Origin: Bdellovibrionales bacterium
GTDB lineage: Bacteria; Bdellovibrionota; Bdellovibrionia; Bdellovibrionales; JAGQZY01
DNA: 53,038 bases
Direction: 5' to 3'
Assembly (NCBI GenBank): GCA_020435205.1
Contig: JAGQZY010000008.1
Location: 1-53,038 of the forward strand
A program made the translations under genes and the position numbers. Below, piece by piece: positions 1 to 53,038 of this stretch; position 1 is the stretch's first letter; each line of letters starts with the position of its first letter. The notes beneath the pieces are model-generated. The model was given only the letters and a program-made list of their open reading frames with translations, did not search any database and was not told the DNA's origin.

Positions 1-2
1 TT

Positions 3-257
3 TTTGAAAATAGCAAGTCTCCCCTAGGGGACAGCTTTCAGCGCTATCGACTGGAGCAGCAGTGGTCAGAGATCGTTGGCCCGAGTCTTGGGCCGATCAC
101 TCGTCCTGTAGACTACCAAAACGGACTGCTTACCATTGCTTGCAAGAACGCAAGCCTTCTCACGGAACTTCAGTTTTTCCGTCAATCCATCATTCAAAAC
201 GTCAATACTCACATTGGCAGGCTTTGGGTTCGCAAGCTTCGTTTCGTCAGTGAATAG
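3..257 (+). CDS. DciA/DUF721 family protein, 3' end (partial)
   Basis: Open frame entering from the left edge and ending at TAG 255-257; 84 residues are visible and the start lies outside the window. The visible part has the DUF721/DciA look: a WSEIVGPSLGPITRP-like segment, then an L-x-I-x-C-K-N-A-S-L-L-T-E-L stretch and a hydrophobic C-terminal helix. Members of this family, such as DciA, are thought to help load the replicative helicase DnaB in bacteria lacking DnaC; others are uncharacterised. It reads toward the flagellar operon, but a sigma-54 promoter lies between the two, so the flagellar genes need not depend on it. Family assignment rests on recognition of a short fragment and is moderately sure. 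Confidence 0.6.
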   Translation, partial: FENSKSPLGDSFQRYRLEQQWSEIVGPSLGPITRPVDYQNGLLTIACKNASLLTELQFFRQSIIQNVNTHIGRLWVRKLRFVSE

Positions 258-365
258 CCTCGACAGTTGTCTTGAATTCCTTTTTCTAACTCCGTCATAG
301 CTTTGACTCAGTGACATTTTTTTTAGGTCTAGATTTAACTGTCTGGCAATGTGGTGGAGTAAATT

Positions 366-380
366 TGGCACCTTATATGC
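366..380 (+). promoter_or_regulatory. Sigma-54 (RpoN) promoter of flagellar operon 1
   Basis: The sequence TGGCACCTTATATGC carries the invariant GG (367-368) and GC (379-380) exactly 10 bases apart, matching the -24/-12 consensus TGGCAC-N5-TTGC except at one T. Transcription would start near 392, about 30 bases before the ATG at 423 and its GGAG ribosome site at 412-415. This is the only sigma-54-like match I saw in the 165 bases before the operon. The second gene of the operon encodes a sigma-54 activator. Confidence 0.8.
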
Positions 381-422
381 TTTATCTATTTGTGGACCAC
401 TCTACCAAGAGACTGGAGACGT

Positions 423-3185
423 ATGAAGGTACTGAAGCTTCAAAGTTTACTCATTTTGCTCATTTTCTCGCCTTTGAGCCTGATGGCGTCCATTCCGAAT
501 GGGCCTGTGGATAAAGATGTCCATATCGGCATTGAGCGTGTAGGTGACATGACTCACTTTGAATTTCGCGGCCGAAAAAACTGGGAGTATACCCTTGGTA
601 AGGAGGGGGACGTGGTCGAGCTTATTGTCCCTCGCCTCGGCAGCAAGGATATCGAGAGCTTGCAGTCGTATAGCGGTCTTTTAGTCAAAAAAATCACAGT
701 GGATGACAGTGTTGAAAATAAAACCAAAATTAAAATGGAACTTGCAGACGAATTCGTTGAAAATTTCGATTACTTAACTCAAGAGCCCTCTCACCTGGTT
801 ATTGATTTTTTTGTTTCCGAGGAGGGCTTGAGGAAGCGTTTGCAACAGCAAAGGGTTGCGGCTGCAAAAAAGAAAAAGGTCCAAAAGCAAAAAAAGAATG
901 ATTCAGAAATTTTTGCCGATCTAAGCAAATCTAAGCGCAATCCAGCTTTTGCAGAATTTCTATTTGCCAATGGGGAGCCGGCTCCTAATGGGAAAGCCCC
1001 TGGAGCCACTCACCAAGAGCTGCCTCTTTCCCCGCTAGCTCCAGTGGAAGAGCTCTTTGACTTTGGTGCTTTGACTTCTTCAGCAGAGGATTCCCTAGAG
1101 GCGAAAGTCATTGAGGCCCAGGGAAATATCTATCTCCGCTTTCCACCACTAAAACTAGAAAATCGTCACCTTACCGAGTTGGAGCGTTTTAAGCCAGAGT
1201 ACGAAATCACACCATCTTTTTCAGACGAGAATAAGCAAGCTCGCTTTTTACTGGCTCTCTATGAGCAGAGAAGCTACGCCTCTTTCATCAAAGCAAAACA
1301 GCTTTTTAAGAAAACTTTTCCAGAGTCTAAATATGATGAAATTCTTAACTACGCCGAAGCCGATATTTGGGTGGAATTGTGGAAAAAGAATAAAGCCAAG
1401 CAATATATTACCAAGGCCATGACCATTTATCGGATGATGGTGGAAAGACACCCCAATTCTAAGCTCACTGAACGCACTCTTATTTATATGGGACTTTTGG
1501 CCAACGAGACAGAACAATATTTCCTGGCAACCAAGATGCTACAACGCTACCTTAAAAAATATCCAAACTCTCCATTTGTTAACTATGCCAAAATTTATAT
1601 GGCTGATTCACTAATACATCTCAATAACTATGAAGGAGCTCGTCAATATTTTGATGAGGCTATAGCTTCGGGTGATGAAGGCTCGGCTATGGAAGCTGAA
1701 TTTCGGCGTGGAGACGTCTATTATCATTCGCAAACTTACCGACGAGCCGAAAGATCTTATAAAGAGGCTATAGATAAGTATCCTCTTTATGCACATAACT
1801 ACCCCAATGCCTATTTCAATATGGCAGCTGCTCAGTTTAATCTCGCGGAATACCCAGAGAGTTTAGAAACTTTCAAAAAGTTTTTCGATACTTATCCAAC
1901 TCATGAATATAGCGCTTATGCACTAACCCGAATTGGAGAGATCATCGATATCTTGTTGAAGGATCGGCGTCGTGCCCAAGGCTTTTATAATGAAGCTTAC
2001 TATCGATTCCGTAACTCTACTGGTGGTGTCATTGCGCGGGTTCGTTCATTGAGTCAAAGATTTGCCGACATGAAACCCAAGGAGCTAAAAACAGCCATTC
2101 AAGAAATCCAAGAAAAAGGGCGTAAGATTGACTTATCTCAAGTTGATGAGTTTGTGGCTTTTATGATCTCAGATGGCTATTACTCGCGAGGCGACTACTT
2201 GAAGGCGGCAGAAGCTTTAATCAAATATTTCCAAGTCAATCCCAAGCCAGTTAATATTCAAAAATTTGAAAAACGGATATCTCGAGCTATAGCCGGAGAA
2301 ATTAAACAATTGATTAGTCAAGGTAAGGTTGTTGACGCCATCTCTATTATCGAAAGTCACCAAAAAAGTTGGTTGAGCAAATCTCGTCGTGTGGATGTGC
2401 AAATGTTTCGGGCCATTGCCTATGAGAAAATGGGTCTATTTGACCAGGCTTTTGACAGCTATGATCGTCTTTATAAAAGAATGACCTTATTAAAAGGATC
2501 AAAAGAAGAGAAAGAGCGCAAAATTTTTGAGTATTATCCAAGTTTCGACAAGGTTCGCTTGCGTCAGGCTGTTTCGGCGTATGGGAAAGGCGACATTAAA
2601 TTAGCCCATAGCCTTATCAAAGAAGTAAAAAATGTGGACAAACTTCAGCCAGACATGAAGGCTGATTATTTTTGGACAGTTGCGAAGTTAAGTTATGATG
2701 CGAAAGTTTATGATAAAGCTCTAGAAGTCGGACTCAAAGTGGATGAGAGTCAGATTTCTGATCCGCAAGATAAAGAGAAGTTTAATATTTTTCTGTCTCA
2801 ACTTTATGAAAAAAATAAGATGTTTGATAAAGCGATCTCTATTCTTGAGGACTACTATAAGAAGAACAAAAAGGAAAGAGAGCAAGTTTACGTCTTATCG
2901 AGACTTTTTCACCTTTATAAGGACAAAGGGATGCCTAAAAAGGCTATCGAAACAGGTCAGCTACTATTGAATGAGTATGATGGTAAGTATGATTTGGATC
3001 GAGAGCGTTACTATCTCGGCGACTTACAGTATCAGTCCAATGATCTTAAGGCGGCAGCAAAAACTTGGAAAGATATTACTAAAAAAACCATGTGGTCTGA
3101 TTTAGCAAAAAACCGCGTGGGCAGTGATGAGTGGCGTGAGAAAACAAAAGAGTCAATGAAAAGAATTCCCGCAATGGCGAGGTGA
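423..3185 (+). CDS. Secreted TPR-repeat protein, first gene of flagellar operon 1
   Basis: A 920-residue protein with a Sec-type signal peptide (basic start, hydrophobic core, then A-S-I-P near residue 22). It continues with an AMIN-like beta-rich domain (about 25-140), a Lys/Gln-rich linker and long tandem TPR-like helices (about 270-880) with repeats of the type Y-x-x-A-x-x-x-Y/F. The ATG at 423 is chosen because GGAG lies 7 bases upstream and the sigma-54 start site is near 392; the longer frame from TTG 390 would begin before the transcript. It acts in the periplasm or at the outer membrane, probably as a scaffold. TPR proteins of this size sit in front of flagellar genes in related bacteria, but the exact role is unknown. 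It is 7 bases from the next gene, so co-transcription is likely. Confidence 0.8.
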   Translation: MKVLKLQSLLILLIFSPLSLMASIPNGPVDKDVHIGIERVGDMTHFEFRGRKNWEYTLGKEGDVVELIVPRLGSKDIESLQSYSGLLVKKITVDDSVENKTKIKMELADEFVENFDYLTQEPSHLVIDFFVSEEGLRKRLQQQRVAAAKKKKVQKQKKNDSEIFADLSKSKRNPAFAEFLFANGEPAPNGKAPGATHQELPLSPLAPVEELFDFGALTSSAEDSLEAKVIEAQGNIYLRFPPLKLENRHLTELERFKPEYEITPSFSDENKQARFLLALYEQRSYASFIKAKQLFKKTFPESKYDEILNYAEADIWVELWKKNKAKQYITKAMTIYRMMVERHPNSKLTERTLIYMGLLANETEQYFLATKMLQRYLKKYPNSPFVNYAKIYMADSLIHLNNYEGARQYFDEAIASGDEGSAMEAEFRRGDVYYHSQTYRRAERSYKEAIDKYPLYAHNYPNAYFNMAAAQFNLAEYPESLETFKKFFDTYPTHEYSAYALTRIGEIIDILLKDRRRAQGFYNEAYYRFRNSTGGVIARVRSLSQRFADMKPKELKTAIQEIQEKGRKIDLSQVDEFVAFMISDGYYSRGDYLKAAEALIKYFQVNPKPVNIQKFEKRISRAIAGEIKQLISQGKVVDAISIIESHQKSWLSKSRRVDVQMFRAIAYEKMGLFDQAFDSYDRLYKRMTLLKGSKEEKERKIFEYYPSFDKVRLRQAVSAYGKGDIKLAHSLIKEVKNVDKLQPDMKADYFWTVAKLSYDAKVYDKALEVGLKVDESQISDPQDKEKFNIFLSQLYEKNKMFDKAISILEDYYKKNKKEREQVYVLSRLFHLYKDKGMPKKAIETGQLLLNEYDGKYDLDRERYYLGDLQYQSNDLKAAAKTWKDITKKTMWSDLAKNRVGSDEWREKTKESMKRIPAMAR

Positions 3186-3192
3186 TAGTGTT

Positions 3193-4152
3193 ATGAAAGA
3201 TTTATGGATAGACAACATCAAGGATGATGGAATGAAGAAAGTGGCAGATATGGCGAAGAGTATTGCTCCCCGTAAGGCTACGGTCATGATCTATGGAGAG
3301 AGTGGGGTTGGAAAAGAATTGATGGCTCGCTACATTCATGAGAACTCCCATCGCAAAGAGGCTCCATTTATTGCGGTCAACTGTGCTGCTGTTCCAGAAA
3401 ATCTTTTAGAAAGTGAGTTGTTTGGCTATCAGAAGGGAGCATTTACTGGTGCTAGCCAAGATAAGCCTGGAAAATTTGAGCTCGCGGATAGAGGTACTTT
3501 TTTATTAGATGAGATCAGTGAGTTACCCTTGCCCCTACAAGGGAAGCTACTGCGAGTCTTGCAGGAATCAGAAATTGAACGATTGGGAAGTACTGCTCCT
3601 AAGAAGATTGATGTGCGCTTCATTTGCACTTCTAACAAGAGTCTTGCTGATATGGTCAAGAGAGGCGAGTTTCGCCAGGATCTTTTTTACCGGTTAAATG
3701 TGATTCCTCTTAACATTCCAGCCCTTCGTAATAGAAAAAAAGATATCACAAGCCTCATTCATTTCTTTCTCAACAAAGTCTGTCAAGAGAATGATATGGA
3801 GCTAAGAACGTTAACTGCTGAGGCGCAACGTAAAATTCATAGCTGGTCCTGGCCCGGAAATGTTCGTGAACTACAGAATGTGATTGAGAGAACATGCCTG
3901 TTGACAAACAAAAAAGAGATTGATGCCGACAGTATTGAGTTAGAATCGACTGATATTGAACAGGTCTCCGACTTGGTCACTACGGGTATGACTATTCAAG
4001 AGGCTGAACGTCGCTTGATATTAAAAACTTTGGAACACACAGAGCAAAATCGAACCCAAGCGGCCAAGATTTTGGGGATATCAATTCGAACATTGAGAAA
4101 CAAGTTGAATGAATACAAGAACTTTGAAGATCAAGGCAATCTGGAGGGATAG
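3193..4152 (+). CDS. Sigma-54-dependent activator without receiver domain (FlgR/FleQ type)
   Basis: A 319-residue bacterial enhancer-binding protein. Seen: Walker A GESGVGKE (35-42), the sigma-54 contact loop GAFTGA (82-87), Walker B FLLDE (103-107), sensor-like R residues, the WPGNVREL motif, and a Fis-type helix-turn-helix at the C-terminus (NRTQAAKILGISIRTLRNKL). Only about 34 residues precede Walker A, so there is no receiver or GAF domain. The family hydrolyses ATP to open sigma-54 promoters. Its place between the TPR gene and flgB suggests it is the flagellar activator for the promoters at 366-380 and 41315-41330. With no sensory domain, control may come from a partner protein or from its own level, since it lies in an operon it could activate. 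Family assignment is sure; targets are inferred. Confidence 0.92.
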   Translation: MKDLWIDNIKDDGMKKVADMAKSIAPRKATVMIYGESGVGKELMARYIHENSHRKEAPFIAVNCAAVPENLLESELFGYQKGAFTGASQDKPGKFELADRGTFLLDEISELPLPLQGKLLRVLQESEIERLGSTAPKKIDVRFICTSNKSLADMVKRGEFRQDLFYRLNVIPLNIPALRNRKKDITSLIHFFLNKVCQENDMELRTLTAEAQRKIHSWSWPGNVRELQNVIERTCLLTNKKEIDADSIELESTDIEQVSDLVTTGMTIQEAERRLILKTLEHTEQNRTQAAKILGISIRTLRNKLNEYKNFEDQGNLEG

Positions 4153-4157
4153 AGTTT

Positions 4158-4571
4158 ATGTCACAGATTTTTGATAAAACCATTAAAGCTCTCAATGCCT
4201 CTATTCAAATGCGGCAGTTGAAACAAAATGTTTTAAATGCAAACATCGCCAATGCTGAGACGCCAAATTATCGGGCACAAAAGATGGACTTCGAGGCTGC
4301 TTTGGCGAGTGCTATTGATCGTGAGGACATGGGGCAAATGCATGTGGAGCACAACGACCATTATTTGATGGGGCAGGGGGCGATTTCACGTGTTGAGGCT
4401 GATATTTACGATAATCCAGAAATTGCCTATAATAATGATGGTAATACCGTTGATCTCGAAAAAGAAATGGCTTCACTCAATGAAAACTCGATACTTTATG
4501 AAGCTGCCACTCGACTGATAAATAAAAAATTGGCTGCTTTAAAGTATGCAGCTTCCGAGGGAGGTAGATAA
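4158..4571 (+). CDS. flgB: Flagellar proximal rod protein FlgB
   Basis: 137 residues, the usual FlgB length. It shows the N-terminal rod/hook motif with LNANIANAETPNYRA (about residues 26-40) and a C-terminal helix that packs in the rod. FlgB is exported by the flagellar type III system and builds the first part of the rod above the MS-ring and FliE. It begins 5 bases after the activator gene, with GGAGGGATAGAG as ribosome site. Its stop codon TAA overlaps the ATG of flgC by one base (TAATG), giving tight translational coupling with its partner rod subunit. Confidence 0.96.
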   Translation: MSQIFDKTIKALNASIQMRQLKQNVLNANIANAETPNYRAQKMDFEAALASAIDREDMGQMHVEHNDHYLMGQGAISRVEADIYDNPEIAYNNDGNTVDLEKEMASLNENSILYEAATRLINKKLAALKYAASEGGR

Positions 4572-5008
4572 TGGATTTTATGACTGGACTCCGCGTGAGC
4601 AGTAGTGGCATGACGGCACAAAGACGCCGCATGAATGCCATCTCCAGCAACATTGCCAATATCAATACTACTCAAACCCCGGAAGGGGGACCTTATCGTA
4701 GAAAGCAGGTTGTACTAGAAGCGATGCCGGATGCGAAATCTTTTAGTGAGATGCTTTTGACCTCTCCTGAGAAAAGCATCAACCGGGTTCAGGTGACTGA
4801 TGTTGTACCTGACCGAAAGGCCCCTTTACTTAAGTATGAACCTGATCATCCCGAAGCTGATGAAAATGGATATGTGGCTTATCCCAATATCAACCTAATG
4901 TCAGAAATGGCTGATATGATTCAAGCCACTCGTTCTTACGAGGCTAATGTCTCAGCGTTAAACGCGACCAAAGATATGGCACTAAAAGCCCTGGAGATTG
5001 GTCGATAA
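4571..5008 (+). CDS. flgC: Flagellar proximal rod protein FlgC
   Basis: 145 residues, normal for FlgC. The N-terminus carries the rod signature SSSGMTAQRRRMNAISSNIANI and the C-terminus the conserved MSEMADMIQATRSYEANVSALNATKDM helix shared by rod and hook proteins. It assembles with FlgB in the proximal rod after export through the flagellar type III apparatus. Its start overlaps the flgB stop. It is followed by 53 bases before fliE, the widest gap in this part of the operon; no convincing promoter was found there. Confidence 0.97.
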   Translation: MDFMTGLRVSSSGMTAQRRRMNAISSNIANINTTQTPEGGPYRRKQVVLEAMPDAKSFSEMLLTSPEKSINRVQVTDVVPDRKAPLLKYEPDHPEADENGYVAYPNINLMSEMADMIQATRSYEANVSALNATKDMALKALEIGR

Positions 5009-5061
5009 ATGAGGAAAATCTGACAGAACTATAGTAAAATAAACATGTAAAGGGAAGTGCC

Positions 5062-5388
5062 ATGGATGGGCTAACAGTCACAACAGCAAAGGATTTGCTA
5101 ACTACAGGAAAGACATTTTCTGAAATGTCTAATAAAAGAATCCACCCAGAATCTGGGGATTCCTCAGTTAAATCCTTTAAAGACACATTGAGCGAAGCCG
5201 TCGGCAAGGTTAATGAAATGCAAAAAGATGCAGACATTAAAATGCAAAAATTAGCTGCTGGTGAATCCAGTAATATTTCCGAAGTGATGGTTGCGGCAGA
5301 AAAGGCTGACATCGCACTTAAATTGATGATGTCAGTAAGAAACAAAGTGATTGATGCATATCAAGAAATCATGAAGATGCAGGTTTGA
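5062..5388 (+). CDS. fliE: Flagellar hook-basal body protein FliE
   Basis: 108 residues. The C-terminal half is typical of FliE: SFKDTLSEAVGKVNEMQKDAD, then a helix ending VMVAAEKADIALKLMMSVRNKVIDAYQEIMKMQV. FliE joins the MS-ring to the rod and is an early export substrate. The ATG is preceded by AAAGGGAAG. The 53-base gap before it contains TAAAATAAAC-type AT-rich sequence resembling the stretch before fliA, but without a well-spaced -35. It sits between flgC and fliF in the common flgB-flgC-fliE-fliF order. Confidence 0.95.
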   Translation: MDGLTVTTAKDLLTTGKTFSEMSNKRIHPESGDSSVKSFKDTLSEAVGKVNEMQKDADIKMQKLAAGESSNISEVMVAAEKADIALKLMMSVRNKVIDAYQEIMKMQV

Positions 5389-5403
5389 GGCTGGGGGTAG
5401 ATT

Positions 5404-7059
5404 TTGCAGAACTTCTTTAGGACACTCATTGCACAAATTGCCGACTATTTTGGTGGTTTGACGCCCACTCGGCGCCTTTCTCTGGTAGCCAGTGTCGGTA
5501 TTTTGTTAGCGGCTTTTGCGACTATCCTCTTCATGGCATCAGGAAGCGACTATTCCCCCTTGCTTGCAAATGTTCCTCCTGATCAAATGCCAACAGTTTT
5601 GAATATTTTGCGAGCTAAAAATATTCCTCATCGCATTGAAAATAACAGTGGAACCATACTTGTTCCGAAAACCTACCTCCATTCCACTCAGATGACGATC
5701 ATGTCAGAAGTTGGAGCGGGTAGAATTGGACAAGTGGGGTTAGAGCTTTTTGACAAGCAAGATTTTGGCACAACTTCTTATGCACAAAAAATTAATTATC
5801 AACGAGCTTTGCAAGGGGAGTTATCTCGGGCCATCAATAGCCTGGAGTCTGTTAATCGATCGAAAGTGATATTGGCTATCCCAAACAAAAAAGTTTTTCT
5901 TGATAAATCCGAAGAAGCTTCAGCTTCGGTTGTTCTTGAGATGCACCCTGGTCAGGAGTTGAGTGAAGAACAGGTTCGAGGAATTACCTATTTGGTATCT
6001 AACGCTGTGGAAAACATGAGTCCAGGCAATGTGTCGGTGGTGGATTCCAAAGGTAAGGTTCTGTCTAAAAAATATGATCCATCAGTGGCTGGGTCGGCTC
6101 AACTCATGGATATAAAGAAAAAGGTAGACTCCCATTTTGAACAAAGAATTGAATCCATTTTAGCTCGCGTGGTTGGGGAAGGTAAAGTGATCGCCCGCGT
6201 GAATACCACGCTCAACCCTCAACAGGTTTCTATGGTTCAGGAAGACGTGGATCCAGATCGCACCGCGGTTCGCAGCATTCAAACCGAAAATTCCACGGTG
6301 AATGGAAACCGGAGTAATCCAACAGGTGTTCCCGGGGCAAGAGCTAACCTTCCGGGTGCCGAAGAAGCCGGCCGAGTGGATTTTAATCAAAGTGTTAATA
6401 AAGAACATAAAACCACAAATTATGCAGTTCCAAAAACGGTAAGAAACATCGTTGAATCGGCGGGGACGATCAGTAAAATTTCTGTTGCAGTCATGGTGGA
6501 TGGCGTTTGGCAAACCCTACCAGCCACAGAGCAAGGTGGTCAGCCTCAAAGACAGTGGGCGCCGCGCGATGAAGAGGAGCTGACTCGTTTTGAAACTTTA
6601 GTTAGGAACGTGATAGGATTTGATCAAGCTCGTGGCGACTCTATTAGTATTGAGTCGATGCAGTTTAAAGAAGAGAGTTTTGTTGAGGCTGATAAACTTG
6701 TGAAAACCATTCACCGCGAAAAGCTTCTGCGTTTTATTGCGAGTTGGGCATTGGCAGGATTTGGTCTTGCCCTGATCTTCTTTGTTCTTATTAAGCCATT
6801 TATTCGCTGGGTTACCGATAGTTTCCACGACTCCTTAGAGGATATGCTTCCGAAAACCATTGAAGAATTAGAAGAATTGCATGGTGTTGATAACGCTTTA
6901 CCTGGCATGAGTGCTGCCATGCCAATCCTTGAGGAAACTATTGATCCTGATAAAGCGGAAAGTGAAATCCTGCGAGAAAGAATCATGGCAATTATGGAAG
7001 ATGATGAAGAGAAGGCCTCGGGAGCCTTTAGTCTTTGGCTTGTGAGGAGAGATCTATAA
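5404..7059 (+). CDS. fliF: Flagellar MS-ring protein FliF
   Basis: 551 residues, usual for FliF. Two membrane segments are visible (about 26-47 and 442-466) bracketing a periplasmic ring-building region with the YscJ/FliF domains; the C-terminal tail (about 490-551) reaches the cytoplasm and binds FliG. The start is TTG at 5404, preceded by GGCTGGGGG. FliF forms the inner-membrane ring on which switch, export gate and rod assemble. The stop TAA overlaps the fliG ATG (TAATG at 7057-7061), fitting the need for equal amounts of the two partners. The C-terminal tail is Glu/Asp-rich (LEELEELHGV, MAIMEDDEEK), as is common. Confidence 0.97.
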   Translation: MQNFFRTLIAQIADYFGGLTPTRRLSLVASVGILLAAFATILFMASGSDYSPLLANVPPDQMPTVLNILRAKNIPHRIENNSGTILVPKTYLHSTQMTIMSEVGAGRIGQVGLELFDKQDFGTTSYAQKINYQRALQGELSRAINSLESVNRSKVILAIPNKKVFLDKSEEASASVVLEMHPGQELSEEQVRGITYLVSNAVENMSPGNVSVVDSKGKVLSKKYDPSVAGSAQLMDIKKKVDSHFEQRIESILARVVGEGKVIARVNTTLNPQQVSMVQEDVDPDRTAVRSIQTENSTVNGNRSNPTGVPGARANLPGAEEAGRVDFNQSVNKEHKTTNYAVPKTVRNIVESAGTISKISVAVMVDGVWQTLPATEQGGQPQRQWAPRDEEELTRFETLVRNVIGFDQARGDSISIESMQFKEESFVEADKLVKTIHREKLLRFIASWALAGFGLALIFFVLIKPFIRWVTDSFHDSLEDMLPKTIEELEELHGVDNALPGMSAAMPILEETIDPDKAESEILRERIMAIMEDDEEKASGAFSLWLVRRDL

Positions 7060-8105
7060 TGTCTAATGCAATTAAACTCAGGAAAATTGACAGCATAGAT
7101 TATAACAAGCTTCGCGGCTTTGAAAAAGCAGCCATCCTTATGAATTATCTTGGGCCAGCGGCCGCAAAAAGAATGTTAAAGAAAATGGATGATGCTGACA
7201 TTCGCAAGCTTCTCATGCTTATGCAAAAATATCGTATTGTCCCTATTGAAGTTACTAAAAGAGTCCTTGAAGAGTTCTATGACTTAATCAGCGAATCGGA
7301 AGATTATATCTTCTCCGATCGATCTGCATCCAAAGAGACGATTATCGACGCTCTTGGTGAGGATCGCGCCCGAGGAATTTTAGGTCATTTAAGTATGGCC
7401 ACCACGAATAATCGAACCTTAGAGAGTTTAGAACTTGTGGACGCAAAGTCTCTATCTAACTTTTTGATTAACGAGCACCCGCAGACCGTATCTGTGATCT
7501 TAGCTCACCTTGAACCAGAGAAAAAAGGTGAGGTTTTAAAAAGACTTCCAGAAGCTTTACAAGCTGAAGTGGTCTTGCGTATTGCTAATCTTGACCATGT
7601 TGCTCCGGAATTAATTTCAGAAGTTGATAAGGTCCTTAAAGATGAGCTAGCGAACATCGGTACTGTTGAACAGTCGCAATTGGGTGGAGTTCAAACCGTG
7701 GCTGAAATGCTCAACGTCATGGACAAGAATGCTGAGAAGGCGATCATGTCAAGAGTAGAAGAAAAAGATCCGCTCTTGGCCGAAGAAATTCGCAAGTTAA
7801 TGTTTATTTTTGAAGACTTGGTCAAAATTGATGATCGAGGCATTCAAGCTCTGCTTAAAGAGGTCTCTAATGATAAGCTCTTGTTGGCTATGAAAACAGC
7901 CAATCAGGAGATTAAAGATAAGATATTTAAGAACTTATCTAAGCGAGCTGCTGATCTTCTTGAAGATGATCTCTCAACAATGGGGCCAGCACGGGTGGCT
8001 GACGTGGAATCTGCTCAGCTTGAAATTGTGAACATTGCTCGTCGCTTAGAAGCCGAAGGAAAGATTATTATCGCTCGAGGTGGTGCTGAAGATGCCCTTG
8101 TTTAA
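7059..8105 (+). CDS. fliG: Flagellar motor switch protein FliG
   Basis: 348 residues. The three FliG domains are recognisable: the N-terminal FliF-binding part (AAILMNYLGPAAAKRMLKKM), the middle part with EHPQTVSVILAHLEPEKKGE, and the C-terminal torque part with charged helix residues around DDRGIQALLKEV. FliG sits under the MS-ring, contacts MotA and sets rotation sense with FliM and FliN. An upstream in-frame start at 7035 is possible, but ATG 7059 overlaps the fliF stop, has GAGGAGAGA upstream and gives the normal FliG N-terminus. The gene end overlaps fliH. Confidence 0.97.
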   Translation: MSNAIKLRKIDSIDYNKLRGFEKAAILMNYLGPAAAKRMLKKMDDADIRKLLMLMQKYRIVPIEVTKRVLEEFYDLISESEDYIFSDRSASKETIIDALGEDRARGILGHLSMATTNNRTLESLELVDAKSLSNFLINEHPQTVSVILAHLEPEKKGEVLKRLPEALQAEVVLRIANLDHVAPELISEVDKVLKDELANIGTVEQSQLGGVQTVAEMLNVMDKNAEKAIMSRVEEKDPLLAEEIRKLMFIFEDLVKIDDRGIQALLKEVSNDKLLLAMKTANQEIKDKIFKNLSKRAADLLEDDLSTMGPARVADVESAQLEIVNIARRLEAEGKIIIARGGAEDALV

Positions 8106-8844
8106 AAATATCATTGGCAAAGAGAATGCTAAAGAAGTTGCCATCAATTATGAGCCTAAGGTGATCGGTTCTCAACTGAGTGAGCAAGCTATTCTTTATG
8201 TTGATGATAAAAAAAAGCGAGGAGATTTTAGAGTCGACAAAGTCGTTGCCGAGTACACGGGGATTGACGAGTTAGAAAAGCTATCTCAGCAGCGAGAACT
8301 TGAGGAAGAGGCTATTAAGCTTAGTCGGTCAGTGCAAGAAGATGCCTACAAAGAAGCCTATGAGTTGGGTAAAGTTGAGGGTACCAAAGTGGCCTATGAA
8401 GAAGAGAAGGCAAGAATTGACGAAGAAATCAAGGTTCTTCAAGACCTAGTCAACGAAATTAAAAACTTTAAAGTCGATCTGCTTAAAGAAAATGAGCACC
8501 ATATTGTTAGGCTTACTTTTTATCTGGCTAAACGTTTACTTATGAAAGAAATCGTCGAGGATGATAACTATGTGAAAGAACTCATTCGTCGATCTCTTGA
8601 AATGGCACAGAGTGAGGAAGAGGTCACCATTCGACTATGCCCAGAAGACTACAAATTCATTTCTGAAAATAAGGAAGAATTTTTAAAAGAATTGCATTTA
8701 GATGCCACCACCAAATTAGAAGAAGATGTGGATGTGAAGAGAGGCGGAGTCGTTGTCGAAACCAATTATGGAGTTATCGATGCTACGATTGATCAGCGCT
8801 TAGAAAAAATGGAAGAACTCCTCAATAGCCAAATGAGCAGTTAG
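8092..8844 (+). CDS. fliH: Flagellar export ATPase regulator FliH
   Basis: 250 residues in the FliH/HrpE/YscL pattern: a variable N-terminus, a Glu/Lys-rich coiled coil with A/G-rich helix (about residues 75-130), and a C-terminal domain with ERRSLEMA-like helices and GGVVVETNYGVIDATIDQRLEKM. FliH dimers hold FliI off or at the export gate. It lies between fliG and fliI and overlaps the end of fliG by 14 bases. ATG 8092 is preferred over GTG 8080 because GAGG lies 11 bases before it; the start is not fully certain. Confidence 0.9.
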   Translation: MPLFKNIIGKENAKEVAINYEPKVIGSQLSEQAILYVDDKKKRGDFRVDKVVAEYTGIDELEKLSQQRELEEEAIKLSRSVQEDAYKEAYELGKVEGTKVAYEEEKARIDEEIKVLQDLVNEIKNFKVDLLKENEHHIVRLTFYLAKRLLMKEIVEDDNYVKELIRRSLEMAQSEEEVTIRLCPEDYKFISENKEEFLKELHLDATTKLEEDVDVKRGGVVVETNYGVIDATIDQRLEKMEELLNSQMSS

Positions 8845-8854
8845 GAGGCTTTGA

Positions 8855-10183
8855 GTGGGGGAGCTAGATCTAGATAAATACATTAAAAATTTGGAACGAA
8901 GAATCTTGGTCAAAGATATTGGCAAGGTTACCGATGTCGTCGGCAACTTGATTGAAGGATATTTGCCAGGAGCAAAACTCGGCAGCGTTTGCGAGATTGC
9001 TGCCGTTGGACGCCCACCTATCATTACGGAAGTGATTGGCTTTCAGGACAAAAAGGTTCTGATGATGCCCCTCACTGAGCTGTCTTCTATTGGGTTTGGT
9101 AGTCGAATTGAGTTGGTGCGAACAACCGCTAGCATAAAGGTGGGACCTCATATTTTGGGTCGAGTGATCAATGGCCTTGGGGAGCCTATTGATAACAAGC
9201 GCCCAATGCCAGTGAGTGACGAGGTACAGATTTATCGAGATTCAAGTAATCCTATGGATCGAGTGCCCATCCGTGAACCTTTAGATTTGGGAATAAAAGC
9301 CATTAATAGCTTTCTAACTGTTGGCAAAGGTCAGCGCGTGGGCGTGATGGCAGGGTCGGGAGTCGGAAAATCAGTATTGATGGGTATGATTGCGCGCTCG
9401 ACTCAGTCCGACGTCAATGTGATTGCTTTGATTGGTGAGCGCGGTCGTGAGGTTCGTGAGTTTGTGGAATATGCCCTCGGCGAAGAGGGATTAAAGAAAT
9501 CTGTGGTGGTTGCTGTGACGAGTGATCAAAGTCCGCTGATTCGGATGCGGGGGGCCTTTATTGCCACAGCCATTGCTGAATACTTTTCTGCTCAGGGCAA
9601 AGATGTACTTTTGATGATGGACTCGCTCACTCGCTTTGCCATGGCGCAAAGGGAAATTGGTTTGAACGCTGGCGAGCCTGTCACCACTAAGGGTTATACT
9701 CCGAGTGTTTTTAGTTTGATGCCAAAGCTTTTGGAAAGGGCGGGACAATTCGAAAAAAGTGGCTCGATTACCGGTCTTTATACCGTTCTTGTCGAAGGGG
9801 ATGACATGGATGATCCCATCGCCGACTCAGTCCGCTCTATTGTCGATGGTCACATTGTGCTTGATCGCTCTTTAGCACAAAAGGGGCATTTTCCAGCTAT
9901 TGATATTTTGCAGAGTGCGAGTCGAGTGATGCCAAATATTATTGGTGATGAGCACAAAGCTATGGCACAAGTGGCGCGTGCCCAGTTAGCCATCTACAAA
10001 GAAAACGAAGATTTGATTCGCATTGGTGCCTATCAGCCTGGGCAAAGTGAGGAGCTGGATCGAGCGATCGCCTTTTACAAACCATTAGAAAGATTTTTGA
10101 AACAGGAAGTGGATGAAACTTGGGGGCTGGGCCAATCCGTCAATGAGTTGAAAAGTGCCTTTTTGAAAAATGAAGAAATTTAA
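8855..10183 (+). CDS. fliI: Flagellum-specific export ATPase FliI
   Basis: 442 residues, an F1-beta-like ATPase. Walker A is AGSGVGKS at 166-173; Walker B is VLLMMDSLTR; GERGREVREF is the catalytic Glu region; the C-terminal part has QPGQSEELDRAI. It energises or assists unfolding and delivery of flagellar substrates to the FlhA/FlhB gate, with FliH and FliJ. The GTG start at 8855 has TAGGAGG about 7 bases upstream. The 3' end overlaps fliJ by 14 bases, linking production of the ATPase and its stalk protein. Confidence 0.97.
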   Translation: MGELDLDKYIKNLERRILVKDIGKVTDVVGNLIEGYLPGAKLGSVCEIAAVGRPPIITEVIGFQDKKVLMMPLTELSSIGFGSRIELVRTTASIKVGPHILGRVINGLGEPIDNKRPMPVSDEVQIYRDSSNPMDRVPIREPLDLGIKAINSFLTVGKGQRVGVMAGSGVGKSVLMGMIARSTQSDVNVIALIGERGREVREFVEYALGEEGLKKSVVVAVTSDQSPLIRMRGAFIATAIAEYFSAQGKDVLLMMDSLTRFAMAQREIGLNAGEPVTTKGYTPSVFSLMPKLLERAGQFEKSGSITGLYTVLVEGDDMDDPIADSVRSIVDGHIVLDRSLAQKGHFPAIDILQSASRVMPNIIGDEHKAMAQVARAQLAIYKENEDLIRIGAYQPGQSEELDRAIAFYKPLERFLKQEVDETWGLGQSVNELKSAFLKNEEI

Positions 10184-10625
10184 ATACAGAATTGAACCTT
10201 ATTTGAAATTTATAGAGCACCAAAGGGACCAAGCTCTTTATTTGGCTAAGGAGGCTGAATATGAGCTCAATTCCTGGAAAAGTAAATGGAAAGAATTGGA
10301 GACTAAGATGAAAAAAGCATATAACCTTAATAGTAGAATTGGCAAAGAGATCAGCGATATGCGCATGATTAATGACAATAATACATTTATCGAGTCTCTT
10401 AAAGACCAAATGAAAGATGTCTCCATTGAAATTCAACATGCCGAGACGATTTATCAAGAAAAACACCAAAAGTTGCTACAGCTACAGAAAAAGCTAAAGC
10501 AAATTGAACTCCATAAAGAAAAAGCCTTAGAAGACTTTAAACAGAAGTACAAAAAGCATTCGCAAAAATTGACTGATGAAATCAACTCTAGAAAATTAGG
10601 GGGCAAAAATGCAAAATCCCTATGA
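10170..10625 (+). CDS. fliJ: Flagellar export stalk protein FliJ
   Basis: 151 residues, almost all predicted coiled coil, starting with the family-like FKYRIEPYLKFIEHQRDQA. FliJ inserts in the centre of the FliI hexamer, like the gamma subunit of F1, and connects it with FlhA. The family is poorly conserved, so assignment rests mainly on length, coiled coil, N-terminal pattern and position right after fliI. It overlaps fliI by 14 bases and the next gene by 17 bases. Confidence 0.85.
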   Translation: MKKFKYRIEPYLKFIEHQRDQALYLAKEAEYELNSWKSKWKELETKMKKAYNLNSRIGKEISDMRMINDNNTFIESLKDQMKDVSIEIQHAETIYQEKHQKLLQLQKKLKQIELHKEKALEDFKQKYKKHSQKLTDEINSRKLGGKNAKSL

Positions 10626-11364
10626 TCGATACAAAGCTATGCACCATGAGCAGACGACTCAGTCTAAAAGGCCAAAGAAAAAAGGAAAAAAGCCGGTAAA
10701 GCGACGAATTCAAAAAGCCTCTTCGGGTGCCAAAAATTCAACCTGGCTTGTGATCTCTTGTGTGGCAGGACTTTTAGTCTCTTTCTACCTATTTGTGTAC
10801 GCAGATGAGGTTTTACAAACCCTTAGCCAGGTTCGCATAGGTGTATTTTCTAACAGTTTAGCCGAAGAGGGGGAAAATCCTGCCGACCCGAATCAGGAAA
10901 AAGGGGAAAATGCTGCCGCTTTACCGGTTGGCCAAGTTTCTCGACTGGAGACGGATGCAAAAAATTTGACGATGCAAAATGCTAGTGTTTACGAGGCGTT
11001 ACGGGGCAAGCGGTTAGAGCTTGAGAAGAAAGAGCGGGATCTGGCACGCATGGAAGAGGACTTGCAGAAGCAGAAGGCTGAGATAAAAAAGCAACTGAAG
11101 GAAATGCAGGACATGCGAAGAGAGATTTCATCGGTATTAGAAGAAAAGGTAAAAACTGACGAGGGTTCTATTAATAAACTTGTTGGTGTTTACTCGAGTA
11201 TGCGTCCAGAAAACGCCGCAAAAATTTTGACCGATATCGATGAGGAACTTGCGATTAAGGTTCTAGCCTTAATGAAAAAACAAAGTGCTGCAGAAATTTT
11301 AAACTTTATTGAGCCTGGCAAGGCTCGACGTTTGTCAGAAAAATATGCGGGCTTACAAAAGTAG
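10609..11364 (+). CDS. MotE/FlbB-like flagellar protein with MgtE-N-like domain
   Basis: 251 residues. A basic N-terminus is followed by one membrane helix (about residues 44-64, TWLVISCVAGLLVSFYLFVY), an acidic linker, a strong coiled coil (about 115-185) and a C-terminal domain with VYSSMRPENAAKILTDIDEELAIKVL, the MgtE-N/FliG-like fold. MotE chaperones the stator protein MotC in some bacteria and FlbB supports stators in spirochaetes, so a periplasmic role near the motor is likely. It sits between fliJ and fliK, a usual place. The precise function here is inferred from the family. Confidence 0.78.
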   Translation: MQNPYDRYKAMHHEQTTQSKRPKKKGKKPVKRRIQKASSGAKNSTWLVISCVAGLLVSFYLFVYADEVLQTLSQVRIGVFSNSLAEEGENPADPNQEKGENAAALPVGQVSRLETDAKNLTMQNASVYEALRGKRLELEKKERDLARMEEDLQKQKAEIKKQLKEMQDMRREISSVLEEKVKTDEGSINKLVGVYSSMRPENAAKILTDIDEELAIKVLALMKKQSAAEILNFIEPGKARRLSEKYAGLQK

Positions 11365-11373
11365 GAGAAGAGA

Positions 11374-12717
11374 GTGAATATCCAGGGCGTAGATACATTA
11401 TTAAAATCTGACAAACTGCCTCAGCAGACTCGTCAGCGCTCAGAAGATCTTAAGGTCTTTAAGGATATCCTTACGCAGAAACATTCCAAAGTAACAGAAT
11501 TCAATAATCAAAAAGACTCTTACAAATTAAAAGAGCGTCACGATGATGATCTTTATGCTGGACAAGTAACGGATCCTCGTCACGAAAATATGTCGACCTA
11601 TAAAAGAGATAAAGATCGTGTGGGCGAAGGCCATCAAGCTTCGCGCAGAGAGCCACAAGCTCATACACAAAAAGGACAAACTCAGCATAAAGAGGAGGCC
11701 TCTAAGGCAACAGGTCCTGTGTCGTCTCGCCCTGAGGACAGCCAAGAAGTCGTTCAACAAAAAGACAATTTTATAGTTGGCGAGAGCGAAAAAATAAACA
11801 ACACCGGCCTCTCGTTAAACATTTCGGATGCCTTAAATAAAACTTTAGAAAAAAATGAAATTCAAGACTTTGAGCAACAACTCAATCAGATGCTTGATCA
11901 AAAGGCTCTAGAACTGAATGAATCCTTCAAGGGTGTGGGAACACCAAAAGCTGACAAATTAGCAGCCGCTCTTAATAGTATTCAACAAGAGACGGCCGGA
12001 TTAGAGGGCGAAGGGAGTGCCGAGCTTCAGTCTTTAATTGGCGGACAAGATCTACAAAGTTTAGCGCAAGATCAAACTCAGAGCGGCGGTGAAGAGTCCA
12101 CCGATATGAATTTCTTCCCAGGTCAAGGAGCTGAACAAAACTTCAAAGTGGATGCTAAGGACAACTTCTTTTTAGAAAAGTTGCAGGAAGTGGATGGGTC
12201 TGCAGGAAAAAATCAAAAGATCGACAACTTAAATTCCATCGTGAAACAAGCTCGCGCCTTTATCCATGATGGTGGTGGAGAGATGCGTATGGAGCTAGCT
12301 CCTGAAGGGTTGGGAAAAGTTCACTTAAAAGTGGCTGTCGATAACGGCCAAGTGAATATTGAAATGTTGGCTGATAATAACATGGCCAAAAAAGCTCTGG
12401 AGCAGGGTCTTGCTGAAATCAAAGCGAGTTTGGAAAATCACAAACTATTAGTTGAAAACTTTAAAGTAGAAATGAGTCAAGATTATCAAAGAGACTTTTC
12501 TGACCTTGCTAATCATATGCAAGAACAAGAAAACCGAGAGTTTGCTCAGCAGTTTCTTGGAGAATTTCGCCAACAGCGTGAAGAGCGCTTGGGTGGGGTC
12601 TTTGATGGATTTAGAGGATTGAGAGACAAAGGGCCTGAGCCCAGTTTGTCGCTGAACCACCGCCGCCAGGCCTACCAGGAAAATGGTAAGGGTCGCGGCT
12701 TGGATATCGTTGCCTAG
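11374..12717 (+). CDS. fliK: Flagellar hook-length control protein FliK
   Basis: 447 residues. The first 280 are polar and low in conservation (Gln/Glu/Lys/Ser-rich), as expected for the ruler part. The C-terminal Flg_hook domain has the typical GGEMRMELAPEGLGKVHLKV, then NMAKKALEQGLAEIKASL. FliK is secreted during hook growth and makes FlhB switch from rod/hook to filament export. GTG start at 11374 with AGGAGAAGAG before it. Placed before flgD and flgE, the cap and subunit of the structure it measures. Confidence 0.92.
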   Translation: MNIQGVDTLLKSDKLPQQTRQRSEDLKVFKDILTQKHSKVTEFNNQKDSYKLKERHDDDLYAGQVTDPRHENMSTYKRDKDRVGEGHQASRREPQAHTQKGQTQHKEEASKATGPVSSRPEDSQEVVQQKDNFIVGESEKINNTGLSLNISDALNKTLEKNEIQDFEQQLNQMLDQKALELNESFKGVGTPKADKLAAALNSIQQETAGLEGEGSAELQSLIGGQDLQSLAQDQTQSGGEESTDMNFFPGQGAEQNFKVDAKDNFFLEKLQEVDGSAGKNQKIDNLNSIVKQARAFIHDGGGEMRMELAPEGLGKVHLKVAVDNGQVNIEMLADNNMAKKALEQGLAEIKASLENHKLLVENFKVEMSQDYQRDFSDLANHMQEQENREFAQQFLGEFRQQREERLGGVFDGFRGLRDKGPEPSLSLNHRRQAYQENGKGRGLDIVA

Positions 12718-12727
12718 GAGCTAGATT

Positions 12728-13657
12728 ATGAATAGTAAGATTGGAAATTCAGGAATACCAGCAAGAGCTCTTAATATCCGAGAGAAGACGAGTAACGTGC
12801 AAACCAACGACCCTTTAAAGATGAAAAAGGAGTTCGATGGAAAAAGTCTCGACCAGATTCTCAATCAAGTGGCAGATCCTAACTTTAAACATAATCCGCA
12901 GCGTGTGAAAGGTCATGGTAATGCTGATCTCGGGAAAGATGCTTTCTTTAAGCTGATGCTGACTCAATTGAAGCAACAGGATCCGACCAACCCTTTAAAA
13001 AGTCATGAAATGGCTGCGCAATTAGCTCAATTTACATCTGTTGAGCAGCTTTCCAATATGAACGAAACTTTAGGGAAAATGGCCAATGGCAGTGAAAAAG
13101 GCTCTAAATATGATGTTCTTAATTTGATAGGAAAAATAGTCGGTGGCGACTCTGGAACTATTGACCGCATGAAGGGTGATAAAGAGCATGTCATCGGTTT
13201 TAATTTACCAAAAGATGCTGAAAGAGCCGTTATTGAAATCAAAGATGATAAGGGCACTCTGATTAAAAAATATGAACTCACTGAGCTCAAGCAAGGAAAG
13301 AACCAGATCATTTGGAATGGCTTGGGTAGCGATGGTAGCGACGCCAATGTTGGCCAATACCAAGCTGAGATTACTGCCTTTAGTAAAGGGCAAAAAATCA
13401 AAGCGGATACTCAGTTCAAGGGTGCTGTTGATGGTGTCAAGTTCACGGGGCAAGGTCCTCAGTTGATTGTTGATGGTAAAGTGCTCAACTTGAAAGATGT
13501 AAAGACAATAGAAGTGAACAAAATGAAAAAAGATAAACAGGTGAATACAATCAATCCAAATTCACAGATCTCCAAGGGCGCAAAAGTCGCAAAGCAAACT
13601 GCGAACCTTGAACAGGCTCGAATGGATTCGGATCTTAAAGAGAAATTGATTCGCTAA
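12728..13657 (+). CDS. flgD: Flagellar hook capping protein FlgD
   Basis: 309 residues. The FlgD N-terminal motif is clear: FFKLMLTQLKQQDPTNPL followed by AQLAQFTSVEQLSNMN. The middle has the FLgD Ig-like segments with NQIIWNGLGSDGSDANVGQYQAEI. It forms the cap that helps polymerise FlgE. It is longer than many FlgD proteins because of a Lys-rich tail of about 60 residues with no recognised domain. ATG 12728 is preceded by TAGGAG. Confidence 0.95.
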   Translation: MNSKIGNSGIPARALNIREKTSNVQTNDPLKMKKEFDGKSLDQILNQVADPNFKHNPQRVKGHGNADLGKDAFFKLMLTQLKQQDPTNPLKSHEMAAQLAQFTSVEQLSNMNETLGKMANGSEKGSKYDVLNLIGKIVGGDSGTIDRMKGDKEHVIGFNLPKDAERAVIEIKDDKGTLIKKYELTELKQGKNQIIWNGLGSDGSDANVGQYQAEITAFSKGQKIKADTQFKGAVDGVKFTGQGPQLIVDGKVLNLKDVKTIEVNKMKKDKQVNTINPNSQISKGAKVAKQTANLEQARMDSDLKEKLIR

Positions 13658-13677
13658 GCGGAAAGTAGGGGGGAGAG

Positions 13678-14964
13678 ATGGCAGTATTAACTTCGATGTA
13701 TTCAAGCGTGACGGGTTTAAAAGCCCATGGTCAGGCTTTGAGTATCGTTGCGGACAACGTAGCGAACGCATCGACCAACGGGTTTAAATCCAGCCGTGCT
13801 GAATTTCAAGATCTTTTGTCAAGAAGCTTGAAGGGAGCCTTCGGAGGAAACCAGATCGGTCGAGGGGCTAAACTAGGTGCGGTTAACCCAATCCTTGTGC
13901 AAGGTAACGTCGATAACACAGATCGAGTTACAGACCTTGCTATCAACGGTAATGGTTATTTTGTCGTTGATGGATATGACGGTCGTGCCTATACAAGAAA
14001 TGGCGAACTCCATTTTGATAAAGAAGGATACCTTGTGACCAGTGACAATTACCATCTCAAGGGTTTTGAAGCCAATCCTGATGGTACAATCACTAATAAA
14101 CTTGAAGACATTCGTTTACCGAGTGCGTTGGTTTCTGCTAAGCCTTCAAAAACAGTAAGAATGGATATTAACTTGGACTCCCGAGCACCAAAAGGTCGAG
14201 TCTTTAATGTAAATGATCCCTACAACTCTTCTGACTTCACCACTGGTGTTGAAGTCTATGACTCGCAAGGGGCAAAACATTTGATCACCATGGCTTTTAA
14301 TAAAGTAGAAGACGGTGTGTGGGAGTGGAGAGCTCTTGCCAATGGTTCTGAAGTGGTGAATGGAGGGCCAGGCCAGTATACGCAAGTGGGCCTTGGACGT
14401 CTTACCTTCACTCCAGAAGGTCTTCTCAATACTGAGGAAGTTTTAGAAAAGAACTTCAACTTCAATAATGGAGCCTTGCCAGGGCAAGACATTGTGTTTG
14501 ATTTTGGTGAATCAATCACAACCGATGGTGGGTCAGGCTATAAAGCTTCCAAGCAATATGGTTCCAAGTCTGACTTAATGTCTTGGTCACAAGATGGTGC
14601 CGCGGCGGGACGCCTCACGGGTCTTTCTTTCGACGATACTGGGGTTCTCACAGCGATGTACTCCAATGGGACGACAAAAGACATGTACCAAGTGGCTATT
14701 GCCAAGTTCCAAAGTCCCGAAGGTCTTTATAAGTCGGGATCGAACAAGATGCGTGAATCTCGTATGTCAGGTCCTCCTGCTATCGGAAAACCAGCAGAAG
14801 GCGGTCGTGGTCAGGTTTTCGCCAAAGCCATTGAGCGATCGACAACGGATATCGCTAAAGAGTTTGTTAATATGATTCAGTATCAACGAAACTTCCAGGC
14901 CAATGCCAAGGGAATTTCAACGGCTGATGAAATGTTAGCTGATGTCATCAATATCAAACGATAG
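13678..14964 (+). CDS. flgE: Flagellar hook protein FlgE
   Basis: 428 residues. N-terminal hook/rod signature SSVTGLKAHGQALSIVADNVANASTNGFK; C-terminal helix EFVNMIQYQRNFQANAKGIST, which forms the inner D0 coil. The middle D1/D2 domains have the usual FlgE features (TDLAINGNGYFVV; VEVYDSQGAKHLI). It is polymerised under the FlgD cap to form the hook. The ATG has GGGGGGAGAG upstream. Last gene of operon 1, followed directly by a strong terminator. Confidence 0.97.
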   Translation: MAVLTSMYSSVTGLKAHGQALSIVADNVANASTNGFKSSRAEFQDLLSRSLKGAFGGNQIGRGAKLGAVNPILVQGNVDNTDRVTDLAINGNGYFVVDGYDGRAYTRNGELHFDKEGYLVTSDNYHLKGFEANPDGTITNKLEDIRLPSALVSAKPSKTVRMDINLDSRAPKGRVFNVNDPYNSSDFTTGVEVYDSQGAKHLITMAFNKVEDGVWEWRALANGSEVVNGGPGQYTQVGLGRLTFTPEGLLNTEEVLEKNFNFNNGALPGQDIVFDFGESITTDGGSGYKASKQYGSKSDLMSWSQDGAAAGRLTGLSFDDTGVLTAMYSNGTTKDMYQVAIAKFQSPEGLYKSGSNKMRESRMSGPPAIGKPAEGGRGQVFAKAIERSTTDIAKEFVNMIQYQRNFQANAKGISTADEMLADVINIKR

Positions 14965-14986
14965 GTTTGAGTAACCAAACCCCATA

Positions 14987-15018
14987 GGCCAGCTTTTTAT
15001 TAAGCTGGCCTTTTTTTT
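14987..15018 (+). terminator. Rho-independent terminator of flagellar operon 1
   Basis: Perfect inverted repeat GGCCAGCTT (14987-14995) and AAGCTGGCC (15002-15010) with a short loop, followed by eight T. It ends the flgB-flgE operon. The final TTA of the T-tract doubles as the stop codon of the convergent symporter gene. Confidence 0.93.
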
Positions 15019-16516
15019 ATGATTTTTCCAACTTACCAGAGCGATAGAGACCCCAGTAGGTGTCGAGTTCGGAGCGAACTTTTTTGATCAAAAATAAAAT
15101 TCCTAAAATGTTGGGGAAAGCCATCCCCAGGATCATCAGATCACCAAATTCTAAAACTGTGGTTGAGGTAGTGATCGCGCCAAGAAAGACCACAACTAAG
15201 AGGAGGCCTCGGTAAACCATGGAGTATTTTTCGCTAAAAATAAAACTAAAGCAGCGTTCTCCATAGTAGGACCATGAGATAATTGTGGAAAAGGCAAAAA
15301 GAACCACAGATAAGGAGAGCACATAAGGAAACCACGGGATCACTTGGCCCATGGCCATAGAGGTTAGTGCTGCACCTTGCTGTGATTCAATCACTGATTG
15401 GTAGTCAGGGTTTGCATAGGCGCCAGTGATGACAATCACCAGGGCCGTCATTGTGCAAATCACAACCGTGTCGATAAAAGGCTCGAGCAGGGCGACCAGG
15501 CCCTCTTGAATGGGATACTCAGACTTGGCGGCCGAATGGGCGATGGGAGCTGAACCAACCCCAGCCTCATTGGAAAAGGCGGCTCGCTTGAAGCCTGTGA
15601 CAAGAACACCAACAAGTCCACCAAAACCGGCCTCTGATGTGAAGGCGCTAGAAAAGATGGTGGAAATAGCTTCAGGCAGTAGTGAATAATTGACCACTAA
15701 AATGTAAAGGCAAGCGGCAATATAGATCCCACACATAGTGGGCACAATTCTTTCTGCAACATTGGCGATTCGTTTAATACCACCAATGATCACAATACCA
15801 ACCAAGACGGACATAATCAGTCCATAGGCCCATTTGTGGTCAGCAAAGAAGGGAATCGTTTGAGAAATGGCATTCAATGACTGATTGACCTGAAAAGAAG
15901 AGCCGCCCCCAAAGGAACCACCAATGCATAAAAAACTAAAGACAAATGCGAGAACCTTTCCAAGCTTAGCCTGGCCCATTTCAGCCAGTCCTTTGGAAAG
16001 GTATTCCATCGGCCCTCCCATGATATGTCCATCAGGGCGCCGTTCACGATAGATCATGGCAAGGGAGCATTCAGTAAACTTGGCGCTCATCCCAATGAGA
16101 CCTGCGACAATCATCCAGAAGGTGGCGCCTGGGCCACCCAGGGAAACGGCGACAGCAACGCCTGCGATGTTACCAAGGCCCACTGTGGCCGACAGAGCGG
16201 TTGTGAGGGCCTCAAAGTGGCTGACTTCGCCATCATCCCCTTCTTTGTCGTAATGGCCCCTGGTGATGTTAATGGCATGCCAGAGGGCGCGAAAATTGAT
16301 GAAGCGAAAGTAAAAGGTAAACAAGAGGGATCCACAGACTAACCAAGCTACGGTAAGAGGGAGGCTGACTCCATCCATAAAAAATAAAACATCAAAAAAG
16401 AAGATCGAAGCAATAGCCTCATTGATGTGGCCAAAAAAATTATTGATGAGGCTACCTGAAGAGGCCTGGGCGGCCCAGGGACTCAAGGTCAAAAGCAATA
16501 GGGTTATAAATTTCAT
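15017..16516 (-). CDS. Amino acid:sodium symporter, AgcS family (alanine or glycine)
   Basis: 499 residues. After a signal-like N-terminus there are about eleven membrane segments and typical AgcS stretches: TALSATVGLGNIAGVAVAV, the PGATFW segment, GGPMEYLSKGL, FKRAAFSNEAGVGSAPIAHS. The family imports alanine or glycine with Na+ (sometimes H+). ATG 16516 is preferred over the upstream frame start at 16573 because GGGGGG lies 5-10 bases before it. The 5' leader can form a long hairpin (16579-16629). It runs convergently toward flgE. Substrate cannot be told from sequence. Confidence 0.93.
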   Translation of the reverse strand: MKFITLLLLTLSPWAAQASSGSLINNFFGHINEAIASIFFFDVLFFMDGVSLPLTVAWLVCGSLLFTFYFRFINFRALWHAINITRGHYDKEGDDGEVSHFEALTTALSATVGLGNIAGVAVAVSLGGPGATFWMIVAGLIGMSAKFTECSLAMIYRERRPDGHIMGGPMEYLSKGLAEMGQAKLGKVLAFVFSFLCIGGSFGGGSSFQVNQSLNAISQTIPFFADHKWAYGLIMSVLVGIVIIGGIKRIANVAERIVPTMCGIYIAACLYILVVNYSLLPEAISTIFSSAFTSEAGFGGLVGVLVTGFKRAAFSNEAGVGSAPIAHSAAKSEYPIQEGLVALLEPFIDTVVICTMTALVIVITGAYANPDYQSVIESQQGAALTSMAMGQVIPWFPYVLSLSVVLFAFSTIISWSYYGERCFSFIFSEKYSMVYRGLLLVVVFLGAITTSTTVLEFGDLMILGMAFPNILGILFLIKKVRSELDTYWGLYRSGKLEKS

Positions 16517-16591
16517 CTGGCCCCCCAAATAAAGATTTTGTCGAATCAGCGGGAAACCTACCGAAAATATCATCTTCTGTCAGCCCCTGGC

Positions 16592-16614
16592 CCGCTAACG
16601 CCCTCTGTTAGCGG
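16592..16614 (-). other. Perfect 8-bp hairpin in the leader of the symporter gene
   Basis: CCGCTAAC (16592-16599) and GTTAGCGG (16607-16614) are exact inverted repeats with a 7-base loop. They are flanked by a second, imperfect pairing (CTGTC near 16577-16581 with GACAG near 16624-16628). No T-tract follows on either strand at this hairpin. It could be a regulatory leader structure or an operator. Confidence 0.5.
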
Positions 16615-16632
16615 CGGATCCTGGGACAGGGC

Positions 16633-16662
16633 AAAAAAAACCGGGCCTTACGCCCGGTTTTT
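16633..16662 (-). terminator. Bidirectional terminator downstream of HU
   Basis: CCGGGC (16641-16646), loop CTTAC, GCCCGG (16652-16657), with eight A on the left and five T on the right. On the minus strand it ends the HU transcript just before the symporter leader; it could also work on the plus strand. Confidence 0.88.
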
Positions 16663-16686
16663 AAAGTCTCTTCTTTTACAAGAAGA

Positions 16687-16959
16687 TTACTTCAACATAG
16701 TTTTAAATTCAGATCCTGGACGGAACTTGGGGTACCAAGCGGCAGGGATCTTAATTTCTTTACCAGTCTGAGGGTTACGACCCTTGCGAGCTTTTCTTTT
16801 TTGCTTTGTGAAAGTACCAAAACCAACCAATTTCACTTCGTCACCTTTCTTCACAGTTTTGCGAATGATGTCGAGTGTAGCATCCAACATGCGCTCAGTG
16901 TGAGCTTTTGTGGATTCAGTGTCTTTGGCAACTCTTTCGATAAGCTCTGCTTTATTCAT
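16687..16959 (-). CDS. hup: DNA-binding protein HU
   Basis: 90 residues, the normal HU length. It starts MNKAELIERVAK and contains the family hallmark GFGTFTKQKRKARKGRNPQTGKEI with the DNA-binding beta-arm. HU bends and compacts DNA without strong sequence preference. Start chosen at 16959: it has AAGGAGAAG upstream, while the longer frame adds unrelated residues. A promoter is visible at 17005-17033 and a terminator follows, so it is a single-gene unit. HU and IHF subunits share this fold; the N-terminus and arm favour HU. Confidence 0.95.
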   Translation of the reverse strand: MNKAELIERVAKDTESTKAHTERMLDATLDIIRKTVKKGDEVKLVGFGTFTKQKRKARKGRNPQTGKEIKIPAAWYPKFRPGSEFKTMLK

Positions 16960-17004
16960 GGCTTCTCCTTGTTGTTGTTTGTGTTTGCTGTTGCTTGCTA
17001 AGAA

Positions 17005-17033
17005 ATTGAAACTTAAGGCCACAAAGGGGTCAA
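17005..17033 (-). promoter_or_regulatory. Sigma-70-type promoter of the HU gene
   Basis: On the minus strand TTGACC (17033-17028), a 17-base spacer and TTCAAT (17010-17005). Five of six and four of six consensus matches at ideal spacing; start site about 40 bases before the HU ATG. Confidence 0.6.
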
Positions 17034-17165
17034 GCCAAATTCAGCAAAAAAAATGAAAAAAACCTGATTTTTAGGGGAAATTAAAGGATTTTAACCCTAG
17101 CGCACAGGGAATTTTCCTTTGACTCCTATGTTTTTGACTGAAAAAGGTGCAAAAGACCCCTTGCG

Positions 17166-17204
17166 AACAAAAAAACACAAGCCCGGTTTGGGCCTGTGTT
17201 TTTG
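17166..17204 (-). terminator. Rho-independent terminator of the lipoprotein gene at 17233-17976
   Basis: Ten-base stem ACACAAGCCC (17175-17184) with GGGCCTGTGT (17190-17199), one wobble, loop GGTTT, A-rich on the left and T-rich on the right. It lies 28 bases past the stop codon of the lipoprotein gene. Confidence 0.88.
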
Positions 17205-17232
17205 TGAGGTGTCTAGCTTATCTTGTTTCGGA

Positions 17233-17976
17233 TTAGAAGAAGGATCCAACCAATTGGTAACTATTGGTTTGTCCATAGATGTTGGCATAAAGCTCAAAAC
17301 GTTGAGTGCTGTAGTTGGGTTTCAAAGCCAAATACACTGAACTGCTGTTTTGATCATAATAGTTGCCATCAGAGGCTCTCACAAAGTTCAAACTCACCAT
17401 GTAGGTTGCATTGATGCGAATGTGACCAGTGATGTTGTTCTGTCCAGAGAGAGTCAAAGCGGAATCAGCATAAGAAGCTTGAACAGCAATAGCGCCATTT
17501 GTAGGAACGCCGTTCACAGTTGTCGTTTGAGTGACACTTTGACATTGACCAGAGCTATTTCCACCAAAAAGGCTATTGATAGCCCAGGCAGTCAAGTAGG
17601 TCGCTCCACATTGAGCAAAGGTGTTGAGCGTGTTGCTGAGGAATCCATTATTGATGGATAAATCATTGTTAAAAAGGTTGTTATTGGTGCTTCCAGAAAA
17701 AATAGGTGCACCTAACTTGGTTTCCACGGCCGCAACAAATAGCTGTTGGTTGCTAACAGTGAATGCGCCTGTTTTTGTACAACCACTGCTGTTTGTACAG
17801 TTAGCAACAACACTTGTGCTTGTTGGAAAAGGGAGCACTGAAGGGTCGCTACTCACGTCCGTGGTTGTATTAGAAGGGGTTGTGTTGGCAGGAGCCGAAG
17901 ACTTCTTGCTTCCACAAGCGGTCATAAGAAGGCCGACAAAAAATACCATCAAGCCTAGGGTTATTGTACGTTTCAT
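17233..17976 (-). CDS. Putative lipoprotein, unknown function
   Basis: 247 residues. Lipoprotein signal: basic MKRT, hydrophobic core, lipobox LMTAC with Cys at about residue 21, then GSKKSSAP. A long Ser/Thr/Asn/Pro-rich linker (about 25-65) is followed by a compact domain containing a CTNSSGC motif and two further Cys residues (Cys near FAQCGATYL and SSGQCQS). I do not recognise the domain. The residue after Cys is Gly rather than Asp, so outer-membrane localisation would be the default by the E. coli rule. Single gene with its own terminator; an AT-rich TATAAT lies 5' (near 18063) but without a good -35. Confidence 0.8.
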   Translation of the reverse strand: MKRTITLGLMVFFVGLLMTACGSKKSSAPANTTPSNTTTDVSSDPSVLPFPTSTSVVANCTNSSGCTKTGAFTVSNQQLFVAAVETKLGAPIFSGSTNNNLFNNDLSINNGFLSNTLNTFAQCGATYLTAWAINSLFGGNSSGQCQSVTQTTTVNGVPTNGAIAVQASYADSALTLSGQNNITGHIRINATYMVSLNFVRASDGNYYDQNSSSVYLALKPNYSTQRFELYANIYGQTNSYQLVGSFF

Positions 17977-18255
17977 AATTCACCTCACGTAGGTTTAGTT
18001 ATCCGTTCCCTCTCTTCAATATTCATGGAATGTGCCAAATTGGTACAATAAAAGTTCGGTTATTATAGGTGCTTAGGCTAAGGCTCCCGCTCCTTTTTGC
18101 TCAAATTGCGTAAGTTGTCACTGACACTGTCTAAAAAGGAGACGTTTAAAAAGAACCTGGCAGCTTATCTCAATTGGGAACAGTTCGGATCCATTCGATT
18201 TCATTCGTCTATGGCTGTGTTAAAATGGAAAGTGGTATTGGGCAGGGGAGTTATT

Positions 18256-19011
18256 ATGAAAAATGCCTTTCTTTTTTTCATCGCAATGGGTGCAGCCATT
18301 GTCTTTATATTTCAAAGCTGCAGTGACAAGGCGAGCTTCTCTGCAGCCCCTTCTCGCCAGGAGCTGGCTTTTGATCACAATGGTGTTGGCGACTATGGGA
18401 CTGGCGGCGGTGGCTATAGCTGTGTTCAAGGACAAAGATTAGCTATATATATAGATCCCGAAAAATCAGGTCAGGTGGTGGAAAGCAACTATCTGGGCTC
18501 TGTGGTTTCTTACTCAGGCCAGGATGATGCGAAAGCCAACTACAATTATTATAGTGACTCGGCCCATCCGATTGTTGGACCAACTCCCTTGGGTTTTGAG
18601 TCCAATGTTTTCTTTTATGAGGACATGAGCGGTTTAAATCTCAATCTTTTTGCAAATATTGATGCGGGAGGATCAACTGACAATATTTGGGATGTGGATA
18701 TTAAGGTTGAAGGCAATGACTTGGACGATCGAGTTTTGTTGAGTGACGACAATTCTGAGCTGAAAGAAGTTTCGCCAAGTTACTATCAAGGACGTTTTCA
18801 CTACTGGAGCAATACGGATGGTGGTGTCATTGGCCCTATGAAAAAAGATGTAGGCATCAAAGTCCTTTTCCAATTCCAGGAGACAGGGGATATTCATTCT
18901 GCTCGCTTTTATTCCGCCAATGGGTTTAGCTTTAAACTTGAAAGTTCAAGCCTTAATATATCATCATTCATTATTGTTAATGAAGGGTATGAGGAGTGCA
19001 CTGCTAAATAG
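18256..19011 (+). CDS. Putative lipoprotein, unknown function
   Basis: 251 residues. Start at ATG 18256 with GGGGAG just before it; a longer frame from 18097 exists but its first 53 residues do not look like an export signal. The N-terminus MKNAFLFFIAMGAAIVFIFQSC is a lipoprotein signal with Cys at about residue 22. After a short linker there is a Gly-rich stretch (GDYGTGGGGYSC) and an acidic domain of mixed beta character. Two further Cys (near residue 55 and 247) could form a disulfide. No family recognised. It stands alone between a divergent lipoprotein gene and the convergent lgt, only 3 bases from the lgt stop. Confidence 0.75.
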   Translation: MKNAFLFFIAMGAAIVFIFQSCSDKASFSAAPSRQELAFDHNGVGDYGTGGGGYSCVQGQRLAIYIDPEKSGQVVESNYLGSVVSYSGQDDAKANYNYYSDSAHPIVGPTPLGFESNVFFYEDMSGLNLNLFANIDAGGSTDNIWDVDIKVEGNDLDDRVLLSDDNSELKEVSPSYYQGRFHYWSNTDGGVIGPMKKDVGIKVLFQFQETGDIHSARFYSANGFSFKLESSSLNISSFIIVNEGYEECTAK

Positions 19012-19014
19012 CTT

Positions 19015-19812
19015 TTAGTGGGGTTCGCGCAGACGGGCTCTGAGGGTCATCCCTGCGAGTCCTATGAAAATTAAGCTAATCATTGTGGATACGGAAAGGC
19101 CCATGAGCATCGGGCCCCTCGGGTCATCACGAAAGATTTCCATCAAAATTCGACCAAGAGCATGAAGCATCACCCAGCTCAAAAAAACCACGCCGAGTTT
19201 GGCTTTCTTTTTTTCCAACCATAGCAAAAAAAACAGAGTACAGGCTTCCATGAGTGAAGCGTAAATTTGAGTAGGGTGGCGAAGAGCGGTGGTGATGGCA
19301 TGACTGTGGACATCCACCTCTTTGAGAGGAATGGCCCAGGGAAGAGTGCACACCTTTCCATAGCAACAGCCTTCTAAGAAACAGGCGATGCGTCCGAGAG
19401 CGTAACCAAGAGCCAGCACGGGGGCTGCAGTATCATGCCATAGCCAAAAAGTGAGCTTCAATCGGCGGGCATACAAAAATGCGCACAGGTAGCCAAGGAT
19501 AGCGCCGCCGTAAAAAACAAAACCACCTTGCCAAAAATAAAAAACTTCGACGGGATTTTGCCAATAGTAGGAGGGGTATTCCCACAACACATGGGCAAGG
19601 CGAGCGCCAACGAAACCTGTGATAAGGACAATCATGGATATGTCCATGGCATTGCGCTGGGAGAGGTTGCGCACCTCGCAGCGTTTGTAAAACCAATAAA
19701 CGCATAAGCAGCAAGTGAGGCTAATAATGAGGTGGTAGGTGGGAATCTGCAGCCCAAAGAGGGAAATTTGAGGTAAGGGGCCCAAGGTGTATGAGGTGGG
19801 GAGCCCTTCCAT
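19015..19812 (-). CDS. lgt: Prolipoprotein diacylglyceryl transferase Lgt
   Basis: 265 residues, typical for Lgt, with about seven membrane segments. Conserved stretches: GARLAHVLWEYP, WQGGFVFYGGAILGYL, and ALGRIACFLEGCCYG, matching the R-x-G-N-F/E-x-x-G region. Lgt adds diacylglycerol to the lipobox Cys of prolipoproteins in the inner membrane. The ATG at 19812 overlaps the lspA stop by one base; an earlier in-frame start at 19836 is possible. It forms an operon ileS-lspA-lgt, so two successive lipoprotein-maturation enzymes are made together. Confidence 0.95.
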   Translation of the reverse strand: MEGLPTSYTLGPLPQISLFGLQIPTYHLIISLTCCLCVYWFYKRCEVRNLSQRNAMDISMIVLITGFVGARLAHVLWEYPSYYWQNPVEVFYFWQGGFVFYGGAILGYLCAFLYARRLKLTFWLWHDTAAPVLALGYALGRIACFLEGCCYGKVCTLPWAIPLKEVDVHSHAITTALRHPTQIYASLMEACTLFFLLWLEKKKAKLGVVFLSWVMLHALGRILMEIFRDDPRGPMLMGLSVSTMISLIFIGLAGMTLRARLREPH

Positions 19813-20318
19813 TAGGCGACTTTTTTCTCCAACCATTCTTGCTTCATCAACAAAATCTCAAGAATGATTAGAACAGATACACCACAGACAATGGATATAT
19901 CTGCGACATTAAACGCGGGATACACCCACTTATCGTGGTAATGAAAATCTAAGAAGTCCACGACGTAACCAAAGCGAATGCGATCAATGTAGTTGCCGAG
20001 GGCTCCAGCAAAAATAGCACACAAGGAGATCTTGCGAATTTTTTCGGATTCATGGGTGGACTTCAACATAAAAAAGATCACAGTCATCGCTGCCGGTGGC
20101 ATGAGCAAAAAGAAGCCGTCCCGGATACTGGAGTCCATAGTGCGAAAAATCCCAAAGGCAGCCCCTGGGTTCCGCACATAAGTGATATTGAAAATATTAG
20201 AGATAACATCCACGCTTTCACCGTATTGAAACCCAGACACAATGAGATGTTTGGTCAGCTGATCAATGATAACAATCACAAGAGTGGATACTGCTAACAA
20301 GACATATTTATTTTTCAT
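19812..20318 (-). CDS. lspA: Lipoprotein signal peptidase LspA (signal peptidase II)
   Basis: 168 residues with four membrane helices. Catalytic aspartate motifs are present: GNYIDRIRFGYVVDF and AFNVADISI, where the two Asp of NYID and NVAD form the aspartyl protease site. It cuts the signal peptide just before the lipid-modified Cys, after Lgt. The gene overlaps ileS by four bases (ATGA) and lgt by one. The ileS-lspA order is widespread in bacteria. Confidence 0.97.
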   Translation of the reverse strand: MKNKYVLLAVSTLVIVIIDQLTKHLIVSGFQYGESVDVISNIFNITYVRNPGAAFGIFRTMDSSIRDGFFLLMPPAAMTVIFFMLKSTHESEKIRKISLCAIFAGALGNYIDRIRFGYVVDFLDFHYHDKWVYPAFNVADISIVCGVSVLIILEILLMKQEWLEKKVA

Positions 20319-23068
20319 TTCAGAGCCTCAACGCACTTATTACAAATTTCGCCGTATTCTCCTAAGGTCACGAGGTTGTCGTAATTCCAACAACGCGGGC
20401 ATTTGTCGCCTTTGGCTGGAGTGACGGAAACCTTCAGTGAATGACCCAGGGTACAACTTAATTGTGACACAATAAAAAATTCGCGCAAGTGTTGAGAGTA
20501 CTTGTTCAGCAATTGAAGTGGCCTCTCTGGTGCTTCAATTTCGACGCTGGCTTCCAAACTCGAGCCAATGGTCTTGTTTCTGCGGGCTTCCTCGAGCTGT
20601 TTGCTCACTTCATCACGAATAGAGAAAAGGTCCTCAAACTCCAGTCCCAAGGGGGCATTAAACCACTCTGTATTGGCGTTGGGATAACTTTCCATAAAGA
20701 TGCTGTCTTGGGTTTTGCCTGGGAAGTACTGATAGGCCTCTTCACTTAAAAAAGAGGTGAGTGGCGCCATCATAGGAATGAGGTCGCGAGTGATCAAGTA
20801 AATGACCGTCTGACAAGAGCGGCGCTCATGGCCATCGGTGCGCCAAGTATAAAGCCGGTCTTTAATGAGATCCAAGTAGTGGGCCGATAGATCCACGGTG
20901 AAAAAATGATTGAGATACTGATACACGCGATAAAACTCAAAGCGGTCGTAGGCCTGTCGACAATTTTGTGAAAACTCAAAAAAGCGATGTAAAATCCAGC
21001 GATCCAAAGGCAGCATTCTTTCCACATCAACCTTGTCTTTTTCAAAATCAAAATCACCAATATTGCCGAGTAAAAAGCGCATGGTGTTGCGCAAGCGGCG
21101 ATAGGTTTCCGTAACGCGCTGGAAGCCCTCCTGGCTAAAGTTCATGTCCTGGCCATAGTCTTGAGAGGCCGCCCACAATCTTAGCAGCTCGGCACCCGAC
21201 TTCTTGATCAGATCAAATGGGTCCGTCGAATTGCCTAAAGACTTACTCATCTTTCGACCCTTTTCATCATTGACAAAGTTGTGGGTCAGCAAGGCTTTAA
21301 AGGGGGAGACTCCGTTGGAGGCCACAGAGGTGATCAGGCTGGTCTGAAACCAACCTCGGTGCTGGTCGCTTCCTTCAAGATAGAGGTCAGCAGGAAAAGT
21401 GAGACCCTCGCGTTTTCGTTGTACGGCCGCATGGCAGATCCCACTATCAAACCAAACATCAAGAATATCTTTACCTTTGCGAAACTCTTCGTGGCCACAT
21501 TCTTCACAGGATTTTCCAGAAACCCATTCTTCAATGGGGGTGTCGTAGTACTCTTCAATACCTAGTCCTTTTTCCATTGCCACAGCAATTTTTTCTATGA
21601 TCTCAGAGTCTAAAAGAGGGTGATCACACTTTTTACAATATAGAACAGGAAGAGGAACACCCCAATTGCGCTGCCTTGAAATGCACCAGTCGGGACGGTT
21701 TTCAATCATTGCCGTTAAGCGTTTGGCACCCCATTCGGGGACAAATTGAATGTTCTTTAGTTCACTTAAGGCTTTCTTGCGAATATTAAAGTCTGGATCG
21801 TCCATGCGAATGAACCATTGGGAGGTGGCGCGAAAGATGAGTGGAGATTTGCTGCGCCAACAGTGGGCATAGGAATGGCGAATATTTTTGCGAGCAAGCA
21901 AGTGGCCACTGGCTTGTAAATCGGCAATAATTTTTTCGTTGGCTTCAAAAACATTTTGTCCTTCATATTGGGGCACTTCCTTGGTGAAAGTCCCATCGGG
22001 CGCCACCGGACTTGTTACGGGGAGGTCGTACTTTAAACCGACGATGTAATCCTCTTGCCCATGCCCAGGAGCTGTATGCACAAGGCCTGTTCCAGCTTCT
22101 AAAGTCACGTGATCACCGAGCACAAATAAAGAGTCGCGGTCCATAAAAGGATGCCGAGCTTTTTGTCCTTCAAACTCGGAACCTTTAAAAAACTTTTGTG
22201 GGGTATTTAATGATTTTTCGGTGGCTTGTTCGAAGGCCTCTTGAATCTCTTTTGCCAAAAGCAAATACTCGCCTTCACATTCAAAAAAACCATATTCAAA
22301 ATCAGCATTGAGGGCGATCCCGTGGTTGGCAGGCAAAGTCCAGGGCGTGGTTGTCCAAATAACAGCGAACACAGGTTTATCAAAATTGCCAAACTGGCTT
22401 GGCACTTGAAAAGGGAATTTTACGTAAATGGATGGCGATGTGTGATCTTGGTATTCGATCTCAGCTTCAGCCAGGGCTGTTTGCAAGGGAATGCACCAAT
22501 ACACGGGTTTTTGCGCACGAAATAAAATTCCATTTTTTAAAATTCGGCCGAACTCCCTCACTTCTTCGGCTTCGTAGTCAGGATTTAAGGTTAAGTATGG
22601 ATTTTCCCAATCGCCAAGCACACCCAGTCGAATAAATTCCGACTTTTGAGTCTCGACCCATTTTGTCGCTTCTTCACGACACATGAGACGAATTTCTTTG
22701 TCGGTTTTCTCACGGATTTTACCGCCTAACTTTTTAGTAATATTGTGTTCAATGGGAAGACCGTGACAATCCCAACCTGGGATATAGGGAGCTTGATAAC
22801 CCGCCATATTTTTATATTTGATAACAAAATCTTTCAGGCATTTATTCAGCGTGTGTCCTAAATGAAGGTGTCCATTGGCGTAAGGTGGACCATCGGGCAT
22901 GGTGAAGGAGCCTTGGCTCGTGTGTTCTTCTACCATTTTTTTATAAATGTTCTGGGACGTCCATTTTTTAATAAACTCGGGTTCCCGTTGCGCAAGATTC
23001 GCTTTCATAGGGAAAGGGGTTTGAGGTAGGTTTATAGAATCCTTAATTGCTTGTTGACTGTCGGCCAC
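20315..23068 (-). CDS. ileS: Isoleucyl-tRNA synthetase
   Basis: 917 residues, typical of bacterial IleRS. HIGH motif is HLGH at 69-72 (in PPYANGHLHLGH), the KMSKS loop is present near residue 605 (GRKMSKSLGN), the editing domain (CP1) lies between, and the C-terminal zinc finger has CPRC and CNKC. It charges tRNA-Ile. The start is GTG at 23068 with GGGAG five bases upstream. No T-box leader was seen in the 99-base gap upstream. The downstream end overlaps lspA. Confidence 0.98.
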   Translation of the reverse strand: MADSQQAIKDSINLPQTPFPMKANLAQREPEFIKKWTSQNIYKKMVEEHTSQGSFTMPDGPPYANGHLHLGHTLNKCLKDFVIKYKNMAGYQAPYIPGWDCHGLPIEHNITKKLGGKIREKTDKEIRLMCREEATKWVETQKSEFIRLGVLGDWENPYLTLNPDYEAEEVREFGRILKNGILFRAQKPVYWCIPLQTALAEAEIEYQDHTSPSIYVKFPFQVPSQFGNFDKPVFAVIWTTTPWTLPANHGIALNADFEYGFFECEGEYLLLAKEIQEAFEQATEKSLNTPQKFFKGSEFEGQKARHPFMDRDSLFVLGDHVTLEAGTGLVHTAPGHGQEDYIVGLKYDLPVTSPVAPDGTFTKEVPQYEGQNVFEANEKIIADLQASGHLLARKNIRHSYAHCWRSKSPLIFRATSQWFIRMDDPDFNIRKKALSELKNIQFVPEWGAKRLTAMIENRPDWCISRQRNWGVPLPVLYCKKCDHPLLDSEIIEKIAVAMEKGLGIEEYYDTPIEEWVSGKSCEECGHEEFRKGKDILDVWFDSGICHAAVQRKREGLTFPADLYLEGSDQHRGWFQTSLITSVASNGVSPFKALLTHNFVNDEKGRKMSKSLGNSTDPFDLIKKSGAELLRLWAASQDYGQDMNFSQEGFQRVTETYRRLRNTMRFLLGNIGDFDFEKDKVDVERMLPLDRWILHRFFEFSQNCRQAYDRFEFYRVYQYLNHFFTVDLSAHYLDLIKDRLYTWRTDGHERRSCQTVIYLITRDLIPMMAPLTSFLSEEAYQYFPGKTQDSIFMESYPNANTEWFNAPLGLEFEDLFSIRDEVSKQLEEARRNKTIGSSLEASVEIEAPERPLQLLNKYSQHLREFFIVSQLSCTLGHSLKVSVTPAKGDKCPRCWNYDNLVTLGEYGEICNKCVEALK

Positions 23069-23167
23069 AGAAACTCCCGGCTTTTCTATATAATGTAAAG
23101 AATTTGTCTACCATGGCCAGCTGGAGACAACTAGTCATAAATGCGTTGCACAAGTCCCATGGAAAAT

Positions 23168-23674
23168 CTACAGGCGGCTGATTTTTTCAAATCCTAAGGC
23201 GATCAGAAGGCGAATGGCCTCTTGATCAGAGCTAAGGTTGAGTCGTTTTCTGACATGGTCAACACAAGATTGGCTGGTCTTATCTAGGCTTCCTAAGGTT
23301 GAGGCTCGGCTGGGCGGCGGCGGTGCTTGGCTCACTTCTGTTTTTTGCGGGTGAAAGCTTGAAGCTGAGCGAGCGGGTGCTGTCGGCGCGGCCTCAGCGG
23401 GTAGCGGCGGCATGGGGGCACTCGATGCTGAGGCGGGTGAGCTTCCTGAAAATTCGTCGAGGCTGGTCGCTAAATTTTTTAAATTATCCACAAAAACTTT
23501 GGAGCTGACGGGGGCATCGTTATCCTGAAGCCGCATGGCTTGACGATAGAGGCTGACCAGTCTCTCCGGTGTATGAACGGTGGCGCGCATGTCCTCGGGT
23601 TGATTTTGCAACCATTGGAAGGCTTTCTGAAGAGTCTCTTTGGTAAAGGCCTCAGGTGGTAAATCGCTTTGCAT
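23168..23674 (-). CDS. Hypothetical protein with Pro/Ala-rich linker
   Basis: 168 residues with three parts: an N-terminal helical segment (about 1-65, TKETLQKAFQWLQ, LVSLYRQAM), a Ser/Ala/Pro-rich low-complexity linker (about 75-130), and a C-terminal helix-rich tail (CVDHVRKRLNLSSDQEAIRLLIALGFEKI) that resembles a short helical or ribbon-helix-helix-like domain. No signal peptide or membrane helix. It lies 99 bases upstream of ileS on the same strand and may share its transcript. I do not recognise the family; no clear ribosome site precedes the ATG, so the start is uncertain. Confidence 0.6.
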   Translation of the reverse strand: MQSDLPPEAFTKETLQKAFQWLQNQPEDMRATVHTPERLVSLYRQAMRLQDNDAPVSSKVFVDNLKNLATSLDEFSGSSPASASSAPMPPLPAEAAPTAPARSASSFHPQKTEVSQAPPPPSRASTLGSLDKTSQSCVDHVRKRLNLSSDQEAIRLLIALGFEKISRL

Positions 23675-23799
23675 AGGAAATAGATACTAGCCATCCTGGT
23701 TTTTCCAAGCAACAGCAAATTGGGTGTCCGCAGAGGTTTGGAAGAATTTTCCTCGAGATGATGCGATGTTTTGCACTGAGCTTTTTCTTGACAGTTTTT

Positions 23800-26067
23800 C
23801 TAGTTGGGCTCGCGCATGAGCAGTTCGGTGCGAATGGCCTTTTCTGGTGGAACCCCCCATTGGCTAAAGTCTTCGGGCTGCAAAATCTTTTTTTCTAGGT
23901 CTTCGGCAAAAGGGAAGTCGCGGTTGGTGGAGGCTTTACTCACTCTCTTCATATAATCCGCCCATATGGGCAAGGCGCCAGAGGCACCGGTGAGCTTATG
24001 GGAGCTGCCATCATCATAGCCAGTCCAGACCACCGCCACATGAAAAGGGGTGAAACCAGCAAACCATGCGTCTTTCGTATCTGACGTCGTCCCTGTTTTT
24101 CCAGCGGCCACGTGGGTCATTCCGAGTTTGGCGGCCCATTGACCAGTCCCAGAGATGAGAGTTTGCTTCATCATGGCTACCAAAACTGAAAACTGTTCGG
24201 GATCTCCCGTCCATTCTGGCAAATTGGCTTCAGAGTAAACCACTTCGTCTTTGTAGTTCACCACCGAATGAATCAGTTTTAGTGGGCGTCGAACACCCAG
24301 TTGAGAAATGGTGTTGTAGACTTGCAAAACTTCAATGGGTTTGAGCTCAAAAGCTCCAAGAGCTAAAGAGGGAAAAGCTTTGAGTTTAGACTGCACTCCA
24401 AGGTGACGGGCAGTTTCAATCACTTTCTCCAACCCAACTTGGGTGGCGAGTCGTGCTGTCGGTACATTGAGGGATTCCTTAAGCGCATAAAAAAGAGGAA
24501 CCGGTCCAGAAAAAGTTCCATCGTAGTTTTTTGGCTCCCAAACTTGCCCTTCATACTCGTAGCGGAAGGGAGAGTTGTTGAGCAAAGTCAGTGGTGTGTA
24601 AGGTTCGCCCGTTTCGGTGAGGCTTCCCAAAGCCGTCAAATAAACAATGGGTTTCATAATGGAGCCCACCTGGCGATGGGCTTCAATCGCGCGGTTATAT
24701 GGACTGGAGCGAAAGTCTCTTCCACCGACAAGAGCTGTGATCTCTCCAGTGAGAGGATTGCTACTAATCAACACCGCCTGCAAAAGTTTGTTTTCTTCTT
24801 TGAGTTTTTTGACCGCGGGATAACCCCTCTCAAAATTATCAATTCCGGCTTGCACGGCATTTTCAGCCCAAATTTGTGCCTGTGGATCCATCGAGGTATA
24901 AACTTTTAGCCCAGCTAAATCTTCAAAACCTTTTTCAACCAGGGTTTTATTAACGGCATCCACAAAATAGGGAGCTGAGGCGGAGAGATGCCGTTTCAAA
25001 TGCTTGGGAAGAGGCGATTGATTGGCACCTTCAAACTCACTTTCAGAAACCATTTGGTGCTCTTTCATTTTTTCCAAGACGCGCTCCCGCCGCTGTTTAG
25101 CGCGCTCAGGGTGGCGAACGGGGTTATAGCGACCAGGGCTGTTGACAATGGCAGCGAGCAAGGCACAGTCGGCCAGATTAAGATCTTCAAGAGGTTTTTG
25201 AAAATAGTGCTCTGCGGCCGCTTTGTAACCTCGCACTTCAAAGACCCCACTTTGCCCCAAATAAATGATGTTTAAATAGGTTTGCAAAATGTCATCTTTA
25301 GAAACGCGCAGTTCAAAAATCAGGGAAATTAAAATTTCTTTGATCTTTCGCGAGATCTTTTTTTCTGGGGTGAGAAAATAATTTTTTACCAACTGCTGGG
25401 TGATCGTGCTTCCCCCTTGCGATCCCCAACCGTGAAGGAGATTGGCTGCAACCGCCCGCAACAGGCCGCGCACACTAATGCCCCGGTGTTCAAGAAACTG
25501 GGGGTCTTCGATAGCCAACACAGCATCAAGGCAGTATCGGGGAATTTCCCCGAGCTCAGCGCTGTACTGTAGGGTTGGCTCCTTGCCTAAATATTGAGCA
25601 AAAAGTTGCGGTTCCCCTTGAGCAAAGAGACTACTGCGTAAGGGCTCACCATTAAAAACGGCAGAAATTTGATCCCATTCATTGAGTGCAACCAAATAAA
25701 GCTGATCATTGGCTATGGCATGATAGCTCACACAATTTTGTAGACCCTCTTGCAATTCAATGACTTGATTGCACTCCGAGGAATTGCCAATGGCGTAGTC
25801 CCCTTGGCTAAGGTGGCTTCCAAAGGGGCGCTGCCGGTAGTGGTTCGCCTCAAAATGGGCTTTGAAATCATTAACGGAAAAGATTTGTCCTAAGAAAAAC
25901 TTCTTAGGACTGGAATAGTACTGAGCAGGGGCAAGAAAACGCTTTTCTTCAATCTGTTTGCGAATGCTCTGATCCGTATAAATCACAATCGCAAGGCCGA
26001 TGATGAAAAGCGTCAAAATGCCATACAGAAAAGTCTTTCTCCGCGACCAAGTCATCGTGCTTGACAT
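23800..26067 (-). CDS. mrcB: Bifunctional peptidoglycan synthase, PBP1B type
   Basis: 755 residues. One N-terminal membrane helix (about 13-31); a UB2H-like region (about 44-110) as in PBP1B; glycosyltransferase GT51 with catalytic Glu in EDPQFLEHRGIS (E187) and GGSTITQQLVKNYFL; transpeptidase with SIMK (469-472), SLN (532-534) and KTGT (657-660). It polymerises and crosslinks peptidoglycan in the periplasm. ATG 26067 is preferred over GTG 26082 because GGGAG precedes it by 8 bases. UB2H in E. coli binds an outer-membrane lipoprotein activator, so a partner may exist. It is divergent to the DUF507 genes, only 30 bases away. Confidence 0.93.
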   Translation of the reverse strand: MSSTMTWSRRKTFLYGILTLFIIGLAIVIYTDQSIRKQIEEKRFLAPAQYYSSPKKFFLGQIFSVNDFKAHFEANHYRQRPFGSHLSQGDYAIGNSSECNQVIELQEGLQNCVSYHAIANDQLYLVALNEWDQISAVFNGEPLRSSLFAQGEPQLFAQYLGKEPTLQYSAELGEIPRYCLDAVLAIEDPQFLEHRGISVRGLLRAVAANLLHGWGSQGGSTITQQLVKNYFLTPEKKISRKIKEILISLIFELRVSKDDILQTYLNIIYLGQSGVFEVRGYKAAAEHYFQKPLEDLNLADCALLAAIVNSPGRYNPVRHPERAKQRRERVLEKMKEHQMVSESEFEGANQSPLPKHLKRHLSASAPYFVDAVNKTLVEKGFEDLAGLKVYTSMDPQAQIWAENAVQAGIDNFERGYPAVKKLKEENKLLQAVLISSNPLTGEITALVGGRDFRSSPYNRAIEAHRQVGSIMKPIVYLTALGSLTETGEPYTPLTLLNNSPFRYEYEGQVWEPKNYDGTFSGPVPLFYALKESLNVPTARLATQVGLEKVIETARHLGVQSKLKAFPSLALGAFELKPIEVLQVYNTISQLGVRRPLKLIHSVVNYKDEVVYSEANLPEWTGDPEQFSVLVAMMKQTLISGTGQWAAKLGMTHVAAGKTGTTSDTKDAWFAGFTPFHVAVVWTGYDDGSSHKLTGASGALPIWADYMKRVSKASTNRDFPFAEDLEKKILQPEDFSQWGVPPEKAIRTELLMREPN

Positions 26068-26097
26068 TAGGTGTACTCCCACGTTTAGTCAAAGCCT

Positions 26098-26376
26098 ATG
26101 AAATTAACTACTGCTCAGATTGATTCCCTGGTCCGAAAAATCGTTACTGATTTGGATCAAAAAAAACTTGTCAGTTTTCCTAAAGGTAAAGACATCGTTC
26201 TCAAGAAGGCCCGTGAGATCCTTGAAAAGGATTACGAAAAGGAAGCCCATCTTGATGAAGAGGTCATGCGCATGTTGGACGACATTGAGAGCCAGCAGAC
26301 GGATCAGTTTGAACGCCACAAAATGTTTAAAATGCTCAAGCAAAAAGTCGCTGATGAGAGGGGAATCATTTTATGA
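26098..26376 (+). CDS. DUF507 family protein, copy 1
   Basis: 92 residues, no signal peptide, mostly charged helices (QIDSLVRKIVTDLDQKKLV, then EEVMRMLDDIE and a Lys-rich tail). It matches the small DUF507 proteins found in several groups including Bdellovibrionota and other former Deltaproteobacteria; their function is not known. It overlaps the second copy by four bases (ATGA), so the two are probably made together and may form a heterodimer. Starts 30 bases from the divergent PBP1B start, so their promoters must overlap. Confidence 0.8.
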   Translation: MKLTTAQIDSLVRKIVTDLDQKKLVSFPKGKDIVLKKAREILEKDYEKEAHLDEEVMRMLDDIESQQTDQFERHKMFKMLKQKVADERGIIL

Positions 26377-26651
26377 TCAGTGAAGATCGTCAAAAGCTGT
26401 TTGCCCACCTTTTAGTCGATGGGTTGTGGGGTGACGAACTTATTGATTTCGATGAGGACGCTGAAGACGTGGTTCTTCGTGAAATCCGCCGAGTGATGGG
26501 TCAATGGGTGAACGAGCAGGGTGACATCGAGGAGTCTGTTCGCCAAAAGATCCAAAATTTAAAGCGCGATGTCCCTGAAGGTTCTTCCGAATATAAAATT
26601 CTTTATAAACAATACTATGCCGAAGAGATGGCCCGAAGAGGCCACAAATAA
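26373..26651 (+). CDS. DUF507 family protein, copy 2
   Basis: 92 residues, same length and architecture as the preceding gene, with an N-terminal ISEDRQKLFAHLLVDGL helix and a C-terminal charged stretch EYKILYKQYYAEEMARRG. Sequence identity with copy 1 is low, so the pair looks like an old duplication. It is cytoplasmic by appearance. It is followed after 29 bases by the outer-membrane barrel gene with its own strong ribosome site. Function unknown. Confidence 0.78.
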   Translation: MISEDRQKLFAHLLVDGLWGDELIDFDEDAEDVVLREIRRVMGQWVNEQGDIEESVRQKIQNLKRDVPEGSSEYKILYKQYYAEEMARRGHK

Positions 26652-26680
26652 ATAGATACCCACCCATGTAGGAGGTTTTG

Positions 26681-28093
26681 ATGGGCGCCCTGAAAAAAGC
26701 ACCAATTCTATTTTCCGTTCTCCTTTGTGCCCAAGCTTGGGCTGGTGACATTAAGTGGTCAGGAACCTACCGATTTGAAGGAACGAAGGTTTTAAATTCA
26801 GACCTTTCCAGTAATGGGCCCAGTAAGGGTTATATGCTTCACCATCTCACTCTGCGTCCCGAAATTGTCGCTTATGATGGTTTAACCATTCGCTCTCGCT
26901 TTGATATTTTTAACAACAGCACATTTCCGAATAGCCAGTTGGGGCAAGTTTTTGGCGATGGAGTGAATAACAGCAATCCGAAAACGGCCGGGACCAACGC
27001 CAGCGACTCCGATGTCTTGAGTGGCAATGGTCGTGCACAGATGTTAGCAGTGAATGAACTCTATGCGACTTGGAGGCATGAATTTGGTGCGCTCACTGTA
27101 GGGCGTGCTCCCATGCATTTTGGTTTAGGAATGAATTTTAATGCGGGTCAGGGCGCTTTTGATCACTTTTTAGAAAATCGCGATCTTGTTGCTTATAAAA
27201 TGGTTCTCGGAAATTTTTATGTCATGCCCGTCATTGCTAAAACTTATGAAGGGGTTTTGAATCAAGAAGACGACGTGAATGACTACATTCTCGAAGCCAA
27301 TTACGAGAACCCAGAAACGGATTTGAAGCTGGGAGTCATTTACCAAGCTCGACGTTCGACCAGTGGAGCCAATAGTAACGATAGTCCGACCACTGTATTC
27401 GGAAATGGCGGGACCCAACAGTCCAACTACGAAGTGGATTTCTATAATTTTTTCGTTTCCCAATGGGTGGATTCGGTCAAGGTTGCCTTTGAAGTGGGTT
27501 TTTCTGACGGTGCCACGGGAATTTATAAAAATGGAAGCGAAGTGAATCAAAAAGGTTTTGGTGCTGCTTTAGAATTGGATTGGCTGCCAACGGCCTCTAA
27601 CTGGGAAGCCGGTCTGGACTTGGGTTACGCCAGTGGTGATGATCCTTCAACAGATAATTTTGAAGGATATATTTTCGATCAAAACTATGATGTGGCCTTT
27701 TTGTTGTTCAATCATCCCATGGGGCAAGCTGATTTTTTTCGCACATCTTATCTTCGCGATACAACAACCAATGCTTCCACTCAGTATGACACCGAAGCCA
27801 TCAGCAATGCTCTTTACGCATCTGGATCCGTGACTTATAAATGGTATCAAAAGTACGCTTTAGAATCTCGACTGACCTATGCTCAGTTGAATAAAGACCC
27901 TCTACAACTTGATGTGGACTCAGCTGTTGGTTATGAGATAGACTTGACCTTAAGGTATGAACCATTTGAAGGTTTTCAATGGATCAACCGAGCTGGAGTG
28001 TTTTTGCCTGGCGCTGCTTTTGAAGGTGGCACGAGCAACTTTTCAGCAGATACAGCAATTGGATTTGAAACCAAGGCCGCCATCAGCTTTTGA
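26681..28093 (+). CDS. Outer-membrane beta-barrel protein (porin-like)
   Basis: 470 residues. Signal peptide MGALKKAPILFSVLLCAQAWA then GDIKWSGTYRFEG. The rest is alternating hydrophobic/polar strands with many Gly, Asn and Asp loops and a C-terminal strand ending in Phe (ETKAAISF), the usual outer-membrane assembly signal. ATG 26681 is chosen because AGGAGG lies 8 bases upstream. Alginate-export/OprD-like porins look similar, but I cannot name a family with confidence. Possible channel for small solutes or part of a surface structure. Ends just before a terminator. Confidence 0.72.
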   Translation: MGALKKAPILFSVLLCAQAWAGDIKWSGTYRFEGTKVLNSDLSSNGPSKGYMLHHLTLRPEIVAYDGLTIRSRFDIFNNSTFPNSQLGQVFGDGVNNSNPKTAGTNASDSDVLSGNGRAQMLAVNELYATWRHEFGALTVGRAPMHFGLGMNFNAGQGAFDHFLENRDLVAYKMVLGNFYVMPVIAKTYEGVLNQEDDVNDYILEANYENPETDLKLGVIYQARRSTSGANSNDSPTTVFGNGGTQQSNYEVDFYNFFVSQWVDSVKVAFEVGFSDGATGIYKNGSEVNQKGFGAALELDWLPTASNWEAGLDLGYASGDDPSTDNFEGYIFDQNYDVAFLLFNHPMGQADFFRTSYLRDTTTNASTQYDTEAISNALYASGSVTYKWYQKYALESRLTYAQLNKDPLQLDVDSAVGYEIDLTLRYEPFEGFQWINRAGVFLPGAAFEGGTSNFSADTAIGFETKAAISF

Positions 28094-28161
28094 TTACAAC
28101 ATGAAATCAACTTGTACGGCATCTTGAAATCAGCAAGGACATCTTGAAGGCGGAGCAGGGG

Positions 28162-28191
28162 CCCCGGGAGTGAAAACTTCCGGGGTTTTTT
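28162..28191 (+). terminator. Rho-independent terminator after the beta-barrel gene
   Basis: Stem CCCCGGGAGT (28162-28171) with ACTTCCGGGG (28176-28185), loop GAAA and one wobble, followed by six T. It lies 69 bases after the stop codon and separates the barrel gene from the aminomutase gene. Confidence 0.9.
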
Positions 28192-28209
28192 ATATAAGTT
28201 GGGTAGTGG

Positions 28210-29421
28210 ATGAAAAATATTTTTAATTTTAAAACCATTGAGCCTTGGCCCGAGGTGAATATTCAAGAATGGCGGGACTGGCGCTGGCAATTCCGCAATT
28301 CTTTGCGCAGCCGAGTTCAATTTGCTGAACACTTTCAAATCACCCTCGAAGAAGAGAAAGGTTTTGCCGGCCTTGATAAAATTTTTCGTGTGCAATCCAC
28401 ACCCTATTACCTCTCCCTGATTGATAAAGGTGTTGCCAAGGATCCTATTCGCCAAATGGTGTTTCCCCATGGGGCCGAACTCACCGAAGGGGCGCAACAG
28501 ATGTTAGATCCTCTTGGTGAAAAGCAAAATTCTAATCGGCCTACGCACCGACTGATCCATCGCTATTCCGATCGAGCTTTGTTTTTAGTGACGGATCTGT
28601 GTAGTGTTTATTGCCGATACTGTACACGTAAACATTTTACTGGCAGTGACCAAGTGTTGGCCTCAAAAGAACAGCTCCAAGCTGCAGTGGACTATGTGGC
28701 CGCAAGGCCTGGCATCAAAGAGATTTTATTTTCTGGCGGAGATCCTTTAACTCTATCCAATGAAAAGCTAGAAGTTTTTTTAAAAGCTTTTTATGAAATA
28801 CCCCATGTGGAACTGATTCGGGTGGGCACTCGCATGCCGGTGGTTGCGCCTATGCGCATCGATCAAGATTTGGTGCATTTGTTCAAAGAGTACAAGCCTG
28901 TTTACTTGATGACCCACTTCAATCATCCCCAAGAGATCACCAAGGATGCGGCCATGGCCCTCGAAAGCTTAGTGGATAATGGTATCCCCGTTTTCAATCA
29001 AATGGTTTTGCTCAATGGAATCAACAACCATCCCGCCATTGTTTACGCTCTCTCGCGTCGACTTTTATGGTTGCGGGTCAAACCTTATTATATGTTTCAA
29101 GCCGACCCTTCGCCGGGGACGGATGCCTTGCGCACTCCCATTGAGCAGTCACTACAGATTCAAAAAGAACTATGGGGACACACCTCAGGCCTTGCCATGC
29201 CTAATTATGTTGTCGATATTCCTAAAGGTGGGGGCAAAGCGCCGTTAGTGCCTGACTTTCTCAAAGAAAGATCCAAAAACAAATGGTCTTTTGTTGGTTG
29301 GGACGGAGTCTCTGCTGATTACATTTCGCCGGCCCAAGTTGTTGAACCGAACCCAGAAACCCTAGCTCCTTATCTTGAAGAATGGCGACAAGTCCAATCC
29401 AGCCGTCACCCCAATTTATAA
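28210..29421 (+). CDS. Lysine 2,3-aminomutase-like radical SAM protein (KamA family)
   Basis: 403 residues. The radical SAM cluster motif is C131-x3-C135-x2-C138 (in TDLCSVYCRYCTRKH); SAM-binding GGDPL follows; the PLP lysine is K343 in IPKGGGKAPL. These are the hallmarks of lysine 2,3-aminomutase, which makes beta-lysine, and of its relatives. The segment corresponding to the canonical D-L-x-x-G-x-x-H-F-R-T reads ADPSPGTDALRT, so His-Phe is replaced by Ala-Leu and substrate choice could differ. The usual partner (beta-lysine acetyltransferase) is not adjacent. It sits 18 bases after a terminator; the ATG has only GGTAGTGG before it. Convergent with the next gene. Confidence 0.85.
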   Translation: MKNIFNFKTIEPWPEVNIQEWRDWRWQFRNSLRSRVQFAEHFQITLEEEKGFAGLDKIFRVQSTPYYLSLIDKGVAKDPIRQMVFPHGAELTEGAQQMLDPLGEKQNSNRPTHRLIHRYSDRALFLVTDLCSVYCRYCTRKHFTGSDQVLASKEQLQAAVDYVAARPGIKEILFSGGDPLTLSNEKLEVFLKAFYEIPHVELIRVGTRMPVVAPMRIDQDLVHLFKEYKPVYLMTHFNHPQEITKDAAMALESLVDNGIPVFNQMVLLNGINNHPAIVYALSRRLLWLRVKPYYMFQADPSPGTDALRTPIEQSLQIQKELWGHTSGLAMPNYVVDIPKGGGKAPLVPDFLKERSKNKWSFVGWDGVSADYISPAQVVEPNPETLAPYLEEWRQVQSSRHPNL

Positions 29422-29423
29422 GT

Positions 29424-30434
29424 CTAATAGATTAAATGGGCTTGGCGGTGTTTGGACTTCCAGATGAAGCCATCAAATAAGTAATGGCTATAAAGCGGAG
29501 TGAGGTAGAGTCCAACGCCTAAAGCGATAAGTAGGCGTTCAGTGAACTCCTGGCTTCCTTCCTCGATCCAGGAAAATAAAAACTCTTCACCAAACCACTC
29601 TATAGTGCCGGCAACAAGGGCAGTGATGGCAAGGATGACCATGGCGGGGACAAACTGTTTCAATCTTGGGTTTGCAAAGGTGCGATTCATGGAAAATCCC
29701 ATTAAAGCCCAATAACCTATGCCATGAGCTACAATCATCGGGCCGATAATTTGTAAATAGTTGTCACCAAAAAAAAGTCCACTCGAATAAGCTGCGGCAG
29801 GAGTCAGTACGGACAGCACTCGCCCAGGTGACCACTGTCTATTATTTTTAAAATAACAAAAGGATTCGTAAACGAGCCAAGACAGCATAGCCAACATAAA
29901 AATAGCTAAGCTTATTTTATAGTAAGTGAGATTAGGGTGATAAAAAACCTCCTGGCGATTGTAGATAGAAAGCTCACCAAGATTACGGAAATGAAAACCT
30001 ACAGCCGGGGTGATCATAAGGCTATAAAGAAAACGGGTGGGCCAGGGAGAAAAATTTCCTTCTTTTTTTTGATACCAACGAGTGATCCCGTAAAATTGGC
30101 GAAGGTTGTGGTAAAGGGTCGAGTAGGTAACAAAACTCCAAAAATAAAGACCACCGCTTAAATACCAAAGAGCACATGTTATTAAGATTAAAGGTGGTGC
30201 CCACAAATAGTAACTTTGGCTGGCTCTCTCTTGCCTATGCCCATGGGTGCGATAAAAGGTGAGGTAAACGTGACCAGAATCAATCACATGGAAAACTATG
30301 AATAAAACCACCATATCCACCCAGGACGTAGGATGGATGATCTTGGCTACGATGATGGTTATATAGGCTGGGAGAACTAGGAATAGAAAATCTTTGTAGC
30401 TTTTGTTGAAGATCCAATATGAGTCTGGGGTCAT
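29424..30434 (-). CDS. Polytopic membrane protein, unknown function
   Basis: 336 residues with about eight hydrophobic segments. Conserved-looking His clusters occur in loops: FHVIDSGHVYLTFYRTHGH (about residues 48-66), LYHNLRQFYGITRW (about 107-120) and a C-terminal SHYLFDGFIWK. Such His-rich boxes on a multi-pass protein recall membrane di-metal hydroxylases and related uncharacterised families, but this is only a resemblance. It is translationally coupled to the upstream prepilin-like gene (ATGA at 30431-30434) and is the last gene of that operon, so it may act on, or with, the pilin-like proteins. Confidence 0.75.
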   Translation of the reverse strand: MTPDSYWIFNKSYKDFLFLVLPAYITIIVAKIIHPTSWVDMVVLFIVFHVIDSGHVYLTFYRTHGHRQERASQSYYLWAPPLILITCALWYLSGGLYFWSFVTYSTLYHNLRQFYGITRWYQKKEGNFSPWPTRFLYSLMITPAVGFHFRNLGELSIYNRQEVFYHPNLTYYKISLAIFMLAMLSWLVYESFCYFKNNRQWSPGRVLSVLTPAAAYSSGLFFGDNYLQIIGPMIVAHGIGYWALMGFSMNRTFANPRLKQFVPAMVILAITALVAGTIEWFGEEFLFSWIEEGSQEFTERLLIALGVGLYLTPLYSHYLFDGFIWKSKHRQAHLIY

Positions 30435-32170
30435 TTCGTCGTGCAGGTATGAGGATCATCAAACATACATGGGCAGGAGTTATTGGATAAACACTTTTTA
30501 TCGCACTTTCCAATTTTCACACATGTTTTGGCATCAGCATCACTGAGGTCTTCTGGAACTCCGTCCCCTTGGCCAACAATTTTACGTTGGACATAATCGA
30601 TTCCGTTGTCTTTGTATTCAAAACGCAAAGTCACGGTCGCCTCAAAAAACATATTTTCATCCGGTTCAAATTTAACTGGAAGCACACACTTGCCACCAGC
30701 TGGTAAGGGTCCATTGCACTGGCCCGCAGAACCATCCAATTCGTAAGAAAATGGGGGGTCAATTTCGGTGCTCTCGTAGATCGTGGCCGTGGAGGAGCCG
30801 ACGTTAGAAACTTCAAAGTAGTGAGTTTTGCTGTCCAAAAACTGAACCGTTTCAAAATTATATTCAGGGGCATCTGAGATAACAATAGGGGGAGGTTCTG
30901 ACTGCTCACCTTCGCGCACACCGATGCCCTTGACTTTTCTGTAGGCCGCCATGTCGACACCCACCATTCTGTAATTCAACTGAATTTCAGACTCGTACTT
31001 TTTGCGATCCGTCGGGATGAATTGAACTTCGATCTTACAACTTTCCCCTCTAGGCAGGATCTCGTCGCAGTTTCCTTTCTCTCCCGGAGGACTGCCGCCG
31101 GTAAAGTCAAAGGGGGCATCCATCCCACTGCCTCCAATAAATTCAGCATCATAATCATCGGACATATTTGTCACTTGAAAAACATGTTTGGCCACATTGT
31201 TTAAAACAACGTCACCGTAATCGTAAAGAGGGCTTTCGGAAATGACCAAGTAGGCATCAAAGCCAGCCTTAAAGCTGCTGAGATCCCGATCGGGATTGCA
31301 CCAAGAGCAGATGTAGTTATTTTGGCCGTTAAACACTCCAAGCTGCTGAACAAAATTGTAAGGAGGTTTGCACAGATTGGAGTTTTTTACCATCCCCTGT
31401 TCGTCGTTAAAGCAAAGGCGATCAGGTTTACATTTCCTAGCGGGGTCCGTTTCCCACACGTCGTAAAAACCACCATAGGACTCACAGGTGGCAGCGACGG
31501 TGTTAGCACCATAACAAGTAGCAATGGTGGGGGTTGCTGTTGTGGTATTAACATTGGCGTATAAAAGAATCTGTAGGTTCGGATTCAACATAGGCAGAAT
31601 GCGTTCGGGTTCTACTGGGTTCACGCCAGAGGTCGGATCATAGTCAGAAAGGTTTATATAAAAGTTTTTTGGCTGCAAATAAACTCTGAACATGTGAGTG
31701 TTGAGCAAAACAGGTTTTCCAGCGACAACGAGATCTGGTGGTAGGTTGGGACCGGTGGGTTGCACCGTTTTAAAGTTTTCGCCGGTCCAAGTCTCAACCC
31801 ACCCAGAAGTGTTGCGCAGATAAACCCGTTCCAATTGAATGGATTTATTCATTGACTCCCAGCCAGATTGAATGGGCTTAGGAGTGCTGCTGGATTTGTC
31901 TTCGCCGTATGTCGTGTTAATAGTGACGTCAGCCTCTTGATCAGCAATGAGAGGAACGGGAACTCCTTTAAAGAGGGAGGTGCAAATTTCTGGATCTTCC
32001 AGCTTTTCGCGGAGAGAAGCCACCATGAGTTCATATTCTTTTCTTTGGCTATTGGAAGCCGATCTCTTCGAGGAATTAGCTAGGTATCCGAACACAGTGG
32101 CAATCACTGCGCTGAGAACTCCAACTGAAACGAGCACTGTCACCAGTGCAGAACCTCTTTGATTCATCAT
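30431..32170 (-). CDS. PilX-like prepilin with C-terminal choice-of-anchor (Hydin/ASPM-like) domains
   Basis: 579 residues. The N-terminus MMNQRG|SALVTVLVSVGVLSAVIATVFGYL has the Gly and hydrophobic helix of a type IV prepilin, but residue 5 after the cut is Thr, not Glu, as in some minor pilins of the PilX/GspK kind. Two repeats of about 110 residues follow (about 320-420 and 440-540), each with F-x-V-x-N and C-x-x-x-L-P-x-G-x-x-C-x-x-x-V-x-F-x-P, the pattern of ASPM/SPD-2/Hydin (choice-of-anchor D) domains. The last 30 residues hold six Cys. ATG 32170 overlaps the upstream gene stop and has GAGGTG before it. Probable minor pilin or pseudopilin carrying a large exported head. Confidence 0.78.
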   Translation of the reverse strand: MMNQRGSALVTVLVSVGVLSAVIATVFGYLANSSKRSASNSQRKEYELMVASLREKLEDPEICTSLFKGVPVPLIADQEADVTINTTYGEDKSSSTPKPIQSGWESMNKSIQLERVYLRNTSGWVETWTGENFKTVQPTGPNLPPDLVVAGKPVLLNTHMFRVYLQPKNFYINLSDYDPTSGVNPVEPERILPMLNPNLQILLYANVNTTTATPTIATCYGANTVAATCESYGGFYDVWETDPARKCKPDRLCFNDEQGMVKNSNLCKPPYNFVQQLGVFNGQNNYICSWCNPDRDLSSFKAGFDAYLVISESPLYDYGDVVLNNVAKHVFQVTNMSDDYDAEFIGGSGMDAPFDFTGGSPPGEKGNCDEILPRGESCKIEVQFIPTDRKKYESEIQLNYRMVGVDMAAYRKVKGIGVREGEQSEPPPIVISDAPEYNFETVQFLDSKTHYFEVSNVGSSTATIYESTEIDPPFSYELDGSAGQCNGPLPAGGKCVLPVKFEPDENMFFEATVTLRFEYKDNGIDYVQRKIVGQGDGVPEDLSDADAKTCVKIGKCDKKCLSNNSCPCMFDDPHTCTTK

Positions 32171-33081
32171 TGAGTACACCTCAAACAAATAAAATATTCT
32201 TGTGTGTTAGTTACGCGGAAAGAGCATTTCTTCCCGCAACTTTCCGTCCAAGAGTTTACAAATTTTCCAGTTTGTGAGGCAATGGAACCCACCGGGCAGG
32301 CTAATTTTCTAGAAATGGCATTGGGGACTGGCGGAGGGCAGGATGTCGTTCTGGGGGTATCACAAACAGAAGTGATGTAATGCCCAAACATCATGCACTG
32401 CTGTTGGGGTTTGCAAAGTCCAGTGACTGGGTCCACTTCCGCTCCAAGAAGCGCGCAGGAGTCCTGAGTGGTCATTTCCACCTTACAGCCAATGATCTGT
32501 CGAGTCCCTGGATCAATATACATAGGGAGGTCGTAAAATCGGGGAGCGACAGTCCCAACCACCCCATCATTAGGGGCACCCGCCTGGGTGCCAGCTCCAG
32601 CACCATTTTGCATATTGAGTAAATCAAGAACCAGAGTGACGCGCACATTAACCTTGTTGTAGGTCGCTGTACCTACGAGAACCGGTTGTGGAGCCATGCC
32701 CGAGTCCTCAATAGTTAAGGAGCGAATAGCAATTCCACGATCCACTTCGACCCCGGCTTTAAGCTCGGGAGCATTAATCCCAGGCATATTGGTTTTGAGT
32801 TCAAGTTCTTCGGGCGATCCCTTTGCTGGAAGAATGAACGTATTCTGGCAAGCACCGGCGCCATTGGGATTACAAAATAGGGAGCTACAGGTTCCATCGT
32901 TGTAGAGCATTCGACCAAAACTGGTGGCAAAGTCATTGGCACGATCTCGATTCTCCACATTTTTTTGAGATTTCATCATTTCGACAAAGGCGGTGGATAA
33001 AACAACACTGACGATACCAAAAATACCGACGGCGACGATGATTTCAACTAAGCTCATTCCTCGGGTTGATTTTACGTTCAT
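32167..33081 (-). CDS. Type IV prepilin-like protein (PilW/pseudopilin type)
   Basis: 304 residues. Class III signal: short leader MNVKSTRG, then MSLVEIIVAVGIFGIVSVVLSTAF with the key Glu at position 5 of the mature protein, so a prepilin peptidase could cut after Gly8 and N-methylate. The head has many Cys (about 14), suggesting several disulfides in the periplasm. First gene of a three-gene operon with the PilX-like protein and the membrane protein; the genes overlap by four bases. It has a visible promoter at 33124-33152 and GGGG before the ATG. Likely a minor pilin or pseudopilin; the assembly system is elsewhere. Confidence 0.85.
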   Translation of the reverse strand: MNVKSTRGMSLVEIIVAVGIFGIVSVVLSTAFVEMMKSQKNVENRDRANDFATSFGRMLYNDGTCSSLFCNPNGAGACQNTFILPAKGSPEELELKTNMPGINAPELKAGVEVDRGIAIRSLTIEDSGMAPQPVLVGTATYNKVNVRVTLVLDLLNMQNGAGAGTQAGAPNDGVVGTVAPRFYDLPMYIDPGTRQIIGCKVEMTTQDSCALLGAEVDPVTGLCKPQQQCMMFGHYITSVCDTPRTTSCPPPVPNAISRKLACPVGSIASQTGKFVNSWTESCGKKCSFRVTNTQEYFICLRCTQ

Positions 33082-33123
33082 GAATTCCCCAAAACTTAAA
33101 AAATTAAAGACCTTACGTCCCCT

Positions 33124-33152
33124 ATTATTTTACCATGGAAGCTAAGGTTCAA
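33124..33152 (-). promoter_or_regulatory. Sigma-70-type promoter of the pilin-like operon
   Basis: On the minus strand TTGAAC (33152-33147), 17-base spacer, AATAAT (33129-33124). The start site would fall about 35 bases before ATG 33081. Good spacing and a strong -35 support it. Confidence 0.55.
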
Positions 33153-33233
33153 AGCCTGCTTTTTGGGGTCCTGTGCCATTGACTCGATCTTGCATAACTG
33201 GGGAGAAACGCTAACCTCTAATAAAGGTTCGAA

Positions 33234-33989
33234 ATGAATGATAAAAATCTATATATAGCAGCAATAACCTGTCTTCTTGTTGGCCTTGCCTTGATTATTT
33301 TCGCCAATAGAAAAAGGTTTATGTCCCAGCCTGAATCAACTGTGATGACTCAAACAGGGACAAAAGCAGCATCGAGATCAAAAAATCATCCCGAACAAAC
33401 TCAGCGAGTGATTCCTGAACACCCCTCCATGCCATCGACCATCAAAGACACTCACGGCGACAGTAAAAGTTTTGATGTGGTCCGAAAAGAAAAGTCAGAA
33501 GCGGCTAAAAAAACGTTCCAACAAATGGGATATTTTGAGGGTAAGTTTCCAACTAATTTGCAGTTTATTCCAAGTGAGTTTGATGATGAAGTGGCTGCTG
33601 TGTACGGCTACGATGACAAGTCGGGATTAGGCCTTACTGCGGTGGCTGCGCCGGGACAGATATCGAAGGAGCAAGTCGTACCCTATATTAAACAGAATAT
33701 GCAGTGGATTGAAAACACTAAAGAAAATCCCATCAAACAAATTGGTCAGCCCCAGACATTACCTCCTCCGCCTGAGGGTTCTGGAATTACTGCTGGTACC
33801 ATGTGGTCAGGAACTTTAGCAAATGGTGATGATGTTCACGTCGTCATGCTCGATCGCGCTGATAAAAAAGGGTCTTACTTTTTTATGTATTCAGGTCCTA
33901 AAGAAAATTTTTACGATAACGAAGGTTACTTCGACGAACTTTATCAAAATTTTAAAGCTCTTCCAGCCCCTCAAGACAAGTCAAAATGA
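33234..33989 (+). CDS. Membrane-anchored hypothetical protein, first gene of four-gene operon
   Basis: 251 residues. One N-terminal membrane helix (about 6-25, YIAAITCLLVGLALIIFA) with little before it, then a polar linker to about residue 85 and a folded region (about 95-245) with E/D-rich helices, VYGYDDKSGLGLT and YFFMYSGPKENFYD. The body is probably on the outer side of the inner membrane. No family recognised. It is 8 bases upstream of the aminopropyltransferase-like gene, so the two are likely co-transcribed. The ribosome site is AAAGG. Confidence 0.7.
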   Translation: MNDKNLYIAAITCLLVGLALIIFANRKRFMSQPESTVMTQTGTKAASRSKNHPEQTQRVIPEHPSMPSTIKDTHGDSKSFDVVRKEKSEAAKKTFQQMGYFEGKFPTNLQFIPSEFDDEVAAVYGYDDKSGLGLTAVAAPGQISKEQVVPYIKQNMQWIENTKENPIKQIGQPQTLPPPPEGSGITAGTMWSGTLANGDDVHVVMLDRADKKGSYFFMYSGPKENFYDNEGYFDELYQNFKALPAPQDKSK

Positions 33990-33997
33990 GGTGAGGC

Positions 33998-36193
33998 GTG
34001 CCGTCCCTCATCCTATTTTTCCTCCTTTCTCTTTTACTCGCTGCCAATGGATTTATTGTTGAATACAACCTCAGTCAGTGTCTCTCTGCTGTTCTCGGCG
34101 GGACAATTATCCGCTATCAAACCTCAGTAGGTATTTTTACATTTTCTCTTGGTTTGGGTTCTTTATTGTATTTACCCCTTTCTAAAAAGTTTATTGGGCG
34201 CACACTTTTGATTTTCTGTAATTTGTGTGTGGGACTCCTGGCTTGGCTTGGCCCCCTCTTTGTCCAATGGCTCGACCCCTTGGGATATCAATCCTTGATC
34301 TTATTGTGGCTATGTTATCTTCCCATCGTGCTGCTCGGAGTGGTCACTGGGCTTGAGTTGCCCAGCCTGTTTTCCATAGCGGGCGACATCAATAAGGATT
34401 TTAACCCCGATCAAAGCCTTCTGCTTTATGCTGACTATTTAGGGATGTTTTTAGTGAGTTTGGCTTTTCCCTGGCTTCTTATTAAAGGTGGGATATCTCT
34501 GGTATCAAATTTAAGTTTGCTGCTGATGGCTTGCATCTTTTTAATTCTATTCTTCATACCAAAAAACCAATTGGACTCAGATAGGTCAAGAGCCTCCCAA
34601 TGGCCCAATGTTACGATGACTTTTCTTTTGTTCCTTACTTCATTTCTGAGTATTTCCTATGAATTGAGTCTAGCCAAACTTTTCAGCGAGCTTTTTTATA
34701 ATGAAGTTCTCGCCCATAGTTTCACTATTGGCTTTTACCTTTTAGGCCTCGCTGCGGGTGTGTTTAGCTTACGAAAAGGTATTCACGATGCCAAAGATCA
34801 ACTCATAAAAAACGAGCTTCTCCTCTCAGTTTTCGCTCTTCTGGTCTATGCTGGGATATTTGCAATGGTTATCCTGTGGAAGTTGGTAGGAAAATCCTAC
34901 TTGCTCGATAGTGACATGATAGGTCTTCTTCAAGTTTTTACTATCCTTATTGGCTTTTTCTCAGGACGGGAGCTGCCTTTATTGCTTTCCTGGATTCATC
35001 AAGATCAAAAAGTTTCACAAGCTATTCCACTGTCTATTAATTATTTTGGTGCTCTTTTTGCCGGTTTTCTTGTGCCACTCGTGTTCTTTCCTGTTCTGGG
35101 AGCCGCATTGAGTTTAATATTTTTAGCCACAGTTAACTTATTAGTCGCCATTGTTTTGGGACTCGTATTTGGATATTTTCGCTCTTCATTGCGCTGGCTT
35201 GTTCTTCCTCCCCTTCTTGTTGTGGCCTTACTTTCTGTGCGCAGTCAAAAATTCCTGGAGCAAACATATCTTAAAACTCTGTATCACAACATCATCATTC
35301 CCAATCTTTCTGTAGAGTCACTCCGTACCTTTTTCCGAGCAGAAACTCACCTGCGAAATGTGATTCGATTGCGCAGCCTTTATCAAAATATTGATCTGGT
35401 GAGAAACCAATTGCCCTATGAAGGAGGGGGCGAAGGCGAGTTAACTTTATACTTGAATCAACAACCACAGTTTTCTACAGACAATTGGACTTTGTATCAC
35501 GACAGCTTTGCTTTAGCTGCAAGTCAAATCCTTGGTCGGCTCCCTCAAAATGTTCTTATATTAGGTGGAGGTGATGGCCTCCTGGCGGGGCGATTGCGTC
35601 ATCACGGTTATAAGGGGCCTATTGATTTAGTGGAATTAGACGAGCAAATGGTAAGACTGAGTTCTGAACATCACCAAATTTCTCAGATGAATGGGGGTAT
35701 ATTTTCTGACCGTGGTGTGCGGGTGATTTATGAGGATGCTTACTCTTGGCTTAAAAAAAATCATTATCAATACGAGGCCGTTTTTATCGATTTTCCTTAT
35801 CCTTCAAGTTTTGAATTGTCTCGGCTCTATAGCCGAGAGTTTTACCAATTGGTCCTCAATCACCTTGCCAGTGGAGGTGCAGTGACCTTGGATGCTCCTA
35901 TTCGTTTTTCAGTTGATAGTGATTCTGGACCCTACTTAAAAAGTTACCAAGCTTTGATGGCTACTCTTCATTTTTCTGGTTTTTCGACTGTTTTTCCCAT
36001 GGGACCCGTAGAACCATTTATAGTCGCATTCAAAGAGAAGAGAGAGGTTCAATTTGATTACAAAGAACTCGAGGCCGTTGAGAATCATTCCTTTGTCAAT
36101 TTTTTAGGGATATCGTCTCGCTTTCCTGACTATCAGCCCAGCCAGAAGGATGTGAATTCCATTTTTCACCCTCAGTATTTGGAGTTGCGATGA
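33998..36193 (+). CDS. Membrane-fused spermidine-synthase-like protein
   Basis: 731 residues. Residues 1-425 contain about eleven or twelve membrane segments in a transporter-like arrangement; residues about 480-731 form a SAM-dependent aminopropyltransferase-like domain with L-G-G-G-D-G at 522-527, an acidic ribose-binding VELDEQMVRL, and YEDAYSWL. The polyamine-site loop that reads D-x-x-D-P in spermidine synthase is here D598-F-P-Y601-P, with the second Asp changed to Tyr. LSRLYSREFY follows, as in membrane-type SpeE proteins. The GTG start at 33998 has AGGTGAGG close by. Product and substrate are unknown; it could modify a lipid or small amine rather than make spermidine. ATGA overlap with the next gene. 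Confidence 0.8.
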   Translation: MPSLILFFLLSLLLAANGFIVEYNLSQCLSAVLGGTIIRYQTSVGIFTFSLGLGSLLYLPLSKKFIGRTLLIFCNLCVGLLAWLGPLFVQWLDPLGYQSLILLWLCYLPIVLLGVVTGLELPSLFSIAGDINKDFNPDQSLLLYADYLGMFLVSLAFPWLLIKGGISLVSNLSLLLMACIFLILFFIPKNQLDSDRSRASQWPNVTMTFLLFLTSFLSISYELSLAKLFSELFYNEVLAHSFTIGFYLLGLAAGVFSLRKGIHDAKDQLIKNELLLSVFALLVYAGIFAMVILWKLVGKSYLLDSDMIGLLQVFTILIGFFSGRELPLLLSWIHQDQKVSQAIPLSINYFGALFAGFLVPLVFFPVLGAALSLIFLATVNLLVAIVLGLVFGYFRSSLRWLVLPPLLVVALLSVRSQKFLEQTYLKTLYHNIIIPNLSVESLRTFFRAETHLRNVIRLRSLYQNIDLVRNQLPYEGGGEGELTLYLNQQPQFSTDNWTLYHDSFALAASQILGRLPQNVLILGGGDGLLAGRLRHHGYKGPIDLVELDEQMVRLSSEHHQISQMNGGIFSDRGVRVIYEDAYSWLKKNHYQYEAVFIDFPYPSSFELSRLYSREFYQLVLNHLASGGAVTLDAPIRFSVDSDSGPYLKSYQALMATLHFSGFSTVFPMGPVEPFIVAFKEKREVQFDYKELEAVENHSFVNFLGISSRFPDYQPSQKDVNSIFHPQYLELR

Positions 36194-36999
36194 AAAGACG
36201 CCTCTTTGTCAAACAGCTCGGGCTTTTAATGACTTTAGCTCCTCAAAAGGCTTTTGCTTACCCAATTTCTCAGTTACTTGGGGAGGCGAATCCGGCCTAC
36301 ATTCAGCAGTACTTCCATCGAATGAAGAACTGGTATAGCCAGCAATTCTTTCCCATTCAGAAACTTTGGACACGTAGCGAAGGTCGCTTTATCCAATCCT
36401 GGGAGCAAAGGCTAACCAGCTGGGGGTTTGATCTCAAGGACTTTGGATTTGTCGAAAACTTTAATTTTTCCCACAGTGTAAGACCCCAGTCAGTCAGACA
36501 TGATCGCTTTTTATGTGCTAGTGAAAATTGGTCTTCCGCCGAACAGGCCGAGATTCGAAGCTTGATAAGAGCGCGGGGTCAAGTTCCCCCAGATATGGAT
36601 CGTTGCCTAGCCATGGGTTGGGAAGGGGATAGGTTTAAAATTTATTATCAGGGAAAATTGCCAGATCAATTTCATAGCCTTGTCCAAGATAAAAATCAGC
36701 CTCATGTTCTATTTCATCATATTCAGGGCGGAAAAATTGTTAAGGAAGGGGTGATTCAGGCGACTAGAGAGTTCCCCCTTCCTATTGCTGGAATGATTTC
36801 ACAAAATGTGATCTCAGCTCTTAGTATCCATGAGCTTGGAGGAAAACCTCGCTACCATTACCGCCTGAAGTCCTTCTTTTTGCCCTTGCTCAGTAATCAA
36901 GCTATTGTTCTTTCTTCCCAGCACTTAAAAGAATTTCATCAAATGAATGATTCTATGCAATTGATTTCAAGTCAGGAGTACAAACTATATTACCCCTAA
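36190..36999 (+). CDS. Exported hypothetical protein with Tat-like signal
   Basis: 269 residues. The N-terminus MKRRLFVKQLGLLMTLAPQKAFA has R-R-L-F-V-K, close to the twin-arginine consensus R-R-x-F-L-K, and an A-x-A cleavage site near residue 23. The mature part has many aromatic residues, and Cys near residues 101 and 132. No family recognised. The gene overlaps the spermidine-synthase-like gene by four bases and runs into the acyltransferase frame, so it belongs to this operon. Tat export would mean folding, perhaps with a cofactor, in the cytoplasm; that is inference. Confidence 0.68.
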   Translation: MKRRLFVKQLGLLMTLAPQKAFAYPISQLLGEANPAYIQQYFHRMKNWYSQQFFPIQKLWTRSEGRFIQSWEQRLTSWGFDLKDFGFVENFNFSHSVRPQSVRHDRFLCASENWSSAEQAEIRSLIRARGQVPPDMDRCLAMGWEGDRFKIYYQGKLPDQFHSLVQDKNQPHVLFHHIQGGKIVKEGVIQATREFPLPIAGMISQNVISALSIHELGGKPRYHYRLKSFFLPLLSNQAIVLSSQHLKEFHQMNDSMQLISSQEYKLYYP

Positions 37000-38066
37000 A
37001 ACAGCAGCGATTCTATTTATTAGATTTGGTTCGATTGATTGCCATGTTAGCGATTGTTTATTTTCATATTCAAGAGTCTACTTTTTATATTGATGACTAT
37101 GTTTTAAGTGGAACCAATCCGATGAATATCTTTTTTGAAGCCTATTGTCGTTGGTTTGCCTTTTCTGGTTTTTTAATCGTTGCTTTGACTTTTTTCTTGA
37201 TTGGATGGAATGGTCTTAGTGCTCGCAAATTGAAAACTTTATTGGCTGTTTGTTTTATTGGTATTTTGACTCTCATATGGGTCAATGAAGAGCTTGGCCA
37301 GATTTTTTTAGAGTGGGATATCTATGCCTACCTTATCGTCAGCTTGTTATTGATTGCATTTTTAAATAGCTTTCCAAAAGTCCTCTTTGCATCGGGTGCA
37401 ATATCCTGTCTAGCCTTAGCTTTACCCAGGTCCTTTTATAGCTTTCCCCAATGGTCAGGAAAATGGTTTTACAACCCTCTTTTTGGTGATTATTTGCAAG
37501 AGGGAGGGGGCTCTTGGCCCTTGATTCCTTGGACGGGCCTTCCTATTTTATTTTTTGCTTTGGGGCAGTGGTTAAAAAAATCAGCAGCGTCGTTGCCGTA
37601 TCAAGAACAGTTTTTCCGAAAAGAAAAACTGATTTGGTTGGTTCTCGCCCTATTGGCGATCCCAACGATAGGTGGCTATTACGCTACCCCAGTGGGGCCT
37701 GGATTTTCTGAGTTTGTTTTCAATCGCCCCCCCATTATTTTGTTCGGTAATCTCTTTTGGCTTATTTTGGCTATCCGAGTTTCACTCTATCGCCCCTGCA
37801 ATGAGGCGATAGGGAAACTAAAAGCTTTTCAAATTCTTTCTCGTTGGCATCTTTCTAGGAATTTTTTCCTTTTCTATTTGGTTCATATTTTTTGGGTGGG
37901 AGTCTATACCAATTTTCCTCAGTGGTTTCGCGATCATCCGCAAATGTATTGGTTGGTCTTTTTGCTAACCTTCCCACTGACAGAATTGAGCTGCGAAGCT
38001 TTGACTCGAGGAGCTCAGTTTTTAAAGGAGCGCTTAGGAAAAACTAAGACTGCAGCTGAAGGTTAG
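36987..38066 (+). CDS. Acyltransferase-3-like membrane protein with probable non-standard start
   Basis: 359 residues if begun at ATA 36987, about ten membrane segments. The family-like N-terminus QQRFYLLDLVRLIAMLAIVYFH matches the usual R-x-x-x-L-D-x-L-R-x-I-A of acyltransferase 3 and its His, but lies upstream of the first normal start codon (TTG 37026). The frame is open back to 36951, with no ATG, GTG or TTG there. AGGAG (36974-36978) is 8 bases before ATA 36987. So a rare start codon, coupling to the upstream gene, or a sequence error must be considered. The family O-acylates sugars or other exported molecules. Its 3' end overlaps the convergent helicase gene by 23 bases. Confidence 0.72.
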   Translation: MLPLKQQRFYLLDLVRLIAMLAIVYFHIQESTFYIDDYVLSGTNPMNIFFEAYCRWFAFSGFLIVALTFFLIGWNGLSARKLKTLLAVCFIGILTLIWVNEELGQIFLEWDIYAYLIVSLLLIAFLNSFPKVLFASGAISCLALALPRSFYSFPQWSGKWFYNPLFGDYLQEGGGSWPLIPWTGLPILFFALGQWLKKSAASLPYQEQFFRKEKLIWLVLALLAIPTIGGYYATPVGPGFSEFVFNRPPIILFGNLFWLILAIRVSLYRPCNEAIGKLKAFQILSRWHLSRNFFLFYLVHIFWVGVYTNFPQWFRDHPQMYWLVFLLTFPLTELSCEALTRGAQFLKERLGKTKTAAEG

Positions 38067-40242
38067 CATACTGGCTAAGGAACTTTCTTATAGTGCGATC
38101 ATCAAATTGAACTGAAACTTTTTCTTTTGATCCAGACCCTTCAACTTGGTGAATAATTCCTGGTCCAAAATGGGGATGGTAGACGCGAAGACCTTTGCGA
38201 TAGGCTGACCCCGCTTCAGCAGAATTTGCCATTTCGTAGTCAGGAAAAGGGTCCACACTGGTCGTGCTTTCTGCATATCGATCATAAAGTCGACTTTTGG
38301 GTTTACTGACTTTATGTTTTAAAAATTTCTCGGGAATTTCTTTTAAAAAACGACTCACAGATTGATACTGGTTTTGTCCCCAAACTTTACGTTGGCCAGC
38401 GCAGGTTAGAAACAGTTCTAGTTTAGCTCTTGTCATCCCTACATAAAAAAGCCTTCGCTCTTCCTCAAGCTCCATGTCATCACCAGCCGTGCCATCCATG
38501 CTCGATCCGTGGGGAAATAAGCCCTCTTCAAGGCCTGAGACAAAGACCACGGGGTACTCAAGGCCTTTAGCGATATGAAGGGTCATCAAAGTGACGGAGT
38601 TGGGATCATCCTCCTTAGACTCTTCTTCGCTAACCAAAGCCATATGGTGCAAAAATTGAGTGATGTGGGTCTCATCAGGGTGAAGCTCAAGATAGCGAGA
38701 AATAGCATTCGCAAATTCTTCTAGGTTTTGAATTCGACTACTCGCCTCAATCGTGCCTTCTTTCTCAAGGGCAGCCATATAACCAGTGATATTTAGCAGA
38801 TCATGGTAAAAATCATGAATATCTTTGTCGGTACAACTTTCCCTTAGCTGGCTGAGGATGTCTAAAAAAGAATTTAGTTTGTTGCTCGTGCGAGCCGTGA
38901 ACTGATTATCTTCAATCATTGAAATGGAGGCTTCAATCAGAGACAGGTCTTGAGCTATTGCAAAGGCTTCAATTTTTTCCAGGGTGGTTTTCCCTAAGCC
39001 GCGGGCGGGAGTGTTTACCACCCGGCGGAAGGAGACATTATCTTTTGGATTAACCACGAGGCGCATATAAGAAATCACATCTTTGATTTCTTTGCGATCA
39101 TAGAACTTGAGGCCGCCAAAAATGCGGTAGGGGATATCTAAATTTCTCAACTTTTCTTCAAAAACTCGGGACTGAGCATTGGTCCGATAAAAAATGGCGA
39201 TGTCAGAATAATTATAATCACCATTTCTCACTAAACGTTGGATTTGTATCGCAACGCTATGGGCTTCATCATACTCCGTCGGAGCCTCAATAAGTTCAAG
39301 AAGCTTTCCCTCAGCATTTTCGGTAAAAAGAGTTTTACCCTTGCGTTGGCTGTTATTTTGAATCACCGCAGATGCAGCTCCAATAATATTTTTAGTGGAC
39401 CGGTAGTTCTGTTCCAGTTTAATCACTCTTGTGCCAGGAAAGTCTTGATCAAAATGCAAAATGTTAAAGATATTGGCTCCGCGCCAGCTATAAATGGACT
39501 GATCTTCATCACCCACTGCGCAGACATTATTTTTATCCCGACTTAATAGCTTTAGCATTTCATATTGGATAAGGTTGGTGTCTTGGTATTCGTCGACTAA
39601 AATATAGTGGAATTGCTCTTGCAGTTGAGCGCGAACCTCTTCGTCCATCTTCAGAAGCTCATAGGTTTTTAGCAAAAGATCAGAAAAGTCCAAGGCGTTA
39701 TGGGCCTTCAATTGTTTTTGGTAAACTCCAAAAACATCTCGTGCAATAGGTGACCAAGGATAGTTTTCAATATCTTGGAGCCCCTGTAGATCTGATTTTA
39801 AGGTGGATATCTGCCTTGCCACTTTTCGGGCGTTGGTGGCACTGTTGTCATAGCGCAATTCTTTGAGGATGCTTTTGACGAGGGATGTTTGATCGGTGCT
39901 ATCAAAAATTGTAAAATCACTATTATAGCCCAAGCGGTTAGAGTAGCTCCTCAGGATTCGATTGCCAAAGGAATGAAAGGTCGACACCCAAGAGTCGCCA
40001 AGGTTGCTCTCTTGGAGCATGGAGCTAATTCGATGTTTCATCTCGCCAGCAGCTTTATTTGTAAAAGTCACAGCCAAAAAATTTTGTGGAGCGAAAGCCC
40101 CTGACTGAATTCCGTAGGCAATTTTTTGGGTCAAAACTCGAGTTTTCCCAGAGCCCGCACCGGCCAGGACCAAAAGGGGATGGGTGAAGTCTAAAACAGC
40201 TTCTTTTTGTTGAGGGTTGAGATTTTGCAGGAATGAGTCCAT
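38044..40242 (-). CDS. uvrD: UvrD/PcrA-type DNA helicase
   Basis: 732 residues with all superfamily 1A motifs: Q-motif LNPQQKEAV, Walker A GAGSGKT (28-34), VDEYQDTN, GDEDQSIYSWRGA, QNYRST, and a C-terminal LMTLHIAKGLEYPVVF and VGMTRAKLEL. It unwinds DNA 3' to 5' in repair and clears stalled replication. Start at ATG 40242: this gives the usual N-terminus MDSFLQNLNPQQ; the earlier frame adds unrelated residues. It follows the SPOR gene after 57 bases holding a hairpin. The C-terminus has the Tudor-like YHPHFGPGIIHQVEGSG known from PcrA. Confidence 0.96.
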   Translation of the reverse strand: MDSFLQNLNPQQKEAVLDFTHPLLVLAGAGSGKTRVLTQKIAYGIQSGAFAPQNFLAVTFTNKAAGEMKHRISSMLQESNLGDSWVSTFHSFGNRILRSYSNRLGYNSDFTIFDSTDQTSLVKSILKELRYDNSATNARKVARQISTLKSDLQGLQDIENYPWSPIARDVFGVYQKQLKAHNALDFSDLLLKTYELLKMDEEVRAQLQEQFHYILVDEYQDTNLIQYEMLKLLSRDKNNVCAVGDEDQSIYSWRGANIFNILHFDQDFPGTRVIKLEQNYRSTKNIIGAASAVIQNNSQRKGKTLFTENAEGKLLELIEAPTEYDEAHSVAIQIQRLVRNGDYNYSDIAIFYRTNAQSRVFEEKLRNLDIPYRIFGGLKFYDRKEIKDVISYMRLVVNPKDNVSFRRVVNTPARGLGKTTLEKIEAFAIAQDLSLIEASISMIEDNQFTARTSNKLNSFLDILSQLRESCTDKDIHDFYHDLLNITGYMAALEKEGTIEASSRIQNLEEFANAISRYLELHPDETHITQFLHHMALVSEEESKEDDPNSVTLMTLHIAKGLEYPVVFVSGLEEGLFPHGSSMDGTAGDDMELEEERRLFYVGMTRAKLELFLTCAGQRKVWGQNQYQSVSRFLKEIPEKFLKHKVSKPKSRLYDRYAESTTSVDPFPDYEMANSAEAGSAYRKGLRVYHPHFGPGIIHQVEGSGSKEKVSVQFDDRTIRKFLSQYANLQLQS

Positions 40243-40268
40243 CCCGCAGTTTCTATAATAGATTAGAA

Positions 40269-40289
40269 GGGCTGTCAAAAAAACAGCCC
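40269..40289 (-). other. Intergenic hairpin between SPOR gene and helicase gene
   Basis: Perfect inverted repeat GGGCTGT (40269-40275) and ACAGCCC (40283-40289) with a 7-base A-rich loop. No T-tract follows on the minus strand, so it is not a standard terminator; it may slow or partly stop transcription or protect the message end. Confidence 0.5.
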
Positions 40290-40299
40290 GAAAATACAA

Positions 40300-41049
40300 T
40301 TATTTGCGTGTGACTTTCTGTACGATCGAGTTTTTAACCATCGCCTGCTTTTTGAGATCCCCTTGGTACTTAAGAGCCTGTTTTCGATTCTTAAAGCTCC
40401 CAATGCTGACGCGGTACCAAACTTGGTCATTGACTGTGGCTTTCACTGGAAAGGCTGGAAAGCCTTTATCAATCAGCTTTTGTGAATGGGCCTCAGCCTC
40501 TTCAATGGTTTTATAGGAGGCCACCTGCACGGTGTATTCGATGGCTGTGGGTTTGGGTAAAGTCGGACGGTGGGGAACACTATCCGGCTTCCGCTCGTCT
40601 TTTTTAGCGACAGTGCCTGAAGCTTTACTGGTTGCAGGATCAGCTTCGCTGGCCATAGCGACCTCAGAATCAGCATTCTCCTCATGAGAGGAGGCTGTCT
40701 CTCCATCTTTTTTATCTGCAGAGGATTCTTCTTTTTTATCTTCCTTTTTATCAGCAGTGGCAACATTGCGATCAACAATCACTTCTGGTTCCGTGCCGCG
40801 GGCTTCCTCGAGAGCTTTTTGCGTCAGCATTTCCACTTCTTTGGCGGTGATTTCAGCGCTGGCAGGTTCGCTATCTTCCATGGCCTGCTTCAAGTGAGCA
40901 TCGGATTCAATGCTACGAACTTTATAGTCGCGATCACTCCAGCCTTTTCCTGAAATCACTCCGATACTAAATGAGAGCAAGCAAACAAAAGTCACTAAGA
41001 TCACAGTCAAAGCTACATTGAGTTTCGATTCTTTACCTTTACGTTTCAT
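40300..41049 (-). CDS. SPOR-domain membrane protein
   Basis: 249 residues. One N-terminal membrane helix (about 10-33), a long charged linker (about 45-165, rich in Glu, Lys, Ala, Ser), and a C-terminal SPOR domain (about 168-249; YTVQVASYKTIEEAEAHSQKL, WYRVSIGSFKNRKQALKYQ). SPOR domains bind denuded glycan strands at division sites, as in FtsN and DedD. The layout suits an FtsN-like or DedD-like division or cell-wall protein. It has its own promoter at 41079-41108 and GGGGG before the ATG. Confidence 0.88.
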   Translation of the reverse strand: MKRKGKESKLNVALTVILVTFVCLLSFSIGVISGKGWSDRDYKVRSIESDAHLKQAMEDSEPASAEITAKEVEMLTQKALEEARGTEPEVIVDRNVATADKKEDKKEESSADKKDGETASSHEENADSEVAMASEADPATSKASGTVAKKDERKPDSVPHRPTLPKPTAIEYTVQVASYKTIEEAEAHSQKLIDKGFPAFPVKATVNDQVWYRVSIGSFKNRKQALKYQGDLKKQAMVKNSIVQKVTRK

Positions 41050-41078
41050 TGTTTTCCCCCAGGAAAGCGGCTTCTATA

Positions 41079-41108
41079 ATGTTAATGCTCAGGGATGTCC
41101 CGCGTCAA
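41079..41108 (-). promoter_or_regulatory. Sigma-70-type promoter of the SPOR/helicase genes
   Basis: On the minus strand TTGACG (41108-41103), 18-base spacer, TAACAT (41084-41079). The start site would be about 25 bases before ATG 41049. Confidence 0.6.
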
Positions 41109-41118
41109 GGTCTGGATC

Positions 41119-41138
41119 ACCTAGATAAGAGCCTAGGT
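41119..41138. repeat. Inverted repeat upstream of the SPOR-gene promoter
   Basis: ACCTAG (41119-41124) and CTAGGT (41133-41138) with an 8-base centre, 10 bases upstream of the -35. Possible operator; no partner known. Confidence 0.4.
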
Positions 41139-41314
41139 CGGCAGGTTGATAAAATGACTCATAAAACTCCACGACGAAAATTTAGGCGAGCCTTGTCAAA
41201 ATGATGACGTGCTCGTCAGACCCTCCACGCTGGGCTCCTCTCCCATGGTCGTGGCCCACGCTTTGAAAACCCACACATCGGCATTCCAGTCTTTGTTGCG
41301 GACGGAAGTCCTGT

Positions 41315-41330
41315 TGGCATCGAGGTTGCT
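41315..41330 (+). promoter_or_regulatory. Sigma-54 (RpoN) promoter of flagellar operon 2
   Basis: TTGGCATCGAGGTTGC has GG (41316-41317) and GC (41328-41329) exactly 10 bases apart and matches TGGCAC-N5-TTGCT in all but one position. The start site would be near 41341, about 29 bases before the fliL GTG at 41370. It fits the same spacing as the promoter at 366-380. Confidence 0.85.
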
Positions 41331-41369
41331 ATTTATAAGTACGAATTCCTATAAACCGTGGAGGAAGTC

Positions 41370-41897
41370 GTGGCAGACAATACGGCAGAAAAATTAGAAC
41401 CGCAGGAAAGTCCAGGTGCAAAAAAGCAAAAACCTCCGGTTCTGCTAATGTCCATCATCATACTCAACACCATTGCTTTTGTTGGTGTCGGTGCTCTTTT
41501 GTATTTGAACAAAAAAGCAGAGTTGGCAAAACCGACTATGGAGCCTCTTATCGAAGGTGCTGTTGAGGATCAAAAGAGTTCTGTAGAGTCTGGAGGCGCC
41601 TATGTTATTCCTTTGGACTATTTCTTGGTCAATCTATCTGAAGATCAAGGACACAAGCTTTTTAAAGTCAAAATGGAATTTGATGTGGACAGTGCTGAAG
41701 TCATGGAAGAGATCAACAAAAGAATGCCGCAAGTTCGGGATATCATCATTATTCTATTATCCAGCAAAAATTACTCTCAGGTTTCCACGGCCAAAGGCAA
41801 GGAACTGCTAAAAGAAGAAATTCGTGACACGGTAAACTCCTTTTTAACAAAAGGAAAAATTAACAAAGTTCTGTTTACAGAATTTATCTATAGCTAG
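41370..41897 (+). CDS. fliL: Flagellar basal body-associated protein FliL
   Basis: 175 residues. A short cytoplasmic N-terminus, one membrane helix (about 23-46, PPVLLMSIIILNTIAFVGVGALLYL), and a periplasmic FliL domain (YVIPLDYFLVNLSED, RDIIIILLSSKNYSQVSTAKGKE). FliL surrounds stators and raises their activity. GTG at 41370 is preferred over 41358 because GGAGG lies five bases before it; the sigma-54 start site lies upstream of both. First gene of operon 2. Confidence 0.94.
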   Translation: MADNTAEKLEPQESPGAKKQKPPVLLMSIIILNTIAFVGVGALLYLNKKAELAKPTMEPLIEGAVEDQKSSVESGGAYVIPLDYFLVNLSEDQGHKLFKVKMEFDVDSAEVMEEINKRMPQVRDIIIILLSSKNYSQVSTAKGKELLKEEIRDTVNSFLTKGKINKVLFTEFIYS

Positions 41898-41905
41898 AGG
41901 GCGGC

Positions 41906-42901
41906 ATGAATCAGGTTTTATCGCAAAGCGAAGTTGATGCATTATTAGCCGCGGTTTCCGAAGGGGAAATCGAAACCAGTGATGGGGCGGATCATAGGGA
42001 TGACCGAGTCGTTGTTGTCTATGATTTGACCAGCCAGGATCGAATCATTCGCGGACGTCTGCCTCAGCTCGACGTTATCTACGAAAAATTTATGCGATCT
42101 TTTCGCGTTTCCTTATCTTCTGCTCTACGCAAAATCGCTTCTTTGAACCACGCAAGCACCGATTTTCTAAAGTTTGGCGAATTTATTAATACGCTTCCTA
42201 TGCCGACTTGCATGAGTGTTCTTCGCTTTAGTTCCCTTCGCGGCTCAGCCCTGTTGGTTATTGAAAGTAAACTGGCTTATGCTCTCGTCGATAGCTTTTT
42301 TGGCGGCGATGATCGTCCTTACTCTAAAGTTGAGGGGAAAGATTTTACGCCGATTGAAATTTCAATCATTCGTAAAGTCGTCGACCTGGCCATCCAGGAT
42401 TTAGAAGCTGCATGGGAGTCCATTCACAACATCGATTGTAGTTTTGTCAGAACAGAAATTAACCCTCAATTTGTGGGTATCGTGCCACCGACAGATGTTG
42501 TGATTGCTTCTGCATTTGATGTGGAGCTAGAGAACGCCAGCGGCACGATCACTCTGGTCATTCCTTATTCAACAATTGAACCGATCAAACAAAAACTTTC
42601 GACAGGGTTCCAGGTGGAATCGGATCAAACAGATAAAAGACTATGGACATCCATTATTAAAGATCAATTGATGGATACAGAAGTCGATATCAATGTGAAC
42701 TTGGGGCACAGTGAGATCACCCTTAAAGAGCTAATGGCTCTTAAAGAGGGGGATGTGATTCCTCTTGATCAGGATGCCAATGGTGAGTTCGACGTACTTG
42801 TGCAAGAAGTGAAAAAATATAAAGGTTTATACGGAGTTTATCATGGCTCGGTGGCAATGCAGGTGACCAAGCCCATTATTAAGGAGACAGACGATGAGTG
42901 A
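41906..42901 (+). CDS. fliM: Flagellar motor switch protein FliM
   Basis: 331 residues. The CheY-P-binding peptide LSQSEVDALL is at residues 5-14; the middle CheC-like domain and a C-terminal SpoA domain (LGHSEITLKELMALKEGDVIPLD) follow. FliM joins FliG and FliN in the C-ring and receives the chemotaxis signal. The presence of the N-terminal peptide indicates CheY control of rotation here. ATG with GAGGGCGG before it; overlaps fliN by 8 bases. Confidence 0.97.
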   Translation: MNQVLSQSEVDALLAAVSEGEIETSDGADHRDDRVVVVYDLTSQDRIIRGRLPQLDVIYEKFMRSFRVSLSSALRKIASLNHASTDFLKFGEFINTLPMPTCMSVLRFSSLRGSALLVIESKLAYALVDSFFGGDDRPYSKVEGKDFTPIEISIIRKVVDLAIQDLEAAWESIHNIDCSFVRTEINPQFVGIVPPTDVVIASAFDVELENASGTITLVIPYSTIEPIKQKLSTGFQVESDQTDKRLWTSIIKDQLMDTEVDINVNLGHSEITLKELMALKEGDVIPLDQDANGEFDVLVQEVKKYKGLYGVYHGSVAMQVTKPIIKETDDE

Positions 42902-43250
42902 TTCAGCAGAAAATCTAGATGATCTACTGAATGTAGAAGCGCCAGAAATTGAAGAGGTTGCTAGAAAAAATGATCCCGAGGGTACCCAGGGCAATAACTT
43001 GGATTTGATTCTCGATATCCCATTAAAAGTCACAGTGGAACTGGGTCGCACCAAAATGGTAGTGAGTGAGCTTCTTAATCTCGGCCAGGGAAGTGTGATC
43101 GAATTGAATAAGCTAGCAGGGGAGCCCATGGAAATCCTTGTTAATGACAAGCTTGTTGCCCGTGGCGAAGCCGTTGTTGTTAATGAAAAGTTTGGTGTTC
43201 GCCTGACCGATATTATTTCACCTAAAGAAAGAGTTGAGCAACTGAAGTGA
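42894..43250 (+). CDS. fliN: Flagellar motor switch protein FliN
   Basis: 118 residues. After about 40 acidic residues comes the SpoA/FliN domain: LDIPLKVTVELGRTKMVVSELLNLGQGSVIELNKLAGEPMEILVNDKLVARGEAVVVNEKFGVRLTDI, nearly every family landmark present. FliN forms the lower C-ring and docks FliH. It overlaps fliM by 8 bases and ends at TGA 43250, just before fliO. Confidence 0.97.
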   Translation: MSDSAENLDDLLNVEAPEIEEVARKNDPEGTQGNNLDLILDIPLKVTVELGRTKMVVSELLNLGQGSVIELNKLAGEPMEILVNDKLVARGEAVVVNEKFGVRLTDIISPKERVEQLK

Positions 43251-43258
43251 GGGGCATC

Positions 43259-43909
43259 ATGAAGCTTTTGGTATTATTGATCAGTTTATTTTGCTGGACG
43301 GTGCAAGCGAAGGAAGCTTCTAAGCTTGTCGATGTGGATAAAGACTCGAGTCTGTCTGAGTACTTTAGCAAGTTGAATACCAAGGTGAGTGATGATCCTG
43401 AACAAGAGTTGATTCAAGCTAGTGAGGATCTTAAGTCTATCTCTGAGGAAGAGATTCCTCTAGAAATGCATAAGCAAAAAGCCGCTAAAGTAGAAAGTAT
43501 GTCTCCCCTGCAAAAGATGGTTTTTGTCCTTGGCGCTCTCGTTTTAGTGGCAGGAGTCCTCTTTTTTAATATCCATCGTTTTTCTAAACGCCGAGGGGAA
43601 GGCTTTGCGGCCAAAAACATTAATATTATAAGTAAAAAGCCCTTGGGCCCCAAAAAAGAGTTGGTCCTTATTCAGATCGCTGGTGAAACCATTCTATTGG
43701 GTGTTACCGACCAAAATATCAACTGCATTAAAACTCTCTCGCTACTTGAAGATGAGCTACCACAATTTGTTGAACCAAAATTCGCAAAAAAGTTTCAAGA
43801 AAAAATAGAACAAACGAATATGGATGAAGGTGCTGAAGAAGTGGACGGATTTACCGTTTCTAAGTTGGATGACGTACGTTCCGCGGTGAGTGAAAGGTTC
43901 TCGATCTAA
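43259..43909 (+). CDS. fliO: Flagellar export apparatus protein FliO
   Basis: 216 residues, longer than many FliO proteins. A signal peptide (MKLLVLLISLFCWTVQA), a periplasmic segment of about 70 residues, one membrane helix (about 83-103, MVFVLGALVLVAGVLFFNI), and a cytoplasmic domain with LGPKKELVLIQIAGETILLGVTDQNI, which is the FliO signature. FliO aids FliP assembly in the export gate. ATG 43259 preferred over GTG 43247 since GAGGGG lies just upstream. The stop overlaps the fliP ATG by one base. Confidence 0.85.
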   Translation: MKLLVLLISLFCWTVQAKEASKLVDVDKDSSLSEYFSKLNTKVSDDPEQELIQASEDLKSISEEEIPLEMHKQKAAKVESMSPLQKMVFVLGALVLVAGVLFFNIHRFSKRRGEGFAAKNINIISKKPLGPKKELVLIQIAGETILLGVTDQNINCIKTLSLLEDELPQFVEPKFAKKFQEKIEQTNMDEGAEEVDGFTVSKLDDVRSAVSERFSI

Positions 43910-44649
43910 TGAAAAGATATGGCTTCATCCTCATTATTTTAGCATTTCTTCCATGGGAGGCTATGGCGCAAGTATCGGTGCCCCAAGTGTCTTTGGGCTT
44001 AAAACAAACAAACAATCCTCAGGAAGTGGTGGATTCTATTAAAATCATTTTGATGCTAACGGTGCTTACGCTTGCTCCGGCTATCCTGATTTTAATGACC
44101 TGTTTTACTCGCATTATTGTGATTTTTTCATTTCTAAGACAGGCGTTAGGCACCCAACAAATGCCCCCGAACCAACTTCTTGTTGGTTTGTCTCTATTCT
44201 TAACTTTTTTTATTATGAAACCAGCTTTTACGGAGATTAACAATGAAGCTCTTCGTCCTTATTTGAGTGGTGCCCTTGAGCAAGAAAAAGCCTTTGAAAC
44301 TGCCTTAGTTCCCTTACGTCGCTTTATGTTCAAGCAAACCCGTTCAGAAGATCTTTCTTTGTTTCTCAAGCTCGCAAGAGAGGATGGTGCTAAAACTCGC
44401 GCCGATGTCGGAACCATGGTTTTGATCCCTGCTTTTGTTATTTCCGAGTTGAAAACGGCTTTTCAGATTGGATTTATCATTTATTTACCCTTTTTAATTA
44501 TTGATATGGTGATCGCGAGTGTGCTGATGGCGATGGGGATGATGATGCTACCACCAGTGGTTATCTCCCTCCCCTTTAAAATTATGCTGTTTGTGGTTGT
44601 CGATGGATGGAGTCTGATTGTGGGCTCCATGGTCAAGAGCTTTGGATAA
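43909..44649 (+). CDS. fliP: Flagellar export gate protein FliP
   Basis: 246 residues. N-terminal signal peptide (…PWEAMA), then four membrane segments with typical FliP motifs: LAPAILILMTCFTRIIVIFSFLRQALGTQQMPPNQ and ADVGTMVLIPAFVISELKTAFQIGF. It forms the ring of the export gate with FliQ and FliR. TAATG overlap with fliO. Confidence 0.97.
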   Translation: MKRYGFILIILAFLPWEAMAQVSVPQVSLGLKQTNNPQEVVDSIKIILMLTVLTLAPAILILMTCFTRIIVIFSFLRQALGTQQMPPNQLLVGLSLFLTFFIMKPAFTEINNEALRPYLSGALEQEKAFETALVPLRRFMFKQTRSEDLSLFLKLAREDGAKTRADVGTMVLIPAFVISELKTAFQIGFIIYLPFLIIDMVIASVLMAMGMMMLPPVVISLPFKIMLFVVVDGWSLIVGSMVKSFG

Positions 44650-44652
44650 GTT

Positions 44653-44925
44653 ATGAACGAAGATTTGGTTTTGATGTTAGGCAGTCAGGCATTGAAAACA
44701 ACGGCAACGTTGGCGGCGCCCATGTTGTTAGGAGCTCTCGTTACGGGTTTGATTGTTTCTGTTTTTCAAGCCATCACCCAGATTAACGAGGCCACGCTCA
44801 CATTCATACCCAAAATGATTGTCATTGGGGTGATGCTTCTTATGTTTGGCTCATGGATGTTAGATACGATGAAAAATTACACAGTGAATTTAATGGAAAA
44901 TGTCCATACCTATGTGAGGGAATAA
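44653..44925 (+). CDS. fliQ: Flagellar export gate protein FliQ
   Basis: 90 residues with two membrane helices: LKTTATLAAPMLLGALVTGLIVSVFQAITQINEATLTFIPK, then a second helix ending in TMKNYTVNLMEN. The QAITQINEATLTFIPK stretch is the FliQ signature. It packs around FliP and FliR in the gate. Three bases after fliP. Confidence 0.97.
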   Translation: MNEDLVLMLGSQALKTTATLAAPMLLGALVTGLIVSVFQAITQINEATLTFIPKMIVIGVMLLMFGSWMLDTMKNYTVNLMENVHTYVRE

Positions 44926-44926
44926 A

Positions 44927-45703
44927 TTGGGCCTTTTAACGATTAATCAGTTTCAAATTTTAGCATTCACCTTAGTTTTCCTAAGGTGCTTAGCCTTTTT
45001 TGTATCCTGGCCTATTTTTAGTGGAACCAATCTTCCCGTGCAAGTGAAAGTTCTCCTGTCTCTGCTTGTGGGCATGATTTGTTTTTCTCTGATTCCACCA
45101 GAGAGCTACCCTAAGATTGAAGCTTATCCCACCATGATCGGGTTAGGAATTAAAGAGATGGCTATCGGCTTTGCCATAGGCTTCTTGGCGAATCTCATTT
45201 TTCACGGGGTGATGATTGCTGGGGAGTTGATCAGTATGGCTATGGGTTTATCGGCCTCGCAGATGTTTAACCCTTCTACAGGAGTCCAGCAGTCTTCAAT
45301 CAATCAGCTTTACTACTTTTTTGCTGCTTTCTTATTTTTGGCTATTCGAGGTCATCACTATTTCATTAAAGGTTTGTATCAGAGCTTTGAATTAGTTCCT
45401 TTGTCAGTCATTTTTCCTCGCATTTCTGAAATTGGTCAGTTTGCGATGCTGGGAGCAAAAGTGATTGAAGTGGGTCTTATGTTGGCCGCACCCGTTTTAG
45501 TTTCGATTTTGTTAATTAACTTTTCACTCGGTATTCTTGGGCGAGCAGTGCCTCAAATTAATGTTTTAATTACAAGCTTACCCATCAATGCTTTGGCGGG
45601 TTTGATTATATGTATCATTGTCCTTCCTTTCTTTTTAGAAAGCTTAAAAGCAGAGATGATCGACTTTACTGATATCATCTTTTCTTTTTTGAGGACTTTT
45701 TAA
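44927..45703 (+). CDS. fliR: Flagellar export gate protein FliR
   Basis: 258 residues with about six membrane helices. Family stretches: FLRCLAFFVSWPIF, IKEMAIGFAIGFLANLIFHGVMIAGELISMAMGLSASQMFNP and NVLITSLPINALAGLIICI. The start is TTG at 44927, six bases after GAGGG and one base after the fliQ stop. It completes the FliP5-Q4-R1 export gate and is followed by flhB. Confidence 0.96.
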   Translation: MGLLTINQFQILAFTLVFLRCLAFFVSWPIFSGTNLPVQVKVLLSLLVGMICFSLIPPESYPKIEAYPTMIGLGIKEMAIGFAIGFLANLIFHGVMIAGELISMAMGLSASQMFNPSTGVQQSSINQLYYFFAAFLFLAIRGHHYFIKGLYQSFELVPLSVIFPRISEIGQFAMLGAKVIEVGLMLAAPVLVSILLINFSLGILGRAVPQINVLITSLPINALAGLIICIIVLPFFLESLKAEMIDFTDIIFSFLRTF

Positions 45704-45712
45704 GGGAATTTG

Positions 45713-46792
45713 ATGGCTAACGAACAGGATATGCAAGAAAAGACAGAAGAAGCCACCCCCCAGAGGAGGGAGGACTTCCGTCGCCAAGGTCAAGTGGCAC
45801 AAACCCGAGAACTTTCCTCGGCTTTAGCTCTTTTTGGCCTTTCTATCCTTATGTGGTTTATGGGACGCATCCTTGTCGAGCAGTTCTTCGACATTTATAA
45901 TGTATTGTACAGAAGCTACTTTTTGGCCGCCATTGAAGCGGGAAACATATACCCAGCTATAGCCTTCGCCTTCAAAAAGATTCTGATGATCACACTTCCG
46001 GTCTATGTTTTGATGTTTTCTTTGGGGGTGGCTTCATCAATTTTGCAGATTGGTGTTCTTTTTAGTGAAGAAAGCATTAAATTCAATACCAATAAAATCA
46101 ATCCCATAGAGGGCCTTAAGCGCCTTTTTAGTTTAAAAGCTCTGGTTGAGGGCATTAAGGCTATCTTAAAATTTACTTTAGTGGCCGGCGTGATTTACTT
46201 AGTCTTACGTGGCGAGTTTGCGACTCTTCCAAAGCTCCTTTTTATGAAGCCGATACAAATGTTTTATTATATTGGAGTTTTAGTTTTTAAATCCATGCTT
46301 TCTATTGGTGCTGTCATGACTGTTTTGGCTGCTGCTGACTATTTTTTCCTTCGCTTTGATCTCGAAAAGCAAATGCGCATGTCAAAACAAGAAGTCAAGG
46401 AAGAGGTTAAGTCACGAGAAGGGGATCCGCTCATTAAAGCGCGCATTCGCAAAATTCAAAAGGAAATGGCGACTAAACGCATGATGGAAGATGTGCCTAA
46501 GGCGGATGTGATCATCACTAACCCGACGCATTTAGCGATTGCTTTAAAATATGATCCAACTCAACATGCGGCGCCTCAGATTATTGCCAAAGGAGCTGAC
46601 TTTTTAGCGGAGAAAATTAGAAATTTAGCGAAAGAGCATGAGATTCCAATTGTTGAAAATAAACCCTTAGCGAGGACCATTTATAAAACCCTTGAGGTTG
46701 GACAATTTATTCCTCGTGAACTTTTTGAAGCTGTTGCTGAAGTTTTGGCTTTCGTATTCAAGCTCAAAAGAAAGAGAGTAGGACGTGGATAA
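45713..46792 (+). CDS. flhB: Flagellar export switch protein FlhB
   Basis: 359 residues. It begins with EKTEEATPQRREDFRRQGQVAQTREL and has four membrane helices. The self-cleavage site N-P-T-H is at 270-273 (IITNPTHLAIALKY), followed by the C-terminal domain that sets substrate specificity. FliK (11374) acts here to switch export from hook to filament proteins. ATG 45713 preferred over TTG 45710. Overlaps flhA by 8 bases. Confidence 0.97.
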   Translation: MANEQDMQEKTEEATPQRREDFRRQGQVAQTRELSSALALFGLSILMWFMGRILVEQFFDIYNVLYRSYFLAAIEAGNIYPAIAFAFKKILMITLPVYVLMFSLGVASSILQIGVLFSEESIKFNTNKINPIEGLKRLFSLKALVEGIKAILKFTLVAGVIYLVLRGEFATLPKLLFMKPIQMFYYIGVLVFKSMLSIGAVMTVLAAADYFFLRFDLEKQMRMSKQEVKEEVKSREGDPLIKARIRKIQKEMATKRMMEDVPKADVIITNPTHLAIALKYDPTQHAAPQIIAKGADFLAEKIRNLAKEHEIPIVENKPLARTIYKTLEVGQFIPRELFEAVAEVLAFVFKLKRKRVGRG

Positions 46793-48881
46793 TCTCTTTC
46801 AATATTTAAAGCGCTTTGAGAAATACACTAAGAACACCGATTTGATGATGGCAATCGGCTTAATAGGCATACTTGCTGTCATGATTATCCCATTGCCCTC
46901 AATTATGCTTGATTTGGCTCTCACGGGATCATTGACCCTGAGTCTTTTGGTTCTATTGGTGGCCTTATACATTAATAGTCCATTAGAGTTTTCCATTTTT
47001 CCTTCATTGCTTCTTGTCACCACTTTATTTCGGTTGTCTTTGAACGTGGCTTCGACGCGTCTGATTCTTTCTAATGGGCACGAAGGCGAAGGAGCTGCTG
47101 GTGAAGTGATATCTGCCTTTGGTCACTTTGTCGTTGGCAATAATTACGCCATTGGTCTGATTGTTTTTATTATACTTGTTATCATCAACTTTGTGGTGAT
47201 CACTAAAGGTTCGGGGCGTATTGCGGAAGTGGCTGCGCGCTTCACCTTGGACGCCTTGCCAGGAAAGCAAATGTCTATTGATGCCGACCTCAATGCGGGG
47301 TTGATCAATGAGGAGCAAGCAAGGTCTCGCCGTAAAGAGATTGAAGCGGAAGCTGACTTTTACGGAGCCATGGATGGTGCCAGTAAGTTCGTTCGCGGAG
47401 ATGCCATTGCTGGCATTGTTATTACAGCTATTAACATTTTTGGTGGTTTGATACTTGGCGTTTTGCAAAAAGGTTTGGACATCACGTCAGCAGCAGAAGC
47501 TTATACGCGACTGACGATAGGTGATGGTTTGGTCAGTCAAATTCCAGCCCTCATTATTTCAACAGCCGCAGGTATCGTTGTCACTCGCAACCACTCTAAA
47601 GGCAATATGGGTGCCGATATGGCAAGCCAGCTCTTTGTAAACCCAAGAGCTGTGGGGATTGCGGCAGGAGTTGTATTCTTCCTTGGGATGGTTCCTGGGC
47701 TTCCTACCATTCCATTTACGGTGGTTGCCCTTCTTTTGGGAGGAACTGCTTGGCTAATTCTGCGCTACCAGCAAGAAGAACAAGAGATAGAACAGGCGCG
47801 GATGCTTGAAGAGGAGCAAAAGCCGAAAAAGGAAAATATTGAAAACTTACTCCCTCTAGACTTGGTTGAACTCGAAGTAGGATATGGACTCATCAATACA
47901 GTAGAATCAGAAGAAAGCGGTGACCTTCTTGAAAGGATTGTTAGCATTCGTAAGCAATTTGCGTTGGACTTAGGGGTGGTAATTCCCTCGGTTCATATCC
48001 GGGATAACTTACAGTTAAAGCCTGGCGAGTATCGACTTCTTATAAAAGGGAATAAAGTGGCTGGTGGCGAACTTAAGCCTGATTGCTATTTAGCCATGGA
48101 TCCAGGGAATGTCTCGGGTCCCATTGATGGTACTCCAACCAAAGAACCTGCATTTGGTTTAGATGCCTTGTGGATCACAAAATTACAAAAGGATGACGCC
48201 GAGGTGGCAGGATATACAGTGGTGGATTTGCCAACAGTGATCGCCACTCATTTGACTGAAGTTTTGCGTCAGCATGCTTACGAAATTTTTGGTCGCCAAG
48301 AGGCTACACGTCTCATTGATAATCTTAAGAAGAATTATCCAAAAGTTGTTGAAGACTTGGTGCCAGATATCCTTAGCTTGGGGCAGGTGGTTAAAGTCCT
48401 GCAGAATCTTCTTAAAGAACAGGTTTCTATTCGTGATTTATTGACTATTTTTGAAACTCTAGCTGATGAGGGTGTTCATACCAAGGATACGGATCAGTTG
48501 ACCGAATCTGTACGTAAAGCCTTGCGTCGAGCGATTACGACCAAGCTCAAAGATAGTGAAGACCTCGTACATGTTATCAATCTATCTCCGCAAGTCGAAG
48601 AGATCCTCAGTCAGTCTCTTTTGCAAACAGAGCAAGGGGTGCAATTGGCAATGGATCCCACTTACGGGCAAGAGCTAGTGAGTTCAATTGCTAAAACCAT
48701 TGAGACACACCCTGAGGTGGCGGGGCAGCCTGTTCTCCTGACGAGTCCGGTCAATCGCAGACATATTTTTAAACTAGTGAATCGTTTCATCCCGCAGCTG
48801 GTGGTTTTATCTCATAGTGAAATTTCTCCTGATGTAGGAGTTCGTACCGTAGGAACCGTGGAGGCATTCCATGCAAGTTAA
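46785..48881 (+). CDS. flhA: Flagellar export gate protein FlhA
   Basis: 698 residues. Eight N-terminal membrane helices with FSIFPSLLLVTTLFRLSLNVASTRLIL and the highly conserved FHIPEP-type loop (TKGSGRIAEVAARFTLDALPGKQMSIDADLNAG); a large cytoplasmic domain (about 350-698) binds FliI, FliJ and export chaperones. It forms the nonameric ring of the export machine and uses proton force. GTG start at 46785. Overlaps flhF by 11 bases. Confidence 0.98.
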   Translation: MDNLFQYLKRFEKYTKNTDLMMAIGLIGILAVMIIPLPSIMLDLALTGSLTLSLLVLLVALYINSPLEFSIFPSLLLVTTLFRLSLNVASTRLILSNGHEGEGAAGEVISAFGHFVVGNNYAIGLIVFIILVIINFVVITKGSGRIAEVAARFTLDALPGKQMSIDADLNAGLINEEQARSRRKEIEAEADFYGAMDGASKFVRGDAIAGIVITAINIFGGLILGVLQKGLDITSAAEAYTRLTIGDGLVSQIPALIISTAAGIVVTRNHSKGNMGADMASQLFVNPRAVGIAAGVVFFLGMVPGLPTIPFTVVALLLGGTAWLILRYQQEEQEIEQARMLEEEQKPKKENIENLLPLDLVELEVGYGLINTVESEESGDLLERIVSIRKQFALDLGVVIPSVHIRDNLQLKPGEYRLLIKGNKVAGGELKPDCYLAMDPGNVSGPIDGTPTKEPAFGLDALWITKLQKDDAEVAGYTVVDLPTVIATHLTEVLRQHAYEIFGRQEATRLIDNLKKNYPKVVEDLVPDILSLGQVVKVLQNLLKEQVSIRDLLTIFETLADEGVHTKDTDQLTESVRKALRRAITTKLKDSEDLVHVINLSPQVEEILSQSLLQTEQGVQLAMDPTYGQELVSSIAKTIETHPEVAGQPVLLTSPVNRRHIFKLVNRFIPQLVVLSHSEISPDVGVRTVGTVEAFHAS

Positions 48882-50211
48882 AAAATACGAAGCATCCTCT
48901 GTCTTGGAGGCACTCAAAGAGATTAAAAGTGATCTTGGTCCGGATGCTATCATCTTGTCCACTCAGGAGGCTAAATCCATCCCAGGAATGCCTAAAAAGT
49001 TTATTGTAGTTGCAGCGGTTTCTGAAACTCAGCTTAAGAAAAAGGAAATCGCACAAAAGCAGCTTGGAGATATCTACGACAAAAAGGTGAGTCTTCGCTC
49101 TGCGCATCAGCAAAAAATGGTGATTGATAATGTTATAAAAAATGTAGAAAACAAAATCGCTCAGAAAAAGCGAACAATCACCTCTACACCATATATAGAA
49201 ATCAATGATGGTGAAGCTTTACCCACTCAGGCCAGCGAAGTTGCCTCGGCAAGCCAAGGGAGCCAAAGAGTGAGGCAGGCGGCCAGAGACGCCTTCAAGA
49301 CAAGCCTATCTTCACAATTTTTTGCAGACCAATCGGCTCAACTTAACCACCGGCGCCTACAAAATATGGCCACTGAGAAAAAGCGAGAGGTCACAGCTCC
49401 AACTATCGATTCAGTCATTCGTCGTCTGAAAACCTGTGGTGTAGAAAATACCCTCATTGACCACATTGTCCATCAAATCAAGAGGGAGCTTGGTGCTAAT
49501 GTGCAGAGACAGGCTTTGGTGGACTCTTGGCTCGCTAAGTGGATACTTGCCCACACGGAAGTGACGGAAGCGATGACGGGAGAGACTCTCGAAATTTTTG
49601 TTGGGCCTCAAGGGATGGGTAAGACCACGGCTCTTGTCAAAGTCGCTGCTCATTACACAATCAATGAACAGAAATCAGTAGCGATTATCTCAACCGACCT
49701 CAGCAAAGTTGGGGCCGTCGAGCAGTTGCGCGTGTATGGAAGAATTCTCAATATTCCTGTCTATGTCGCTAGCAGCGAATGGGATTTACAAGAGAAAATT
49801 CAACAGCTTGGTCATGAGTATTCCAGTCTTCTCGTGGACACTCCAGGGATATCATTGGGCAATATCTATGAACTGGACTTTATTCGAAACCTAACGAGTG
49901 TAGAAACTCACAAGATCAAGAGAATCCACTTGGTGCTATCGGCATTGGCCAAGGCGAGCGATATTGGCAGTATCATTAAACGTTACGAGGTCGCGCAATT
50001 TGACGATGTGATTGTCAGCAATATCGACCAAACCACTCAACATGGGATTCTATTGAATATGGGACAAAAGATGAAAATGCCTTTTCATTCTTTTGGTCTA
50101 GGGTCAGATGTTATTGACGGATTTGAATTTGCAACTAAAGAAAGAGTATTGGACTTAATTTTTAAACTGACAAAAGTGAATGGAGAGAAGGGTCATGGGA
50201 AGCTTTTATAA
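48871..50211 (+). CDS. flhF: Flagellar placement GTPase FlhF, divergent G motifs
   Basis: 446 residues. N-terminus MQVKKYEASSVLEALKEIKSDLG is typical of FlhF, then a variable charged B domain and an SRP-like NG domain. G1 is GPQGMGKTT (245-253); the usual D-T-Y-R segment is S-T-D-L-S (274-278); G3 is D-T-P-G (323-326); the G4 motif T-K-L-D is replaced by S-N-I-D (383-386). FlhF recruits FliF at the pole, using a GTP-dimer. Loss of the G4 Lys and of the Arg/Tyr region may weaken GTP selection or hydrolysis. Overlaps flhA by 11 bases and flhG by 17. Strong assignment by position and N-terminus. Confidence 0.92.
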   Translation: MQVKKYEASSVLEALKEIKSDLGPDAIILSTQEAKSIPGMPKKFIVVAAVSETQLKKKEIAQKQLGDIYDKKVSLRSAHQQKMVIDNVIKNVENKIAQKKRTITSTPYIEINDGEALPTQASEVASASQGSQRVRQAARDAFKTSLSSQFFADQSAQLNHRRLQNMATEKKREVTAPTIDSVIRRLKTCGVENTLIDHIVHQIKRELGANVQRQALVDSWLAKWILAHTEVTEAMTGETLEIFVGPQGMGKTTALVKVAAHYTINEQKSVAIISTDLSKVGAVEQLRVYGRILNIPVYVASSEWDLQEKIQQLGHEYSSLLVDTPGISLGNIYELDFIRNLTSVETHKIKRIHLVLSALAKASDIGSIIKRYEVAQFDDVIVSNIDQTTQHGILLNMGQKMKMPFHSFGLGSDVIDGFEFATKERVLDLIFKLTKVNGEKGHGKLL

Positions 50212-51028
50212 TCATGCAGAAAAAGTACCAGCAACGCGAACACTGAGTGTCACTTCCGGTAAGGGTGGTGTAGGCAAAACGACCTTAACTGTTAATCTAG
50301 CTTTCACTCTTGCTGAGATGGGAAAAAAGGTTCTTATTCTCGATGGTGATATTGGCCTGGCCAACATAGATATTTTTTTAGGGATCCGTCCAAACAAAAC
50401 CTTAGAAGACTTCTTTGCTGGCGAAGAGCGTCTCAACGATATCATCGTAAAAGTGAATAAAAATATTCACGTTATTCCGAGTGCAAGCGGGCTGACAGAC
50501 CTCAAAAGTATTGATGTCTATAAGAGAAAGATGCTTATGGATGAAGTGGGTATGTTAGAAACCACTTATGATTATCTTATTGTGGATACAGCGTCTGGGA
50601 TTGATGAAAATGTTCAATATCTAAATAGTTCAGTTCAAGATGTTTTGGTGGTTATCACCCCTGAGCCTGCCAGTATGGCTGATGCTTATGCTTTAATTAA
50701 GTTGTTGCACAATAATCATAAAGTAAATCGATTTTCTGTTGTAGCGAACAAGGTGCTCAGCGAAAAAGAGGCTAAGGATATTTACCAAAGAATCAATAGA
50801 GTGAGTGATCGGTTCCTCAATGTTCACCTAAGCTATTTGGGGTATGTTCCTTTGGATCCCAAATTGAGACAGTCGAGTGACCAGAAGTTGATCTGTAAAG
50901 CACGACCAAGTGCTGCCTCGTCCATCGCCTTGAAAAGAATAGCGGAATCAATAGGTTCTGGAGCGGAAGTGGGCGAAGTTAAAGGGAATTTGCAGTTTTT
51001 TTGGAACCAGCTTCTTTCGGTGGCTTGA
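50195..51028 (+). CDS. flhG: Flagellar number regulator FlhG (FleN/YlxH), MinD-like ATPase
   Basis: 277 residues. Deviant Walker A SGKGGVGKTT and switch LDGDIGLANIDIFLG are clear, with DTASGIDENV as switch II. The family limits flagellum number and stimulates FlhF GTPase through an N-terminal D-Q-A-x-x-L-R helix. Here only about 18 residues precede Walker A and that motif is absent. ATG 50195 with GAGAAGGG before it; the longer frame from 50180 adds just five residues and still no motif. It lies in the usual flhF-flhG-fliA order. Confidence 0.94.
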   Translation: MGSFYNHAEKVPATRTLSVTSGKGGVGKTTLTVNLAFTLAEMGKKVLILDGDIGLANIDIFLGIRPNKTLEDFFAGEERLNDIIVKVNKNIHVIPSASGLTDLKSIDVYKRKMLMDEVGMLETTYDYLIVDTASGIDENVQYLNSSVQDVLVVITPEPASMADAYALIKLLHNNHKVNRFSVVANKVLSEKEAKDIYQRINRVSDRFLNVHLSYLGYVPLDPKLRQSSDQKLICKARPSAASSIALKRIAESIGSGAEVGEVKGNLQFFWNQLLSVA

Positions 51029-51044
51029 TATATGGACTTTTGAG

Positions 51045-51066
51045 TTAGGTGTGGCTTTGATAAAAT
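51045..51066 (+). promoter_or_regulatory. Possible extended -10 promoter before fliA
   Basis: TGATAAAAT (51058-51066) is an extended -10 element; TTGAGT (51040-51045) lies 15 bases upstream of it, rather short. It could add background transcription of fliA. Weak. Confidence 0.3.
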
Positions 51067-51083
51067 AAAATAAAGGGTCGGCT

Positions 51084-51866
51084 ATGTCCAATGCGTTATT
51101 GAAAAAATATAAGGAGTCTCCAAATACTCTGACTCCAGAACAAAAAGATAAATTGATTATGGAGTACGCTCCATTGATCAAGTTTATTGCGCAAAAAATT
51201 GCAATGCGTTTACCGTCCAATATTGAATTGGATGATCTCATTTCTAGTGGTGTGATTGGCTTAATGGACGCCATTGAAAAGTACGATCCGTCTCGCGACA
51301 ATAAATTTAAAACTTATGCGGAATTTCGTATTCGTGGTGCTATTCTTGATGAGCTTCGTGCACAAGACTGGGTTCCTCGCTCGGTTCGCGATAAGTCTAA
51401 GCTTCTTGATCGCACTATTGTGGAGCTTGAAGCGGAAATGGGGCGAACACCAGAGGATAAAGAAATTGCTGAGCGGCTTGATATCTCATTGGATGAACTT
51501 TATGATTTGATGAACCAAGTCAAACCCGTTAGTGTTCTTTCCATCGACGAGGCTCCCACCTTTAGCAGTGTTGATAAAAAGTCGATTTTAAATATCTTAG
51601 AGGGTTGTAAACTGAACAATCCCCATAGCCAGCTTAACGTGAAGTTCGTCAAAGATGTCATGACAGCGGCCATTGAGGATCTTCCAGAAAGGCAGCGTTT
51701 GGTTCTGTCTCTTTATTATTATGAAGATCTCAATTTAAAGGAGATTGGGAGAGTGCTAAGGGTGACCGAGAGTCGTGTTTCCCAGCTTCATGCTCATGCA
51801 ATCGCGCGCCTGCGGGCGAAGTTACAGGCGACTCTAGACAAAGTCGAGCCCTCAAAAGCTTCTTAA
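51084..51866 (+). CDS. fliA: Flagellar sigma factor FliA (sigma-28)
   Basis: 260 residues. Sigma region 2 (LIKFIAQKIAMRLPSNIELDDLISSGVIGLMDAIEKYDPSRDNKFKTYAEFRIRGAILDELRAQDWVPRSVR) and region 4 (ERQRLVLSLYYYEDLNLKEIGRVLRVTESRVSQLHAHAIARLR) both match FliA. It directs late flagellar genes such as flagellin and motor genes, which are not in this window. AAAGGG stands before the ATG. It is the last flagellar gene here; no flgM follows. Confidence 0.97.
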   Translation: MSNALLKKYKESPNTLTPEQKDKLIMEYAPLIKFIAQKIAMRLPSNIELDDLISSGVIGLMDAIEKYDPSRDNKFKTYAEFRIRGAILDELRAQDWVPRSVRDKSKLLDRTIVELEAEMGRTPEDKEIAERLDISLDELYDLMNQVKPVSVLSIDEAPTFSSVDKKSILNILEGCKLNNPHSQLNVKFVKDVMTAAIEDLPERQRLVLSLYYYEDLNLKEIGRVLRVTESRVSQLHAHAIARLRAKLQATLDKVEPSKAS

Positions 51867-51948
51867 CAGTGTATTTTTTACCAGGCTTCTATTTTTTTTC
51901 CTCCGAGGTTGGTAGGTCCTAGGCCACCCTCTTCAACAAGGAAATATT

Positions 51949-52266
51949 ATGAAGTTATCCTTTGCAATCTGCTTGATTTTTTCAACCCACTTAGCTCATG
52001 CCGGATCGATTGTGAATACAGATGAAAATGTCTCATCAGTTTTACTTTCTCCCGAGGGATTGATCGTTTATGTGAAAGAGAAGCCTAAGCAGGGATATAT
52101 TATTCCCCGTCAAATTGTTGAGAATACGGGGTTGTCGTTGAAAGAACTTTCAGATATTTTACTTTCATCGAAGTCTAGCTGTCAGTTCGATGGGATTTCC
52201 GGTGAGGCTGGCGAACATCGAATTGCAGTGAGCAAGGTGACCGACTTGATTCAAGCAGCCCAATAA
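51949..52266 (+). CDS. Small secreted hypothetical protein
   Basis: 105 residues. Signal peptide MKLSFAICLIFSTHLAHA then GSIVNTDEN. The rest is a small soluble domain with one Cys (SSCQFDG) and no recognised family. It starts after an 82-base gap behind fliA, with AAGGAAAT as ribosome site, and ends 6 bases before the convergent rpoH stop. A link to flagella is only positional. Confidence 0.65.
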   Translation: MKLSFAICLIFSTHLAHAGSIVNTDENVSSVLLSPEGLIVYVKEKPKQGYIIPRQIVENTGLSLKELSDILLSSKSSCQFDGISGEAGEHRIAVSKVTDLIQAAQ

Positions 52267-52272
52267 TTGTCT

Positions 52273-53038
52273 CTAGGAAGGTGTGGGCATTTCTTTGCGA
52301 ATCTTTTTTAAGAGACGGCCTTCCATTTGCCGAACGGCTTCGCGGGTGACTCCCCATTGCTCACCAATTTCCTGTAGCTTCATAGGCTCATCATTGAGGA
52401 GTCTATTTTCTAAGATATAGAGCTCCTTGTCGTTGAGTTCGCCTTTAATTTTGTCTAAAGCCTGGTGCAATTGTGCGATGGTTTCCTTTTCAATGAGGAC
52501 TTCATCGGTGTCAGGGCTTTCATCAGCTTCAAAATCTAAGAGGCTTGAACTGCCATCTTCACCCAAGGGCTGATCCAAGCTCATGTCTTTGCGAGCCAGC
52601 CTCTTTTCCATCAAGCGCACATCTTTTTCGGGGACGCCCAGACGATCGCTGAGCAGCTGCACTGTGGGCTCCATCCCTAGGCGATCGAGCTCGGCCTTTT
52701 CCTTTTCTAGGTTATAAAAAAGTTTGCGTTGGTTATGGGTGGTGCCTATGCGAACCATGGAGTGCTGTTTCATCAGGTAATCTTGGATGTAGCCCCGAAT
52801 CCACCAAACTGCATAGGTAATCAGGCGGGCTCCCTTGTAGGGGTTGAACTCTTTGACCGCGTGTAACAGACCGACGTTACCCTCCTGAATGAGGTCGACC
52901 AGCTTGGCTCCAAGCTGGGAGTATTCTGCGGCCACCTTAACCACAAAGCGCAGGTTTGATGTTACCAAAATTTCAGCATCCCGTGGATCATGGCTTTCGT
53001 GGTAGCGTTTGGCTATTTTAAGCTCTTCGTCTTTGGAG
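52273..53038 (-). CDS. rpoH: Heat-shock sigma factor RpoH (5' end outside window)
   Basis: About 255 residues visible; the frame is open to the right edge. Region 2 is intact (SNLRFVVKVAAEYSQLGAKLVDLIQEGNVGLLHAVKEFNPYKGARLITYAVWWIRGYIQDYLM), followed by the RpoH box QRKLFYNLEK, absent from other sigma-70 proteins, and region 4 (ILENRLLNDEPMKLQEIGEQWGVTREAVRQMEGRLLKKIR). RpoH drives heat-shock genes. It stops at TAG 52273-52275 and is convergent with the small secreted protein gene. Confidence 0.92.
   Translation of the reverse strand, partial: SKDEELKIAKRYHESHDPRDAEILVTSNLRFVVKVAAEYSQLGAKLVDLIQEGNVGLLHAVKEFNPYKGARLITYAVWWIRGYIQDYLMKQHSMVRIGTTHNQRKLFYNLEKEKAELDRLGMEPTVQLLSDRLGVPEKDVRLMEKRLARKDMSLDQPLGEDGSSSLLDFEADESPDTDEVLIEKETIAQLHQALDKIKGELNDKELYILENRLLNDEPMKLQEIGEQWGVTREAVRQMEGRLLKKIRKEMPTPS

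Follow-up and report, generated by a model that had tools for sequence, protein, structure and literature searches.

A gene block that recurs across the Bdellovibrionota pairs minor pilins with a membrane-fused aminopropyltransferase (TM-APT), and comparison of its residues with those of spermidine synthases indicates that the donor site of the enzyme is retained and the acceptor site remodeled. We tentatively read the block as encoding a pilus-tip module of minor pilins that has a membrane aminopropyltransferase of its own, the acceptor being perhaps the pilin N-terminus. To our knowledge, almost all that is known of aminopropyltransferases concerns polyamine metabolism. A membrane-fused subfamily tied to minor pilins throughout a phylum opens the question of the targets of dcSAM (decarboxylated SAM) besides polyamines. 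It also touches on the purpose of pilin N-terminal modification and, in predatory bacteria, on the machinery at the pilus tip.

Organization of the locus

The window is the whole stretch of DNA that was analysed, 53,038 nucleotides in length. A preliminary description had reported in it a four-gene operon encoding an anchored protein, an aminopropyltransferase-like enzyme, an exported protein and an acyltransferase 3. All four open reading frames are present as placed there and share one direction. On the plus strand, g1 (33234-33989) encodes 251 amino acids with one TM helix at residues 3-27; g2 (33998-36193) has a GTG start and encodes 731 amino acids; g3 (36190-36999) encodes 269 amino acids; and g4, an acyltransferase-3-like membrane protein, was called from a TTG start at 37026 to 38066, in a frame that is open from 36951. 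Within g2, residues 1-195 (33998-34582, plus strand), which we term tmN, make up a first 7TM block, and residues 196-731 (34583-36193, plus strand) a second TM block and the aminopropyltransferase domain. The tight spacing that had suggested an operon holds for the first three genes, with a gap of 8 bases between g1 and g2 and an overlap of 4 bases between g2 and g3; it does not hold for g4 as called, since its TTG lies 26 bases past the end of g3.

These four genes are half of a larger block. Upstream, in divergent orientation, lie a pair of minor-pilin genes and a further membrane gene. On the minus strand, pilin1 (32167-33081) encodes a minor pilin with a prepilin signal and Glu5, pilin2 (30431-32188) a minor pilin without Glu5, and c4 (29424-30434) a multi-TM membrane protein of 336 amino acids. 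The 152 bases between the divergent pilin1 and g1 (33082-33233) presumably hold promoters; no significant promoter consensus was found in this region, and promoter and terminator scans gave counts close to or inside the range of shuffled controls. Both divergent prepilin genes (30431-33081) belong to the unit, as the gene at 29424-30434 probably does. The preliminary description had missed the minor pilins as constant partners, the AdoMetDC linkage, the barrel fold of g3 and the two-block structure of g2.

Conservation of the module

In a search of 144 genomes of the class, copies of the TM-APT module were found in 27, two of these being contig-edge fragments. The g1 gene occurs in 14 of the 144 genomes, and all 14 are among the 27 with the module (hypergeometric 2e-12, kinship ignored). 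Strong homologues of pilin1, detected with a profile built from module loci, are present in 19 genomes, 18 of which carry the module (hypergeometric 2e-15, kinship again ignored). The recurrent block consists of the pilins, g1, tmN and TM-APT (fused or split), the exported g3 and the acyltransferase-3-like g4, and is found in relatives named as Bdellovibrionaceae, Bdellovibrio sp., Bacteriovoracaceae and Oligoflexia. The partners are constant and their order is variable, with g2 fused or split, blocks inverted, and a variant with a large tip pilin at L051-L054 and L061. The GC-rich locus L035 was misread by the ORF caller; its g4, speD and pilin1 genes were recovered by six-frame reading. The gene-neighborhood search advised in the preliminary description therefore finds the neighbors conserved, contrary to the outcome that would have refuted that description, and the gene set recurs in many genomes, more than by chance.

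Within the fetched set, a pilin gene neighbors 28 of the 45 copies that have the non-canonical active-site loop together with D-x-P, compared with 1 of the 43 canonical copies; DUF350 is a neighbor of none of the former and of 29 of the latter. In a Bacteriovoracaceae branch (L111-L113, L119, L120, L127-L129, L156) the same DFPYP enzyme is encoded with no recognizable pilins and, where read, adjoins an exported protein of about 1,150-1,216 amino acids.

The minor pilins

The pilin1 protein passes the prepilin model TIGR02532 (18.9 bits against a cut-off of 16.3) and has the prepilin signal RG/MSLVEIIV..; its alignment has an invariant Glu5 and 11 invariant positions, mostly Cys. By alignment, pilin2 is of the GspK/PilX-like tip-cap type, with the N-terminus RG/SALVTVLV.., no Glu5 and a conserved, Cys-rich C-terminal domain. 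The copy in the window carries additional C-terminal Ig-like (choice-of-anchor D) domains, and its matches are to the GspK N-terminal model (0.04), NF012200 (7.5e-12) and PF22544 (4e-11). Tip-cap pilins without Glu5 have been described, and pilins are both processed and N-methylated at the cytoplasmic face of the membrane; the reason for this N-terminal modification is called a mystery after 40 years in the same review (PMC10191384). The host genome encodes two PF01478 prepilin peptidase proteins, the larger of which has, by eye, a CPKC...C..C N-domain. As this domain of PilD is kept, methylation may already occupy the N-terminus of the pilins.

Architecture and active site of TM-APT

The description of g2 as a membrane-fused aminopropyltransferase-like protein is borne out by a match to Spermine_synth (PF01564, 4e-16) and by an AlphaFold model (pTM 0.89) that Foldseek matches to the solved aminopropyltransferases 1uir and 4yuv. 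The protein consists of two homologous 7TM blocks and a catalytic domain. In the window tmN is fused into g2; it is a stand-alone gene of about 230 amino acids in most relatives, and in Bacteriovoracaceae it is fused to a SpeD-like domain, which in some copies has its Ser replaced. When aligned with fused g2, the stand-alone tmN reading frames fell on its second TM block, the two blocks being homologous, and these frames were not part of the structure prediction.

The catalytic domain keeps the residues by which spermidine synthases bind dcSAM (Q463, Q491, Y500-H501, the Asp of GGGD526G, E546 and D580) and the base D598. Among these, Q463, D526, E546 and D580 correspond to the dcSAM-site residues Gln49, Asp104, Glu124 and Asp155 of the human enzyme, whose roles in spermidine synthases are documented (PMC12812037, PMC3725402), and D598 corresponds to the catalytic base (human Asp173, the first loop Asp). 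The donor-site residues and Asp598 are invariant across clade copies that are merely about 30% identical. The GGGDG Asp binds the amine of dcSAM (PMC12812037, PMC3725402); with Ile in its place (D103I), a spermidine synthase becomes a methyltransferase that uses SAM, and spermidine synthases gave rise to the putrescine methyltransferases (PMC3725402).

The gatekeeping loop reads D598-F-P-Y601-P instead of D-x-x-D-P, as had been noticed previously, with Tyr601 in place of the second Asp. Across the TM-APT clade Y/F/H/L replaces this Asp, to which contact with the non-reacting amine of putrescine has been ascribed, and the loop DFP[YFHL]P is conserved across the pilin-linked clade with the exception of the G029 copy. 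The Gln-x-[ST/E]-S motif that follows the loop (human Gln206/Glu208) is absent from g2; the clade has D632-x-P at a position where the DUF350-linked outgroup has QSTS. The loss of the second Asp and the change of Gln to Asp632 point to a non-putrescine acceptor, and putrescine is probably not the substrate aminopropylated by TM-APT. The doubt that the preliminary description cast on spermidine synthesis was well founded, because the loop is altered clade-wide, the Gln-x-Glu/Ser motif has given way to D-x-P, and the host encodes a separate canonical SpeE.

The aminopropyl donor

The donor is probably dcSAM, because AdoMetDC is linked to the module in G084 and is kept where TM-APT is the only recognized aminopropyltransferase. 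We initially favored SAM, as the host has no PF02675 AdoMetDC, and dropped this candidate when the host proved to have a class-2 (eukaryotic-type) AdoMetDC. Of the 13 other genomes searched, 11 have the class-2 enzyme as well, among them every PF02675-lacking module genome of that set. Each of the 25 non-fragmentary module genomes checked encodes AdoMetDC of either the PF02675 or the class-2 type.

In G084 the operon continues past g4, without a change of strand, into a speD gene whose Ser is retained. In G029 speD abuts the module acyltransferase and its Ser is changed to Ala; the pyruvoyl Ser is likewise lost in the linked SpeD copies of L115, L118, L113, L120, L128 and L156. Cassettes of the form tmN-speD-APT occur outside the phylum, in Omnitrophota and gammaproteobacteria, and in a separate lineage (L136/L180) such a cassette stands behind a PilX-type gene. 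Orphan SpeD homologues can be ornithine or arginine decarboxylases (PMC10407285).

Canonical SpeE is found alongside TM-APT in most module genomes. The module TM-APT is the sole PF01564 protein in G084, G077, G122, G119 and G029, and in the first four of these AdoMetDC is intact. The gene row seen in relatives is glycosyltransferase, AdoMetDC, SpeE and a TrmH-like gene; in G122 and G119 the TrmH-like gene comes directly after AdoMetDC, which has its ESS motif, and SpeE is missing from its usual place. Because most of the assemblies are drafts, a SpeE gene that seems absent may have fallen into a gap, although these AdoMetDC-TrmH junctions were read directly. Retention of AdoMetDC without SpeE is the strongest hint of dcSAM use by TM-APT, which may in turn explain why AdoMetDC persists in genomes that lost spermidine synthase.

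The partner proteins

The g3 protein has the N-terminus of an exported protein (KRRLFVK, with an invariant Ala23), in agreement with the export proposed for it, and a conserved C-terminal YYP. Its model (pLDDT 87, pTM 0.80) predicts a ten-stranded prenyltransferase (ABBA) barrel. The top 44 Foldseek matches of g3 are all ABBA-barrel prenyltransferases, among them KgpF, PatF, PagF and DciF (best probability 1.00, TM about 0.5). The basic residues that bind diphosphate are not conserved as a set among g3 homologues, in which only Arg44 (9/12) and Lys182 (7/10) recur; as g3 is also exported, a binding or repurposed barrel is more likely than a classical prenyltransferase. The g3 gene had seemed narrowly distributed when a single-sequence search found it in 2 other genomes of the class; we abandoned this view when a profile and operon position gave at least 11 loci.

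The assignment of g4 to acyltransferase 3 stands as regards its R-X10-H motif, present as (R/K)-X10-H in 24 of 25 homologues; the match to Acyl_transf_3 itself is weak (6e-5; 22.7 against a Pfam gathering cut-off of 31). The homologue at L039 has lost the motif His. Members of this family commonly acylate glycans or lipids. The conserved N-terminus of g4 (KQQRFYLLDLVR.., with an LLDLVR segment) is encoded upstream of the called start, in a frame that from 36951 offers only ATT and ATA as starts. The true g4 thus probably overlaps g3, and the TTG at 37026 is probably too late.

The g1 protein combines an N-terminal anchor with an extracytoplasmic domain that carries a near-invariant R-x-D-x-x-G-x-Y in the alignment. 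Neither g1 nor g3 matched a family in Pfam or NCBIfam, and sequence-profile searches with both against the PDB gave no credible match. The c4 protein also has no Pfam or NCBIfam match. It belongs to a cluster (cluster 4) that recurs in 9 loci, with the motifs DSGHV.., HG and HYLFDGFIWK, and is an accessory member that occurs beside DUF350/PRK03612 clusters too.

Proposed function and alternatives

We propose that TM-APT would be an inner-membrane enzyme whose catalytic domain faces the cytoplasm and takes up dcSAM made by AdoMetDC. Asp598 would deprotonate an amine other than putrescine, onto which the 3-aminopropyl group would be moved with release of methylthioadenosine. As the processed pilin N-terminus is an amine at the cytoplasmic face, the leading, still unproven, acceptor candidate would be the new N-terminal amine of processed minor pilins, which prepilin peptidase exposes and PilD could otherwise methylate. 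On the other side of the membrane, g4, the exported barrel g3 and the anchored g1 may act in the periplasm on the pilin complex or its modification. The full proposal, in which the mature minor-pilin N-terminus is 3-aminopropylated with dcSAM beside or in place of PilD methylation, is rather doubtful, and the Bacteriovoracaceae copies without a visible pilin weigh against a pilin-only substrate. If true, it would be a new protein modification in a phylum of predatory Bdellovibrio-like bacteria; the remodeled acceptor site suggests a chemical tag not described before, which the fiber protein itself may carry. The earlier suggestion that an exported lipid, glycan or peptide is modified is hereby narrowed: the group transferred is probably aminopropyl, and the foremost, though unproven, acceptor is a pilin.

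It is quite possible that TM-APT instead aminopropylates a small amine, be it a polyamine, an aminolipid or another metabolite, with which the pilus or envelope is then decorated. The pilins would carry or use this product, moved or acylated at the membrane by g4, rather than be the substrate. This would suit the usual glycan and lipid targets of acyltransferase 3, the AdoMetDC of the host and its relatives, and the four to five genomes in which TM-APT is the only aminopropyltransferase and might supply polyamine; Asp632 could then bind a second amine. The two TM blocks are also transporter-like, and the PSP-linked relatives have been called 7TM transporter-like fusions (PMC11237479). However, the loop Asp that contacts putrescine is lost clade-wide, G029 excepted, including in the SpeE-less G084, G077, G122 and G119, and no metabolite gene other than AdoMetDC is constant in the module. 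It is hardly credible that TM-APT simply makes spermidine like any other spermidine synthase, its loop having relaxed, and neighbors pilins by chance: it has the fold and donor site of such a synthase, and five genomes have no other recognized one, but the linkage recurs across families despite rearranged gene order (P < 1e-11) and most module genomes have a canonical SpeE as well.

Two further readings give up aminopropyl transfer. That TM-APT has lost catalysis and serves in the membrane as a scaffold or chaperone for pilin-complex assembly is unlikely; the lost acceptor-loop Asp, a g3 barrel without conserved catalytic residues, the dead linked SpeD copies and the L039 homologue of g4 without its His would all fit it, but not the invariance of Asp598 and the donor site among such divergent copies, nor the AdoMetDC that is kept without any other user. 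It is highly unlikely that TM-APT is a SAM-dependent N-methyltransferase acting as a pilin methylase. Pilin N-methylation does occur at the same membrane face (PMC10191384), and putrescine methyltransferases do derive from spermidine synthases (PMC3725402), but these have Ile where the GGGDG Asp of TM-APT is invariant, AdoMetDC is linked and retained, and the host PilD keeps its own methylase-type N-domain.

Comparison with known systems

A spermine-synthase-like domain fused to a 7TM (transporter-like) domain is known from DUF350/PspA (PSP) operons, and for such proteins a role in 'aminopropylation of other substrates' has been put forward (PMC11237479). In the literature searched we found no paper that connects aminopropyltransferases to pilins in any relevant way and no system with this gene order, as the preliminary description had supposed. 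The 7TM-fused spermidine-synthase-like proteins are known; the two-block, pilin-linked subfamily and its partners, which were not found in the papers searched, appear to be new.

The closest relatives are the proteins of PRK03612 (NF002956), the DUF350-linked 7TM family, which likewise have a 7TM block N-terminal to the aminopropyltransferase domain and, in some genomes, AdoMetDC linkage. A tree separates the TM-APT subfamily from them by a 100% branch, in a quick search with some long branches. The g2 protein scores 269 bits against the curated cut-off of 472, and TM-APT differs in its second TM block (tmN, fused or separate), in its loop (DFP[YFHL]P rather than D[LF]PDP), in having D-x-P for Q-x-x-S-P, and in its partners, which are a pilin, the acyltransferase, g1 and g3, with no DUF350 neighbor in any of the 45 copies. 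With SpeE (1uir, 1inl, 2o06, 4yuv) it shares the fold of the catalytic domain and the dcSAM-site residues, but it has lost the second loop Asp and the Gln motif, is embedded in the membrane and has an acceptor pocket that is probably not of the putrescine type.

The predicted ABBA barrel of g3 resembles the cyanobactin peptide prenyltransferases PatF, PagF and KgpF; g3 differs from these in being exported and in the basic diphosphate-binding residues, no conserved set of which was seen. The g4 protein shares R-X10-H with Acyltransferase 3 (PF01757), although the copy in the window falls under the Pfam cut-off. The pilins recall the GspHIJK and PilHIJK tip complexes, in that two prepilin-type proteins occur together and one of them lacks Glu5; here, in contrast, they carry Cys-rich C-terminal domains and are linked to a membrane aminopropyltransferase.

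Organization of the module and its surroundings

The protein encoded at 29424-30434 in the window, a multi-TM membrane protein, is tied to two types of gene cluster, the module itself and the clusters of DUF350, canonical TM-APT (the membrane-fused aminopropyltransferase with a DFPDP loop) and FAD oxidoreductase that we observe in other genomes of the class (loci L057, L058, L059, L062 and L066), because its homologue follows the DUF350/canonical TM-APT cluster in L057, L058 and L062. A lysine-2,3-aminomutase-like radical SAM gene (28210-29421) lies convergent to this membrane gene; no such neighbour was seen in the relatives' module loci that were read.

Window pilin2 (30431-32188) carries two additional HYDIN/choice-of-anchor D Ig-like domains at its C-terminus, which its relatives lack. 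A strong pilin1 homologue is also encoded in G125 (C52:22994-23881), the sole such class genome without a recognised TM-APT module. Two loci hold a second, more degenerate TM-APT copy downstream of the first (L043, 11545-13200; L116, 7259-9166), likely a tandem duplication. In frame 5' of 37026, the conserved N-terminus of g4, the acyltransferase-3-like (AT3) gene, contains no ATG, GTG or TTG (36951-37025); translation would begin at a rare ATT or ATA start codon or else by coupled re-initiation.

AdoMetDC proteins associated with TM-APT and in the host

In Bacteriovoracaceae the tmN membrane block carries a fused SpeD-like domain, whose pyruvoyl serine is often replaced by threonine or alanine (L113, L119, L120, L127-L129 and L156); in those loci whose 5' side was read, the fusions are preceded by an AT3-like gene and by one encoding an exported protein of ~1,150-1,216 residues without an assigned family. 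Stand-alone SpeD genes adjoin TM-APT in L061, L115 and L118, with the pyruvoyl-forming serine changed to alanine, and from this substitution their products may be dead regulatory subunits.

A class-2 (eukaryotic-type) AdoMetDC replaces SpeD in the host and its family (G000:C38:2264-3064, L075; L068), in the order glycosyltransferase-AdoMetDC-SpeE-TrmH; a eukaryotic origin is known for bacterial class-2 AdoMetDC genes (PMC10407285).
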